51,284 nucleotides of DNA, from assembly GCA_947307055.1 (NCBI GenBank), contig CAMZHX010000015.1:1-51284 (forward strand), given 5' to 3'. The position numbers and the translations under genes are program-made. Shown in pieces: positions 1 through 51,284 of this stretch (position 1 is the first letter of the stretch; the number at the start of each line of letters is the position of its first letter). This stretch comes from an uncultured Selenomonadales bacterium. Its GTDB lineage: Bacteria > Bacillota > Negativicutes > Selenomonadales > Selenomonadaceae. The notes beneath the pieces were generated by a model. It ran no database searches. It saw only the letters and a list, made by a program, of their open reading frames with translations, and was not told where the DNA came from.

Positions 1-2014
1 CCGCTTTAATCGGTCGCGCCGAACGAATTTTCCTGTCAAAATCGGGCTTGCCGTTATCGTCGTCGAAAATCGTTTTGCATTCAGGATAATTCGTGCAACC
101 CCAAAAATCGCCGTTCTTACCCTTACGCTTGATAAGTGCATTCCCGCAATTAGGGCACTCAAAAGCATTTTCCGCCTTAGCAAATTTGGCAGTCGTGGCG
201 GCTTCGACAAGTTTGCCGGTGAATTCCACTTGCCCTTCTAAAAAATCTTCCAAAGTGCCGTCGCCATTGCTCATGGAGTGTAATTTATCTTCCCAAATGG
301 CGGTCGAATCGGGATAAGTCATTTCGTCGGGCAGCGCGTCAATCAAAAGATAAGCCGTGTCGGTCGGAAACAAAGTTTTCTTTGAGACCTTCAAGAAACC
401 GCGCTTAATCAAGTCGTCGATAATCGCCGCTCTTGTCGCCTCGGTGCCGATGCCGTAAACGTCCTTGAGTTGCTTTTTAGCGTCGGGATTTTTAACGTAC
501 TTATGAATGTCCTTCATGCCCTGCACCAAACTTGACGAAGTAAAACGCACAGGCGGTTTCGTGACGCCCTTTTTGAGCTGACCTTTCTTGTAGGTGACGG
601 GGTCGCCTTTTTTCATTTGCGGCAAAAGATTATCGGTCTCGTCGTCGGCTTTGACTTTGGGCGCAACGTAAAATTCTCGCCAGCCGATTTGCTTAACGAC
701 TTTGCCGCGTGCCGTGAAAGTTTCGTCCTTGTAATTGACTTCGACAACGGTTTCGTCGTAAACGTGTAGGGGATAAAATTGCACGGCGTAATTTTTCGCA
801 ATGAGTTTATAAATATTGATTTCCATTTCGGAGAACTTGCCGGACAAAAATTTCTGCGTGGGGATAATGGCGTGGTGCGCGGAAATTTTATCGTCGTTCC
901 AAGCGCGGCTCTTAATGGCGGGGTTGGCGTGCGTGACCAAATTTTTCAACGCTTCGTCTTTAGTGGCGGAGAGATTTTGCAAAATTCGTTGCGCGTCTCT
1001 GATTTGAGTTGTCGGCAAGTATTCGCAATCGGAGCGCGGGTAGGTCGTGAATTTTTTTTCGTAGAGACTTTGCGCGGTGTCGAGAACTTGTTGCGGAGTG
1101 TAGCCGAAAGCTTTACCCGCCGCGACTTGTAAGCTAGACAGCGAAAACGGTAGCGGTTGCGATTCTTTTCTTTCGGTCGTCTTGTAGGAAAAAATTATCC
1201 CGTCGAGCGGTTTGGTAGTAAATTTCTTGATAAGTTCGTCGGCGAAATTTTTATCGATGAGTCGTCCTTCCCTATCGAAGGCGGGCAGGTCTAGCATTTC
1301 TTTTGACGGCTTGAATTGCGCGATGAAATCCCCGTTGGCGTGAGCAAACATAATCCGGAGCGTAAAAAAATCTACGGGCTTGAAGTTTTGGATTTCGCGC
1401 TCGCGACGAACGATTAAGCCGAGCGTCGGCGTTTTGACTCTGCCAATCGGCAAAACTAATCTATCATAACCTTTACGCCGCGCCGCCAAAGTATACGCCC
1501 GCGACAAGTTCATACCGACAATCCAATCGGCGCGACTGCGGGCAAGTGCCGACTGCTTGAGGTTAAAAAATTCGGCGTTGTCGCGCAAGTTTGCGTTAGC
1601 GCGGAGAATACTTGTTTCGTCGAGGGCGTTCAGCAGAATTCGTTTGACGGGCTTTTTGTTCCCGACAAAATCTAAGACTTCATCGACGAGCAGTTGACCT
1701 TCGCGGTCGGGGTCGCCGGCGTGAATTATTTCGTCCGCTTTTTCAATCAGATACTTGACGATTTGGAATTGCTCGGCGGTATCCGGATTGACTTCAAGCT
1801 TCCAAACGTCCGGGACAATCGGCAAATCTTCAGCGCGCCAAAATTTATATTTCGGGTCGTAGCCGTCGGGCTTAACAGGTTCCAAGACGTGACCGAAAAG
1901 CCACGTCACCACACCGCCCGCAGTTTTTATGTAACCCCTAGCCTTTTGAGGATTTTTGAGGCAAGCGGCCAATTCGCGAGCCATCGACGGTTTCTCGGCT
2001 ATGTAAAGTCTCAA
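1..2014 (-). CDS. topB: DNA topoisomerase III, 3' end cut by window edge
   Basis: Type IA topoisomerase that decatenates DNA through a transient 5'-phosphotyrosine link. The N-terminus reads LRLYIAEKPSMARELA, the Toprim acidic motif HAGDPDREGQLL lies near residue 100, and the active-site motif TTYPRSDCEYLP lies near residue 327, the position expected for the E. coli-type enzyme. A topoisomerase zinc finger (CPNCG...GCTNYPEC) appears just before the window edge. The start is a TTG at 2014, preceded by GAGGTG seven bases upstream and placing the first residue exactly where family members begin. 671 codons are visible and the stop codon lies outside the window. It is divergent from the glycosyltransferase operon. 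Identification is firm. Confidence 0.95.
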   Translation of the reverse strand, partial: MRLYIAEKPSMARELAACLKNPQKARGYIKTAGGVVTWLFGHVLEPVKPDGYDPKYKFWRAEDLPIVPDVWKLEVNPDTAEQFQIVKYLIEKADEIIHAGDPDREGQLLVDEVLDFVGNKKPVKRILLNALDETSILRANANLRDNAEFFNLKQSALARSRADWIVGMNLSRAYTLAARRKGYDRLVLPIGRVKTPTLGLIVRREREIQNFKPVDFFTLRIMFAHANGDFIAQFKPSKEMLDLPAFDREGRLIDKNFADELIKKFTTKPLDGIIFSYKTTERKESQPLPFSLSSLQVAAGKAFGYTPQQVLDTAQSLYEKKFTTYPRSDCEYLPTTQIRDAQRILQNLSATKDEALKNLVTHANPAIKSRAWNDDKISAHHAIIPTQKFLSGKFSEMEINIYKLIAKNYAVQFYPLHVYDETVVEVNYKDETFTARGKVVKQIGWREFYVAPKVKADDETDNLLPQMKKGDPVTYKKGQLKKGVTKPPVRFTSSSLVQGMKDIHKYVKNPDAKKQLKDVYGIGTEATRAAIIDDLIKRGFLKVSKKTLFPTDTAYLLIDALPDEMTYPDSTAIWEDKLHSMSNGDGTLEDFLEGQVEFTGKLVEAATTAKFAKAENAFECPNCGNALIKRKGKNGDFWGCTNYPECKTIFDDDNGKPDFDRKIRSARPIKA

Positions 2015-2033
2015 GATAATTCACCTCGCGCTG

Positions 2034-2062
2034 ATTATAAAATTTTCCGCGTTGAAAGGCAA
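2034..2062 (-). promoter_or_regulatory. Predicted sigma-70 promoter of topB
   Basis: On the minus strand a TTGCCT -35 (2057-2062), a 17-base spacer and a perfect TATAAT -10 (2034-2039) stand about 20 bases before the topB TTG start. The leader would be short and carry only the ribosome binding site. Confidence 0.6.
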
Positions 2063-2172
2063 TGCATAATTAATATTGCAGGGTTTTTCTTTAAAAGACA
2101 AAAGGATATTCCGAATAAGTGTAGAAAATTCTTGTCGAAATATTTATTACTTTTTGTTTGGGAGCTTTTATA

Positions 2173-3183
2173 ATGAATGAAAAAATTTTGCCGGCAATTT
2201 CCGTCATTATTCCCGTCTTTAATGCTGAAAAATATTTGCCCGTCTGTCTCGAAAGTCTTTTCATTCAAACCTTCAGAAATTTTGAAGTGATTGTGGTTGA
2301 CGATTGCTCGATTGATTCAAGCCTTGTAATTGCTGAAAGTTATCTTGATAAATTTGGCGGGCGTTTGAAAATTATTTGTCTGGAAGAAAATAGCGGGACA
2401 CCCGGCTTGCCAAGAAATATCGGACTCGAACACGCTTGCGGGAAATATATTTACTTTGTGGACAGCGACGATTTTCTTGTCGATAATGCCCTTGAAATTT
2501 TTTATGACTGCGCAGAAAATTATCATGCTGAGGTTGTTTGCACTGAAAACGGTTTCACTTGCGGCGAAGAATTTATACCCAAAAAATTGGAATTCGTGAA
2601 CTATAATAGAGAAAAAATTTTTTATGATATGCCAATTTTCGAGACAGAAAATCTTGCTGAACGTATCGAAAAATTTTTGCGATTCGGCTTCGAATGGCAA
2701 TCTGTTTTAAAATTTTCACGCCGAGATTTTCTAATCGACAACAAAATAATTTTCCCTGCCTCGAAAACTTCTGAAGATGGCGTTTGGACCTTCAAAATCC
2801 TCTGCCGCGCTAAAAAAATTCTGCACATACAAGAGCCGCTTTACGTCCAACGCCTCAATAAAAATTCAATCACACGCAGTAATCGCTCGCTCGAAGAGTG
2901 GATTTCTCTTCATGCAAGCTCGCTAATTAAAAATGTCGACGCACTCGCCAATTTCATGAGTAAAATTGACTTTTTCAACGAAAATCCTGCTCGCTTGAGG
3001 ATTCTTGACTACTTCATAAGCCTTTCACTCGGTCAAATGGCTCTCGTCGGAAAAAAATTAAACTCAAATCAACTTTACGAACTTTTTCTGCAGGAATTCT
3101 CTAAAATAGAAGGTTCATCGCCCGCTTTGAGCGCATATCTCCTGCTTTTAGCCAAATTTTATCGAAGCGAGTTGGCAAAATGA
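2173..3183 (+). CDS. Family 2 glycosyltransferase (first of a tandem pair)
   Basis: GT-A fold glycosyltransferase, expected to move a sugar from a nucleotide-sugar to an envelope or exopolysaccharide acceptor; the substrate cannot be read. The N-terminal SVIIPVFNAEKYLPVCLES, the VVDDCSIDSS segment and the metal/nucleotide-binding FVDSDDF mark family 2. The C-terminal third (RRDFLIDNKIIFP, SEDGVWTFKIL) is shared with the next gene, so the two are paralogues. I chose ATG 2173 rather than an in-frame TTG at 2158, because GGGAG at 2159-2163 is correctly spaced for 2173 and would lie inside the longer version. Its stop overlaps the next start by 4 bases (ATGA), which suggests translational coupling. 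No membrane segment or signal peptide is visible. Confidence 0.88.
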   Translation: MNEKILPAISVIIPVFNAEKYLPVCLESLFIQTFRNFEVIVVDDCSIDSSLVIAESYLDKFGGRLKIICLEENSGTPGLPRNIGLEHACGKYIYFVDSDDFLVDNALEIFYDCAENYHAEVVCTENGFTCGEEFIPKKLEFVNYNREKIFYDMPIFETENLAERIEKFLRFGFEWQSVLKFSRRDFLIDNKIIFPASKTSEDGVWTFKILCRAKKILHIQEPLYVQRLNKNSITRSNRSLEEWISLHASSLIKNVDALANFMSKIDFFNENPARLRILDYFISLSLGQMALVGKKLNSNQLYELFLQEFSKIEGSSPALSAYLLLLAKFYRSELAK

Positions 3184-4160
3184 AAGTCTCCGTCGTTATT
3201 CCCGTCTTCAACGCCGAAAATTATCTCGCCGCTTGTCTAAATTCCGTTTTTAATCAAACTTTGCAGGATTTTGAAGTCATTATCGTCGATGATTGCTCTA
3301 CTGATTCAAGTTTAGCCGTCGCAAATAGTTTTTTTGAGAAATTTGGCGAGCGTCTGAAAATTATTTCTTTGGAAAAAAATACGGGCAATCCTTCCGTGCC
3401 GCGTAACAAAGGCTTGAGCTTTTCTCGCGGTGAATACGTTTTTTTTATGGATAACGACGACCTAATTACTCCCAATGCGTTCAAACTTCTTTGCAATTAC
3501 GCCGAAAAGTTCCGCGCTGATGTCGTTTACATGGAACGCGGCTTCCTTTTGGATGGCGAAAACATTATCTCCGCTAATTGGGATAAAAATTCTTCCAAAA
3601 TATCTATTCCTACCCTCGAAAACCAAAATATCGCCGCTCGTATCGAAAATTTTATCCAAACTGCCTACGGTTGGGCTCCTTGGACTAAATTTTTGCGGCG
3701 TGACTTCCTTATCGCTAACGAAATCGCCTTCCCACTTGTCAAAATCTCCGAAGATGTCCTCTGGACTTTCAAAGTCATTTGCCTAGCCGAAAATTTCTTG
3801 CGAATCCCCGACCAACTCTATATTTGCCGCTCAAGAATCAATTCTTGGTCGCGAATTAGGCGCAATCCGCCCGATGAAATAAAATTTTGGCTAGACCCAC
3901 TCGTTAAAGGCCTCGATTACCTCGATGACTTCATGAAACGCGATTTTTTCAACCAAAATCCTAATCTCCGCTTTGATGTCACGAATTTTTTTGTTAAAAT
4001 GCAAATAGCAGGAATGTTGAACGCTTTGAAGAATTTAAATCGCTGTCAACTCTACGAAATTGTTCACGAATCCTTTTCTGACAGCAAACACGCCGCGTTG
4101 ATTGCAAATTTGTTCGTAGTTATGAATTTTTATCGCGATAGGTTCTTGGAGGTGAAATAA
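3180..4160 (+). CDS. Family 2 glycosyltransferase (second of a tandem pair)
   Basis: Paralogue of the preceding gene with the same architecture: SVVIPVFNAENYLAACLNS at the start, VDDCSTDSS, then FMDNDDL as the DxD-type motif, where the first copy has DSDD. The C-terminal RRDFLIANEIAFP and SEDVLWTFKVI match the first copy. The likely role is adding a different sugar in the same glycan. Translation starts at ATG 3180 inside the end of the upstream gene. Its own stop (TAA, 4158-4160) shares a base with the ATG of the TerA-like gene behind a strong GGAGGTG, so all three genes appear to be one tightly coupled transcript. Confidence 0.88.
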   Translation: MKVSVVIPVFNAENYLAACLNSVFNQTLQDFEVIIVDDCSTDSSLAVANSFFEKFGERLKIISLEKNTGNPSVPRNKGLSFSRGEYVFFMDNDDLITPNAFKLLCNYAEKFRADVVYMERGFLLDGENIISANWDKNSSKISIPTLENQNIAARIENFIQTAYGWAPWTKFLRRDFLIANEIAFPLVKISEDVLWTFKVICLAENFLRIPDQLYICRSRINSWSRIRRNPPDEIKFWLDPLVKGLDYLDDFMKRDFFNQNPNLRFDVTNFFVKMQIAGMLNALKNLNRCQLYEIVHESFSDSKHAALIANLFVVMNFYRDRFLEVK

Positions 4161-5383
4161 TGCAGCTCAGTAAGGGTCAAAAAATCCCGCTCAACGAAAA
4201 TTCCTTAATTTTTAAGCTCGAACGCCAAAATTCCGCGCTCGAAATCGATATCGCCGCTTTTCTCACTCAAAATAACGGAAAAGTCGCTTCTGACGAGGAT
4301 TTTGTCTTCTACGGCAATACTAATCACATTTCAGGCGGCGTTTCCCATAAAAATGACGCCATCGAAGTAAATTTGGACAAAATCCCGCTTCACGTCGAAA
4401 AAATCTCTCTAACTGCCACTATTTACGACGCAGACGCCCGTAAACAAAATTTTAGCATGATTCAAGGCGCAGTTTTGAAGATTTTCGGCCTCTACGGCGA
4501 AATTGCCGCCTTCCCACTCGATAATTTCACTGTAGAGACCGCTATTGTGCTCGGCGAAGTCTATCGATATAAGGGAAATTGGAAATTCAACGCTACCGGC
4601 GCAGGTTTCAGCGGTGGTTTGGCCGCCCTTTGCAATAATTTCGGCATTGAAGTCAAAGATAACGTTCAAAATCCGCCTTCACCGCCTCAATCAACAAAAA
4701 TTAACACTCAACGCACTAAATCTTCCTCTAAACGCGAAAAAATTACAATTCCTCCGCCTCCAATCCAAAATCAACCTAAAAAAGTCGAACTTCGTAAGGG
4801 TCAGAAGGTTAATCTCACTAAAAAAGGCTCAAAACTCGGCGAAATCGTCATAAATCTCAACTGGAGCCAGCCTACAAAAAAATCCGGCTTCTTCGGCAAT
4901 ATCTTCGGAAATAATAGCGGCGGCATCGATTTGGATCTTGCTTGCCTTTTTGAACTCAAAGATGATACAATCGGAGCCATTCAAGCACTCGGAAATCACT
5001 TCGGCTCCCTAAATTCCCCGCCTTACATAGCTTTGGACGGCGATGACCGCACCGGAGCCGTCGCCGCAGGCGAAACTATTCGCGTTAACGGCAATTTCGC
5101 CGATAAAATTCGCAGAATCCTAATTTTTACCTTCATTTACTCCGGCGCGGCGAATTGGGAAGAGGCTAAGGGCGTCGTTACCGTAAATTGCCCCGGTTCG
5201 CCCGAACTTATCGTTAAAATGGACGAATACGGCTCGAAAAAACGCACTTGCGCTATCGCTTTGCTTGAAAATGTCGGCGAAACCTTCAGCGTAGAAAAAA
5301 TTGTCGACTTTTTCGACGATTCCGAGCAAATGGATAGAGCTTTTGATTGGGGATTGCGTTGGAGAGCCGGTTCTAAGGACTAA
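4160..5383 (+). CDS. TerA-like tellurium/stress-resistance protein, two TerD-family domains
   Basis: The N-terminal domain (about residues 1-165) is TerD-like (LSKGQKIPL, DEDFVFYGN, ATIYDADARKQNF, WKFNATGAGFSGGLAAL). A Pro/Lys/Ser-rich linker (about 170-205) joins it to a TerA-type domain (about 208-407: GGIDLDLACLFELKD, LDGDDRTGA, FIYSGAANWEEA, MDRAFDWGLRW). The Ter family is linked to tellurite, phage and envelope stress responses. Odd point: domain 1 lacks the acidic calcium-binding loop that the neighbouring TerD keeps (GAGEGDDEE); the equivalent stretch is only SHKNDAIEV, and DFDLDA has become EIDIAA. Calcium binding by domain 1 is therefore doubtful. It is coupled to the upstream glycosyltransferases by a one-base overlap. 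Confidence 0.85.
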   Translation: MQLSKGQKIPLNENSLIFKLERQNSALEIDIAAFLTQNNGKVASDEDFVFYGNTNHISGGVSHKNDAIEVNLDKIPLHVEKISLTATIYDADARKQNFSMIQGAVLKIFGLYGEIAAFPLDNFTVETAIVLGEVYRYKGNWKFNATGAGFSGGLAALCNNFGIEVKDNVQNPPSPPQSTKINTQRTKSSSKREKITIPPPPIQNQPKKVELRKGQKVNLTKKGSKLGEIVINLNWSQPTKKSGFFGNIFGNNSGGIDLDLACLFELKDDTIGAIQALGNHFGSLNSPPYIALDGDDRTGAVAAGETIRVNGNFADKIRRILIFTFIYSGAANWEEAKGVVTVNCPGSPELIVKMDEYGSKKRTCAIALLENVGETFSVEKIVDFFDDSEQMDRAFDWGLRWRAGSKD

Positions 5384-5428
5384 AAACGCATTTTGCGTAG
5401 TGATAATTACTTTTTGGGAGGAATTTCT

Positions 5429-6007
5429 ATGGCTATCAGTCTGCAAAAGGGTCAGAAAGTCGATTTGACCAAAGGCAACCCCAGTTTGAAGAAACTTTTA
5501 ATCGGTTTGGGCTGGGATGTCAACAAATACGACGGCGGCTTCGATTTCGACCTCGACGCGGCGGCTTTTTTGCTTAATTCGAGCGGCAAAGTCAATTCCG
5601 ACGACGATTTTGTCTTCTACAACAACCTCAAGCATAAAAGCGGCGCGGTTGAGCACATGGGCGATAATTTGACCGGCGCGGGAGAGGGCGATGACGAAGA
5701 AATTCGCGTCGACCTCTCCAAGGTCCCCGCTAACGTCGACAAAATCGATTTCACCGTCACCATTTACGACGCTGAAGCCCGCAAACAAAAATTCGGGCAG
5801 GTCAGCAACGCTTATATCCGCGTCGTCGACGAAGATACCGGCAAAGAGCTTATCCGCTACGATTTGGGCGAGGATTTTTCTATCGAAACTGCTGTTGTCG
5901 TCGGCGAAATCTATCGTAATCGCGGCGAATGGAAATTTAATGCTATCGGCGCAGGTTGGAGCGGCGGTCTTGCCGCACTCGGCAGAAATTACGGTGTCAA
6001 CGTCTAA
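5429..6007 (+). CDS. terD: TerD family protein
   Basis: A 192-residue protein of normal TerD length. It has the full set of family features: [13 protein letters not shown], the [11 protein letters not shown] segment, DDDFVFYNN, an intact acidic calcium-binding loop ([12 protein letters not shown]), [15 protein letters not shown] and a C-terminal [17 protein letters not shown]. TerD proteins are small cytoplasmic calcium-binding stress proteins. ATG 5429 is chosen because GGGAGG lies directly upstream; an in-frame start 36 bases earlier would swallow that site. It follows the TerA-like gene after a 45-base gap and ends before an intrinsic terminator, so it closes the operon. Confidence 0.92.
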
Positions 6008-6031
6008 TTCAACGTTTCAACTAAAATTTTT

Positions 6032-6062
6032 CCCCGTCGAAACGCTCGGCGGGGATTTTTTT
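6032..6062 (+). terminator. Intrinsic terminator after terD
   Basis: A stem of CCCCGTCGA (6032-6040) and TCGGCGGGG (6046-6054) with a 5-base AACGC loop and one G-T pair is followed by A and seven T. It ends the glycosyltransferase-ter operon. Confidence 0.85.
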
Positions 6063-6063
6063 A

Positions 6064-6072
6064 TGTTATAAT
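6064..6072 (+). promoter_or_regulatory. Extended -10 promoter element for the DUF3298 gene
   Basis: TGTTATAAT is a perfect TATAAT with an extended TGn element, directly after the terD terminator and about 19 bases before the next ATG. No good -35 is visible because that position falls in the terminator stem. Confidence 0.5.
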
Positions 6073-6090
6073 CCACTTCGAGGTGATTTT

Positions 6091-6723
6091 ATGAAAAAAA
6101 TTATTATGGCAGTCCTTATGGTCGTTTTGAGCGTCCAAAGTTGCTTCGCGGCGGAAATTCATCAAGAAATTTTCAACGGCAATCAAAATTTACAATATCC
6201 CGTCGTTCACGTCTCGGACAGAGCGGTTGAAGAAAAAATTAACGGCGCGATTCTCGACGAAATCAACCGATTTATTAAGGAAATACACTATGCGGCGCAA
6301 TATAATGGCTCGGAAGTCGGCGGAATCTATACGAATTACGAAATTGGCAGTAATGAGGCGGGCAATACCGTTATTTTGAGCATTTTGCTGACCGAAAGCG
6401 TTTATAACAAGGGCGCGGCGCATCCTCTGACGTTCTTACGCGCTTTAAATTTCAATTTGAGTAGCGGCGAGCTTATGGGGATAGATTATTTGCTTGAAGT
6501 CGGCGAGGGCTTGAAGGAAGGCTATCTACTCGAAAAACTCAATCAAAAGTTGGTCGAGAAGGCAGAGCGCGAAAAGCTTTTCATATTCCCCGAATCACTT
6601 CCGCTAAAAAAATTGCCCCAAGACTTTTATTGGGACAAAAATTTGCATGTGCACTTTATTTTTCAGCAATACGAGGTTGCGCCGTATGCAGTGGGCATAA
6701 TTGACGTTGACATTGACGCTTAG
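6091..6723 (+). CDS. Secreted DUF3298-domain protein
   Basis: Starts with a signal peptide (MKKIIMAVLMVVLSVQSCFA, cleavage likely after CFA). The mature part resembles the DUF3298/RsiV-like extracytoplasmic domain: a YPVV strand early, NYEIGSNEAG, the conserved GAAHP turn, FNLSSGELM and, near the end, FIFQQYEVAPYAVG. Related domains occur in PdaC-type deacetylases and the lysozyme-binding anti-sigma factor RsiV, but no catalytic or membrane domain is present here, so it is probably a stand-alone periplasmic or surface module of unknown ligand. The ribosome binding site is GAGGTG. The gene stands alone and its end overlaps the convergent phosphate transporter by 4 bases. Confidence 0.78.
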   Translation: MKKIIMAVLMVVLSVQSCFAAEIHQEIFNGNQNLQYPVVHVSDRAVEEKINGAILDEINRFIKEIHYAAQYNGSEVGGIYTNYEIGSNEAGNTVILSILLTESVYNKGAAHPLTFLRALNFNLSSGELMGIDYLLEVGEGLKEGYLLEKLNQKLVEKAEREKLFIFPESLPLKKLPQDFYWDKNLHVHFIFQQYEVAPYAVGIIDVDIDA

Positions 6724-7715
6724 AAAATCGCCTCGACAAGTCCGAAAGTCAACGCGCCAATCGCCGCAGTTATCGGGATTGTAATTCCCCAAGCCTTGAC
6801 CATTTGTTGAGCGGTGCCCCAACGTACCGCATTAACTCTTTTAGCGGTTCCGACACCCATAATCGAGCCGGAGACAACGTGAGTGGTCGAGACGGGCAAA
6901 TTTAGCAAAGTCGCGCCGAAAACTACGCAAGAAGAATTCAAATCAGCCGCAAAACCGCTCGGAGGTTCCAATTTGAAAATTTTTCCTCCGACGGTTTTTA
7001 TAATGCGCCAACCGCCAGTCGCAGTGCCGATTGCCATAGACGCCGCGCATAAAACTTTGACATAGGTCGGAACTTCAAACGCCGCGATAAAACCGCCGCT
7101 AAAAAGCGCGAGAGTAATAATTCCCATAGATTTTTGCGCGTCGTTGGAGCCGTTTGAAAATGCAATGGCGGCGGCGGATAAAATTTGCATTCTGCGGAAC
7201 TTATCGTTGAGAAAATGCGGAGAAAACTTTTCAAACGCCCGAAAAATGATGTTCATGATGACAATTCCGGTTAGAAAGGCGATAGCGGGAGAGGCGATGA
7301 GCGCGACGAAAATTTTGCCGATTCCGTTCCAATTCAGGCCGTCGAAGCCTGCAGAAATCAAAACTGCGCCGATTAAACCGCCAATCAGGGCGTGAGAGGA
7401 ACTTGACGGCAAACCGATGTACCAAGTCAGCAAATTCCAAGTAATTGCGCCGATAAGGGCGGCAATAATGGTTTTTTCGTCGATTAAGCTGGGTACGCTG
7501 ACAATTCCCGCGCCGATAGTCTTCGCGACGCCGGTCGAGACCATTGCGCCGATAAAATTCATAGTTGCGGCGAGAATTATGGCGTGATTTGGTTGCAGAG
7601 CGCGAGTACTTACGGAAGTCGCGATTGCGTTGGCGGTGTCGTGAAAGCCGTTGATAAAATCAAAGATTAACGCCAAAATTATCACCAATAAGATTAAAAG
7701 TTGTAGTTCGGGCAT
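6720..7715 (-). CDS. pit: Inorganic phosphate transporter, PiT family
   Basis: Polytopic membrane protein of 331 residues that imports metal-phosphate with protons or cations. PiT signatures are seen in both halves: FDFINGFHDTANAIAT near the start, the GLPSSSSHALIGGLIG turn in the middle, FSNGSNDAQKSMGII in the second repeat, and NLPVSTTHVVSGSIMGVG. No PhoU-like DUF47 partner is adjacent, although PiT genes in Bacillota often have one. The start ATG at 7715 follows CAGGAGG. It lies downstream of the redox genes but is separated from gpx by a hairpin, so co-transcription is uncertain. Confidence 0.93.
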   Translation of the reverse strand: MPELQLLILLVIILALIFDFINGFHDTANAIATSVSTRALQPNHAIILAATMNFIGAMVSTGVAKTIGAGIVSVPSLIDEKTIIAALIGAITWNLLTWYIGLPSSSSHALIGGLIGAVLISAGFDGLNWNGIGKIFVALIASPAIAFLTGIVIMNIIFRAFEKFSPHFLNDKFRRMQILSAAAIAFSNGSNDAQKSMGIITLALFSGGFIAAFEVPTYVKVLCAASMAIGTATGGWRIIKTVGGKIFKLEPPSGFAADLNSSCVVFGATLLNLPVSTTHVVSGSIMGVGTAKRVNAVRWGTAQQMVKAWGITIPITAAIGALTFGLVEAIF

Positions 7716-7740
7716 TTTTTTAGCCTCCTGAACAGTTTTT

Positions 7741-7775
7741 AAGCCGAAAAGTCTTTCGACCCTTCGGCTTTTTGA
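7741..7775. other. Hairpin between gpx and pit with T-run only on the + strand
   Basis: AAGCCGAA (7741-7748) and TTCGGCTT (7763-7770) form an 8-bp stem, extended inside by GTC-TTTC-GAC after a 2x2 mismatch. Read on the + strand it is followed by TTTTTGATTTT and looks like an intrinsic terminator, yet no + gene precedes it. Read in the direction of the flanking minus-strand genes it is followed by A residues, so it would act as an mRNA hairpin or processing site rather than a terminator. Confidence 0.5.
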
Positions 7776-7789
7776 TTTTGAGTAAGATT

Positions 7790-8335
7790 TTAGAGCAATT
7801 CTTCAATATCCTTAGCAATATCTGCGGGATTAGTGGTCGGCTCAAATCTTTTTACGACATTTCCGCTTCTATCGATTAAAAACTTAGTGAAATTCCACTT
7901 AATGCCGTCGCCTTCGAGGTATTCAGGGAAATTTTGTTGCAGAGCCTCAAGAAGTTTGCTAGCGATGGGGTGATTCATATCGAAGCCCTCGAATTTTTTC
8001 TGAGCAGTGAGGAATTTGAAGAGGGGCTGAGCATTATCGCCGCGAACGTCGCCTTTAGCGAAAATCGGGAAGGTGACGCCGTAATTGAGCTTGCAAAATT
8101 GCTGAACTTCGTCGTTAGTGCCTGGTTCTTGACCCGCGAACTGATTGCAGGGAAAACCGAGCACGACAAAGCCTTTATCCTTGTAAGCGTCATAAAGTTT
8201 CTGCAGTTCGTCGTACTGGTAAGTGAAACCGCATTTGCTAGCGGTATTGACGATTAAAAGGACTTTTCCCTTGTAGTCAGCAAGCGATTTATCTTCGCCG
8301 CGCTTAGTTTTAGCGGTGAAATCGTAAACGTTCAT
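7790..8335 (-). CDS. gpx: Glutathione peroxidase-family thiol peroxidase
   Basis: A 181-residue cytoplasmic peroxidase of the GPx/BtuE family. The catalytic cysteine is Cys35 in [15 protein letters not shown], followed by [14 protein letters not shown] with the conserved Gln and by [13 protein letters not shown] with the Trp-Asn pair. The residue is an ordinary cysteine codon, so it is not a selenoprotein. Bacterial members of this type usually take electrons from thioredoxin-like proteins rather than glutathione, which fits its place at the end of trxB-grx-grx-gpx, 12 bases after the second glutaredoxin. An AAGGAGG site precedes ATG 8335. Confidence 0.92.
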
Positions 8336-8347
8336 AAATTTGCCTCC

Positions 8348-8581
8348 TTAAGCATTAGCAATCAATTCATCGATTTTAGCCTTATCGAAGCCGAGAACGA
8401 AATTTTTGCCGTCAATCGTGGTGACCGGGACGCTCAAATCACCGGAAATGCGCTGACATTCGGCGGCGGCCTCTTCGCTAAGCTCAATGTCGCGCACTTC
8501 GTATTCAACGCCGCGAGAATCGAGATACCGCTTCAGTTTTTGGCAATAAGGACAGTCCTGAAAGGAAAATACCTGCAACAT
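8348..8581 (-). CDS. Glutaredoxin-like protein, CPYC type
   Basis: A 77-residue thioredoxin-fold mini-protein with the redox motif CPYC at residues 10-13 and the cis-proline VPVTTIDG. It is the length of NrdH/glutaredoxin-3 proteins. It should shuttle electrons, plausibly from the adjacent thioredoxin reductase to the peroxidase. It is a paralogue of the next upstream gene (same length, same CPYC position, same VPVTTID), so a tandem duplication is likely. The ribosome binding site AAGGAGG precedes ATG 8581. Confidence 0.9.
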   Translation of the reverse strand: MLQVFSFQDCPYCQKLKRYLDSRGVEYEVRDIELSEEAAAECQRISGDLSVPVTTIDGKNFVLGFDKAKIDELIANA

Positions 8582-8594
8582 TTAAAATTCCTCC

Positions 8595-8828
8595 TTAAAG
8601 GCACAAAAGCTTATCAAGTGCCTCTTTGTCGTAATCGATAACGTAATTTTCGTTGTCAATCGTCGTGACGGGCACCGCCCAATCAATACCAGTGAGTTTT
8701 TTGCAAGCTTCGCGGGCGGCGGGGTCTTTTTCAATATCGAATTCCTCAAACTTAACGCCTTTGGACTTAAGATATTTTTTGACTTTGGCGCAATAGGGGC
8801 AAGTTGCCGTTGTGTAGACTTTGACCAT
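8595..8828 (-). CDS. Glutaredoxin-like protein, CPYC type
   Basis: Second 77-residue mini-glutaredoxin, with CPYC at residues 10-13 (YTTATCPYCAKVKKYL) and VPVTTIDNENYV as the cis-proline segment. It lies 4 bases after the thioredoxin reductase stop and 13 bases before its paralogue, in one transcript. Which of the two serves the peroxidase and which, if either, serves ribonucleotide reductase or another target cannot be told from sequence. Confidence 0.9.
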   Translation of the reverse strand: MVKVYTTATCPYCAKVKKYLKSKGVKFEEFDIEKDPAAREACKKLTGIDWAVPVTTIDNENYVIDYDKEALDKLLCL

Positions 8829-8832
8829 GTAA

Positions 8833-9762
8833 TCACCCTTTCAATTTGGATAAATATTTTTCGGCGAGCAGAGCGGCGGTCGTACCGTCGGACGCGGCGG
8901 TTGTGAGCTGGCGAATTTCTTTTTCGCGAACGTCTCCGGCAACGAAAACGCCTTCAATTTCGGTTTTGCAATCTTCACCGGCCGGGATTCTGCCGCTTGC
9001 AGTCAATGTCAATTCGTCCTCGAAAAGTTTCGTATTGGGGACGACGCCTATATTAACAAAAATGCCGTCGACGTGCAAATTTTTCGTCTCGCCGGACTTC
9101 TTATCAAAGATTTCGACTTCCTCAAGCCTTTTCGGGCCGCGCAGGGCTTTTATTTCGGTCTGCAACATGATTTCGACTTTTTTATTAGCACGGAGGCGTT
9201 TTTGGGAAAAATCATCGGCTCTGAACTCGGAACGGTGAATCAGATAGACTTTCTGCCCGTATTTGGTCAAGAAATTAGCCGCATCGACAGCCGCATTTCC
9301 GCCGCCCATGACCGCAATAATTTTTCCGTTATAAGCGGCACCGTCGCACAATTCGCAGTAGTGAACGCCGCGCCCTGCAAATTTCTTCTCTTCAGGGAGC
9401 GGAAGTTTACGGCGATTCATGCCCGACGCAATTATCACAACGTCGCACTCGTAAATTTTTTCTTGCGTTTCGACGATTTTAGGCGAAGTCTTCAGAGTGA
9501 CTTTTTCTATCTCGTCGAACTCGTCAATCACCGCGCCGAAATTTTCTGCTTGCTGTTGAAGCGTCGCGATTAAATCGCCGCCTTTGACGCTGATAAAGCC
9601 CGGATAATTTTCAATGTCGGTAGCGTTGGCGATTTGCCCGCCGATTATCCCGTTTTCCAAAACCAAAGTATCAAGATTCATGCGCCCGCAGTACAAAGCC
9701 GCAGTCAAGCCCGCCATGCCCGCGCCGATTATCACAACGTCCTTATGAATTTTTTCCTTCAT
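8833..9762 (-). CDS. trxB: Thioredoxin reductase (NADPH, FAD)
   Basis: A 309-residue flavoprotein. The FAD dinucleotide-binding motif VVIIGAGMAGLTAALYCGR is at the N-terminus. The redox pair is CELC at residues 136 and 139, spaced as in E. coli TrxB though CATC is more usual. The NADPH-binding GGGNAAVDAA follows, and the C-terminal FAD segment reads GVFVAGDVREKEIRQLTTAASDG. ATG 9762 is preferred over an in-frame start 36 bases upstream because GGGAGG lies immediately before it. It heads a redox operon of trxB, two mini-glutaredoxins and a peroxidase. Confidence 0.93.
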   Translation of the reverse strand: MKEKIHKDVVIIGAGMAGLTAALYCGRMNLDTLVLENGIIGGQIANATDIENYPGFISVKGGDLIATLQQQAENFGAVIDEFDEIEKVTLKTSPKIVETQEKIYECDVVIIASGMNRRKLPLPEEKKFAGRGVHYCELCDGAAYNGKIIAVMGGGNAAVDAANFLTKYGQKVYLIHRSEFRADDFSQKRLRANKKVEIMLQTEIKALRGPKRLEEVEIFDKKSGETKNLHVDGIFVNIGVVPNTKLFEDELTLTASGRIPAGEDCKTEIEGVFVAGDVREKEIRQLTTAASDGTTAALLAEKYLSKLKG

Positions 9763-9816
9763 TTTATTTCCTCCCTTGTCTAGGATATTTCTTGCCACTG
9801 AAAGATTTTCCTGTCG

Positions 9817-12800
9817 TTAGGAATTTAAAGCAACGGCATTCCGAACCTCCAAAGGAATTTCGCCAAGAAAATAATCTTCTAGCAGATTCCAAATTGTCGC
9901 GCTAGTAAAATCGCCTTCGTAAATGTATTTGAGCATTTCTAGCGAAAAGTTATATCTTTCTTCCATATCCTTCAGGATTGTATTTGAATAAAATTTGTTG
10001 TTAACTATATTTTCCAGAATGTCAATTTGATTGATGTAGATTAAAAGCTGATTATTCAAGCCGCCGGTGATGTCAAAGGTCAATACCCCCATTGCCTCTA
10101 AAATGCCAAGCACCATATCAAAATCTTTTTTGTCACTAGTTATGTAAAAAACGCCGTTTTGCGTTCCAGCGGCAATCTGCATGAATTTATCTTCGACCAT
10201 ATTCAAGCAATTTTTACAATCCACTTTAAAGGAAAATTTATCATCATGTTGATTGATGGCATTTTCGGATTTCAAGAAGGCGATAAGAATTTCGCAAATG
10301 GTTTGCCCTTTTGAATTTCTTAGACCTTGTGCATTGGCAACAAATTCTTTACTAAATTCATCTAGCGAAATAGAATTCTTGCCGATATAAATATCTTCCA
10401 CCGTAGCTTTAAATTTGTCGAAGAGGTTTTGAAAAATCGAGATGGAATTCCTTCTAAACTCTATATTGGCGATGTAAGCCGGCCAAAGCGAACGAAGTTC
10501 TTCTGGAAGGGATTTGTCTTTGCAATAAATCATGCGCTTGAAGTTTGGAAAAGATTTGTCCCTTAAAGTTTTTTCCCAAATCCGTTTGAGATTCACGTTG
10601 TAAATATTTTTCTGAATGTCAATCGGCGCAACGCAATTTCCGTACTTTTCTTGAATATTCGAACAAGTTTGTTGCGTCATTTCAAAAAAGCCCTTAGCGT
10701 AAAGCGGCCACGGGCGCACGATTATCGGCGGGAAGCTATACTTTGCTTCCAAGTCTTTTTGAATAATTAGGAGAGCGATTTTTACTTTGTTAATTGTATC
10801 TTCTTCGTCTTCGGAGTTGGAAAAGATATACGAAAAGTTTTCCGCGTCTAGCATGAGAGCCTTTTTTTCGCTGAGTCGATAAATTTCGCAAATCTTTTTA
10901 GCCACGTCAACAAGCTGATATTCCTTTATCGCCATGCGATGAAAAAATTTCACGTACTTAAAATCGCTGCTGTCGTGATAATAAATTGCTTCGCCGTTCA
11001 AACCTTTTTTTCGAGCCGCCCGCCCAATTTCTTGAACATAATTGCAAACGTTGCCCGTCGGAGCAAAATGCATAACGGTTTTTATGTCGTCAATATCAAC
11101 GCCCATGCCGAAAGCCGTCGTCGCCAGCATGACCAAAGCTTCGCCGTTTTTAAAGCTATCGTAGCTCGTTTTCTTAGCGCATCTATACATTTGTCCGTGA
11201 TAAGTTTCAATGATTGGACTTTCAGCGAGTTTTTTTATTGCCTTATTGATAAGCTTTACCGACGGAAAATAAATCAGCAATTTTTCCAAATCTTCCTTAG
11301 CCTTCATTTTAGCCTTAAAGGTTTCCTGATTTTTTTTAGCCTCAAATGCCTCGTTGGCGGCATCAAAATTTTTTTGGGATTTAATTGCTTGGTCGACGGC
11401 CGCCGAAATTTCACCGAATTTATTTTGGCTTTTATTTATAACTATGTCGATGTCGTCGCGCTTGATGTAGCCCAAATAAGTTATTGGGTCTTCCATGTGC
11501 AAAGCCTTTATTATCTCGCCATACATGTCTTCTTTGCCGCCATAAATTGCCGTCGCCGTGAAGGTCGCGATTATAAAGGGATATTTCTTGCGCAATTTTT
11601 TTATGTGGTCACCCAGATACCAATAGTCCGGGCGAAATTCCTTGCCCCAAGTCGTGACAATGTGCGCTTCATCTATTACGACCAATCCTATTTTTCTGTC
11701 GCCGATGAGTTGTTCAACGTCGCTACGGCTTAAAAGCGTTTCGGGAGAAACGTAGAGGATATTGCATTCGCCCGCCGCAACCTTGTCGATAATTTCCTCT
11801 TTGAGAATTGGCGAAATGTCGGAGTTAATCGTTTTTGCCTCCTGATAATTTTTCAGCTCAAGATTTTGAACTTGGTCGTTCATCAAAGCAATTAGCGGCG
11901 AAATTACAATCGTCAGCAAATTATATTCCTTGGCAAGGTAAATCGCCGGCACTTGAAACATAACAGATTTGCCTGCGCCCGTCGGAGCCGTAACGAAAAT
12001 ATCACGAGAATCTTTGCCGTCTTTGCGAAGTTCAACCTGCTCGACAATGTCCGAAATAATTTGCTCCTGCGAAACGTCGCGAAGAATTCTTTCCCCACCA
12101 TAAAGTTTTTGACGGTCGTAGGCTTTAAAATTTCTGAAATCGTCGTAATCCCAATGCCTTTTTAAAATCTCATTGAATTCATCTCTGTGCTTGAAGACGG
12201 GAGCAATTTTTTCGGGACATACGCGGAAAATTTTCGTCTGCGCGGAAAAATATTTGCAGATGATTTTTAAACGCGAATCGAGTTCTTCACCATTGCCCGA
12301 ATAATTGCAAGTTCGTACGGAAATTTTATCGGGCTTATCGAAAATGATTTTCCGCACAAGGTCAACAAAGTCCGATTCTTCCTTCAAGTCAATAAAATCT
12401 GTTACATTGCTCAAATTAATTTCGACAAGCTCAACTTCGGCGGGCGCAAACAAATTTAAAACTGTGACCTTCGGTTTACTCAAAACTTCGTCATCATTGT
12501 AGACGCCGATTAAAAAGTTTTTGAACTCCTTGAGCCAAAAGATATTGGCAATTTTTTTATCTTTTTCGGAAAGGCTTTGAACTTTAGGATCGACGTTATC
12601 ATTCTCTGGCTCTGCGAAGTATTCGAGCAAAATTTTCTTTGTAGCGTCGTTGAATTTATCTTCAATCGGATATTGCTTCATGAAGAGATTGTTATTCAAA
12701 ATGTAAATTGAGTCGAAAGCGTCAAAAAAGTAAGTTTGCATTAGGAGAAATTCTTCATAGGTAAAAATTTTTCGCTCGCTGTCCACAAGTTTATTAAAAT

Positions 12801-12957
12801 ATCTGAAACGATTTTCCTTAGCCGCGTCCAAGTCTTCTGAAAAATTTTCGTCGCCGACAAAACTTAGCGGTATGCCCTTCAACACGACTGCAGAATTTTC
12901 TTCAGCTGAAATGCTTTTAAGTTTTTCGTCCAGTTGTCTTAAAATAATTTTATTCAA
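9817..12957 (-). CDS. Large RecQ-like superfamily 2 DNA helicase
   Basis: About 1046 residues. A N-terminal region of about 320 residues has no motif I recognise. The helicase core follows: Walker A TAPTGAGKSVMFQVPA near residue 325, ISPLIALMNDQV, the DEAH box near 427 (VVIDEAHIVTTWG), FTATA, then MLATTAFGMGVDIDDI and QEIGRAARKKG near 645. The core is RecQ-like, but a Lys/Glu-rich insertion (roughly 540-580) interrupts it and the canonical RecQ zinc-binding and HRDC domains are not apparent in the 400-residue tail. The start is a TTG at 12957 after AAAGGAGG; an in-frame TTG at 12975 would put that site inside the coding region. It sits just behind rpoD. Whether it is a repair or a defence helicase is unknown. 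Confidence 0.82.
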   Translation of the reverse strand: MNKIILRQLDEKLKSISAEENSAVVLKGIPLSFVGDENFSEDLDAAKENRFRYFNKLVDSERKIFTYEEFLLMQTYFFDAFDSIYILNNNLFMKQYPIEDKFNDATKKILLEYFAEPENDNVDPKVQSLSEKDKKIANIFWLKEFKNFLIGVYNDDEVLSKPKVTVLNLFAPAEVELVEINLSNVTDFIDLKEESDFVDLVRKIIFDKPDKISVRTCNYSGNGEELDSRLKIICKYFSAQTKIFRVCPEKIAPVFKHRDEFNEILKRHWDYDDFRNFKAYDRQKLYGGERILRDVSQEQIISDIVEQVELRKDGKDSRDIFVTAPTGAGKSVMFQVPAIYLAKEYNLLTIVISPLIALMNDQVQNLELKNYQEAKTINSDISPILKEEIIDKVAAGECNILYVSPETLLSRSDVEQLIGDRKIGLVVIDEAHIVTTWGKEFRPDYWYLGDHIKKLRKKYPFIIATFTATAIYGGKEDMYGEIIKALHMEDPITYLGYIKRDDIDIVINKSQNKFGEISAAVDQAIKSQKNFDAANEAFEAKKNQETFKAKMKAKEDLEKLLIYFPSVKLINKAIKKLAESPIIETYHGQMYRCAKKTSYDSFKNGEALVMLATTAFGMGVDIDDIKTVMHFAPTGNVCNYVQEIGRAARKKGLNGEAIYYHDSSDFKYVKFFHRMAIKEYQLVDVAKKICEIYRLSEKKALMLDAENFSYIFSNSEDEEDTINKVKIALLIIQKDLEAKYSFPPIIVRPWPLYAKGFFEMTQQTCSNIQEKYGNCVAPIDIQKNIYNVNLKRIWEKTLRDKSFPNFKRMIYCKDKSLPEELRSLWPAYIANIEFRRNSISIFQNLFDKFKATVEDIYIGKNSISLDEFSKEFVANAQGLRNSKGQTICEILIAFLKSENAINQHDDKFSFKVDCKNCLNMVEDKFMQIAAGTQNGVFYITSDKKDFDMVLGILEAMGVLTFDITGGLNNQLLIYINQIDILENIVNNKFYSNTILKDMEERYNFSLEMLKYIYEGDFTSATIWNLLEDYFLGEIPLEVRNAVALNS

Positions 12958-12971
12958 AAGAATTCCTCCTT

Positions 12972-14081
12972 TCAATCCAGAAAATCTTTGAGTTTTTTCG
13001 AGCGGGCAGGGTGACGGAGTTTGCGCAATGCCTTAGCCTCAATTTGGCGAATTCTTTCGCGGGTGACGTTGAAACTTTTGCTGACCTCTTCAAGCGTCCT
13101 AGCTCTTCCGTCTTCGAGTCCGAAGCGAAGTCGCAGAACATTTTTTTCACGCGGCGTCAAAGTTTCCAGAATGTCTTTAATTTGCTCTTTCAACACGGTT
13201 AACGACACGGCATCAAGGGGGGTTTGCGCTTCTTGGTCTTCTATGAAGTCGCCTAAATGTGAATCATCTTCTTCGCCGACGGGCGTTTCCAACGAGATAA
13301 GTTCTTGCGCAATTTTCTTAATCTCGCGGACGCGCTCGATAGAAATTTCCATTTCCCAAGCAAGTTCCTTGTCATTTGGCTCGCGACCATTTTTTTGCAA
13401 CAAGTTGCGCGAAACTCGATTCAATTTGTTAATTGTCTCTAGCATGTGAACTGGAATTCTGATTGTACGAGCTTTTTCAGCTATCGCTCGCGTTATCGCT
13501 TGACGTATCCACCACGTCGCGTAAGTCGAAAATTTGTAGCCCTTGCGATAGTCGAATCTTTCTACTGCCTTCATAAGTCCGAGATTGCCTTCCTGAATCA
13601 AATCCAAGAAGAGCATATCGCGCCCGATATATTTTTTGGCGATTGAAACGACAAGGCGCAAATTAGCTTCGGCGAGTTGTTTTTGAGCTTGGTCGCTTTC
13701 TTCTTCGTTGTCAGATGCCATACGTTTTGCCAACTTTCTTTCTTCTTCCGCAGTCAAGAGCGGCACGCGCCCGATTTCTTTTAAATACATGCGCACCGGA
13801 TCATCGATTGACCCGCTAATTTCGTCGCGAGGTTTAGATTCAGATTCATTTTCGCTCGAATCTTCGGACGGCGCATTTAAATCGCCAACGTCGTCGAAGG
13901 TTTCCTCGTCAATTATCTCTATACCTTCGCGCTGACAAATGCTGAAAATTTCGTCAATCTCATCATTTTCAGTTGAAACGCCTTGACTTTCAATAATTTT
14001 TTCAAGGTCGTCCCAAGTCAACTTCCCTCCGGTTTGTTTGCTCTTCAACTTCAAAAGAGAAGTTATTATATCGGTTTGCAT
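12972..14081 (-). CDS. rpoD: Primary sigma factor RpoD
   Basis: A 369-residue housekeeping sigma-70, short as in Bacillota. A region 1.1-like N-terminus and an acidic linker precede region 1.2 ([18 protein letters not shown]). Region 2 reads [19 protein letters not shown] then [17 protein letters not shown] (-10 recognition), and region 4 carries [20 protein letters not shown] (-35 recognition). AGGA before ATG 14081 supports the start. The gene usually found upstream, dnaG, is absent; an arginine-phosphatase-like gene lies there instead. Confidence 0.97.
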
Positions 14082-14094
14082 TTCTATTTCCTCG

Positions 14095-14517
14095 CTAAGA
14101 GATTTTATCGAGCAAAAGTTTGCAACCGCGCAAAATGTCCTCGTAAGTTTTGCTGAAACCGTTTTTGTCCCACGGAATATCTTTGTCTAGGAGCATATAA
14201 ATTTTATTATCTGGGTCGCCGCCGACAATCGCCTTGACCTGTTCGACGTTGCCCGCGTCCATGCAGACAATCAAATCATTTTCGGCGTATTCTTCGGGCG
14301 TGATAGTGTGCGCAATGTGATGAGTATAGGGCACACCTTCAATGCCGAGCTTGGCGGCTATGCCCTGATGTAATATTTCGCCGTTCGTCGGCTTACTCGC
14401 CGCACTCGACACCGAAACTTTATCGCTCAAGCCCGCGTCCTTAATCAACTTCTGCATAACGAATTGCGCCATCGGTGAACGACCGGTATTTCCACTGCAT
14501 ACGAACAAAATTTTCAA
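14095..14517 (-). CDS. Low-molecular-weight phosphatase, likely protein-arginine phosphatase (YwlE-like)
   Basis: A 140-residue LMW phosphatase. The P-loop reads [13 protein letters not shown] with nucleophile Cys7 and Arg13. Residue 11 is Thr, which in YwlE selects phosphoarginine, whereas tyrosine phosphatases of this fold have Ile there; that assignment is established for YwlE and inferred here. The C-terminal acid-bearing loop ([12 protein letters not shown]) is less canonical than the usual DP motif. The start is a TTG at 14517 with AAAGGAG upstream, which places the motif exactly as in YwlE. It is the first gene of the rpoD transcript. No McsB arginine kinase is in the window. Confidence 0.82.
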
Positions 14518-14539
14518 TACGAACACTCCTTTCGGCGCG

Positions 14540-14582
14540 ATTATAGCAGAAACTTGACGCCTTGAAAATAACTTGCTAAATT
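14540..14582. promoter_or_regulatory. Divergent promoters for the rpoD block and trmK
   Basis: On the minus strand ATTATA at 14540-14545 reads as TGCTATAAT, an extended -10 driving the phosphatase-rpoD block; its -35 is weak. On the plus strand TTGACG (14554-14559), 17 bases and TGCTAAATT (-10 at 14577-14582) drive trmK. The two promoters interleave, so occupancy of one could interfere with the other. Confidence 0.6.
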
Positions 14583-14602
14583 TCTTGGTCAGAGGTGATA
14601 AC

Positions 14603-15241
14603 ATGATTGATAACAGGATAAAGGCTGTGAAAAATTTTGTCCGCGCAGGCAGTTTTGTAGCTGACGTAGGAGCCGACCACGGCTATTTGGCGATTGAACT
14701 TGTCCAAAGCGGGCGAGCATCTAAAGTCATCGCGACTGAAAAAAATATCGGACCGTTCGAGGCGTTGAGCAAAAATATTTCGGGCTTTAATCAGATTGAA
14801 GCGCGATTGGGTGACGGCTTGCATATTATCTCGGCGGGCGAAGTTGATTCGATTTGCATTGCGGGTATGGGCGGCGCGTTGATTCAAAAAATTTTAGACG
14901 ACGCGCCCGAAGTCGTTCAAGCGGCTCGCCAACTCATTCTCCAACCTATGAACGGCGTAAAAAAAATCCGCACATGGCTCGCGGAAAATAATTGGGTGAT
15001 TGCCGACGAAGATTTAGCCGAAGCGTCAGGCATTATCTACGAAATCATCTGCGCGGAAAAAAATCCCGCTCCTAAAACTTTTAAGCGTGACGCCTCGCCG
15101 CTCAAACAGAAATTTTTACGTCAGCGGCTCGAAAAACTTCAGCGCGTCCTCGACGAAATGTCTAAAAGTCCTTCCGCCAGTTCCTCCGAAAAATTTTCAG
15201 CACTTCAAGCCGAAATTGACGCCTTAAGCCGCCTTTGCTAA
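14603..15241 (+). CDS. trmK: tRNA (adenine(22)-N1)-methyltransferase
   Basis: A 212-residue SAM-dependent methyltransferase acting on A22 in the tRNA D-loop. It carries the SAM-binding VADVGADHGYLAIELV, the family segment ICIAGMGGALIQKIL and the QPMNGVKKIRTWL stretch. Neighbourhood to rpoD is typical for TrmK in Bacillota, but here the gene is on the opposite strand. ATG 14603 follows AGAGGTG; a longer in-frame version would begin upstream of this site. Its stop lies 6 bases from the convergent end of the MmeI-like gene, with no terminator between them. Confidence 0.92.
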   Translation: MIDNRIKAVKNFVRAGSFVADVGADHGYLAIELVQSGRASKVIATEKNIGPFEALSKNISGFNQIEARLGDGLHIISAGEVDSICIAGMGGALIQKILDDAPEVVQAARQLILQPMNGVKKIRTWLAENNWVIADEDLAEASGIIYEIICAEKNPAPKTFKRDASPLKQKFLRQRLEKLQRVLDEMSKSPSASSSEKFSALQAEIDALSRLC

Positions 15242-15247
15242 AACAAA

Positions 15248-18016
15248 TCATTCGTGCTCGGAATAAAGTTTCAAAAGCTCCAACGCAATCGCCAATTCGT
15301 CGTCTAAAATATTTTCAAAGCCATAGGCGGCGGCAACTGCGCGGTCGTTTTTTTTATGCGCCTCGCGCAAGTCGTAGGGCATGGAAATTTCGTCGTAAAG
15401 CTCGGCAAAAGTCGCCTCCGGATAATTTTTCCTTGCGTCTAATATCGCCTGCGCGGACGCCTCGATTGCTTGCCGTTGTTTATCGCTCGGCTCGCTCCAA
15501 ATAAAATTGTTGTACACCACGTTTCCTGAATAGCGATAATCCGATTTCAAACGCCCGCAAACCGTCCTTAGCCACGCCATATGAGTTGAACTCGTTAAAA
15601 CCCCAAAGTGATATAACGTCGCGTTCGGAATGATTGAAACTAAATTGCTTGCGATAATATCTGGCGTCATAAAGCCCATTGGAATATATTTGCGCCGTTC
15701 GGAGCTAACTTGCGGAACTAAAATATAATCTGTCGTCGGTTGAGAGATATAAGCAAAAACCGTCGGTTTGTCGGCTAATTTTTGCGTATCTTTGCGTTTA
15801 CTTGCCAAGCGAAAATCTCTAACGGCTTTGACGCGCTCATAAACCAATTTCATTTTTTTGAGTTCATTGGGCGGGCAATCGACGAGCCATAAACAATAAC
15901 GGAGCTTTCCATTTATAAATTCATTGGAGCCGACGTAGCGACAAATATATTTTTCTGCGGCGGGCTCGCGCTTAATAAAGTCTTTGTATTCTTCAGGTGT
16001 CAAAATTAAATTTCCGCCGTCAATAGGTTGATTCCCCCAAACAATTTCCGGCACGAAATTTTGAATATGATTAGGCCGGCTCTTGACGAAAATATTATTG
16101 GTGTCGAGTAGGTAAGCGTTGATATTATTGGCAGCAACTTTTTGGTCGTCGTGGAAAATAAATTTGGGCTTGTTATTGGGCGCGTAGCTGAATCCGACGA
16201 TAACGCAATGGACGTGCGCCTTTTGAGTGGATTCGCTATCCCAAATGAAAGTTCTGTAGGCAAAATCGATATGAATTCCTGCGTTGAAAATATTCTCCCA
16301 AAGGCGCGGGACGGTTTCGCCCTGAGCAATGGAATTAGTCGAGACGAAGGCGGCGCGAATGTTAGAATTAGTCATAAAGTCAGCGGCCTTCTTGTACCAG
16401 CAGGCGACGTAATCGAGGTTCTTGACTTTTGGGAAGATTTTTTGCATATCGGCTTTTTGAGCGGCAGTTTGATAGGTGAAGCCTACAAAGGGCGGGTTGC
16501 CGATTATATAGTTGGGTAGGTTGTTAGGTTGATAGGTTGTTAGGTTATTAGTTTCTATTTCCCTATTTCCCTCAAAAAGTTTTTTCCAGTCGAGTTGAAG
16601 GGCGTTGTCCTCGTGAATGTTGGCGTAGCTTTTGAGCGGCAGAAAATCCAGGTCGTGATGAATAATTTCGCGCGTCTCGTGAATCATTTGGAGTTCAGCA
16701 ATCCAAAGGGCAGTTTGAGCGACGGCAACCGCGAAGTCGTTAATTTCGATTCCGTAGAATTGCCCGATTGAAACTTTGATAGGGTTAACGAACTCGCCGA
16801 GCTGAATTTGGCTGCCGAAAATTTCTTTAAGGATTTGGTTTTCTAGGCGGCGCAGGCTCAAATAAGATTCGGTCAAGAAGTTACCAGAACCGCAAGCGGG
16901 GTCGAAGATTTTCAGCGCGGCGATTTTATCTTGGAAGGCGAGCAAATTTTTTTTACGGTTGCGCGTGGAGGTTTTGAGGTTTAAGAATTCGTCGCGGAGG
17001 TCGTCGAGAAACAGCGGGTCAATAACCTTATGAATATTTTCAAGGCTTGTGTAATGCATCCCCCCTGCGCGGCGGGTCGTGGGGTTCAAAGTTGATTCAA
17101 AGACCGCGCCGAAAATGGTTGGGGAGATTCCCGCCCAGTTGAAACCGCTTGACGCTTCGTTGAGCAGGAGATTTTTAATTTCGGGCGTGAAGTTTGGGAT
17201 TTCGATTGCGTCAGCGAACAAGCCGCCATTGACGAACGGAAATTTTTTCAGCGTGTCATCAAGGTAGGGGTCGCGGTCGTTTATGGGAGTATTTAGGGTG
17301 TCGAAGAGGTCGAGCAGGTCGCGGCGAATATTTCTTGCGACTTCGAGGTAATCGCGGAAAATTTTATGCTTACCGAAAATGCCGGCGGATTCAGCGTACA
17401 AACAAAAGACAAGCCGCACGCATAATTTGTTGAGGCTTGCCAAAGAGTTTTCGCTATTGGGATTGATATACTGACTGTGCAGGGCGTCGTAAAGTTTGCC
17501 GACAATTTCGCCGGCTTTGAGTGAAAGTTCCACTTCGACGAACGATTTATTTTGGGATTGGTCGATTAGGATATCGAGCGCGTGAAATTTTTCGGGCAAT
17601 TCAGAGAGCAAAATTTTAGTTGGCGCGTCGAGCGTTTCCATATCATAAATCAGGAACTCGGCGAAGTTGCAAACGACAATCCAGCGCGGGCGCATAGAAT
17701 AGGGCAAGGAGCTGCCGTAGCGTTGCGCCTGTTGGTAGGGCGTGAGGGTTGAGCCGTCTGACTGGGATTTTCCTTGCGCGAGGTTTTCCGAAAGTGATTT
17801 TTGTTCGATTATGACTTTGGTATCGGGCAAGAAGGCATCAATAAAGCTGGTGTGTTTAAGTTTGACGGGCACTTCAAAGCGGATGAGTTTTTCCGGCTCG
17901 GAAACTCCAAAGATATCGCGCAGGAGCGACAGCCAAAAAGTATGCGTTTCGCCCTTTTCGTAGCCGCGCCCCGACCATTGCGCGACGAATTTTTTAACGG
18001 GTGTAAGTTCAGGCAT
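15248..18016 (-). CDS. MmeI-type (type IIL) restriction-modification enzyme
   Basis: A single chain of 922 residues, nearly the length of MmeI (919). The N-terminal nuclease motif is D60 ... E71-Q-K73 (FIDAFLPDTKVIIEQK), a PD-(D/E)xK arrangement. A helical connector follows, then the N6-adenine methyltransferase: motif I DPACGSGNFL near residue 375 and motif IV NPPF near 505. The C-terminal 300 residues should hold the target-recognition domain. Type IIL enzymes cut and methylate one strand and need no separate methylase or specificity subunit. A run of short repeats encodes about 20 residues (481-501) just before NPPF. ATG 18016 overlaps the upstream gene by 8 bases with GGAG in front. Confidence 0.88.
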   Translation of the reverse strand: MPELTPVKKFVAQWSGRGYEKGETHTFWLSLLRDIFGVSEPEKLIRFEVPVKLKHTSFIDAFLPDTKVIIEQKSLSENLAQGKSQSDGSTLTPYQQAQRYGSSLPYSMRPRWIVVCNFAEFLIYDMETLDAPTKILLSELPEKFHALDILIDQSQNKSFVEVELSLKAGEIVGKLYDALHSQYINPNSENSLASLNKLCVRLVFCLYAESAGIFGKHKIFRDYLEVARNIRRDLLDLFDTLNTPINDRDPYLDDTLKKFPFVNGGLFADAIEIPNFTPEIKNLLLNEASSGFNWAGISPTIFGAVFESTLNPTTRRAGGMHYTSLENIHKVIDPLFLDDLRDEFLNLKTSTRNRKKNLLAFQDKIAALKIFDPACGSGNFLTESYLSLRRLENQILKEIFGSQIQLGEFVNPIKVSIGQFYGIEINDFAVAVAQTALWIAELQMIHETREIIHHDLDFLPLKSYANIHEDNALQLDWKKLFEGNREIETNNLTTYQPNNLPNYIIGNPPFVGFTYQTAAQKADMQKIFPKVKNLDYVACWYKKAADFMTNSNIRAAFVSTNSIAQGETVPRLWENIFNAGIHIDFAYRTFIWDSESTQKAHVHCVIVGFSYAPNNKPKFIFHDDQKVAANNINAYLLDTNNIFVKSRPNHIQNFVPEIVWGNQPIDGGNLILTPEEYKDFIKREPAAEKYICRYVGSNEFINGKLRYCLWLVDCPPNELKKMKLVYERVKAVRDFRLASKRKDTQKLADKPTVFAYISQPTTDYILVPQVSSERRKYIPMGFMTPDIIASNLVSIIPNATLYHFGVLTSSTHMAWLRTVCGRLKSDYRYSGNVVYNNFIWSEPSDKQRQAIEASAQAILDARKNYPEATFAELYDEISMPYDLREAHKKNDRAVAAAYGFENILDDELAIALELLKLYSEHE
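16511..16574. repeat. Short tandem repeats inside the MmeI-like gene
   Basis: On the + strand, units of the type TAGGTTGT/TAGGTTGA recur four to five times (16516-16550), then CTATTTCC twice (16554-16571). Both unit types also occur outside genes in this window (41151-41241, 31714-31741). On the coding strand they give the low-complexity NREIETNNLTTYQPNNLPN just before the catalytic NPPF. Confidence 0.75.
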
Positions 18017-20579
18017 TTTGTTCTCCTAAAATTTCAAGTGCTTTGCCGTGTTCCAAGAACATTGGCAACTTTTTATTGCACAAGCCCTGCATGTTGAGCC
18101 AATCGAAAATTTCTGCTTCGGAGTGGAAAGGATTTTTGGCGTGCTCGTTGACCAGAATTTTTATCAAGAACGATTCAAAATCGGGTGCGACGAATTCTTC
18201 TGAAATGAAAATCGCCGACGAAACTTTTATTGACGCTGAGGGGATTCTCAATCTGTAAGGCGGGTCTTCGGCGAGCATAATCACACCTTCCAGCAAGAAA
18301 CTATTCCAAGAAATTTTTAACTGCGGCAGTTTGTCGTATCCGCTGAAAAGGTGAATTGCCTTCCAGCCGCCGTTTTTCTCAATCTCTGCCCGAATAGTTT
18401 CCGCGACGGCAAAAATAATTTCGTCTGTGACGCCGATTGATTCGGGACGTATCAAAGTAAATTCGTCGCGGCGAATAAAATTCGGGCGCAAAATTTCAAT
18501 CAGATAATTTTTCGCGCTGTGGTACATTTGATTTTCCTCGCAAAGGGCGACGAGGTCTTTAGTTTTAATTTCGTCAATATCCTTCAGGAAGTCGAGCAAA
18601 ACTTTTTTATTATTGAGATTCTTAAGGTCGATGGTCGAAATGAACGGGCGCGAAAAATTGAAATCGTCTGGGAACATGTAGCGCAATACGTCGAAAAGTT
18701 TGTTATGACTTTGAATTTCGTTGCGTGCCATGAAGTCGGCGAAGTATTCGGAGAACAAATTGAACAGGGCGCGAGAAGTCAGAGGTTTGGAGCAATTTTG
18801 ATTGAGGAAATTTTTAATCGGCTCGAAATCATTTTCCTGCAAGTTCAAGCGCGAGCTGTAAATAATTTTTCCGTTGCCGGCGCGAATGACTTCGGGGCAG
18901 CGCAGGAGCAAGAAATTTACGTTGGTATCAGTAAGCGAGCGAAAATTTTCTTTAATCTCTTTGATTGTGACTTCGCCGCGTTCGGCAACGAAATTGTCGA
19001 ATTCCTTTGCCATATCGATTTCGTCTGCTTTAGTGATATAATCTTTACGGAAAGTATAGGGCAAGTTATAAAGTTTAATCACGCCCTGCAAAAAATAACG
19101 ATTAGTGATTTGCGTGCCGACGAAATAATTTTTCAACGTCCCGAAAATTTCTTTGTAAAAAATTGCGGTGCGGTCGGAGTTTTCGATAAAATTTTTAATG
19201 CGCTCGATAATTTCCGGCGGCACGTGAACAAAATCGGCGTGAATATATTTTCCGCGACTGCAGAGCACGCCGACTTTAGCAATAAGCGCGTCGAGTGCTC
19301 GTTGCGTGATATAGGAATTTTTGCCGAAAATCTTTTTAAAACATTGAATGAATCGCGAGTAAAAATTTTTATTACCGACCTTGTAGCCGTCTGGGAAATT
19401 TTCTTTTAGGACGTAAGCGCATTTAAAAGTTAAATTTAATCTGTCGCGATGAAAAAATTTTCCGCTATGATTATAAATTTTCAAGAGTTTAGTTTTTATC
19501 AATTCGGCGGAGCAATTTTTTTCGCGAGCCAAATTTGTAATTGTCTCGTCAAAAACAGTTTCTTCCATTACGTCTGGGAGATTTTTAATCAAATCATCGT
19601 TTTCAAGGGCGTTTTTATTGTGGAAAACAAAGGAATTGATTTCGTTATCGAAATAAAAATCATCGCATTGAAAATTAGTTTTTACGGCGAAGAATTGGAG
19701 AATTTCCGCGTCTTTTTCGTCCAGAAAATTTTTTAAATCGTTCGGAGTGATAAAAGATTTTCCGTCGGTCAGCGCGTACATAAAACAAATAATTTTCTTG
19801 ACGGCATTTTGTTTATTCAAGAATTTTTTGATGGATTTTAATTCAACTTGGCGAATTCTTTCGCGAGTGACGCCGAAATTTTTTCCAATACTAACAAGCG
19901 TAGATTTTTCGGCTCGAAGAATTATCATGTCAAATTCTCGTTTACTCTTGAATAAATCGGCGAAAAATTTTTTTGTGAACGCTTTTACATCGAAATACAT
20001 TGCGGCGGCGAAAATTTTAAGTTCTTCCGCATCGAATTTTGAAGGATTATCGGCGAAATGCGCGGGAAAATTCGCGACAGTCAAATCTTCGGGTAGGGCA
20101 GTAAAAGAATTGCTCTCCGTCAAATCGCAAGCGGGAAGGTAAAAGCGTACTTTTTTATTTTTAATTTCGTCGGGCAATTCGCTGAAAAATTTTTCTATCG
20201 CGGGCGCAGAAGGATTTTTGAACGCCGCGAGCTTTTCTTCGGTAAATTGCAGAGTTTTCACGGATACTTTTTCCCCTCTCGAATCGAAAAATTTACTCAA
20301 AGTTTCAAGAAGACTTTTGAAGGAAACGCGGCCGAAATTTTTCAAGCTCCGAAGTTTTTTTCTGGAGGCATTTAAAAGGTCGGCAAGATTATTGTAACCG
20401 TTGTCAGTCAAACATTTTTGAATACGGAAATTAAATCCCAATTCGGCGATTAAAATATTTTCATACGGCGCAGGGTCGTCGATATAAAAATAATTTTTCA
20501 GGGAATTGTTGAGTTCGTACGAAACATTTTGCGGCGAAGAAATTTCTTCGGTAAAATTATTTGTTTGCAAAAATATCAT
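18009..20579 (-). CDS. Large DNA-binding protein with RNAP alpha-CTD-like and sigma-region-4-like domains
   Basis: 856 residues from ATG 20579. Residues 40-95 resemble the RNA polymerase alpha C-terminal domain (helix-hairpin-helix: FRIQKCLTDNGYNNLADLL, LRSLKNFGRVSFKSLLETL). Residues 212-255 resemble sigma-70 region 4, with [20 protein letters not shown] nearly matching RpoD's own region 4. The remaining 600 residues look like successive 70-90-residue helical units ending in strand-like turns, consistent with an array of winged helices (possibly HARE-HTH type), but this is inference. No nuclease or ATPase motif is visible. TTG 20570 is an alternative start with better spacing from GAGGT. Overlap with the restriction-modification gene and a private promoter make these two a cassette. 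Confidence 0.72.
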   Translation of the reverse strand: MIFLQTNNFTEEISSPQNVSYELNNSLKNYFYIDDPAPYENILIAELGFNFRIQKCLTDNGYNNLADLLNASRKKLRSLKNFGRVSFKSLLETLSKFFDSRGEKVSVKTLQFTEEKLAAFKNPSAPAIEKFFSELPDEIKNKKVRFYLPACDLTESNSFTALPEDLTVANFPAHFADNPSKFDAEELKIFAAAMYFDVKAFTKKFFADLFKSKREFDMIILRAEKSTLVSIGKNFGVTRERIRQVELKSIKKFLNKQNAVKKIICFMYALTDGKSFITPNDLKNFLDEKDAEILQFFAVKTNFQCDDFYFDNEINSFVFHNKNALENDDLIKNLPDVMEETVFDETITNLAREKNCSAELIKTKLLKIYNHSGKFFHRDRLNLTFKCAYVLKENFPDGYKVGNKNFYSRFIQCFKKIFGKNSYITQRALDALIAKVGVLCSRGKYIHADFVHVPPEIIERIKNFIENSDRTAIFYKEIFGTLKNYFVGTQITNRYFLQGVIKLYNLPYTFRKDYITKADEIDMAKEFDNFVAERGEVTIKEIKENFRSLTDTNVNFLLLRCPEVIRAGNGKIIYSSRLNLQENDFEPIKNFLNQNCSKPLTSRALFNLFSEYFADFMARNEIQSHNKLFDVLRYMFPDDFNFSRPFISTIDLKNLNNKKVLLDFLKDIDEIKTKDLVALCEENQMYHSAKNYLIEILRPNFIRRDEFTLIRPESIGVTDEIIFAVAETIRAEIEKNGGWKAIHLFSGYDKLPQLKISWNSFLLEGVIMLAEDPPYRLRIPSASIKVSSAIFISEEFVAPDFESFLIKILVNEHAKNPFHSEAEIFDWLNMQGLCNKKLPMFLEHGKALEILGEQNA

Positions 20580-20609
20580 CCTACCTCGCTTAATTTTATA
20601 ATCGCCGAT

Positions 20610-20639
20610 ATTATAGCACATAAAAAGAAAATTTTGCAA
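20610..20639 (-). promoter_or_regulatory. Strong promoter of the HTH/MmeI-like cassette
   Basis: On the minus strand TTGCAA (20634-20639), an 18-base spacer and TGCTATAAT (-10 at 20610-20615) form a near-consensus extended -10 promoter, immediately after the stop of the export permease. The cassette can therefore be transcribed on its own. Confidence 0.65.
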
Positions 20640-20640
20640 C

Positions 20641-21450
20641 TCAAAGCACGTCGGCAAAATGCGGGCGCAATTTCCTAAAACACCACGCCCCAACTAACAT
20701 AATTATTGCCGTCACGAGCCAAAAATATATCGTCAAATGCCAATGCTCCCAGAAAAATTCCTTATAAATAAAACTTTGTCTGTAGCCTTCAATCAAATAA
20801 TATGCGGGATTTAATTTCAAAAAGGGCTGAATTTGTTCAGGAATGACTTTTAAATTCCAGAAAATCGGCGTGCCCCAAAAGCCAAATTGCAACATCATCG
20901 TGACGAATTGCCCAATATCGCGCACAAAAACTGTCAAAGCACTCGTCAGCCAAGAAATTCCCGTCGCTAAACAAATCATCGCGAATAAGTAATAAATTAT
21001 TTGTAAGTTGTAAATCGACGGAAAATGACCGTAAATCGCAAACATCAAGAATAAAACGACGATAAAAAAGCTATGAACGACTAATGCCGAAATAATTTTG
21101 ACAATCGGGAGCAATTCTACGCGAAAAACTATTTTTTTTACTAAAAACGCGCTCTCAACTATGGAATTCGTCGCGCTTTGAATGCTTTCGTTCAAAAAAA
21201 ACCACGGGAACATTCCGCACACTAACCACAAAATAAAAGGGAAATTATTTACGGGCGTCGATTTAAAGCCAACTTGGAAGACAAACCAAAATATAAATAC
21301 TGTCACCGTCGGTTGAATAAACGCCCATAAAATTCCCAAATACGAACTAATATAACGCTGTTTGAAGTCGCGAATCATCATCTGCCATAAAAATTTCCGA
21401 TTTATTACGATGTCGCGAATTAAACCGAGTAATCCTCTTAAAATCCTCAT
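20641..21450 (-). CDS. ABC-2 polysaccharide export permease (Wzm/TagG type)
   Basis: A 269-residue membrane protein with about six hydrophobic segments. The N-terminal amphipathic stretch and MMIRDFKQRYISSYLGILWA, followed by QPTVTVFIFWFVF, are typical of O-antigen or teichoic acid exporters, as are the WGTPIFW and LNPAYYLIEGYRQ segments near the C-terminus. Such permeases need an ATP-binding partner (Wzt/TagH), normally the next gene; here the next gene is the HTH/restriction cassette and no such ATPase exists in the window. It follows the MATE gene by 5 bases. Confidence 0.88.
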   Translation of the reverse strand: MRILRGLLGLIRDIVINRKFLWQMMIRDFKQRYISSYLGILWAFIQPTVTVFIFWFVFQVGFKSTPVNNFPFILWLVCGMFPWFFLNESIQSATNSIVESAFLVKKIVFRVELLPIVKIISALVVHSFFIVVLFLMFAIYGHFPSIYNLQIIYYLFAMICLATGISWLTSALTVFVRDIGQFVTMMLQFGFWGTPIFWNLKVIPEQIQPFLKLNPAYYLIEGYRQSFIYKEFFWEHWHLTIYFWLVTAIIMLVGAWCFRKLRPHFADVL

Positions 21451-21455
21451 TTCTT

Positions 21456-22808
21456 CTACCGTAAATCAAAAATTTTCTTAAATGACAGCCCTTTTTCCTT
21501 TAAAAACGGTCTTATCAACAGAAAAGCTACTAAAGCTTCCGCTATGTCTTGTATAGAATAGTTCAGCGCGACATACTCAATCGGCAAAAATTTCGGAAGT
21601 AACCATATGAACGGCACTTGCGCTACGAGAGGCGTCAAACTCACGACAAAATTGCGCCATTCGTCCTCTAATGCCGCCATTATTCCAACTAACCACGTGT
21701 AAATTCCTACAAACGGCTGCAAAAGGAACGTAAATCGCAGGAAAAGTATCATTTCCGGCGTTATCGGCTCGTTTTCTGCAACAAATATTCGCGCAACTTC
21801 TTCCGTGAAAATCATTAAGGCTATGTACATCGCAAAAGTTAAAATCATCGTCAGACAAAAGCCATAACGCATCACTTTTAAATAAGTGTGCTCCTTTTTC
21901 GCGCCAAAAAGTCGGCTAATCAATGGTTGGATGCCCGTGTCCAATCCGTTCAGCGGCAAATAAACTAGCGACAAAATTATATTCGAGATTGTCAAAATCG
22001 CTAGTAAATGTGCCGCGTTGTAGCTCAAAAGGACGCTGTTTAAATAAAATTCTATGAAAAACATCATCAACGTCCCGACCGCAAAGCCTATTCCAATTTT
22101 GAATTCCTGGATAAGATATTTCAGACTGCCGAGACCAAACGAGCTAACAAATTTCTGTTTCGAGTAGCGGAAATACCAAAAAGAAATCACTCCGCCTAAA
22201 ACTTGCGCCAAAAACGTCGCTAACGCTGCGCCTTCCATGCCCCAACCAAATACGATTATAAAAAGCGCGTCCAAAATCACGTTTGTTATTGACGTTGTCC
22301 CGATAAAATAAAAGACGTGCATCGGTTTATCTACGCAACGCATAAACGCGCCCGTTAAATAAATCATCAAAAGGAACGGCAGACCGCACAAAGTTATTCG
22401 CAAAAACGAAATCGCTAAGTCGGCAATTTGATATTCTTCCGGGCTGTCGACAATCGAATAAAGTAGCGGTTTGATTAAAAGGTTGCCGATTATCACGAAA
22501 ATTACGCCCAAAATTATCGCGTAAACGTAATTTGCACGCATAATTTTTTCAGCAAGTTGCTTTTTGCCCTCGCCGATTTTTTCGGAGACAACTGCACTGC
22601 CGCCCGTCTCAAAAAGCGTCCCAAGCGCAGTAAATATCATCGTAATCGGGTAAATTAACGCCATAGCCTCAAGGCCTTCCGCGCCAACCCAATTCCCGAT
22701 AAAAAAGCCGTCCGTCGAGGTGTAAATGCTCATCGCGACCAGCGCGGCGAATGTCGAGCCGCCATACTTTATAATCTCCGTGACTATCGAGAAAAAATCA
22801 TCTTTCAA
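21456..22808 (-). CDS. MATE family efflux transporter
   Basis: A 450-residue protein with about twelve transmembrane segments in two homologous halves, of the NorM/DinF-type multidrug and toxin extrusion family. Seen features are ADGxFIG-like TSTDGFFIGNWVGAEGLEAMA in the first half, GTLFETGGSAVVSEKIGEGK after it, and PLNGLDTGIQPLISRLFGAK in the second half. It should exchange cationic compounds for Na+ or H+. The start is a TTG at 22808 behind GGAGG. It lies between the DUF2156-STAS gene and the export permease on one strand, with gaps of only a few bases. Confidence 0.9.
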   Translation of the reverse strand: MKDDFFSIVTEIIKYGGSTFAALVAMSIYTSTDGFFIGNWVGAEGLEAMALIYPITMIFTALGTLFETGGSAVVSEKIGEGKKQLAEKIMRANYVYAIILGVIFVIIGNLLIKPLLYSIVDSPEEYQIADLAISFLRITLCGLPFLLMIYLTGAFMRCVDKPMHVFYFIGTTSITNVILDALFIIVFGWGMEGAALATFLAQVLGGVISFWYFRYSKQKFVSSFGLGSLKYLIQEFKIGIGFAVGTLMMFFIEFYLNSVLLSYNAAHLLAILTISNIILSLVYLPLNGLDTGIQPLISRLFGAKKEHTYLKVMRYGFCLTMILTFAMYIALMIFTEEVARIFVAENEPITPEMILFLRFTFLLQPFVGIYTWLVGIMAALEDEWRNFVVSLTPLVAQVPFIWLLPKFLPIEYVALNYSIQDIAEALVAFLLIRPFLKEKGLSFKKIFDLR

Positions 22809-22811
22809 AAT

Positions 22812-24020
22812 TTAAGCCTCCACATTGAAAATCTGAACAAAGCCCGTCATGTCCAGAACTTCGCGGACTTGCTCGCCGATATTTTTAAGCGTCATACTTC
22901 CGCCCTGACTGCGGATTTTTTTCATTGCCGCAATCAAAATCCTCAAGCCCGACGAAGAAATATATTCCAGCCCGTCCAAATCGAATACAGCATTGCTCAC
23001 GCCGTCGAGCATGGATAAAATTTCATTCTTAGCCGCGTTCGCCGAATTGGTGTTAAGTTTGCCCGAAAGTTTCACCGTCAAATTATTCCCGTCGCGCTTT
23101 GAAGAAATTTTCACGTCGAGAACTTCTGCGGGATTATAAATCACGTTGTATTTCTTCAGCATGACAAGCGGCGATAAATGCTCTTTGAAGAAACGCAAAT
23201 TTTCTTCGCCAACGTCGTCCATAATATTTTCCGTCAAAATGCCGCGCTCCAAACTGATTTTCGCTTCGTACCAGTAGGCAAATTGATTCGCGCCGGTGAA
23301 ATTATAATCAGACTTAGCAAAGGGCGCGATTGAGTGCGTCTCGTCAATTTGCTCGTCCAAAGAGTAAGCAACAATCTGCCCGTCAACTCGAACCACAAAG
23401 CCAAATAAATTTTTCAGCTCGTCCCAATGCTCAAGCGCGTATAAGAAATTATCGCTGTCATCTTGCGCAAATTCGACGCCTTCGACGCGCTCTTGAAGGT
23501 CTTTTTCCGCTCCGATATGAAAAGTCCACAACTCATTAAAAATTTCCGGCTTAATTTCCTCAACCTCGTAATTATATTTTTTCTCAAAAGCGTTTTTGGC
23601 GTTGCGAATGCTTTTAAACTTTTTGCCCGAAAGACTTTCCATGCGGTCGAGATACAAAATATAATCCCAAAAGTCGCGGTCTTCCTCGATTTCAATCGCC
23701 TCGCCGAGTTCGCGTTGCCAAATCTTGAGCAAATACTCCGGCACGAAATTAAAAACGGTACCCTTAGGCACATGCGCCGCAAAAACTTTTTTCCAGTCGA
23801 TTTCGTCCCAATCGCCGAGCGGAGCTCCCCAAAACTCCATATCGCCAAAAGAAAATTTTTGCCAGCAGAGATTATCGACGTAGGCGCGCTGAACATTATT
23901 CTTTTCCTTAGCGGCAAGAGTCAGCGTCGGCGAAGCGTTGGACGGAATCTGAATGCAGCGGCAAAGATAATCCAGATAGCGTTCGTTGTCGGTGTAGTCG
24001 AAGTCCTGAAAGTTAATCAT
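22812..24020 (-). CDS. DUF2156 acyltransferase-like domain fused to a STAS domain
   Basis: 402 residues. About 1-300 resemble the DUF2156 (GNAT-like, lysyl-phosphatidylglycerol-synthase C-terminal) fold: RMESLSGKKFKSIRNAKNAFEKKY, AYWYEAKISLERGILTENIMDD and LSPLVMLKKYNVIYNP. About 305-402 form a STAS domain of the anti-sigma-antagonist type (GKLNTNSANAAKNEIL, DLDGLEYISSSGLRIL); the serines at 355-357 cover the phosphorylation site of SpoIIAA/RsbV proteins. Joining the two in one chain is unusual and hints at an acyl or aminoacyl transfer activity gated by a partner-switch kinase, but this is inference. ATG 24020 overlaps the mutS stop by 4 bases. Confidence 0.75.
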   Translation of the reverse strand: MINFQDFDYTDNERYLDYLCRCIQIPSNASPTLTLAAKEKNNVQRAYVDNLCWQKFSFGDMEFWGAPLGDWDEIDWKKVFAAHVPKGTVFNFVPEYLLKIWQRELGEAIEIEEDRDFWDYILYLDRMESLSGKKFKSIRNAKNAFEKKYNYEVEEIKPEIFNELWTFHIGAEKDLQERVEGVEFAQDDSDNFLYALEHWDELKNLFGFVVRVDGQIVAYSLDEQIDETHSIAPFAKSDYNFTGANQFAYWYEAKISLERGILTENIMDDVGEENLRFFKEHLSPLVMLKKYNVIYNPAEVLDVKISSKRDGNNLTVKLSGKLNTNSANAAKNEILSMLDGVSNAVFDLDGLEYISSSGLRILIAAMKKIRSQGGSMTLKNIGEQVREVLDMTGFVQIFNVEA

Positions 24021-26575
24021 TGTCCTAATTCCTTTCTTGCGTTTTGTTGTAATTCATAAAGTTTACCCATTGCCTCAATCGGTGTCAAGCTGGGCACGTC
24101 GAGTTCGATTAAGTCTTTCAAACTCTGCGCGGCGAATAAATCCGGTTGAGAATTTTTTTTGCTCACGACCGGTCGAACGGGCTCGGCATTTTCCATTGAC
24201 TTTAAAATTTCTTCGGCGCGTCTCATGACAGATTTAGGCAATCCCGCGAGCTTAGCGACTTGAATGCCATATGATTTATCTGCGCCGCCCGATTTGATTC
24301 TGCGCAGGAAAATAACTTCGTTGCCGCGCTCCTTGACTGCGACCGAAAAATTTTCAATCCGCGAAGAATTATCCGCCAAATCGGTGAGTTCGTGATAATG
24401 CGTGGCGAAAAGAGTTTTGGCGCGGATTTTTTTATCAATGAATTCTATGACTGCGCGGGCTATGCTCATGCCGTCGAAAGTGGAAGTGCCGCGCCCGACC
24501 TCGTCTAGGACAATCAAGCTGTTTTCGGTCGCAAAGTTCAGAATTTGGGCAACCTCATTCATCTCGACCATGAAAGTTGATTTGCCGCTGACAAGGTCAT
24601 CACTCGCGCCGATTCTGGTAAAAATTCTGTCGACGGGTGAAATATTCGCGCTGGCGGCCGGAATAAAGCTTCCAAGCTGGGTCATCAAAGTCAGTAGCGC
24701 GACTTGCCGCATGTAAGTAGATTTGCCCGCCATGTTCGGGCCGGTGATAATCATCAAGGCGCAACGATTCGGCGCAAGGTTGGTATCATTTGGCACGAAC
24801 AAACTTTCCGTCAAAATTTTCTCGACCAGAGGATGGCGGCCGTCGCGAATTTCGATTTTGCCTTCGATATTCAATTCGGGGCGGGTGTAATTGTTGGTGT
24901 AAGCGGCTTCGGCAAGACCGGCGATAACGTCAATGACGGCGATTCTTTTAGCGGTGTCCTGGATTTGCGAAAGGCGCGTCTTGATACGGTCGCGGACTTG
25001 GCAGAAAAGGCTGTATTCGAGATTGACAATTTTTTCCTGCGCACCGAGAATTTTAGTTTCAAAGTCGCGCAGTTCGGCAGTCACGTAGCGTTCAGCATTA
25101 GCGAGAGTTTGTTTGCGCGTATAATTTTTAGGGATTTTACCCGCGCCGCTCTTGCCGATTTCGATATAGTAGCCGAAGACGCGATTATAACCGACCTTCA
25201 AAGCGCGGATACCGGTACGAGCTTTTTCTTGCGCCTCGAAGTCTTGCAGAAAACTTTTGGTATCGGCGGAAAAGCGGCGGAGTTCGTCTAAGTTCTCGTT
25301 GTAGCCGGCATTGATGATTCCGCCGTCGCGCACGGAGGTTGAAGCATTTTCGCTGATAGCTCGGTCGATGAGGTCAGCTTCTGCGGCGAAATCTCCAAGC
25401 CCGTCGCGGCAAGCCAGCAAAATATCACTCGTGACGCCGCGCAGAGTCTCGGAAATTTTCGGCAGGGCGAGCATAGAAATTTTGATGGCGATTAGGTCGC
25501 GGGCATTAGCGGAGCCGACTTCAATTTTAGTCATGAGCCGTTCAAAGTCGCGAATATTTTTGAGAGCCTCGCGCAGATTCTTGCGCATAGTGAAATTTTT
25601 AAAAAGTTCGTCGACCGAATCGAGGCGGCGATTGATAGCGGTAATGTCTGTTAGCGGGCTTTCGAGCCAACGTTTTAGCAGGCGATTGCCGAGCGGCGTT
25701 TTAGTACAGTCGAGCACGTCGAAGAGAGTATTTTTTTTGGAGCCGTCGCGCAAGTTGCGAACGATTTCGAGATTTTTAAGGGCGGTCGCGTCAAGAATCA
25801 GATGATTGCCCGAATCGAGGCGCGTCAATTTGGAAATGTGATTCAAATCGGTTCGCACGGTCCTATGAATGTAAATCAGCAGATTTTCGACTGCAACGGT
25901 GGCAAGTTGAGCGTTAGGCAGTTGAGTTTCGTCGAAGTGTTGCGCGGACAAATTTTTTTCGGGATTCTCTTCAACTTCAATCGTCGTGAAGGCGCAATTA
26001 TCCAACTTGAGTTCTGCGAAATTCTTGAGCTGCTTGAGGAATGACAAATCGTTCGGGATTAAAATTTCGTGGGGACTGAGGCGATAAAGTTCGTCAAAAA
26101 GATTTTGAATGCGGCTTTGCCCGTCGTAGAGGGAATAAAAAAATTCGCCGGTCGAAATATCCGCGCCCGCTAAAGAAATTTCGTCGCCGCTCTCCAAAAT
26201 CAGCGTGAGATAATTATTGTTGATGTCGGAAAGCGAATCTTCGGTAAGAATGGTGCCGGGCGTGACAATTTTAGTCAAAGCGCGTTCGGTCAAGCCCTTC
26301 GCCTTCGGGTCGCCGATTTGGTCTACGATAGCGACGCGATAACCTTTGGCAACGAGTTTTTGCAAATAATTTTCGACAGCATGAGCCGGCACGCCGCACA
26401 TAGGAACTTTTTGCCGTTGAGTCAGCGTCAAGCCGAGTTCTTTTGAGGCGGTCAAGGCATCGTCGTTAAACATCTCGAAGAAATCGCCCAGTCGGAAAAA
26501 TAATAGCTCGTTGGGGTGCTGCGATTTTTGCGCCTGATATTGTTCCATCATGGGCGTTAAATTTTTTTCGTTCAA
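24017..26575 (-). CDS. mutS: DNA mismatch repair protein MutS
   Basis: 852 residues, normal for MutS. The mismatch-reading Phe-x-Glu motif is in RLGDFFEMFNDDA near the N-terminus. The ATPase has Walker A TGPNMAGKSTYMRQVALL, the Walker B-like SLIVLDEVGRGTSTFDG and ATHYHELTDLA. I place the start at TTG 26575, giving MNEKNLTPMMEQYQAQK as in other MutS proteins, with AGAGG in front. An in-frame ATG at 26596 exists but is supplied by an upstream tandem repeat. No mutL follows; a DUF2156-STAS gene does, overlapping by 4 bases. Confidence 0.96.
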   Translation of the reverse strand: MNEKNLTPMMEQYQAQKSQHPNELLFFRLGDFFEMFNDDALTASKELGLTLTQRQKVPMCGVPAHAVENYLQKLVAKGYRVAIVDQIGDPKAKGLTERALTKIVTPGTILTEDSLSDINNNYLTLILESGDEISLAGADISTGEFFYSLYDGQSRIQNLFDELYRLSPHEILIPNDLSFLKQLKNFAELKLDNCAFTTIEVEENPEKNLSAQHFDETQLPNAQLATVAVENLLIYIHRTVRTDLNHISKLTRLDSGNHLILDATALKNLEIVRNLRDGSKKNTLFDVLDCTKTPLGNRLLKRWLESPLTDITAINRRLDSVDELFKNFTMRKNLREALKNIRDFERLMTKIEVGSANARDLIAIKISMLALPKISETLRGVTSDILLACRDGLGDFAAEADLIDRAISENASTSVRDGGIINAGYNENLDELRRFSADTKSFLQDFEAQEKARTGIRALKVGYNRVFGYYIEIGKSGAGKIPKNYTRKQTLANAERYVTAELRDFETKILGAQEKIVNLEYSLFCQVRDRIKTRLSQIQDTAKRIAVIDVIAGLAEAAYTNNYTRPELNIEGKIEIRDGRHPLVEKILTESLFVPNDTNLAPNRCALMIITGPNMAGKSTYMRQVALLTLMTQLGSFIPAASANISPVDRIFTRIGASDDLVSGKSTFMVEMNEVAQILNFATENSLIVLDEVGRGTSTFDGMSIARAVIEFIDKKIRAKTLFATHYHELTDLADNSSRIENFSVAVKERGNEVIFLRRIKSGGADKSYGIQVAKLAGLPKSVMRRAEEILKSMENAEPVRPVVSKKNSQPDLFAAQSLKDLIELDVPSLTPIEAMGKLYELQQNARKELGQ

Positions 26576-26589
26576 GTCCTCACCTCTGG

Positions 26590-26636
26590 AATGCAATGCG
26601 TAATTCGTAATGCGTAATGCGTAATGAAAAATGCAT
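26590..26636. repeat. Tandem heptamer repeat AATGCGT upstream of mutS
   Basis: Consecutive 7-base units read AATGCGT, AATTCGT, AATGCGT, AATGCGT, AATGAAA, AATGCAT. The same family lies inside addB (44202-44243). The repeat occupies the mutS promoter/leader side of the gap and provides a spurious in-frame ATG. Confidence 0.85.
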
Positions 26637-26710
26637 AGCGGAATAATTTTTCAAGTTCAGTTTAGCAAGCAAGCTTAATCGCGTCAATCAAAACTTTTTG
26701 CAAATGTCGC

Positions 26711-26738
26711 TTGACGGACGACAAAATTCTTTTATCAT
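26711..26738 (+). promoter_or_regulatory. Predicted promoter of the DUF1232-HTH-vWA operon
   Basis: TTGACG (26711-26716), 16 bases and TATCAT (26733-26738) lie about 40 bases before ATG 26780. An alternative -10 (TAATAT at 26743) is too far from this -35. Confidence 0.45.
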
Positions 26739-26779
26739 TTGCTAATATAACCACAACAAATTTTGAGGGAGGCATTAGC

Positions 26780-27172
26780 ATGGATAATGCAAAATTCGAG
26801 ACTGAGGTTTTGGACTCGAAGAAGTATACGGAAAGTTATTCGGAAAGCGGTTTTTTCGACAAGGTCAGGAGCACGATTAAAAGCGCGGGGCTCAAGCTGA
26901 TTTATCAAGCGTTGCTGCTGTTCTACGTCACAGAAAATCCGAATTGCCCGATGAAAATCAAAGCGGCTATCTTCGCGGCATTGGGATATTTCATCTCGCC
27001 TATTGATGTTATCCCCGACTTCACGCCGATTGTTGGCTATTCGGACGACGCCGGCGCGATTGCCCTTGCGATATGCCTAGCGCAACTCTACATTGATGAC
27101 GAAGTTAAGCGCAAAGCTCGCAATAAAATCGCGGACATTTTCGGCGACAGCGTCTTAAACGATTTGGATTAA
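26780..27172 (+). CDS. YkvA/DUF1232 family membrane-associated protein
   Basis: A 130-residue protein. The signature is a hydrophobic helix followed by ALGYFISPIDVIPDFTPIVGYSDDAGAIALAI, which matches DUF1232 (the SPIDxIPD motif). Function is unknown across the family. ATG 26780 follows GGGAGG; an in-frame start 69 bases upstream overlaps the promoter. It is first in a three-gene operon with an HTH protein and a vWA protein. Confidence 0.85.
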   Translation: MDNAKFETEVLDSKKYTESYSESGFFDKVRSTIKSAGLKLIYQALLLFYVTENPNCPMKIKAAIFAALGYFISPIDVIPDFTPIVGYSDDAGAIALAICLAQLYIDDEVKRKARNKIADIFGDSVLNDLD

Positions 27173-27190
27173 ATTTTGCGGGGGGATTCC

Positions 27191-27691
27191 ATGCCCGATT
27201 TAAAAAGTATTGAACAACTCGTCGCGGCTTATATCACCAAAAATTTCGATGAGTCAGCCGAGCCTAAGAAATACAAAATGCACGGCTTCCTTAAGAATGA
27301 GGAGCTTGACGAGATTGACTTTCTAAAACTCTACGCACAAGCTAAGACCGGTGGCGAAACTTTTTCGGAAATGCTTCTGCGACTTATCAAGGAGAGCGGC
27401 GAAAAAAATTCTGCCATTTACACCCGCGCCAATATCGACCGCCGCCACTTTTCCAAAATCGCTAACCACGACGATTACAAGCCGAGTAAATTGACGGTGC
27501 TCGCCTTCGCGATTGCCCTAAAGCTCGACTTTGAAACGACGCGCGATTTATTAGCGGTCGCAGGTTACGCGCTCAGTAAAGCTAATCTTAGCGACGTGAT
27601 TATTTCGTTTTTCATTGAGTACAAAATTTACGACGTTGACTTAGTCAATCAAATTCTCTACAAATATAATCAGCCGTTACTCGGAGGCTAA
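27191..27691 (+). CDS. Helix-turn-helix-like protein paired with a vWA gene
   Basis: A 166-residue cytoplasmic protein. The centre (SAIYTRANIDRRHFSKIANH ... KPSKLTVLAFAIALKLDFE) looks like a lambda-repressor-type HTH core, followed by ETTRDLLAVAGYALS and an acidic-aromatic tail ending YNQPLLGG. From memory, proteins of this type recur in Bacillota next to vWA or macro-domain genes; I know no demonstrated function. The start ATG 27191 has GGGGGG upstream. It ends 15 bases before the vWA gene, so the two are probably partners. Confidence 0.7.
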   Translation: MPDLKSIEQLVAAYITKNFDESAEPKKYKMHGFLKNEELDEIDFLKLYAQAKTGGETFSEMLLRLIKESGEKNSAIYTRANIDRRHFSKIANHDDYKPSKLTVLAFAIALKLDFETTRDLLAVAGYALSKANLSDVIISFFIEYKIYDVDLVNQILYKYNQPLLGG

Positions 27692-27706
27692 AGGAGGTCA
27701 ATTATC

Positions 27707-28348
27707 ATGACGGAAATAGTTTTTATTCTCGACCGTTCGGGGTCTATGTCGGGGCTTGAGGACGATACAATAGGCGGTTTCAACTCCATGATTAAAAAGC
27801 AACAGGAGGAGACTGACGGCGACGCGCTCATCTCCACGATACTTTTCGACCACGAATCGATTGTGTTACATGACCGCGTTCCGCTCGCTAAAGTCAAGCC
27901 CTTGACAAGGAAGGATTACGAAGTGCGCGGGACAACGGCTCTTCTCGACGCGGTGGGCGATGCCGTCAAGCACATTAAAAATATTCACAAGTACGCTCGC
28001 GAAGAAGACCGACCGCAGAAAACGCTATTCATCATCACAACCGACGGCATGGAAAATGCCAGCTACAAATTCAGCTACGCGGATATTAAGAAACTCATTG
28101 AGCAGCAAAAGGAACTCGGTTGGGAATTTGTCTTCATGGGCGCGAACATTGACGCGGTCGAGGTAGCGGGGCATATCGGCATTGACGCCCGCCGCGCTGT
28201 CAATTACCACTCCGACAAAAAAGGCACTCAAGAGGCTTACGGAGCTATGGCGATGTTCGCAAGCGGATTTGCTGGAGCGTCCGCAGATTTTTTTGACGAC
28301 GACTCTTGGCGCAAATCTATCGATAAGGATTTCAAGAGCAGGAAGTAA
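27707..28348 (+). CDS. von Willebrand factor A domain protein (TerY-like)
   Basis: 213 residues forming one vWA domain with a complete metal-ion-dependent adhesion site: DRSGSMSG near residue 10, the Thr in VRGTTALLDAVG and the Asp in ITTDGMENAS. It has no signal peptide or membrane anchor, so it is cytoplasmic, as are the TerY-type vWA proteins of tellurite/stress clusters. The C-terminal region (FASGFAGASADFFDDD) is acidic. An AAAGGAGG site precedes the ATG. The TerA/TerD genes of this window are 22 kb away; whether they work together is not known. Confidence 0.87.
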   Translation: MTEIVFILDRSGSMSGLEDDTIGGFNSMIKKQQEETDGDALISTILFDHESIVLHDRVPLAKVKPLTRKDYEVRGTTALLDAVGDAVKHIKNIHKYAREEDRPQKTLFIITTDGMENASYKFSYADIKKLIEQQKELGWEFVFMGANIDAVEVAGHIGIDARRAVNYHSDKKGTQEAYGAMAMFASGFAGASADFFDDDSWRKSIDKDFKSRK

Positions 28349-28371
28349 GTTCCAATTTTAATAAAAATTTT

Positions 28372-28398
28372 CCCCCGACGTTTTGTCGAGGGTTTTTT
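28372..28398 (+). terminator. Intrinsic terminator after the vWA gene
   Basis: CCCCCGAC (28372-28379) pairs with GTCGAGGG (28385-28392) with one C-A mismatch and a GTTTT loop, followed by six T. The rsmB stop codon lies in the T-run on the other strand, so the two convergent genes share this spot. Confidence 0.8.
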
Positions 28399-29686
28399 AA
28401 TTCGTGCGGACGAGTTTAGCTGTAAAAAATCCGTCGGTATTGGTTATGTGCGGCAGGAGTGTTTGCATCTCGACAAGCTCAAAGTTTTCGTTAGCCGCTA
28501 AAAATTTTTCGACAACGTCTTGATTTTCGCGGCGTAGGATTGTACACGTGCTGTAAACTAAAGTCCCGTTGGGCTTGAGGGTTTTAGCCGCGCTTGAGAG
28601 GATTTTTAATTGGAGGTCGGGCAGGGCTTTGAGTTCGTCGGGATTTTTTTTCCAACGCAGGTCAGCCTTGCGACGAATCACGCCCAAGCCCGAACACGGC
28701 GCATCGACTAAAACTTTATCGGCTTGCGCAGGTAATTTGTTGCCGATTTTGCGGGCGTCAATTGCGAGCGGCTCAATAATTTTAATGCCGAGCCGTTCGG
28801 AGTTTTCGCGAATGTGCTTGAGTTTTTTTTCGTGCACGTCGCTGGCAATAATCCTTCCGCGATTCTCCATGAGTTCGGCAAGATGAGTAGACTTGCCGCC
28901 CGGAGCCGCGCAGCAATCAATGACGAAATCGCCCGGCGCAGGATTCAACATTCTCGCGGCGGTCATCGAGCTTTCGTCCTGAACTTGGCAGAGCCCTGCG
29001 CGGAGAATCTCAAAATTGTCGAGCGAGCCGTGCCTTTTGCAAATGATACCTTCGGGCGCGAGCGTCGACGGCTTAGCTTGCACTCCGAAAGTTTTCAGCA
29101 CGGATAAAATATTTTCGCGAGTAGTCCTTAAGGCGTTGACGCGTAAACAAAGTGGCGGGTCGGTGTTATCGAAGTGCAAAAGTTTTTTAGTCACGTCAAG
29201 CCCGAATTCTTCCGCGAAAAGTTCCACGAGCCATACGGGGTGAAAAGTCCGCAACGCTAAAGAATTTATGTCGTTACCTTTTGGGAAATCTGACTTGCGC
29301 GGGGCGCGAATCGCTGAACGTAAAACCGCGTTGACAAATTTTGATTCGCCAAGCCCGCAAAATCTCTTCGACAGCTCGACCGATTCATTGACTGCCGCCG
29401 AGTCCGGAACTCTGTTCAGGAAAAAAATTTGGTAGAAGCCGACGCGCAAGACTGCTAAAATTTTCGGGTCGACTTTGGCGAGCGGGCGTCTCAAATATTT
29501 TGCGATTTTCCAATCGAGCGACGCGCCCGCCTTGACCGTTCCATAAACTAATTCCGTGCAAAATTTCCTGTCGAGGTTGGAGAATTTTTCTTGCCGCAGA
29601 GCTTGCGTCAATTCAACGTTAGCCCACGCGCCCTTAGTCACCACGTTATAAATAATTCTCGTCGCCGCTAATCTTACTTTGTCCAA
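28397..29686 (-). CDS. rsmB: 16S rRNA (cytosine(967)-C5)-methyltransferase
   Basis: 429 residues. An N-terminal NusB-like domain (DRKFCTELVYGTVK, VPDSAAVNESVELSKRF) precedes the Rossmann methyltransferase with the SAM motif DFVIDCCAAPGGKSTHLAEL, VLVDAPCSGLGVIRRK holding the Pro-Cys pair, and the second catalytic cysteine in VYSTCTILRRENQDVV. The start is TTG 29686 after GAGGAGG; a longer in-frame version from 29740 would carry an extra 18 residues not expected for the family. Genes usually clustered with rsmB (def, fmt) are not here. Confidence 0.94.
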   Translation of the reverse strand: MDKVRLAATRIIYNVVTKGAWANVELTQALRQEKFSNLDRKFCTELVYGTVKAGASLDWKIAKYLRRPLAKVDPKILAVLRVGFYQIFFLNRVPDSAAVNESVELSKRFCGLGESKFVNAVLRSAIRAPRKSDFPKGNDINSLALRTFHPVWLVELFAEEFGLDVTKKLLHFDNTDPPLCLRVNALRTTRENILSVLKTFGVQAKPSTLAPEGIICKRHGSLDNFEILRAGLCQVQDESSMTAARMLNPAPGDFVIDCCAAPGGKSTHLAELMENRGRIIASDVHEKKLKHIRENSERLGIKIIEPLAIDARKIGNKLPAQADKVLVDAPCSGLGVIRRKADLRWKKNPDELKALPDLQLKILSSAAKTLKPNGTLVYSTCTILRRENQDVVEKFLAANENFELVEMQTLLPHITNTDGFFTAKLVRTN

Positions 29687-29752
29687 AATTTCCTCCTCAA
29701 TCAATTCGCAAAACTTTAAATGAGACACAAGTCTTACCAAACTGAAAACAAG

Positions 29753-29780
29753 TTGTAATCCTAAAAAGCTGTGATATAAT
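29753..29780 (+). promoter_or_regulatory. Strong promoter of the small structured transcript
   Basis: TTGTAA (29753-29758), a 16-base spacer and TGATATAAT (-10 at 29775-29780, extended) form one of the best promoters in the window. The predicted start of transcription is near 29787. Confidence 0.7.
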
Positions 29781-29857
29781 GATTGTGTTTTAATTGCTCG
29801 ATGCCAAACGGCAGGCGGTCTAATAGAAAGAAGCCCCCGGAAAGGGGGTGGACAGTG

Positions 29858-29932
29858 ATGTTTACGATTATCTTGCGAATCATAATCATCGTGTTGATAA
29901 TCCTCTGGATTTTCACCGGAACAGCCGCCTAA
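29858..29932 (+). CDS. 24-residue hydrophobic peptide ORF
   Basis: ATG at 29858 to TAA at 29932 encodes a peptide that starts MFTIILRIIIIVLIILW and ends in FTGTAA: one short membrane-spanning stretch with a single Arg, a profile shared with type I toxins such as Ibs and ShoB, though not by recognisable sequence similarity. The SD (AAGGGGGTGG) is strong but lies in a hairpin. It could instead be a leader peptide rich in Ile/Leu/Val, but no gene lies downstream on the same strand. Confidence 0.5.
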   Translation: MFTIILRIIIIVLIILWIFTGTAA

Positions 29933-30011
29933 GCTATCCCACAGCTAAAAGCGACTAAATTTTTTAATCACACTACCTAGATAAAATCGGGGGCAGACCG
30001 TTTATGAGCAC

Positions 30012-30039
30012 CGTCCTGTTAGCGCAGGACGATTTTTTT
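30012..30039 (+). terminator. Intrinsic terminator of the small transcript
   Basis: A perfect 7-bp stem, CGTCCTG (30012-30018) with CAGGACG (30025-30031), has a TTAGCG loop and is followed by A and seven T. Confidence 0.85.
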
Positions 30040-30073
30040 GCCAACAAAATTATAATCGGCGCGCTTTGAAATG

Positions 30074-30379
30074 TCAAACGAAAAGCTCCGTCACGAAGAC
30101 CACCGAACAACATAACAGCGCGACTTTGAAAAGACTCGCGCCAAACCACGCCGCAACTATTCCCGCAACCAGCGCAAGCCCGCCCGATATTTGCGACTGC
30201 GTGGCGTAGATTATCGCGGGGAATGTCATAACTGCAAGTGTAACGTAGGGGACGTAATGCAGGAACGAACGAATCGTCACGTTTTTTATCTCGCCGCGAA
30301 TCAATGTCAGCGGCAAAATTTTTATCGCCAAAGTCACCGCGCTGGCAACCAATATGTAAATGTTAATGTCGTGTGTCAT
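30074..30379 (-). CDS. azlD: AzlD-type small subunit of branched-chain amino acid exporter
   Basis: A 101-residue membrane protein with three to four hydrophobic helices. KILPLTLIRGEI near residue 20-30, YVPYVTLAVMTFPAI and GGLALVAGIVAAW are typical of AzlD. AzlC and AzlD act together in branched-chain amino acid or analogue export in the inner membrane. ATG 30379 overlaps the azlC stop by 4 bases, consistent with a two-subunit complex made from one message. Confidence 0.88.
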   Translation of the reverse strand: MTHDINIYILVASAVTLAIKILPLTLIRGEIKNVTIRSFLHYVPYVTLAVMTFPAIIYATQSQISGGLALVAGIVAAWFGASLFKVALLCCSVVFVTELFV

Positions 30380-31089
30380 TTATTGTCCTCTTCATGAACG
30401 GGGAATAGGATTGCCGCCGCGCCCGCTATCAAAATCGTTAAGATAATTGTCCTGTTGCCCGCTGAAACTTCTGGGAAAAATTCTGTGGCAAGTAAGCTCA
30501 AAAGGAAGCTCACGACGACCGCCCCGCCGATAATTTTATCTTTGCGAGCCGGCGGGATTATCACCGCTAAAAACATTCCGTAAAGCGCGACGCTCAAAGC
30601 ACTCAGCAACGACGGCGAAAAAAAATACCACGCAATAATTCCGCAAGCCGTCCCCAACGACCAACCAGGCAACGCCGTTAACATCGCACCGTAGTTGTAA
30701 AAGGGATTCAGCCAGCGACCGCTCCGCGCAATCGATATTCCAAAAATTTCGTCCGTCACGTCGAAGCCGACAAAAATTCTGTGATAAAACGGCGTGTCGG
30801 GTGAAAACTTTTGACTTAAAACCGTGCTCATCAAAGCGTAACGCGCATTGGCGACCAAAGTCATTAGCGCAATTTCAAAATAAGGCGCGTCCGATTTGAT
30901 AACCATAAATGCCGCGTACTCGCCCGCCGAAGCGTTATTCAGAAAACTGAGAATGAATCCTTGCAACGGACTAAGCCCAACGTATTTGGCGACGATGCCC
31001 AGCGAAAATCCCACGACAAAGTAGCCTAAACCAATCGGCGTGCCGTCGCGAAAACCCTCCATTAACGCTTGCCGATTTTCATTCGTCAT
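30376..31089 (-). CDS. azlC: AzlC-type large subunit of branched-chain amino acid exporter
   Basis: A 237-residue polytopic protein. The N-terminal GFRDGTPIGLGYFVVGFSLG, the ARYALMSTVLSQKF stretch and FDVTDEIFGISIAR match AzlC. It partners the following azlD. Its ATG at 31089 lies 11 bases inside the end of the amidase gene, so translation is probably coupled to that otherwise unrelated cell-wall gene. No Lrp/AsnC-type regulator is adjacent. Confidence 0.9.
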   Translation of the reverse strand: MTNENRQALMEGFRDGTPIGLGYFVVGFSLGIVAKYVGLSPLQGFILSFLNNASAGEYAAFMVIKSDAPYFEIALMTLVANARYALMSTVLSQKFSPDTPFYHRIFVGFDVTDEIFGISIARSGRWLNPFYNYGAMLTALPGWSLGTACGIIAWYFFSPSLLSALSVALYGMFLAVIIPPARKDKIIGGAVVVSFLLSLLATEFFPEVSAGNRTIILTILIAGAAAILFPVHEEDNK

Positions 31090-31729
31090 AGAAAATCAAA
31101 CCGTCGCTTTCAAGTTGAGTTCTCAAGCCGCGCATAAATTTTGGGCCAGGGTCGGGCTTTTTCGCGTAATAACCTTCAACCAGCTCAATATGTAATCCGC
31201 TTGCCCGTGCCGCGTCCTGCTGATAGTGCCCGAAGATATATTTTATCGTCGGGTATTTTTCGTGCAGATATTTAATCAGTCGGACATTCGCGGCGAGTTG
31301 CTCTTCCGTCAAATCCTCTTGCCCGTTGTAGCCGCCAACATTTTCAATGCCAATCGCGCAATGATTGTAGCCTATAGCATGGCGAGCAAAATTTGTTTCG
31401 GGCATGAGCCGCCAAATCGTTCCGTCGCGGTCAACTATGAATTGAGACGCAACATTTAATCTGCCTTCGTCGTCGGGCATCTCTTCGGCGTAGAAATATT
31501 TCCAAACTGATTCGAGCGTCCCAAAGGCCGTCCAATGAACAACGACTGCTTGCGGAACTATTTCGCGGCAAATTTTCCCGTAGTGCTTGAGCGTGTATTC
31601 GTCAACCAGTTCGTCGCGATGAGCCGTCCACAGGATAAATTTATCAGTAAAAATTTCTTCGGCGAGGGCTGACGAATTCATCATCAAAGCCGCCGCGCAG
31701 ATTATCAAAAATCTTTTCCCATTTCCCAT
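31079..31729 (-). CDS. Exported N-acetylmuramoyl-L-alanine amidase (Amidase_2 family)
   Basis: 216 residues with a signal peptide of about 23 residues (KRFLIICAAALMMNSSALA). The AmpD-like zinc site is visible: HWTAFGT (first His), HAIGYNHCAIGIENVGGYNG, and DPGPKF at the C-terminal end. It should cut the bond between MurNAc and the stem peptide in the periplasm. The ATG start and the codons for Met-Gly-Asn-Gly-Lys lie inside a heptamer repeat (31714-31741), so the N-terminus has been rewritten by repeat sequence. It follows the lytic transglycosylase gene by 12 bases. Confidence 0.87.
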   Translation of the reverse strand: MGNGKRFLIICAAALMMNSSALAEEIFTDKFILWTAHRDELVDEYTLKHYGKICREIVPQAVVVHWTAFGTLESVWKYFYAEEMPDDEGRLNVASQFIVDRDGTIWRLMPETNFARHAIGYNHCAIGIENVGGYNGQEDLTEEQLAANVRLIKYLHEKYPTIKYIFGHYQQDAARASGLHIELVEGYYAKKPDPGPKFMRGLRTQLESDGLIFYDE

Positions 31730-31741
31730 TTCCCTTGTCCC
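31714..31741. repeat. Tandem heptamer repeat (TTTCCC-A family) at the amidase start
   Basis: On the + strand the 7-base units are TTTTCCC, ATTTCCC, ATTTCCC, TTGTCCC. The repeat fills the whole gap between the transglycosylase stop and the amidase and supplies the amidase start codon. It resembles the CTATTTCC units in the MmeI-like gene. Confidence 0.8.
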
Positions 31742-32677
31742 TTACCTGTACATATCCATAACGCGCCCGACATAATTTTGAGTTTCGGAATAGGGCGGAA
31801 TGCCGCCGTATTTTTTGACCGCGCCGGGTCCGGCATTGTACGCCGCGACCGCTAAGGGAACATCGCCGTTGAAGGTGTCGAGCATTTGCCTAAGATATTT
31901 TGTGCCGCCCGCGATATTTTCGCTCGTGTCGTAAGGGTCGACGCCAAGTCCGGCGGCGGTTTCGGGCATGAGTTGCATGACACCGATTGCTCCGACCGGC
32001 GAAATTTCATCTTGATTCATATCGGATTCAGCAATGGCAATGGCTCTGACAAGTTGCGGGTCGACGCCGTAATTTTCAGCGGCTTGCGCGATTAACTCTT
32101 CGACGGACGAGCCGTTAATTTCTGGGACTTCGACGGGCGTGAGCGTTTGGCGTTGATTGATGTACTCGACAATGCCTTTGACAAGTTGCGGGTCGACGCC
32201 ATAATTTTCCGCCGCCTGCATGATTAAATCTTCGACGGGCGTGACTTCTGCGTCCTTGCCGTTGTAATTGTCATCGAAAACTTTATCGTCGCGGCTCGGA
32301 ACTTTAATTTCAGCGTCCGGAACTTCGACGCGGTCAATTTTCGGCGACTGATTGATTTTACCGGGCAAAGCCTCTTCGCCTGGCAAATGATTCTGCGCGG
32401 GTGTAGTCTTTTCGGCCTCGCGAAGGGCTTTAGCGACTTTAGCGGAGTTGGCGGCGTCGTTCTCGTTGACGTGTTGAGCTTTCTGAACGTCGGCAACAGC
32501 TTGAGTCGGCTTGACCGTGAATTTTGCTTGCTTAGCGATTTCGCGTTCCAAAGTCGTTTGGAAATCTCCGCCGACGCCGACCATACCGATTTTCTCTTCA
32601 ATCTCGGCTATGCGCCGCCTGATTTGGTCTATGCGCTTTGTCATCTCGACGCGCTCTATTCCTTGAATTTCAATCAA
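31742..32677 (-). CDS. Lytic transglycosylase (SLT domain) with a duplicated helix
   Basis: 311 residues without a signal peptide. A coiled, charged N-terminus and a Pro/Ala/Lys-rich middle precede a C-terminal SLT domain: catalytic Glu217 in AIAIAESDMNQ, SPVGAIGVMQLMPETAAGLG, and AYNAGPGAVKKYGGIPPY. Residues 192-213 are repeated almost exactly at 148-169 (both contain QAAENYGVDPQLV), but the first copy reads GIVEYINQ where the catalytic AIAESD would be, so it is an inactive partial duplication. The lack of a signal and the position after fliJ suggest export by the flagellar machinery to open peptidoglycan. The TTG start follows AGGGG. Confidence 0.85.
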   Translation of the reverse strand: MIEIQGIERVEMTKRIDQIRRRIAEIEEKIGMVGVGGDFQTTLEREIAKQAKFTVKPTQAVADVQKAQHVNENDAANSAKVAKALREAEKTTPAQNHLPGEEALPGKINQSPKIDRVEVPDAEIKVPSRDDKVFDDNYNGKDAEVTPVEDLIMQAAENYGVDPQLVKGIVEYINQRQTLTPVEVPEINGSSVEELIAQAAENYGVDPQLVRAIAIAESDMNQDEISPVGAIGVMQLMPETAAGLGVDPYDTSENIAGGTKYLRQMLDTFNGDVPLAVAAYNAGPGAVKKYGGIPPYSETQNYVGRVMDMYR

Positions 32678-32695
32678 AATTTTCGTCCCCTTTCA

Positions 32696-33145
32696 TTACG
32701 CCTTGCGCATTGACAACTGCAATCCAATTTCGTCAAGCATCTTCTGCTCCTCGAAAAGAACTTCCGCGTTATACTCATTCAGCCGCTTTTCCTTAAGCTG
32801 CTCAATGCTTTTTAGGTACGTCATCAATTTCATAAGTGCTTTCAACTTTTGCTGCTTATCCTGCGTCGCCTTCAAAATGACTTGCTGTTGTTGTTCGATT
32901 TGGGTTCGCTTCCAATTGAAAAATTGGTTGTAAACCATTATCCGCCCGATTGTAATTGTTTTGCCCTCGCTCGTCAACGCCGCGAACTCTTCTTGAATTT
33001 CTTTCATCTCGCGTAGTAATTCTTGCAACTTGGCGCGGCATTCTTCAAGGTAGCGCGACGCCTCAGCGAATTGCATTTCTGCATCATCTTTCCTGCGCTT
33101 CGTGACTTTTAACAGCGTTTCGAGTTGGAATTTAAATTTTTTCAT
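32696..33145 (-). CDS. fliJ: Flagellar export chaperone FliJ
   Basis: A 149-residue, almost wholly helical coiled-coil protein starting FKFQLETLLKVTKRRKDDAE, the usual FliJ N-terminus. FliJ inserts into the FliI hexamer and activates the flagellar type III export gate. It starts one base after the fliI stop. The C-terminal residues SMRKA and the stop are encoded by sequence resembling the AATGCGT heptamer family (32695-32715), so the tail may be repeat-derived. Confidence 0.88.
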   Translation of the reverse strand: MKKFKFQLETLLKVTKRRKDDAEMQFAEASRYLEECRAKLQELLREMKEIQEEFAALTSEGKTITIGRIMVYNQFFNWKRTQIEQQQQVILKATQDKQQKLKALMKLMTYLKSIEQLKEKRLNEYNAEVLFEEQKMLDEIGLQLSMRKA

Positions 33146-33146
33146 G

Positions 33147-34472
33147 TCACTTACCCGAAATCTTCATGAGTTTAATTTTCGTCGCGTCGTAGGTGTCGAC
33201 CTCAAAAATGCCCTGGCAAAGGAATTCGTTAATCGCGTCGATTTTGCTAATCGCCTCGTCAATGCGTTTGCTCGACCCTTTGACGTACGCGCCAATATGA
33301 ATCAAATCTTCCGCGTCTTTGTAAACCGCCATCAACGCTCGCATTCTCTGGGCGGCCTGCAAATGTTCGGGGCTGACAACTTCATTCATGACGCGGCTTA
33401 CACTTCCCAAAATGTCAATGGCGGGATAATGATTCTGCGCGGCGATAGCTCGACTTAGGACAATATGCCCGTCGAGGATTGAGCGGACAGCGTCGGCAAT
33501 CGGCTCGTTCATGTCGTCGCCGTCGACAAGCACCGTGTAAATTCCTGTGATTGACCCTTTATCGGAAGTGCCAGCGCGTTCCAAAAGTTTAGGCAACAGC
33601 GCAAATACCGACGGCGTATAACCACGAGTTGCGGGCGGCTCGCCGATTGTCAAACCGACTTCGCGTTGCGCCATTGCAAAGCGCGTCACTGAATCCATCA
33701 TCAAAATAACTTTGTGGCCTTGGTCACGGAAATATTCGGCGATCGCGGTAGCAGTCATAGCACCTTTGATTCTGACTAGCGCGGGCTGGTCACTGGTCGC
33801 GACGACGACCACTGAACGTTTCAAGCCTGCCTCGCCTAAGTCGCGCTCGATAAAGTCTCTGACTTCGCGGCCGCGCTCGCCGACAAGCCCTATAACGCTA
33901 ATATCCGCTTCGGTATTGCGCGCAATCATGGAAAGTAACGTTGACTTGCCGACGCCCGAACCCGCCATAATTCCAATGCGTTGCCCGTCGCCCATAGTTA
34001 TCAGCCCGTCGACTGCGCGAACGCCAACGTAAAGATTTTGCGTGATTCGCGGTCGTGTCAGCGGGTGAGGCGGCGCGGCTTGCAAAGGATATTCTGCTGT
34101 AGAGAGGATTGGCCCTAGTCCGTCCATTGGATTGCCAAGCCCGTCGAGCACGCGCCCTAAAAGTTCTTCGCCGACTTTGACTTGCAATGTTTTCTGCGCG
34201 GCTACGACTTCGCAACCGGGCCCGACGCCTTGCATTTCGCCAATCGGCATGAGCATTACGAAACCTTCACGGAAGCCGACGACTTCAGCGGGGATTGGCG
34301 GGACGTTCGGGAATTTCGACGAGATGTAACACAGCTCCCCGACGCTGACTGCTGGTCCTTGCGTCTCGATAACCAGCCCGACAACTTGCGTGACTTTGCC
34401 CGTCAATTTTATCGTTTTGCATTCGCTAATTGCGTTTTTGAGTTTGCGCAGGTCAATATCGTTTTTAATCAT
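33147..34472 (-). CDS. fliI: Flagellar type III export ATPase FliI
   Basis: 441 residues, homologous to the F1 ATPase beta subunit. Walker A is GIMAGSGVGKSTLLSMIARN, the Walker B region reads KVILMMDSVTRFAMAQREVG, and LTIGEPPATRGYTPSVFALL is the FliI/YscN signature. It powers export of flagellar substrates from the cytoplasm. ATG 34472 follows GGAGG; the in-frame upstream extension to 34511 is not supported. No fliH, fliG or other basal body gene is adjacent, so fliI-fliJ stand apart from the main flagellar genes. Confidence 0.95.
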   Translation of the reverse strand: MIKNDIDLRKLKNAISECKTIKLTGKVTQVVGLVIETQGPAVSVGELCYISSKFPNVPPIPAEVVGFREGFVMLMPIGEMQGVGPGCEVVAAQKTLQVKVGEELLGRVLDGLGNPMDGLGPILSTAEYPLQAAPPHPLTRPRITQNLYVGVRAVDGLITMGDGQRIGIMAGSGVGKSTLLSMIARNTEADISVIGLVGERGREVRDFIERDLGEAGLKRSVVVVATSDQPALVRIKGAMTATAIAEYFRDQGHKVILMMDSVTRFAMAQREVGLTIGEPPATRGYTPSVFALLPKLLERAGTSDKGSITGIYTVLVDGDDMNEPIADAVRSILDGHIVLSRAIAAQNHYPAIDILGSVSRVMNEVVSPEHLQAAQRMRALMAVYKDAEDLIHIGAYVKGSSKRIDEAISKIDAINEFLCQGIFEVDTYDATKIKLMKISGK

Positions 34473-34514
34473 AATCCCTCCAATTAAACTAAGTCTAAAG
34501 AATCCAGACAATAA

Positions 34515-34745
34515 TTAACCATAAAGAGCCGCCTTTCTTGCCTCCTCCGCCTCTTGATATTTTCCGAGCGCGTCTTTTTCTTCTTTCGTCAGCAAGTGCC
34601 GCATTTTGTTTAGCGTTTTGAGTTGCTCTTCGACTTCTTGGTCGTTGAGTTTTTCCTCTTCCAAAATCTTAATACGCCTTTTGATGTCGGTAACGTCTTC
34701 CTGCAACTTAGTCAGCATAGATAAAATTTTTTCTTCGTTAGACAT
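34515..34745 (-). CDS. Small coiled-coil protein, unknown function
   Basis: 76 residues, highly charged and helical (EKILSMLTKLQEDVTDIKRR, VEEQLKTLNKMRHLLTKEEK), with no hydrophobic segment. I do not recognise a family. ATG 34745 follows AGGGTG; a GTG at 34754 is an alternative. It lies between GT8 and fliI on the same strand, 42 bases before fliI. It could be an accessory of the export ATPase, but nothing in the sequence shows that. Confidence 0.65.
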   Translation of the reverse strand: MSNEEKILSMLTKLQEDVTDIKRRIKILEEEKLNDQEVEEQLKTLNKMRHLLTKEEKDALGKYQEAEEARKAALYG

Positions 34746-34759
34746 AAAAATCACCCTGT

Positions 34760-35980
34760 TTACATTGCTTGAATCAGCTTATAAGAGTTGAGTGACGTGC
34801 CTTGCTCCGCCGATAAAAATTCCAAACCGTTCAGGAAATCTTTGCCGTAAACAAATCCTTCTTTAGTCAGCACGTCGAATTGGAAATAAGGATACAGTAT
34901 GAAGAAAATTTTTTTGCCTTTGGAGCGTTTCATTGCCTTGAGTAATTTTTGCAACGACTCTTGATTTTCGATAAGGATTATTTCTTCGTCTTTGCGAACA
35001 GAAAAAATTCCCTTTGTCGCCTCAACATTTTCCGGCGTCGTGAAAAAAGCTCGCGTCTTGCCACTCATAATCGCCGAAAAATTTATCACAGAACTTTTCA
35101 GCTCGTTATACATTTGCTCAAAGCCTGTGTAAAGTCGCCCGATTGTTTCTTCGTCAAACCACGGCGTTTTCATGAAATAACGCATCCACAAATAATAAAA
35201 TTCATCTCTTGTGCCGAGAGTAAAGCTGTTTATTTGCCCTGCATAATGATAAATTTTCCTTCCGAAAGGCTCATTTCTTCTTCGCGCATGTACCACAAAT
35301 ACGTTGAAATAAGATGGTAACTTTAGACTTTTTTTAGCGAAACAATAATTCCATACATCTTGATCAAAACAAACGGATTCTGGATGTTCCCCCCTAAATT
35401 TAACGCCTTCCATAATCATTTCTTCTTCATTACGTAAAATATTTAAGTTAAGTAATATCAATCCTGCATTAAAATATTCTTCATTCTTTATTAGCCCACT
35501 TGTACACAAGAATAATGCACTCGTATCTGTTCCGCATTCCTTTTCAGAAACAGCGGCAAGAGGTTTATCTCCAAGCTCAATCTTCCAAAGCTCTTTTATA
35601 TCCAGATTAATTGCCATATCTGAATCAAGATAAATACATTTATCTATTTCGCTAGAAAGAACTTGCGGGATTAACAATTTAAAAAAAGTTCCTATGGTTG
35701 AAAACGCATTTTTTATACCAGGAATAAGCCGCCAAAACGCGGCGATTTTATCCGCGCAAAGTTCCTCGACGTTGTAAAACTTCACGAGCTGATTGTATTG
35801 CCCTGCGACGTAAATAAATTTGTCGTGATTGTCGGGCGTCAAGGTGTTGTCGTGGAGGATATGCACCGTAATTGAGTGGGGGGGGGCGATTATGTTATCA
35901 AACAGTGACAACATCGCCGTGCCCGTGAACTTGGAATAACGCCCGGTCTTGTCGTAAAGCCCAAAGCAAACGTGAATCAT
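34760..35980 (-). CDS. Family 8 glycosyltransferase with a C9 tract
   Basis: 406 residues. GT8 features are CFGLYDKTGRYSKFTGTAML-like N-terminus, KCIYLDSDMAINLDIKELW with the DxD metal site near residue 115-120, EYFNAGLILLNLN, and CFDQDVWNY. It should transfer a hexose from UDP-sugar to a surface glycan such as lipopolysaccharide core or glycoprotein. The C-terminal 110 residues are a separate region I do not recognise. A run of nine C on the coding strand covers codons 32-35. Roughly 35320-35710 is poorer in CG dinucleotides and richer in AT codons than both ends of the gene. ATG 35980 follows AAAAAGGA. Confidence 0.88.
   Translation of the reverse strand: MIHVCFGLYDKTGRYSKFTGTAMLSLFDNIIAPPHSITVHILHDNTLTPDNHDKFIYVAGQYNQLVKFYNVEELCADKIAAFWRLIPGIKNAFSTIGTFFKLLIPQVLSSEIDKCIYLDSDMAINLDIKELWKIELGDKPLAAVSEKECGTDTSALFLCTSGLIKNEEYFNAGLILLNLNILRNEEEMIMEGVKFRGEHPESVCFDQDVWNYCFAKKSLKLPSYFNVFVVHARRRNEPFGRKIYHYAGQINSFTLGTRDEFYYLWMRYFMKTPWFDEETIGRLYTGFEQMYNELKSSVINFSAIMSGKTRAFFTTPENVEATKGIFSVRKDEEIILIENQESLQKLLKAMKRSKGKKIFFILYPYFQFDVLTKEGFVYGKDFLNGLEFLSAEQGTSLNSYKLIQAM
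35878..35886. repeat. Homopolymer G9 (+) / C9 (coding strand) in the GT8 gene
   Basis: Nine consecutive G on the + strand, inside the codons for Ala-Pro-Pro-His near residue 32. A gain or loss of one base would put the remaining 370 codons out of frame. Such tracts make glycosyltransferase genes phase-variable in Campylobacter and Neisseria; that is an analogy, not evidence here. Confidence 0.9.
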
Positions 35981-35984
35981 AAAA

Positions 35985-38054
35985 TCATTCCTTTTTGAGT
36001 AGACGATAGAAAAGTTGCAAGCAGACTATCAAGACCGCGCCGATAATCGCGCCTGGAATAAGTCCGTCGAGCCCGCGCATAAATGACATAAAAATTGGCG
36101 TGCGCATATGCGCAAAAGTTTCAACCATCGAGCTTTGACCGATTGTCCCCGCCATTACCAGCACAAAGCAAATCATTTTCGGGAATCTCTTGAGGAAGGC
36201 GGCGAACGCTAGCATAAACGCCGGGTGCCCGAAGAAAATTTCCTTAGAGCGCGGCCGAGCATAAAATATTTGTTCGAGCATGGCGCGAATTTTTATTTCC
36301 GCGCCCGAAACCGGCATTCCCGACGTGTGCCCGCTCCGCGCTATCAAAACGACGAACGCGCCCATGACAACCATTAGCCCTAAGAAAACTTTCACGCTGA
36401 TTGACTTGTCGAGGAGTTCTTTTATTTGCTGAGTCGCCGGAACATTTTTCCTTAGCTCGTCGACGACGTTGAACCTTTGCAGAAACGCGACGGCTACCAA
36501 AATCAGCGGCAGGACGAATGTTATTTTTATACCGCGAAAAATTTCAAACTCCAAAAAGTACGACACGTCCGACAACGCGCCCGATAAATACGCCGCGCCC
36601 GTCATCGACATCACGCCCGTTATCAAAAGCGCGAACGCCGATATCCAGACAAGTTGGAACGTCGACAAATTTTCTTTGAGGCGCACCGCCCGATTTTGTA
36701 GCCGCAATTTGTATTGAATCACGCGCAACAGGTCGAGCTGCCAAATTATCGCCAGCGCGGGGAATAAGTTCGCACTCAAAAGTGCCGCTACGATTCTGAC
36801 TTTGCCGCCCGCCCCCATTAAAATTGGTATCGCCGCCAGCACCGCCACGATTGCAAAGAAGCGCACTTGGAATTTCGTATTGCGATTGATTCGGCGCGAG
36901 ATGAGCGACAAGTACAAAACGCCCGCCGCAACTACGCCGACTATCACGAGCGCACGCAAAATCACATTCGGATAATAATTATCAAAGGTGCTCGCCTTGC
37001 CGAAGGTGAAGCCGTCCTTTTCCAACACGTCGTGAACTGCGCGGAAATATTTCAAATTAGTTTCCAGCAAAGTCGAATCGGGTTCGGGCTTTTCGTAAAT
37101 GCGCAGGAGATTTATACGGATATTGCGTTCCCTGTCGGTCGTCGACCAACGGTTAATTGCGGTCGTCGTCTCAAGCTTAGGCTGTTCATCTTTCGGGATT
37201 GCGTAGAGCCGCGCAACCTTATTCTTGCCGAGCTTATTTGCTAAATACTCCATGCCCAACTGCGGATAAAATTTCAGCTGCGTGAAGTGCTCGATAACGC
37301 CGAATGTAATTTTCTGCTCGCGCATTTTCGAGACCGTCAAGTCAAGGAAATTTGATGCGCCTAAAACTTCGGGGCCGTCAAAAACGATTTCGGAAATGGG
37401 ATAATTCCTAAGCCGGTCGAAGACGAATTGAACATTTTCGGCGGTGCACTTCCTGAAATTCATCGGGCGCGCGAGAATGTTGAAACCTGCGACGCGAGCT
37501 TTATTCATTTCGTCGTGCGGAAGTCCGAGCGGCATTTTCATTAGCTCGCCGAATTGCGCTTTGACCTCGATAACCTCAATGCCGCCGACTGCGAAAATTT
37601 TAACGCGCTCCTCGCCGAGCCGCTGAATCAACGCTTCCTTAGTGTCGTAGTAACTGCCCAAGTCGCCGCCGATAACGTAAACTCGATTTGGTTCAATGAG
37701 TCCGAACTCAATCGTCTGCCGCCAAAGTTCATTAGTCAGCGTGCCGGTTTGGTAGTTTCCTAAAATTTCGCTGCCCGCAATCGCGAAAACTTTTCCGGCT
37801 AGCAATAAATCCTCAAGCTTTGAATCGTAAATCGCAAGGGAAGTTATGCCGGCGTCCTTAGTCATCTTCAAAACGTCGTCAAGCTCCAAACCTTCGCGCT
37901 CGGCAAGGTCGACGATACTTTTGTAATCAACCGCCAAATCGACTTGATTATTTTCAGACTCGACGAAAAATCTTTGACCCGCGATAATCAACGCCGCGAA
38001 AAGTCCGACGCAAATAAATATTAGGAGCGTCCTGTTGTAAAGAAATTTTTTCAT
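35985..38054 (-). CDS. DUF5693 family multi-pass membrane protein
   Basis: About 689 residues. One N-terminal membrane segment (TLLIFICVGLFAALIIAG) is followed by a large extracytoplasmic domain of about 330 residues (LAEREGLELDDVLKMTKDAG, ISEIVFDGPEVLG) and then by eight or more C-terminal membrane segments. From memory, the family is often found near the wall-polysaccharide pyruvyl transferase CsaB in Bacillota; here a GT8 gene takes that place. Activity is unknown. ATG 38054 follows AAGGA; a TTG at 38060 overlapping the previous stop is less likely. Confidence 0.82.
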   Translation of the reverse strand: MKKFLYNRTLLIFICVGLFAALIIAGQRFFVESENNQVDLAVDYKSIVDLAEREGLELDDVLKMTKDAGITSLAIYDSKLEDLLLAGKVFAIAGSEILGNYQTGTLTNELWRQTIEFGLIEPNRVYVIGGDLGSYYDTKEALIQRLGEERVKIFAVGGIEVIEVKAQFGELMKMPLGLPHDEMNKARVAGFNILARPMNFRKCTAENVQFVFDRLRNYPISEIVFDGPEVLGASNFLDLTVSKMREQKITFGVIEHFTQLKFYPQLGMEYLANKLGKNKVARLYAIPKDEQPKLETTTAINRWSTTDRERNIRINLLRIYEKPEPDSTLLETNLKYFRAVHDVLEKDGFTFGKASTFDNYYPNVILRALVIVGVVAAGVLYLSLISRRINRNTKFQVRFFAIVAVLAAIPILMGAGGKVRIVAALLSANLFPALAIIWQLDLLRVIQYKLRLQNRAVRLKENLSTFQLVWISAFALLITGVMSMTGAAYLSGALSDVSYFLEFEIFRGIKITFVLPLILVAVAFLQRFNVVDELRKNVPATQQIKELLDKSISVKVFLGLMVVMGAFVVLIARSGHTSGMPVSGAEIKIRAMLEQIFYARPRSKEIFFGHPAFMLAFAAFLKRFPKMICFVLVMAGTIGQSSMVETFAHMRTPIFMSFMRGLDGLIPGAIIGAVLIVCLQLFYRLLKKE

Positions 38055-38056
38055 GC

Positions 38057-38770
38057 TCAATTCCTTGTCGCCTTGACGAACGCTTCATCTTGACGCATTT
38101 CGACCGTGCGGAATTGCAAACCGAACGGCATTTTGACATTCTCGGTTATGTTGAAGTCGCCCAAGAACTTATCGAGATTGACGCGGCGCAGGACGGCATT
38201 TTCAACGTTGATATGATTCATTTGGAAATAAAGGTCGCCGTCGCGAGCGATAATTTGTCCGCCGATTTCTACATCAGCTTCGCGTCCGAGAATTTTAATT
38301 TTGCCCGACGCCGTAATTCCTTCGGGCGACATGTTGACTTGCGTATTTTTCAACTGTTCAAGTTTCTGCGCCAAAAAGTCGCGCAAGCTATCTTCGGTGA
38401 TGACGCCGCTCAATTCCAGATTATTCGCCGCCATTAAAATGCGGTTGGTATGTTCCTCGCGGCTAATTCCGTCGGTCGGCATGAGCAATTCCTTAATGTC
38501 GATGTGAATCGCCGCGCCGTTAAGCTCCGCCTTTTTCAAATTGAGTTCGCCAATAGTGGCATCGGCGGCGGTGCAGTGAATTTTATCGAAGTAGCCCAGA
38601 GCCATTTTAGCACTTGGCAGGGCGTCTAGTGACAATTCGACTTCGCTGGCCTTAGTCGCCGTCGTGACTTTGTCTTTAAGATAATTCGTCAAAGCTTTGG
38701 GCACGGCGAATTGAAAGAACGCGACGACCGCTATAAGCAGGACGACTATCACGGCTAAAAATTTTTTCAT
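38057..38770 (-). CDS. LmeA-like phospholipid-binding protein (DUF2993)
   Basis: 237 residues. A N-terminal anchor or uncleaved signal (FLAVIVVLLIAVVAFFQFAV) precedes a DUF2993 domain with repeating strands: ALGYFDKIHCTAADATIGEL, EEHTNRILMAANNLELSGVI, VNMSPEGITASGKIKILG. The mycobacterial member LmeA binds phospholipid and takes part in lipoglycan maturation; an envelope role is the fair inference here. It sits between prfB and DUF5693 in one transcript. Confidence 0.82.
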   Translation of the reverse strand: MKKFLAVIVVLLIAVVAFFQFAVPKALTNYLKDKVTTATKASEVELSLDALPSAKMALGYFDKIHCTAADATIGELNLKKAELNGAAIHIDIKELLMPTDGISREEHTNRILMAANNLELSGVITEDSLRDFLAQKLEQLKNTQVNMSPEGITASGKIKILGREADVEIGGQIIARDGDLYFQMNHINVENAVLRRVNLDKFLGDFNITENVKMPFGLQFRTVEMRQDEAFVKATRN

Positions 38771-38772
38771 TG

Positions 38773-38788
38773 CTATTCCCTACTCCCT
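38773..38788. repeat. Short GGGA-type repeat at the end of prfB
   Basis: On the coding strand the last codons and the stop of prfB are AGGGAGT AGGGAAT, two 7-base units of the same GGGA-rich type as at 31714-31741. They encode the terminal Gly-Ser-Arg-Glu. Confidence 0.6.
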
Positions 38789-39886
38789 AAATTTGCTTTT
38801 GCGGCGAGGTAGGCGCGGATAAACGGGTCAATCTCGCCGTCCATAACCGCTTGAACGTTGCCGGTCTCCTCGCCCGTGCGCAAATCTTTTACCAACTTAT
38901 ACGGCTGAAAAACATACGAGCGAATTTGGCTGCCCCACTCGATTTTTTTCAAATCGCCCTCAAGCCCGGCGCGTTCAGCCTCTTTTTTCTCAAGCTCCAA
39001 CTCGAAAAGTTTAGCGCGAAGCATTTTTAAGCAACGCTCGCGATTTTGAATTTGCGAACGCTCATTCTGACATTGGACGACGATACCGGTTGGGATATGT
39101 GTCATACGGACGGCGGAGGAAGTTTTATTTATGTGCTGACCGCCCGCGCCGCTCGCTCGGTAGGTGTCAACGCGCACGTCCGCCATATTTATATCGACCT
39201 CGACCGCGTCATCAATTTCGGGCATAATGTCGCACGCGCTGAACGACGTATGACGCCGCGCATTTGAATCGAACGGCGAAATTCTAACCAGTCTGTGAAT
39301 TCCCTTTTCCGACTTCAGATAGCCGTAAGCGTTGTGACCCTTAACGAACAGCGACGCCGATTTAACGCCCGCCTCGTCGCCTGGCAGCAAGTCAACCGTC
39401 TCGACCTCGAAGCCGTGACGCTCTGCCCATCGAACGTACATTCTTAAAAGCATTTGCGTCCAATCTTGCGCCTCAGTACCGCCCGCGCCCGCATGTAATG
39501 TCAAAATTGCATTGTTGCCGTCGTAGGGTTCGCTCAACATGATTTCGAGCCGCAGATTTTCCAAGCCCTTTTCAATCTCCGCAATGTCCGCCGCAATGTC
39601 AGCTTCTTGCGAATCGTCTTGTTCTTCAAGCGCGAGTTCTAAAAGAATTTGCACGTCGTCAAACTTCGTCAAAAGATTTTTGTAAGTCTCGATGCCCGAT
39701 TTAACGTCGTTCAACTCTTGGGTGATTTTCTGCGCGGCTTCGGGATTGTCCCAAAAAGTCGGCTCGCCCATTTTGTATTCAAGCTCGGCAATTTTTTCTT
39801 CCTTGCGAGCTATGTCAAAGTGAATTCCCCATTTCGTTCAACTTGTCGCGCAGAGCCGTCAGCTCAACTTTTCTGTCCTCAAGCAT
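38773..39886 (-). CDS. prfB: Peptide chain release factor 2, with programmed +1 frameshift
   Basis: RF2 releases peptides at UGA and UAA. A 23-codon zero-frame ORF begins at ATG 39886 and ends at CTT-TGA-C; after a +1 shift the frame continues DIARKEEKIAELEYK into the main part, for about 370 residues in all. Seen motifs are the stop-codon-reading SPF in VRISPFDSNARRH and the catalytic GGQ in ASGAGGQHINKTSSAVR. The annotated product must span both frames, since the longest single ORF (from 39771) lacks the N-terminus. Frameshifting autoregulates RF2: scarce RF2 favours the shift. AAGGA lies before the start. Confidence 0.95.
39814..39820 (-). other. RF2 programmed +1 frameshift site (CTTTGAC)
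   Basis: Coding strand CTT TGA C at codons 23-24. The stimulatory internal SD is present only as GGGG six bases upstream, whereas the E. coli site has AGGGGG three bases from CTT. The slip may therefore be weaker or depend on other features. Confidence 0.9.
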
Positions 39887-39898
39887 TAAATCACATCC

Positions 39899-41137
39899 TT
39901 AAAATTTTGACATAATCTTAGCGTTTTCTACCGCTGATAAGGCTGGCGAAAATTTTTTCAACGCGGCTATCGTTTTGTCGAAGGTGTCAGCTAAAACCAA
40001 TTCGACGCGCCCGCCTAAAAGTCTCTTAGCCTGTCTGAAGACTAATCTATAATCGGGACTCGACGCGACCAAAACATAACTTGACGCCAAATCCGAATGA
40101 GCCGCCCCGATGATTTCTGCCAGCGACGGCGATGACTCCTCGCTGCCCGATACCAAAATCGATGCGCCCGCGTCCTGAAGTTTTTGCGCCTCGACCGAAT
40201 CTTTCGCGACGGCAAGCGCGGCCACTTCCATTAAAGTATCTCCTTGCGGCAAGGCGTGCGCCTCGCTCATGTTCACGATTTTAACTTCCTTGAGCGGCCC
40301 CCAACCGATTGCCTGTTCCAAAGTCTTGCCGACATGGTCTGTGTGCAAATGAATATCCAAACCGCCGCTCGACCGCTCGACAATCGAAAAGCTGCTGAAG
40401 TCGCGCATTTGCCGTTCCAATTCGGGCAGGCTCGCCTTTGAATTCTTCACGCGCAACCTTATGCAATACGGGCGCACTAAATCATTTCGCGGGTCGGGCA
40501 TATTTTTGTGAACGCCTAAGCCTAACGATAAACTCACCGTCGGCGATACAAAATTCCCGTCCAAACCCTTCAAGCAGCCGCGCAGAAAACTCAACATGAT
40601 ACTCGCGCCCGCCTCCGAAAGTTGCAACTGCTTGACGGCTTGTTCGCCCGTTTGAATCGCCTTCAATAAAATTTCCACTATCGGCATACCGTCGCGCACC
40701 GCTCGATAGGCTCCTTTGGCGACCGCCTTTGCTACCGTGATAAATGCCCGCTCCGGACCTTCTGGGATTACTCTTTGCGCGTACAAAATCCCGTACTGGA
40801 ACGCCTTGCCGAATTCCGAGCCCGTCGCATCGTATTTGCCCTCAAGACCCGCGCTTATTCCTCTGAACATCTGCGACAGAACTACTCCGGCATTTCCTCT
40901 TGCTCCGAATACTGCCGCCGTCGAAACCCTTCGAGCTAAGCCGCCTATGCTGTCGTCCTTTGCGTCGGCCAGCGGCATAACTGCCGCGCCCATAGTCCGC
41001 AAAATGTGCGTGCCGGGTAATGTCCCCGCGCCGCCAAGATTATTTATGTTGTCGTACTCCAATAGAAATTCGCTGTACGCGCCCGCAACCATTCGTTTGA
41101 AGTCTCCGCCTGTGATAACTTCTCTGCTGCCCGACAT
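39899..41137 (-). CDS. FakA/DAK2-like protein with degraded kinase motif
   Basis: 412 residues. It resembles the fatty acid kinase FakA: DAK2 domain (FKRMVAGAYSEFLLEYDNIN, FGARGNAGVVLSQMFRGI) followed by middle and C-terminal domains (HTDHVGKTLEQAI, GGRVELVLADTFD). The ATP/Mg loop that reads DGDTGTN in active DAK2 proteins is here GAGTLPGTH, without the aspartates. It may thus be a non-catalytic paralogue, or a regulator. ATG 41137 follows GGAGGTG. It is upstream of prfB on the same strand (12-base gap) and divergent from the FtsA-like gene. Confidence 0.75.
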   Translation of the reverse strand: MSGSREVITGGDFKRMVAGAYSEFLLEYDNINNLGGAGTLPGTHILRTMGAAVMPLADAKDDSIGGLARRVSTAAVFGARGNAGVVLSQMFRGISAGLEGKYDATGSEFGKAFQYGILYAQRVIPEGPERAFITVAKAVAKGAYRAVRDGMPIVEILLKAIQTGEQAVKQLQLSEAGASIMLSFLRGCLKGLDGNFVSPTVSLSLGLGVHKNMPDPRNDLVRPYCIRLRVKNSKASLPELERQMRDFSSFSIVERSSGGLDIHLHTDHVGKTLEQAIGWGPLKEVKIVNMSEAHALPQGDTLMEVAALAVAKDSVEAQKLQDAGASILVSGSEESSPSLAEIIGAAHSDLASSYVLVASSPDYRLVFRQAKRLLGGRVELVLADTFDKTIAALKKFSPALSAVENAKIMSKF

Positions 41138-41150
41138 ATCATCACCTCCG

Positions 41151-41241
41151 GTGTTAGGTGGATAGGTTAATAGGTGGTTAGGTGGTTAGGTGGTTAGGTG
41201 GTTAGTCTAATAACCTAACAACTAATAACCTAATAACCTTG
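41151..41241. repeat. Short tandem repeats with inverted arms between divergent genes
   Basis: Four copies of GGTGGTTA (about 41175-41206) are flanked by related TAGGTTAA units on the left and by the opposite orientation on the right (TAATAACC, CTAACAAC, TAATAACC, TAATAACC). The arms are partly complementary, so the block could form a cruciform. It fills most of the promoter region between the FakA-like and FtsA-like genes and matches the units inside the MmeI-like gene. Confidence 0.8.
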
Positions 41242-41306
41242 AAAAGGATATTTCCTCTAATTCGCGAAATAAACGCAATAACCTTTAAGCACAAGGAGAA
41301 AATTAA

Positions 41307-43601
41307 ATGGCTGATAAAAATTTGGAAACCGCTCCGAAGCCTAAGCGCAGACGACGGAAAAGTTACAAGGACGACGGACGCGAGAAAATTTTTGCGCTCG
41401 ACATAGGCACGCGAAGTGTCATAGGAATTGTCGCGGAACAGGACGACGACGGCTTGAATATCATCGCGACGCACCGTTTGGAACATACTAGCCGCGCCAT
41501 GCTCGACGGACAAATTCACGACGTGCCACAAGTCGCTGAAGTTATAATCCGCGTGAAAAATTATTTGGCGGATAAGGTCGGCGAACTCAAAAGCGCAGCA
41601 ATCGCGGCGGCAGGTCGCGCCCTATACACCATGACCGGCGAATCTACTATCGATGTCAACGGCGTCATCACAGACGAAATTCAAACCGCGCTGAATTTTT
41701 CCGCCGTTCAACTCGCGCAATCCCAACTCACCGCCGAAAAGAAAATCGACGCCAAAATTTATTACTGCGTCGGCTTCAGCATAATTTATTACGAACTCGA
41801 CGGCATTAAGCTCAAAAGTTTAATCGGGCAGCGCGGCAAGGTCGCTAAAACAAAAGTTATCGCGACATTTCTTCCGCGCCAAGTCGTCGACTCAATGCAA
41901 GTCGCGCTGACTTATGCAAACCTCGAAGTTCGCGCTCTGACTTTGGAACCTATCGCCGCGATTAGCGTTTTAGTTCCGCCGTCAATGCGTCATTTGAATA
42001 TTGCGCTGGTCGACATAGGCGCGGGCACTTCCGACGTTGCTATCACTAAGAACGGCTCGGTCATTGCTTACGGCATGGTTCCTTTAGCGGGCGACGAAGT
42101 CACGGAGGCTATCTCGCAGAAATTTTTGCTCGACTTCAACGTTGCCGAAGAAATTAAGCGCAAGGCCGCTAATGGCGAGGGCTCGACCTTCAGCGACATT
42201 TTAGGACAAAGTTACGAACTCACCGCCGAAGAAATTCTCGCGCCAATCGCCGATAACGTCGCGCACATTGCAAACGCTATCGCCAAAACAATTCTCGAAC
42301 TCAACGGCAACGAACCGCCGCAAGCTTTGTTGTTAGTCGGTGGCGGAGCACTGTCCCCCAATCTGAATAAATTTGTCGGCGAGGCTCTGAACATGCCGCC
42401 CGAACGAGTCGCCGTTCGCAAGCCCGATAAGGTCGAGAGCATTAAAAATATTCCCGCCGCCCTGCAATCGCCTGACGCCGCCACCCCGCTCGGCATTTTG
42501 AAAGTCGCTTCGACCGATACTTTCCACTTCTTCAACGTCACGATTAACGCGCAGGAAGTAAATCTTTTCCACTTCCGCGAGTTGACTGTTGGCGACGCCA
42601 TTTTAAGCGCGGGCATCGATTATAAAAAATTCAACGGCAAGCCCGGCTTAGGCTTAGTCATCACGCTGAACGGCGATAAAAAATCTTTCGCGGGGAGCAT
42701 GGGCACTTTCGCTAAAATCACGATGAACGATAAGCCCGCAACTTTGGAGACGCCGCTGGAAAATAATTGCAATATCAAAATCGAGCGCGGCGAGGACGGC
42801 ATTAACGCACAAATTAAAATCGATGACATTGTCGCCATCGAGCCGACGTTTACTATCACTGTCAACGAAAAAACTTTCTCTGTCACGCCGAAAATTTTGG
42901 TCAATGACGAAGTTAGCTTGCCGACGAGAATTCTGCACGACGGCGACGAAGTCAATACCAAATCGCGGCGCACTGTCGGAGAAATTTTGCGGCTCGCAGG
43001 TTATCCGCCCGCCGGTAAAAAAATTCACTACACCCTGAACGGCAAGAAGTCTCACTACGTTTGCAAGCCCGATATTTTTTGCAACGGCGACCGCGCAGAG
43101 ATTACCGACCTGCCGCAAGCCGGCGACAATATAGAGTACGTCGCAAATGACGCGCTCAAAGTCGCTGAGATTATCAAGGACAAAAGCCGCGCCTCCGCTA
43201 TCAAAATTTTCTACAACAACAAGGAATATTCTATTCCGACTGTCACGAATGTTTTATTGAGCGTCAACGGCCGCGTCGCGAATGAAAATACGATTGTCGA
43301 GGACGGCGCGGATATTCTCTTCGACATGGAAGAGAAAAAATCCGTCATGGTCAGCGACGCGCTCCTTGCCGTCAACTTCAAGCCGCCGCCCGCGAAAAGT
43401 CGCATGAGTTTCGTTATCAAAGTCAACGGGATTCCTGTCGAGTTCGCTGACCCTGTTAAGAGCGGCGATAACCTCGAAGTCATTTTGAAGACGCCCGACG
43501 GTTTGGAATTCAAGCCGCTCGACGATTTGGAAGTTCCGATTCACGAGGAGAAAACCCCGCCTAAAAAATTTTCTATCAGCGATTTTATTCGCGTCGACTA
43601 A
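41307..43601 (+). CDS. Long FtsA/PilM-like actin-fold ATPase with extra C-terminal domains
   Basis: 764 residues against about 420 for FtsA. A basic N-terminal tail (KPKRRRRK) precedes the actin-fold phosphate motifs: ALDIGTRSVIGIV near residue 30, LVDIGAGTSDVAI near 233 and LLVGGGALSPNLNKFV near 342, with a SHS2-like subdomain between the first two. Residues 400-764 are strand-rich and contain repeated units such as FTITVNEKTFSVTPKILVN and MSFVIKVNGIPVEFADPVKS, perhaps beta-grasp folds. No FtsZ is nearby. It may organise a membrane or division structure; function is unknown. AAGGAG precedes ATG 41307, and the end overlaps addB by 4 bases. Confidence 0.78.
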   Translation: MADKNLETAPKPKRRRRKSYKDDGREKIFALDIGTRSVIGIVAEQDDDGLNIIATHRLEHTSRAMLDGQIHDVPQVAEVIIRVKNYLADKVGELKSAAIAAAGRALYTMTGESTIDVNGVITDEIQTALNFSAVQLAQSQLTAEKKIDAKIYYCVGFSIIYYELDGIKLKSLIGQRGKVAKTKVIATFLPRQVVDSMQVALTYANLEVRALTLEPIAAISVLVPPSMRHLNIALVDIGAGTSDVAITKNGSVIAYGMVPLAGDEVTEAISQKFLLDFNVAEEIKRKAANGEGSTFSDILGQSYELTAEEILAPIADNVAHIANAIAKTILELNGNEPPQALLLVGGGALSPNLNKFVGEALNMPPERVAVRKPDKVESIKNIPAALQSPDAATPLGILKVASTDTFHFFNVTINAQEVNLFHFRELTVGDAILSAGIDYKKFNGKPGLGLVITLNGDKKSFAGSMGTFAKITMNDKPATLETPLENNCNIKIERGEDGINAQIKIDDIVAIEPTFTITVNEKTFSVTPKILVNDEVSLPTRILHDGDEVNTKSRRTVGEILRLAGYPPAGKKIHYTLNGKKSHYVCKPDIFCNGDRAEITDLPQAGDNIEYVANDALKVAEIIKDKSRASAIKIFYNNKEYSIPTVTNVLLSVNGRVANENTIVEDGADILFDMEEKKSVMVSDALLAVNFKPPPAKSRMSFVIKVNGIPVEFADPVKSGDNLEVILKTPDGLEFKPLDDLEVPIHEEKTPPKKFSISDFIRVD

Positions 43602-46600
43602 GCTTGGAGGAAATTTTTCATCTCCGAAATAATTTCGTCTGGCTTGAGGTTTGGCGGCTCCGAAGTTTCATTGACTGCGCGGTCGAAAGTGCAAAGCGCG
43701 GAGTAGAGGCAATATTTGCAAGCGGTATCGTCGGAAGAAATTTTCGCGGGCTTTACTTCGATGCAACCGCTCAAAATTTTCTCGGCGGTCGTCTCCAAAA
43801 TTTTTTCTGCATAATCAATAATCGTTTGGAAATCGTCGCGGCTCCTCAAATTATCTTTTTTGAAGTCGATGAAATCGCCCGTGCTGTCTACGGCGTCTTT
43901 GATATTCGGGTCGACGCGAATCAGGCCGGGCATTTTCAATTCCTTATCGGCTTCGGTCGCGGCGTCGGAATCGGTTCTGCCGCTCTTGCTCGAAATTTTC
44001 AACAAGCAGTAGAGCATTGCGCCAGGCTCGCGCTCGCCGACTTCGGAAATATTTTTCGCCGCGCCAAGATAAATCACGAGTTGCAAGCTCAACCCGCTGA
44101 AAATTTTCTTCAAGCTGATTGACGCCTTGCCGGTCTTGTAGTCGATTATCAGAAAATATTTGCCGTCGCCGCTCAAGTCAATCCGGTCAATGCGCCCGCT
44201 TAATTGCAATTCGCAATTCGTAATGCGTAATGCGCAATTAAAATTTGACTCGAAAATTTGCGGGTGAAATTCGCTGACCTTATCGAGTTCAATTAGTCGC
44301 GTCAACGATTCGACTGCGACTTTTTTTATGCGCTCGCGCCGATGCTCCAAAGTTTTGGTGCTGAGCAAAATTTTGTTATGCAGGTGGGGCGTCAACTCGT
44401 CAATAATTTTCTCGACGCGCCCACCTAACTCAATCGCGCTGACTGTCGACCATTGCCGATTTTCCGATTTCAAGTCGCGACCAAAACGGCTCATGACCGC
44501 GTGCAAAATGCTGCCAATGTCGGGCGTTTGGATTTTGTATTCGACGCGCTCTTCCAAACCAAGTCCGAACTTTGCAAAATATTTGAATGGGCACTCGTTG
44601 AAATTTTCAAGGCGCGTGACTGAAGTTTGAATTTTTTTAGCGGGGGCGTAAAGTCTCTGCGCGGTCTCCGCTGATAAAATTTTTTCACGCGGCGCGAAGT
44701 CGATTTCACTGCCGAGATTTTGCAAAACGTCAAGCTCAACTTTTTCGGTCGGCAAGTTCGGGAAAATTTTTTGAATCCTCGTGAGTAGCGACGACGCAGA
44801 AATTTTCGCGCCGTCCGAAGCCGCTATCGGGTACGAGATTTGTAAAAATTCTCGCGCCTCCGTCAGCCCGCGATAGATTAGGAATTTTTCAGCTAACGAT
44901 TGCTCCTTGCCGCCCAAAGATATTTCTAAGCCCGCCTCGTTGATTCGTACTCTATCGGCGTCACTTAGCAAATTTTTTTCGGAGACCTTGCGCGGGAAAT
45001 TTTCATCGTCGAACCCTAAAATAAATATCGCCCGCGAATTTTGCAAAGAGTTCTGCTCGAATTGCGCGACCGTCACTTCGTCGAGGCCTGGCGGTATCAG
45101 CGACATTTCCAAAGCCTCAAGCCCCTCGCCGATTATTGATTCAAATTCCGCCCGCGTGATGATTTCGTCGCCCAGCGCGTCAACCACTTGCTCAAATAAA
45201 TTTATCACGTCGTCCCAAATTTTGAGATGTTCTCGCGACAACGCCAAATTTCCGCGCAATTCCTCCGCCTGCGACCACTGCGCCAATTTCTCGTGGACGT
45301 TGAGTTCCTCCAAAAGTTTGAACAGTGCCGTTGTCAGCGCGAGCACTTCCCGATTTGAATTTTTTATCGCGGCGGCGAAATTTATCAGCGGAGCGATTGA
45401 TTTTTTCCGAATCGCGTTGATTGCTTCTAGCTGTTCGATTTCTGCTGAATCTGCCGGTCGAAATGGCGCGTCCAAAGATTTCACCCGCCGCAAGTCCCAA
45501 GTCCGCTGCCAACTCCCCGCGCCCTTTATCCCGAACTCGATGACGTAATTTTCCAGCAAGTCAACTTCCTCTTGCGTCGCGTCGAAAAATCCTGTCCGTA
45601 AACATCTGAAGACCGCCTCGCGCCGCCAACCGCGTAGGACTTCCAACGCCGACCGAATCAGCTCCGCTAGCGGGTGATGAGCCGCCGCCCGTTTCATGTC
45701 GACAAAGTACGGTATCGCGTGCAACTCGAAGATTGGCTTTATCAGCTCGAAATAATTTTCGTCCCGCGCTAAAACTCCTATGTCGCGTAGCCTGTAATTT
45801 TTCTTGACAAGTCGCAAAATTTCCCTCGCGACCGCTTCGACTTCAGCCCGCCTGTTGACCGCCTCGACTACTTTTAAGCCCGTCGAACTTCCGAAACTTT
45901 TCGGCGCGTACTCGAATAACCGTTGCTCCAAAATTTTGAGCGGCTCGGCTTTGAATCGTCGCGAAGTCTCAAGCCGCGTGATTTTTAATTCTGCGCCGAC
46001 TTCCGCCGCCAATTTTTTTAGCGTGCCGAAAGTTTTCCACGACCGATAGAATAGCCCGACTTCCGAAGTATTTTCGCGGCTTTTCAGGTCTGTATCCATC
46101 GGCAAAGTTATATGAACATTCCGCGCGCAGGTGAATAGCTTGCGCAAAAAATTTCGTTGTTGCGGGTCGAAGAAAATAAACCCGTCGATGAAAATTTCCG
46201 CGCTCGCGATTGTCGGCGATTGCTCCATAAATTCCGCCGCCCGCTCCAATAAATTTTCGTCGTCGGTAAGTTTGTCCGCCATTGCCGCTTTGAAGTCTTC
46301 CGATAAAATTTCCAAGTCGCGCAATTTGTCTTTGAGCTCGTCGTTTTCGACCTTGTCAGCCGCCTCCGAAATTTTTTCCGCGTCGATTGAATAAGTCCGC
46401 AACTCCTTTAGCTCGTCCGATAAAGTTTCTGCGAAGCCGCGTTGCTTAGCCGCTCGCACGAAAAATTTCAAATCGCCCGCCTTATCGCGCTTGAGCAAAA
46501 TTTTCCTGAGCAAAAGTCGACGCCCGATTTCCGATATGCGCGGGATTAAGTTGCCGCCGATTTCGTCGAGAATTTGTCGTGCAAAGCGATTGAAACTGTT

Positions 46601-46786
46601 CATGCGCGTATTGAATGCCCCGCCCGTCAACGCTGCCAGCTCCAATTCCGCACGATATGTTTGATACGCCGGTAGCAAGAAAATTATTTCGGTTTTGAGC
46701 GGCTCGGTCTCCAAAAATTTTTGAGCGCGTCGCAAGCACTCGAAAGTTTTGCCCGCACCCGCCCGACCAATTATCAGCTCCACCAA
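43598..46786 (-). CDS. addB: ATP-dependent helicase/nuclease subunit B (AddB)
   Basis: About 1062 residues. Walker A GRAGAGKTF lies at the N-terminus, the middle is UvrD-like in layout, and the C-terminal RecB-type nuclease has GRIDRIDLSGDGKYFLIIDY near residues 865-885. The four iron-sulfur ligands are seen: NECPFKYF near 732 and CKYCLYSALC near 1028. AddAB resects double-strand breaks for recombination. addA, normally next door, is absent on both sides. A heptamer repeat encodes residues 848-861, directly before the nuclease motif. TTG 46786 after AAGGGGTG is preferred; a GTG at 46795 lies within that site. Confidence 0.88.
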   Translation of the reverse strand: MVELIIGRAGAGKTFECLRRAQKFLETEPLKTEIIFLLPAYQTYRAELELAALTGGAFNTRMNSFNRFARQILDEIGGNLIPRISEIGRRLLLRKILLKRDKAGDLKFFVRAAKQRGFAETLSDELKELRTYSIDAEKISEAADKVENDELKDKLRDLEILSEDFKAAMADKLTDDENLLERAAEFMEQSPTIASAEIFIDGFIFFDPQQRNFLRKLFTCARNVHITLPMDTDLKSRENTSEVGLFYRSWKTFGTLKKLAAEVGAELKITRLETSRRFKAEPLKILEQRLFEYAPKSFGSSTGLKVVEAVNRRAEVEAVAREILRLVKKNYRLRDIGVLARDENYFELIKPIFELHAIPYFVDMKRAAAHHPLAELIRSALEVLRGWRREAVFRCLRTGFFDATQEEVDLLENYVIEFGIKGAGSWQRTWDLRRVKSLDAPFRPADSAEIEQLEAINAIRKKSIAPLINFAAAIKNSNREVLALTTALFKLLEELNVHEKLAQWSQAEELRGNLALSREHLKIWDDVINLFEQVVDALGDEIITRAEFESIIGEGLEALEMSLIPPGLDEVTVAQFEQNSLQNSRAIFILGFDDENFPRKVSEKNLLSDADRVRINEAGLEISLGGKEQSLAEKFLIYRGLTEAREFLQISYPIAASDGAKISASSLLTRIQKIFPNLPTEKVELDVLQNLGSEIDFAPREKILSAETAQRLYAPAKKIQTSVTRLENFNECPFKYFAKFGLGLEERVEYKIQTPDIGSILHAVMSRFGRDLKSENRQWSTVSAIELGGRVEKIIDELTPHLHNKILLSTKTLEHRRERIKKVAVESLTRLIELDKVSEFHPQIFESNFNCALRITNCELQLSGRIDRIDLSGDGKYFLIIDYKTGKASISLKKIFSGLSLQLVIYLGAAKNISEVGEREPGAMLYCLLKISSKSGRTDSDAATEADKELKMPGLIRVDPNIKDAVDSTGDFIDFKKDNLRSRDDFQTIIDYAEKILETTAEKILSGCIEVKPAKISSDDTACKYCLYSALCTFDRAVNETSEPPNLKPDEIISEMKNFLQA
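44202..44243. repeat. Tandem heptamer repeat inside addB
   Basis: Six contiguous 7-base units on the + strand: AATTGCA, ATTCGCA, ATTCGTA, ATGCGTA, ATGCGCA, ATTAAAA. The total is 42 bases, so the frame is kept. On the coding strand they give NFNCALRITNCELQ. The family is the same as upstream of mutS (26590-26636). Confidence 0.85.
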
Positions 46787-46808
46787 TTCAATCACCCCTT
46801 TTGCGCAA

Positions 46809-46837
46809 AGTTTATGCTAAGGCAAATTGTTCGTCAA
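46809..46837 (-). promoter_or_regulatory. Predicted promoter of addB
   Basis: On the minus strand TTGACG (46832-46837), a 17-base spacer and TAAACT (46809-46814), about 23 bases before the addB start. Confidence 0.55.
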
Positions 46838-46910
46838 GACAAATCGCTCATTGTCTTACTATGACTTTAAGTGATTCACCGCCCCCAAAAAGTTCCAACG
46901 TAAATATTGA

Positions 46911-46939
46911 TTGACACTTCCTAAGCTTAGTGATAAATT
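46911..46939 (+). promoter_or_regulatory. Predicted promoter of the dha operon
   Basis: A consensus TTGACA (46911-46916), a 17-base spacer and TGATAAATT (-10 TAAATT at 46934-46939, extended). A perfect palindrome lies inside the spacer. Confidence 0.65.
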
Positions 46940-46955
46940 TTCGTTAAGCTTTAAC
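46921..46955. promoter_or_regulatory. Two palindromic operator candidates at the dha promoter
   Basis: CTAAGCTTAG (46921-46930) sits between -35 and -10. GTTAAGCTTTAAC (46943-46955) sits just after -10. Both share TAAGCTT and their centres are 23 bases apart, about two helical turns, as expected for a repressor binding two sites on one face. Confidence 0.5.
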
Positions 46956-46975
46956 TTTTTGTGGGAGGGATTGTT

Positions 46976-47965
46976 ATGAAAAAGCTGATTAACTCGGTTG
47001 AGGCGGTCGAGGAGCAAATGATTCAAGGACTCGTGAAGTCTGCGCCAAATAAACTACGCAAGCTCGAATGCGGCAACGTCGTCGTCCGCGCAAATAAAAA
47101 AGTTGGTAAAGTCGCACTGGTCAGCGGCGGCGGTAGCGGTCATGAACCGTCGCACGGCGGTTTTGTCGGCAAAGGTATGCTCGACTGCGCGGTTGCCGGA
47201 GCAGTTTTCACGTCGCCGACACCCGATAAAATTTTCGAGGGCATTAAAGCCGTCGCGACCGATGCCGGCGTCTTGTGTATTGTCAAAAATTATACAGGCG
47301 ACGTTCTAAACTTTGAAATGGCAATCGATATGGCCAGCGACGAGGATATTAAAGTTGACCATGTTGTTGTTAACGACGATGTTGCGGTTCAGGATAGCCT
47401 TTATACGACGGGGCGGCGCGGCGTCGCCGGTACGGTTCTTGTCCATAAAATCGCGGGTGCTAAGGCCGAAGAAGGCGCGAGCCTCGAAGAAGTCAAAGCG
47501 GTTGCGGAAAAAGTTATCGCTAACGTGCGGACAATGGGTATGGCAATTTCGCCGTGCACAGTGCCAGCCGCAGGTAAGCCCGGCTTTGAACTTTCAGAAG
47601 ACGAAATGGAAATCGGAATCGGGATTCACGGCGAGCCCGGCACTCATCGCGACAAAATCGCGTCAGCCGACGAAATCGCTAAAACTCTCCTGGATAAAAT
47701 TCTTGCCGACATTGACTACAAAGGGCGCGAAGTCGTCGTTTTGGTCAACGGCATGGGCGCAACGCCGCTTATGGAACTTTATATCATTAATAATTTCGTT
47801 CAAGATTACCTCGCGGCGGCGGGCGTTAAAGTTTACGACACTATGGTTGGCAATTACATGACTTCAATCGAAATGGCAGGTTTTTCGCTTACTTTGTTGC
47901 GCCTCGACGACGAAATTAAAAAACTTTACGACGCACCCGCAAATACTCCCGCGCTTGTGAGGTAA
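46976..47965 (+). CDS. dhaK: Dihydroxyacetone kinase, DhaK subunit
   Basis: 329 residues. It binds dihydroxyacetone covalently through a histidine: LVSGGGSGHEPSHGGFVG near the N-terminus and IGIGIHGEPGTHRDKI further on carry the family histidines. Other family stretches are TSPTPDKIFEGIKAV and VKNYTGDVLNFEMA. It supplies glycolysis with DHAP from glycerol-derived dihydroxyacetone, in the cytoplasm. ATG 46976 follows GGGAGGG; an in-frame start 15 bases earlier would include that site. dhaL follows after 4 bases. Confidence 0.94.
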   Translation: MKKLINSVEAVEEQMIQGLVKSAPNKLRKLECGNVVVRANKKVGKVALVSGGGSGHEPSHGGFVGKGMLDCAVAGAVFTSPTPDKIFEGIKAVATDAGVLCIVKNYTGDVLNFEMAIDMASDEDIKVDHVVVNDDVAVQDSLYTTGRRGVAGTVLVHKIAGAKAEEGASLEEVKAVAEKVIANVRTMGMAISPCTVPAAGKPGFELSEDEMEIGIGIHGEPGTHRDKIASADEIAKTLLDKILADIDYKGREVVVLVNGMGATPLMELYIINNFVQDYLAAAGVKVYDTMVGNYMTSIEMAGFSLTLLRLDDEIKKLYDAPANTPALVR

Positions 47966-47969
47966 AAAA

Positions 47970-48599
47970 ATGGATAACAAAAAAATTTTGGAGATAATCG
48001 CCGCCATAGCCAAAAAAATTGAGTCCGAGAAAGATTTTTTGACCGAACTCGACAACGAAATCGGTGACGGCGACCATGGCATAAATTTAGCTCGCGGTTT
48101 CAAGAGCGTAGAGGAAAAACTTCCGACTTTTGCTGATAAAGATATTGGCGCAATTCTCAAAGGCGTCGGTACGCAACTCGTCTCGACTGTCGGCGGCGCG
48201 TCAGGTCCTCTGTACGGTACGGCTTTCATGAAGGCTGGCAACGTCTGCAAAGGCAAAACCGAACTCACGGACGCAGAATTCGTAGCGGCACTAGATGCGG
48301 CAATCGGCGGAATTAAAATGCGCGGTAAGGCTGTCGAGGGCGAAAAAACTATGCTTGACGCGCTATGCCCTGCTTACAAAGCTCTAAAAGCAGGCATTGA
48401 CGGCGGAAAAAATTTAGTAGCGGCATTGGCGGACGGCGTAGAGGCGGCATCTGCGGGCGTCGAGTACACCAAAACGATAATTGCCACAAAAGGTCGCGCA
48501 AGTTACCTTAAAGAACGCAGTTTGGGACATCAAGACCCAGGCGCAACTTCTTCTACGTTCATGTTGCAGGTCGCGCTTGAAATTCTTCAAGAAAAATAA
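47970..48599 (+). CDS. dhaL: Dihydroxyacetone kinase, DhaL (nucleotide) subunit
   Basis: 209 residues. The Mg-ADP site is EIGDGDHGINLARGF near residue 30, followed by STVGGASGPLYGTAFMKAG and the C-terminal RASYLKERSLGHQDPGA. DhaL holds the nucleotide that phosphorylates dihydroxyacetone bound by DhaK. In PTS-type systems DhaM recharges ADP on DhaL, but no dhaM follows; the next gene is a small Cys-rich protein. The phosphate donor is therefore open. Confidence 0.94.
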   Translation: MDNKKILEIIAAIAKKIESEKDFLTELDNEIGDGDHGINLARGFKSVEEKLPTFADKDIGAILKGVGTQLVSTVGGASGPLYGTAFMKAGNVCKGKTELTDAEFVAALDAAIGGIKMRGKAVEGEKTMLDALCPAYKALKAGIDGGKNLVAALADGVEAASAGVEYTKTIIATKGRASYLKERSLGHQDPGATSSTFMLQVALEILQEK

Positions 48600-48676
48600 T
48601 TCTCATAGGAAAAACGTTGGTAACAGGCAATTTTTTAAATATTGTCGCTATATTATCGACTTTAGGAGGAATTTTT

Positions 48677-49024
48677 ATGGATAAACAGGCTCTGATCGAA
48701 AAAATTAAGGAAATGGCAGCGGCTCCTAGCTGTTGCCCCGCACTTACTGCCGCAATTCAAAATTATTTCACCGCGCTCGGCACTAATAACGAAAAATCCG
48801 CCGCTCAAAACCTTATCAAAGAAATCGAAGAGGACATCACAGACATTGACAGCTTAGTTGCCTTCGCTCACTCCGACCGCGCTAAGGAAATTTTCGGCGA
48901 AGGGCAAAAAAATTTCGCCGCACACGCCGACCAACTCAAAGCTAGCGGCGCAAAGTATTGCGATTGCGCGGCATGTGCTCCCGCTCTCGAAATTCTCAAT
49001 AATAAATCCGCTCTGCTCAGTTAA
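48677..49024 (+). CDS. Small cysteine-rich protein of the dha operon
   Basis: 115 residues, helical and acidic, with two Cys pairs: SCCPALTAA near residue 15-20 and KYCDCAACAPALEIL near the end, spaced as a possible metal or iron-sulfur site or redox pair. I recall similar short proteins near dihydroxyacetone kinase genes in Bacillota under non-committal names; no function is known to me. AGGAGG precedes ATG 48677. A weak promoter (TTGGTA at 48618, TATTGT at 48641) may give separate expression. Confidence 0.7.
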   Translation: MDKQALIEKIKEMAAAPSCCPALTAAIQNYFTALGTNNEKSAAQNLIKEIEEDITDIDSLVAFAHSDRAKEIFGEGQKNFAAHADQLKASGAKYCDCAACAPALEILNNKSALLS

Positions 49025-49067
49025 AATTATATTTAAATGAATTTTTCACTTTGAAACTTAAAATTTG

Positions 49068-49092
49068 CCCCTAAAAATAGGGGATTTTTTTT
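49068..49092 (+). terminator. Intrinsic terminator of the dha operon
   Basis: CCCCTA (49068-49073) and TAGGGG (49078-49083) form a perfect 6-bp stem with an AAAA loop, followed by A and eight T. Confidence 0.85.
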
Positions 49093-49196
49093 ACCCCACA
49101 TAAAATCCCCGTCACGACGCCATTTTCTCAAAAGTAAAATTGTATTTAAATAGAATTTCACTTCTCCAAACGGCTCCGAACTCAAAATTTTCCCCT

Positions 49197-49880
49197 TCAT
49201 CGCTCTTCAAAGCAAAAATATATCGCAAGCGTTCCTTTTCCAATTCCGACCGAAATTTTATCGCTATCTGCGCGGTTACTCGTTGCATTCGGGAAATTTT
49301 GAGTTAAAGTCGCGTTTTTAAGCTCCCAATGCAAATTTTTAGTACTTACGCCCTCGCAAACGCTAGACATAGGCAAAAGTGACACTGCAAACGGCTTTTT
49401 ATTAAATTTTATCGTAGTTTCTTCGCCGCCGTGCAGATAAATTACAATTTCGCGCTCATCTGCAAGGAAAATTTTATTCTTAACCGCCGCGCAGGTAAAA
49501 ATTATGCTAAAAAGGTGGTCTAAACGCCCGCCAAAGCAACCGGTTAAAATTCCGACGTGTTCGCCGTAAATTTCGCCGGCTCTTTTCAGCGCAAGTTGCG
49601 TATCGGTAAAATCTTTGTCCGCCGGATAGCTTTCGACGCGAATATTTTTAGCTTTTGCCCATTCAATAGCGGAATTTTCCGCGCTATCGAAGTCGCCGAG
49701 CAAAAAATCCGGCTTAATATCGCATTCTCGGCAAATTTCTATCCCTTTATCAATGCAAAACACTTTACGCCCGCCCAAAACGCTTAAAAAAAATTCGCGG
49801 CTAGGTTTTTTCCCGCCTGCCACGAATAATATTTCCTGCATCGCCTTAAAAGATGAAATTTCGCACTGTGGAAGCAACAT
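49197..49880 (-). CDS. thiN: Thiamine pyrophosphokinase
   Basis: 227 residues. It makes thiamine pyrophosphate from thiamine and ATP. Family motifs are CIDKGIEICRECDIKPDFLLGDFDS, PADKDFTDTQLALKRAG and GILTGCFGGRLDHLFSI. The C-terminal half has the beta-rich thiamine-binding strands. The start at 49880 is one base after the aspA stop with no SD, suggesting reinitiation after aspA; an internal ATG at codon 14 (MQEILFVAGG) is an alternative. No TPP riboswitch was seen. Confidence 0.9.
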   Translation of the reverse strand: MLLPQCEISSFKAMQEILFVAGGKKPSREFFLSVLGGRKVFCIDKGIEICRECDIKPDFLLGDFDSAENSAIEWAKAKNIRVESYPADKDFTDTQLALKRAGEIYGEHVGILTGCFGGRLDHLFSIIFTCAAVKNKIFLADEREIVIYLHGGEETTIKFNKKPFAVSLLPMSSVCEGVSTKNLHWELKNATLTQNFPNATSNRADSDKISVGIGKGTLAIYFCFEER

Positions 49881-49881
49881 T

Positions 49882-51270
49882 TTAATTAGTTATGCCAGGA
49901 TGCGTCATTTTTTCGGGCGACATGTAAATTTTAAGCTGTTCTTCGGTCAAAATGCCCTTTTCGAGGATAATTTCGCGAATCGGGCGGCGTGTAGCGTATG
50001 CTTCTTTAGCCAACATGGAGCATTGCTCGTATCCCAAGTGCGGAAGGAGCGCAGTAACCACGCCAACGGAGCTATCGAGCCATTTTTGGCACTGTTCGCG
50101 GTTCGGTTCAAGCCCGACAAGCAATTTATCGACAAAAGTGCGCGACGCATTCGCCAAATAGTTCATTGAAGAGCACAAATTGTAAGCCATAATCGGTTCC
50201 ATGACGTTTAATTCAAATTGCCCGTTCTCGACGCCCAAAGTAACTGCTAAATCGTTGCCGATGACCTGATAACACGCCTGATCCATGACTTCAGCGATAA
50301 CCGGATTAACTTTTCCGGGCATAATCGACGATCCTGGCTGACGTTTAGGCAAAAATATTTCATTCAGCCCGCAACGCGGTCCGGAAGCCATTAAACGGAA
50401 GTCATTTGCCATTTTTATGAGCACGAGCGCAGTATTTTTAAGCGCGGAGCTAACATCAACGAATCCGTCAGTATTATTTGTCGCGTCGATGATATTTGTG
50501 GACGTTTCAAAGTTTTCGCCGGTAATTTCGCGCAATTTGCGGGCGACAATCTTAATATAGCGCGGTTCAGCGTTCAAACCGGTGCCGACGGCGGTTCCGC
50601 CCATATTTATAAGGCGAATACTATCGATTGCCCATTCAATACGGCGAATTGAGCGGCGAACGGCGGACGCATACGAGCCCATTTCCTGTCCGAGCGTAAT
50701 CGGAACGGCGTCTTGCAGGTGAGTGCGCCCCATTTTTAAAATATCTTTGTATTCTTCAGCTTTTTGCTCAAGAGCGGAGGCTAAATAGTCCAAAGCGGCT
50801 GTAACGTTGTGGCTTTTGTAAGTTAAGCAAACTTTTATAGCGGTCGGGAGCGAATCGTTGGTTGATTGCGCCATATTTGCGTGATTATTGGGCGAAATAA
50901 TGTCGTAACGCCCTTTTTGCTCGCCGATAATTTCCAAAGCGCGATTGCAAAGGACTTCATTCATATTCATGTTAATTGAAGTGCCCGCGCCGCCCTGAAT
51001 CGGGTCGACAGGGAATTGATCGATAAATTCGCCGTCGATAATCTCTTCAGCGGCCTGAACGAGCGCGTTTCCGATTTTTCTATCGAGGCGACCGGTCTCC
51101 ATGTTAGCTTGAGCCGCCGCTTTTTTAACTTTGGCGAGAGATTTAATAAAATCTTCGTCCAAACGGCGTCCAGTGATGGTGAAATTCTCGATAGCGCGCA
51201 TAGTTTGCACTCCGTAATAGGCTTCATCGGGAATTTCGAGTTCTCCTAAAAAATCGTGTTCCTTTCTCAT
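49882..51270 (-). CDS. aspA: Aspartate ammonia-lyase
   Basis: 462 residues, normal for the family. Aspartate is deaminated to fumarate and ammonia; in anaerobes this feeds fumarate respiration. Signatures are GGAGTSINMNMNEVL (fumarase/aspartase region), QSTNDSLPTAIKV and the loop GSSIMPGKVNPV that closes over the substrate. AAGGTG precedes ATG 51270. It could be confused with fumarase class II, but the N-terminal RKEHDFLGELEIPDEAYYG and overall layout favour aspartase. thiN follows directly. Confidence 0.93.
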   Translation of the reverse strand: MRKEHDFLGELEIPDEAYYGVQTMRAIENFTITGRRLDEDFIKSLAKVKKAAAQANMETGRLDRKIGNALVQAAEEIIDGEFIDQFPVDPIQGGAGTSINMNMNEVLCNRALEIIGEQKGRYDIISPNNHANMAQSTNDSLPTAIKVCLTYKSHNVTAALDYLASALEQKAEEYKDILKMGRTHLQDAVPITLGQEMGSYASAVRRSIRRIEWAIDSIRLINMGGTAVGTGLNAEPRYIKIVARKLREITGENFETSTNIIDATNNTDGFVDVSSALKNTALVLIKMANDFRLMASGPRCGLNEIFLPKRQPGSSIMPGKVNPVIAEVMDQACYQVIGNDLAVTLGVENGQFELNVMEPIMAYNLCSSMNYLANASRTFVDKLLVGLEPNREQCQKWLDSSVGVVTALLPHLGYEQCSMLAKEAYATRRPIREIILEKGILTEEQLKIYMSPEKMTHPGITN

Positions 51271-51284
51271 GATTTTAGCACCTT

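Follow-up and report, generated by a model that had tools for sequence, protein, structure and literature searches.

The window analyzed here, a stretch of 51,284 nucleotides, carries a two-gene cassette at positions 15243 to 20644. Both genes are real and lie on the minus strand. The first, P0001 (18009 to 20579, with its ATG at 20579 and its stop codon at 18009), encodes an 856-amino-acid DNA-binding protein of a family that often leads BREX type 4 operons, and the second, P0002 (15248 to 18016), encodes a 922-amino-acid restriction-modification enzyme of the MmeI type (type IIL). As a preliminary description of this DNA had stated, the stop codon of the first gene and the start of the second share 8 bases (18009 to 18016, minus strand). 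The borders of the cassette were taken from a comparison with a sister genome (G050): DNA homology extends to 15242, where trmK ends, and starts again at 20645, where an ABC transporter gene ends. The flanking blocks are 80% and 84% identical to the window, and the block between them has no counterpart in the two G050 stretches compared. The flanks lie on separate contigs in the sister genome, so that the cassette falls at a border of rearrangement, and no clean empty site was observed. Behind P0001, the order is MmeI and then trmK; among 30 trmK loci read (the window and 29 of 59 other matches, with 1500 bases on each side), an LMWP gene was common to the window and the sister genome only. 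A search of the cassette for terminal repeats gave no pair that we took as an end repeat, and one repeat pair (D3), of 26 nucleotides at 15292 and 20438 and 88% alike, lies inside the two genes.

A motif scan located a promoter-like site, TTGCAA-18-TATAAT with a TG-extended -10 box, at 20610 to 20639 on the minus strand. The near-consensus promoter of the preliminary description survives in that this site, at 10/12, ranks among the top two of 14 matches; less favorable to it, 11.2 matches were expected in shuffles, and a TG-extended -10-like box stood at the corresponding place in only 3 of the 14 relatives printed (G112, G103, and G056). At the 5' end of P0001 (20560 to 20579), five T residues follow ATGATA in the window and in G103, and six follow it in G112, G056, and G088, in which the frame is moved (starts of L031, L030, and L034). 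This difference could be a switch, or merely reflect another start codon.

A separate cassette lies nearby on the minus strand (9817 to 14081), where a gene for an RpoD-like sigma factor of 369 amino acids overlaps one for an SF2 helicase of 1052 amino acids, matching PADLOC model C3a193 ("poss. alt. Cas3") with an E value of 1e-134. The block from 9775 to 14114 is absent from the sister genome G050, and its flanks are contiguous there. The helicase was found at 22 loci in 21 of 66 genomes of the genus, and 18 of the 22 have a short sigma-4 match on the upstream flank, which in G111 lies within 600 bases of a partial helicase match. Whole sigma genes beside the helicase were checked in the window only. 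This conserved pairing of sigma factor and helicase is possibly a defense system of its own.

P0002 matched all five MmeI Pfam domains above the cut-off and has the type IIL architecture, with nuclease, helical spacer, N6-adenine methyltransferase (16154 to 16966, minus strand), target recognition domain (15494 to 16102, minus strand), and C-terminal domain in one chain. The match to the solved MmeI structure (PDB 5hr4) runs over residues 10 to 908, and that to the PADLOC type IIG model over residues 7 to 920. The nuclease motif D60...E71-Q-K73 (17798 to 17839, minus strand) aligns with D70...E80-M-K82 of MmeI, so that the D...ExK residues D60, E71, and K73 are kept. The methyltransferase carries its motifs DPACGSG and NPPF as well, and by its sequence P0002 is an MmeI-type (type IIL) enzyme with no part missing. 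Enzymes of this type protect DNA by methylating one strand and work without a partner. The parts of PMC4833311 used here name D70, E80, and K82 as the nuclease residues of MmeI and describe it as a single-chain enzyme. In the genus, MmeI methyltransferase domains were found in 53 of 66 genomes, versus 17 of 66 for the family of the HTH protein P0001.

P0001 combines three kinds of module, all read on the minus strand. An alpha-CTD-like domain at residues 39 to 95 (20295 to 20465) was matched by Pfam RNA_pol_A_CTD with an E value of 2.9e-10, and Foldseek aligned the AlphaFold2 model of the protein with a cyanobacterial RpoA CTD over 60 columns (TM by target, 0.87; rmsd, 1.4; 32% identity), a match standing at rank 25 of the list with an E value of only 0.095. 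A sigma region-4-like HTH spans residues 212 to 255 (19815 to 19946); its Pfam match, at residues 218 to 252, is weak here (E value of 1.7e-4, 21.4 bits versus a cut-off of 24.1) and exceeds the cut-off in the relatives L036, L065, L067, and L066, at 32.9, 31.2, 29.4, and 39.3 bits. Both domains had been proposed in the preliminary description, and both are borne out. The tail, from about residue 257 to 850 (18030 to 19811), had been described as repeated helical units; it is indeed a repeated array, modeled not as simple helical repeats but as winged helices in tandem, about seven or eight of them on our reading of the DSSP string. The model has a mean pLDDT of 85 and a pTM of 0.50, the latter leaving the arrangement of the domains unsure. 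Its best Foldseek matches, all with low TM, were UFL1, Dcc1, and SelB, all three of them winged-helix proteins, plus unrelated large assemblies. The HARE-HTH fold, which had been suggested for comparison, gave no Pfam match at E values up to 1, and that identity was discarded. P0001 is not a sigma factor, as it has region 4 with no Pfam match to sigma-70 region 2 at E values up to 1, nor an RNA polymerase alpha subunit, as the CTD was matched without the N-terminal assembly domain.

A search of 189 genomes of the order with the single sequence returned relatives in 17, all of them in the genus. A tail profile reached further, naming 25 loci, 14 in Selenomonadaceae or Selenomonadales records (the genus) and 11 in Clostridia, Sporomusa, Treponema, Flexilinea, and more. 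Run against 380 genomes of the class, the tail profile matched 20, of which 18 belong to the genus (one matched over 29 residues only) and two are G261 and G296, a Sporomusa; a phylum sample of 398 genomes, scanned with a wider profile, gave six with matches, namely five new ones and G296 once more. This profile homology over the winged-helix tail places P0001 in the family of BREX-4 leaders. Single-sequence scans of viral and GTDB contigs, tblastn of plasmids and phages, and a profile scan of viral contigs were unproductive. We count the family as 36 loci, 19 in 17 of the 66 genus genomes and 17 outside the genus; the remaining matches of the genus search were short sigma or alpha matches and are excluded from the 19. 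Of the 19 genus copies, eight are damaged by breaks, truncation, or partial deletion, and another runs off a contig end. Among the members outside the genus, G761 and G421 are remote. A sigma-4 Pfam match without an alpha-CTD match was obtained for G549, G390, and G761, and the BREX-4-adjacent leader of G421 (8509 to 10683 of L171) has neither of these Pfam matches and shows a phage-integrase SAM-like match at its N terminus. In a Clostridiaceae MAG, two leader-family genes stand in tandem (6639 to 11299 of L069), with no BREX nearby.

The neighborhoods of the family are often those of BREX type 4. BrxP is encoded immediately or one gene downstream of P0001 homologs at 19 of the 36 loci, usually followed by BrxC and PglZ, and the taxa with such leaders are Selenomonadaceae, Sporomusa, Clostridia, and one Chloroflexota. 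The preliminary description had made its case depend on a neighborhood link of the HTH protein to restriction or defense genes, and that link is found. Its proposal of an undescribed defense system made of the HTH protein and MmeI is not supported, since MmeI lies directly behind the leader at 1 of 36 loci, that in the window, versus 19 with BREX-4 genes immediately or one gene behind, and MmeI is common in the genus; on the same counts, a recurrent two-gene system was rejected.

Within the genus, 12 of 19 loci have BrxP (PADLOC PDLC02510) no more than about 190 bases downstream of the leader. Of these 12, 11 continue with BrxC sequence and 10 with PglZ, in some cases broken; the exceptions are two contigs that end before pglZ and G101, which has no brxC. 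A 13th locus, in G056 (1943 to 7671 of L030), has the leader and then fragments of brxP, brxC, and pglZ in that order; some 400 bases beyond these decayed BREX genes, an MmeI gene lies on the opposite strand, perhaps marking a stage of BREX decay beside MmeI. A weak AbiJ match there is the BrxC fragment among the brxP and pglZ fragments, and an AbiJ partnership was dismissed. With G056, the loci other than the 12 number seven: the window, with MmeI; a solitary leader in G078; truncated copies behind a ResIII-type helicase gene in G054 (contig C76) and G071; a contig end in G094; and a remnant in G075. At 4324 to 5838 of L038 and 9649 to 11163 of L039, a gene of 504 amino acids precedes leader copies that have neither the alpha-CTD nor the N terminus; that of L038 encodes a ResIII-type helicase with a zinc ribbon.

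Outside the genus, BrxP-BrxC-PglZ adjoin the leader at 7 of 17 loci, directly in five (L065, L067, G261, G390, and G421) and after one gene in two (L061 and G549). BREX was absent from the fetched stretch at eight loci (L062, L066, L068, L069, L071, L072, G382, and G761), of which L066 and L068 are alike and L069 and L072 are alike, so that the independent cases are fewer, and the contigs of the other two are too short. PADLOC named BrxP, BrxC, and PglZ in G077; BrxL was named in G077, G088, and Sporomusa, the three clusters in which the test reached far enough. A gene of 238 to 249 amino acids between leader and brxP (4798 to 5547 of L061, 6162 to 6878 of L168) gave sub-threshold matches to HNH (L061, E value of 0.018) and to type IV restriction (E values of 0.007 and 0.025).

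The genus holds another BrxP clade, 31.6 to 34.5% identical to the first. Twelve of its loci were fetched, and 11 have an upstream gene of 457 to 554 amino acids; that of L094 has 268. An alignment of ten of these upstream genes, of about 460 amino acids, matched P0001 residues 347 to 842 collinearly (hhalign probability of 97.5, E value of 8.8e-12), against a probability of 3.7 for the reversed alignment and at most 0.7 for eight column shuffles. A leader with this tail therefore stands in both BREX-4 clades here. Three copies of the gene gave no Pfam match at all, including to alpha-CTD and sigma-4, and the RNA-polymerase-like modules thus belong to one of the two clades.

How the window came to hold its pair may be read from the relatives. 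A tree built from 20 tails joins the window copy to the solitary leader of G078, inside the BREX-linked clade of the genus, on a branch whose support (91/99) falls slightly short of the tool's starred threshold; the order of branching above it is uncertain. In the closest BREX relatives, the leader ends in ILGE or LSE plus the stop codon, and brxP starts within some 25 bases. The window leader reads three codons further and overlaps the MmeI start, so that the junction lies at the stop codon, where the relatives continue into brxP. In four close MmeI relatives, the match to the window begins at about codon 7 and is missing upstream of it. The window leader is not next to BrxP, and its genome (56 contigs, 88% complete) gave no BrxP match at E values up to 1e-20. 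Because the copy is nested in a BREX-linked clade, the genome has no BrxP match, and the junction falls at the stop codon, we read the window pair as a probable partner replacement, in which BREX-4 would have been lost and MmeI captured behind the leader, in an order of events that we infer.

P0001 itself appears to be maintained. Changes unique to the window copy, among seven genus copies, stand at 0.128, 0.070, and 0.269 of the scored codon positions 1, 2, and 3, compared with 0.139, 0.072, and 0.253 for the BREX-linked copy of G079, whose branch is of similar length, and 0.121, 0.070, and 0.257 for the solitary copy of G078. With a constraint equal to that of a BREX-linked copy, P0001 is unlikely to be a relic; the pattern speaks against decay without tying P0001 to MmeI.

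Of the roles put forward in the preliminary description, control of expression is the likeliest for P0001; sensing of a phage takeover of RNA polymerase and delivery of the nuclease would be merely putative ones. We favor an operon controller because of the leader position, the promoter-like site, the presence of DNA-binding modules only, and the survival of the gene beside an unrelated enzyme. The family consists of large DNA-binding proteins that often lead BREX type 4 operons (leader-brxP-brxC-pglZ-brxL). Through its alpha-CTD, sigma-4, and winged helices, the leader would bind the promoter region of its operon and tune the expression of whichever DNA-attacking enzyme follows, and could for that reason change partners. 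In the window lineage, a type IIL gene would have taken the place of the lost BREX genes directly behind the leader, so that MmeI, overlapping the leader's stop codon, would now be under the leader's promoter and its control. We give about an even chance to this whole reading, in which a DNA-binding leader associated with BREX-4 serves as an operon controller and has come to be paired with a type IIL enzyme. Counting against it are the eight of 17 loci outside the genus with no BREX in the fetched stretch, the small share of relatives (3 of 14) with the -10-like box, and the slightly low support of the branch joining the window copy to G078. As the window holds the only direct MmeI pairing, co-function could be chance. 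To our knowledge, moreover, a winged-helix-array protein of 850 to 1100 amino acids is much larger than known operon repressors.

A second explanation, possible yet distinctly less probable, is that the family is a structural subunit for DNA scanning or recognition in BREX type 4, a counterpart of the BrxA and PglW modules, that in the window recruits MmeI or works alone. The long winged-helix array fits this explanation, as does the tail shared with the leader of the other BREX-4 clade, which was without alpha-CTD and sigma-4 in three copies. An N-terminal module of about 70 amino acids also leans this way, being carried by 11 of the 14 BREX-adjacent copies that were scored versus 2 of 11 others, counts that include related rather than independent sequences and, among the 11, the truncated G054 and G071. 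It is absent from BREX-adjacent G549, G390, and G421 and present in the nonadjacent first copy of L069 and in G761, and we regard it as a trend and not a rule. Scored and left out of the count were G102 (damaged N terminus), G056 (a BREX remnant that has the module), G075 (remnant), and the contig-end copies G094, L063, and L070; unscored were G074, G101, G054 C224 and C94, L071, and L072, although N-terminal profile matches were seen in G074, G101, and G054 C94 in the genus profile search. Two points count against a structural role in the window: its copy lacks the module, and the enzyme beside it is of a kind that needs no partner, a single chain in MmeI itself. The parts of the BREX survey PMC12839542 used here favor a structural subunit, as they describe winged-helix arrays in structural BREX subunits such as BrxA, attribute to PglW three wHTHs along with an alpha-CTD-like domain, and assign a multi-wHTH component to every BREX type.

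It is unlikely that P0001 is a mere BREX relic or passenger, with MmeI having landed behind its promoter and being translated through the overlap without any functional link. The abundance of MmeI genes in the genus, the MmeI gene past the decayed BREX genes of G056, the damage to other genus copies, and the missing N-terminal module would all suit such an origin, but the 856 codons are intact, their codon-position pattern equals that of the BREX-linked copy, and an intact solitary copy persists in G078. More speculative still is a partner-independent defense controller, with promoter-contact modules of RNA polymerase on a winged-helix scaffold, that would tie release of the enzyme, BREX-4 or restriction, to the state of host transcription during phage infection and would pass from one system to another as its downstream genes are replaced. 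Action of P0001 in trans on a BREX-4 system elsewhere in its genome was rejected, as that genome, 88% complete, gave no BrxP match.

A BREX-type leader before an unrelated one-piece restriction enzyme points to a defense-associated protein able to change partners. The family is a candidate further component of BREX type 4, a large leader with RNA-polymerase-like DNA-binding modules that adjoins BREX genes in two phyla, Bacillota and Chloroflexota. The leader is unnamed in the parts of PMC12839542 used here, and our search of the literature on BREX gave no paper on it by title or abstract. The window amounts to a natural experiment, one that has kept the leader and changed the effector behind it. 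Control of both MmeI and BREX would make the leader a transferable control part; otherwise, the locus shows how defense operons decay and are refilled.

Set against known systems, the family resembles BREX type 4 (BrxP-BrxC-PglZ-BrxL) in the position of its members before brxP, and the window differs in having no BREX gene behind P0001. P0002 is like MmeI over nearly its whole length, with the catalytic residues kept, and differs in sitting behind an unrelated DNA-binding gene. MzaA of the MZA system likewise has a sigma-4-type HTH in a large defense protein, but the match is limited to 39 residues (223 to 261 of P0001, 625 to 663 of the 683-position profile) and is not full length. P0001 is about three times larger than BrxR and has no WYL domain (no Pfam match at E values up to 1). 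It nevertheless shares with the BrxR/WYL regulators, as treated in the parts of PMC9122589 used here, the character of a DNA-binding protein coupled to various defense systems. P0001 also differs from PglW of BREX type 2 in having no kinase domain (Pfam), yet it has the same succession of an alpha-CTD-like domain and then wHTH modules that PMC12839542, in those same parts, describes for PglW.
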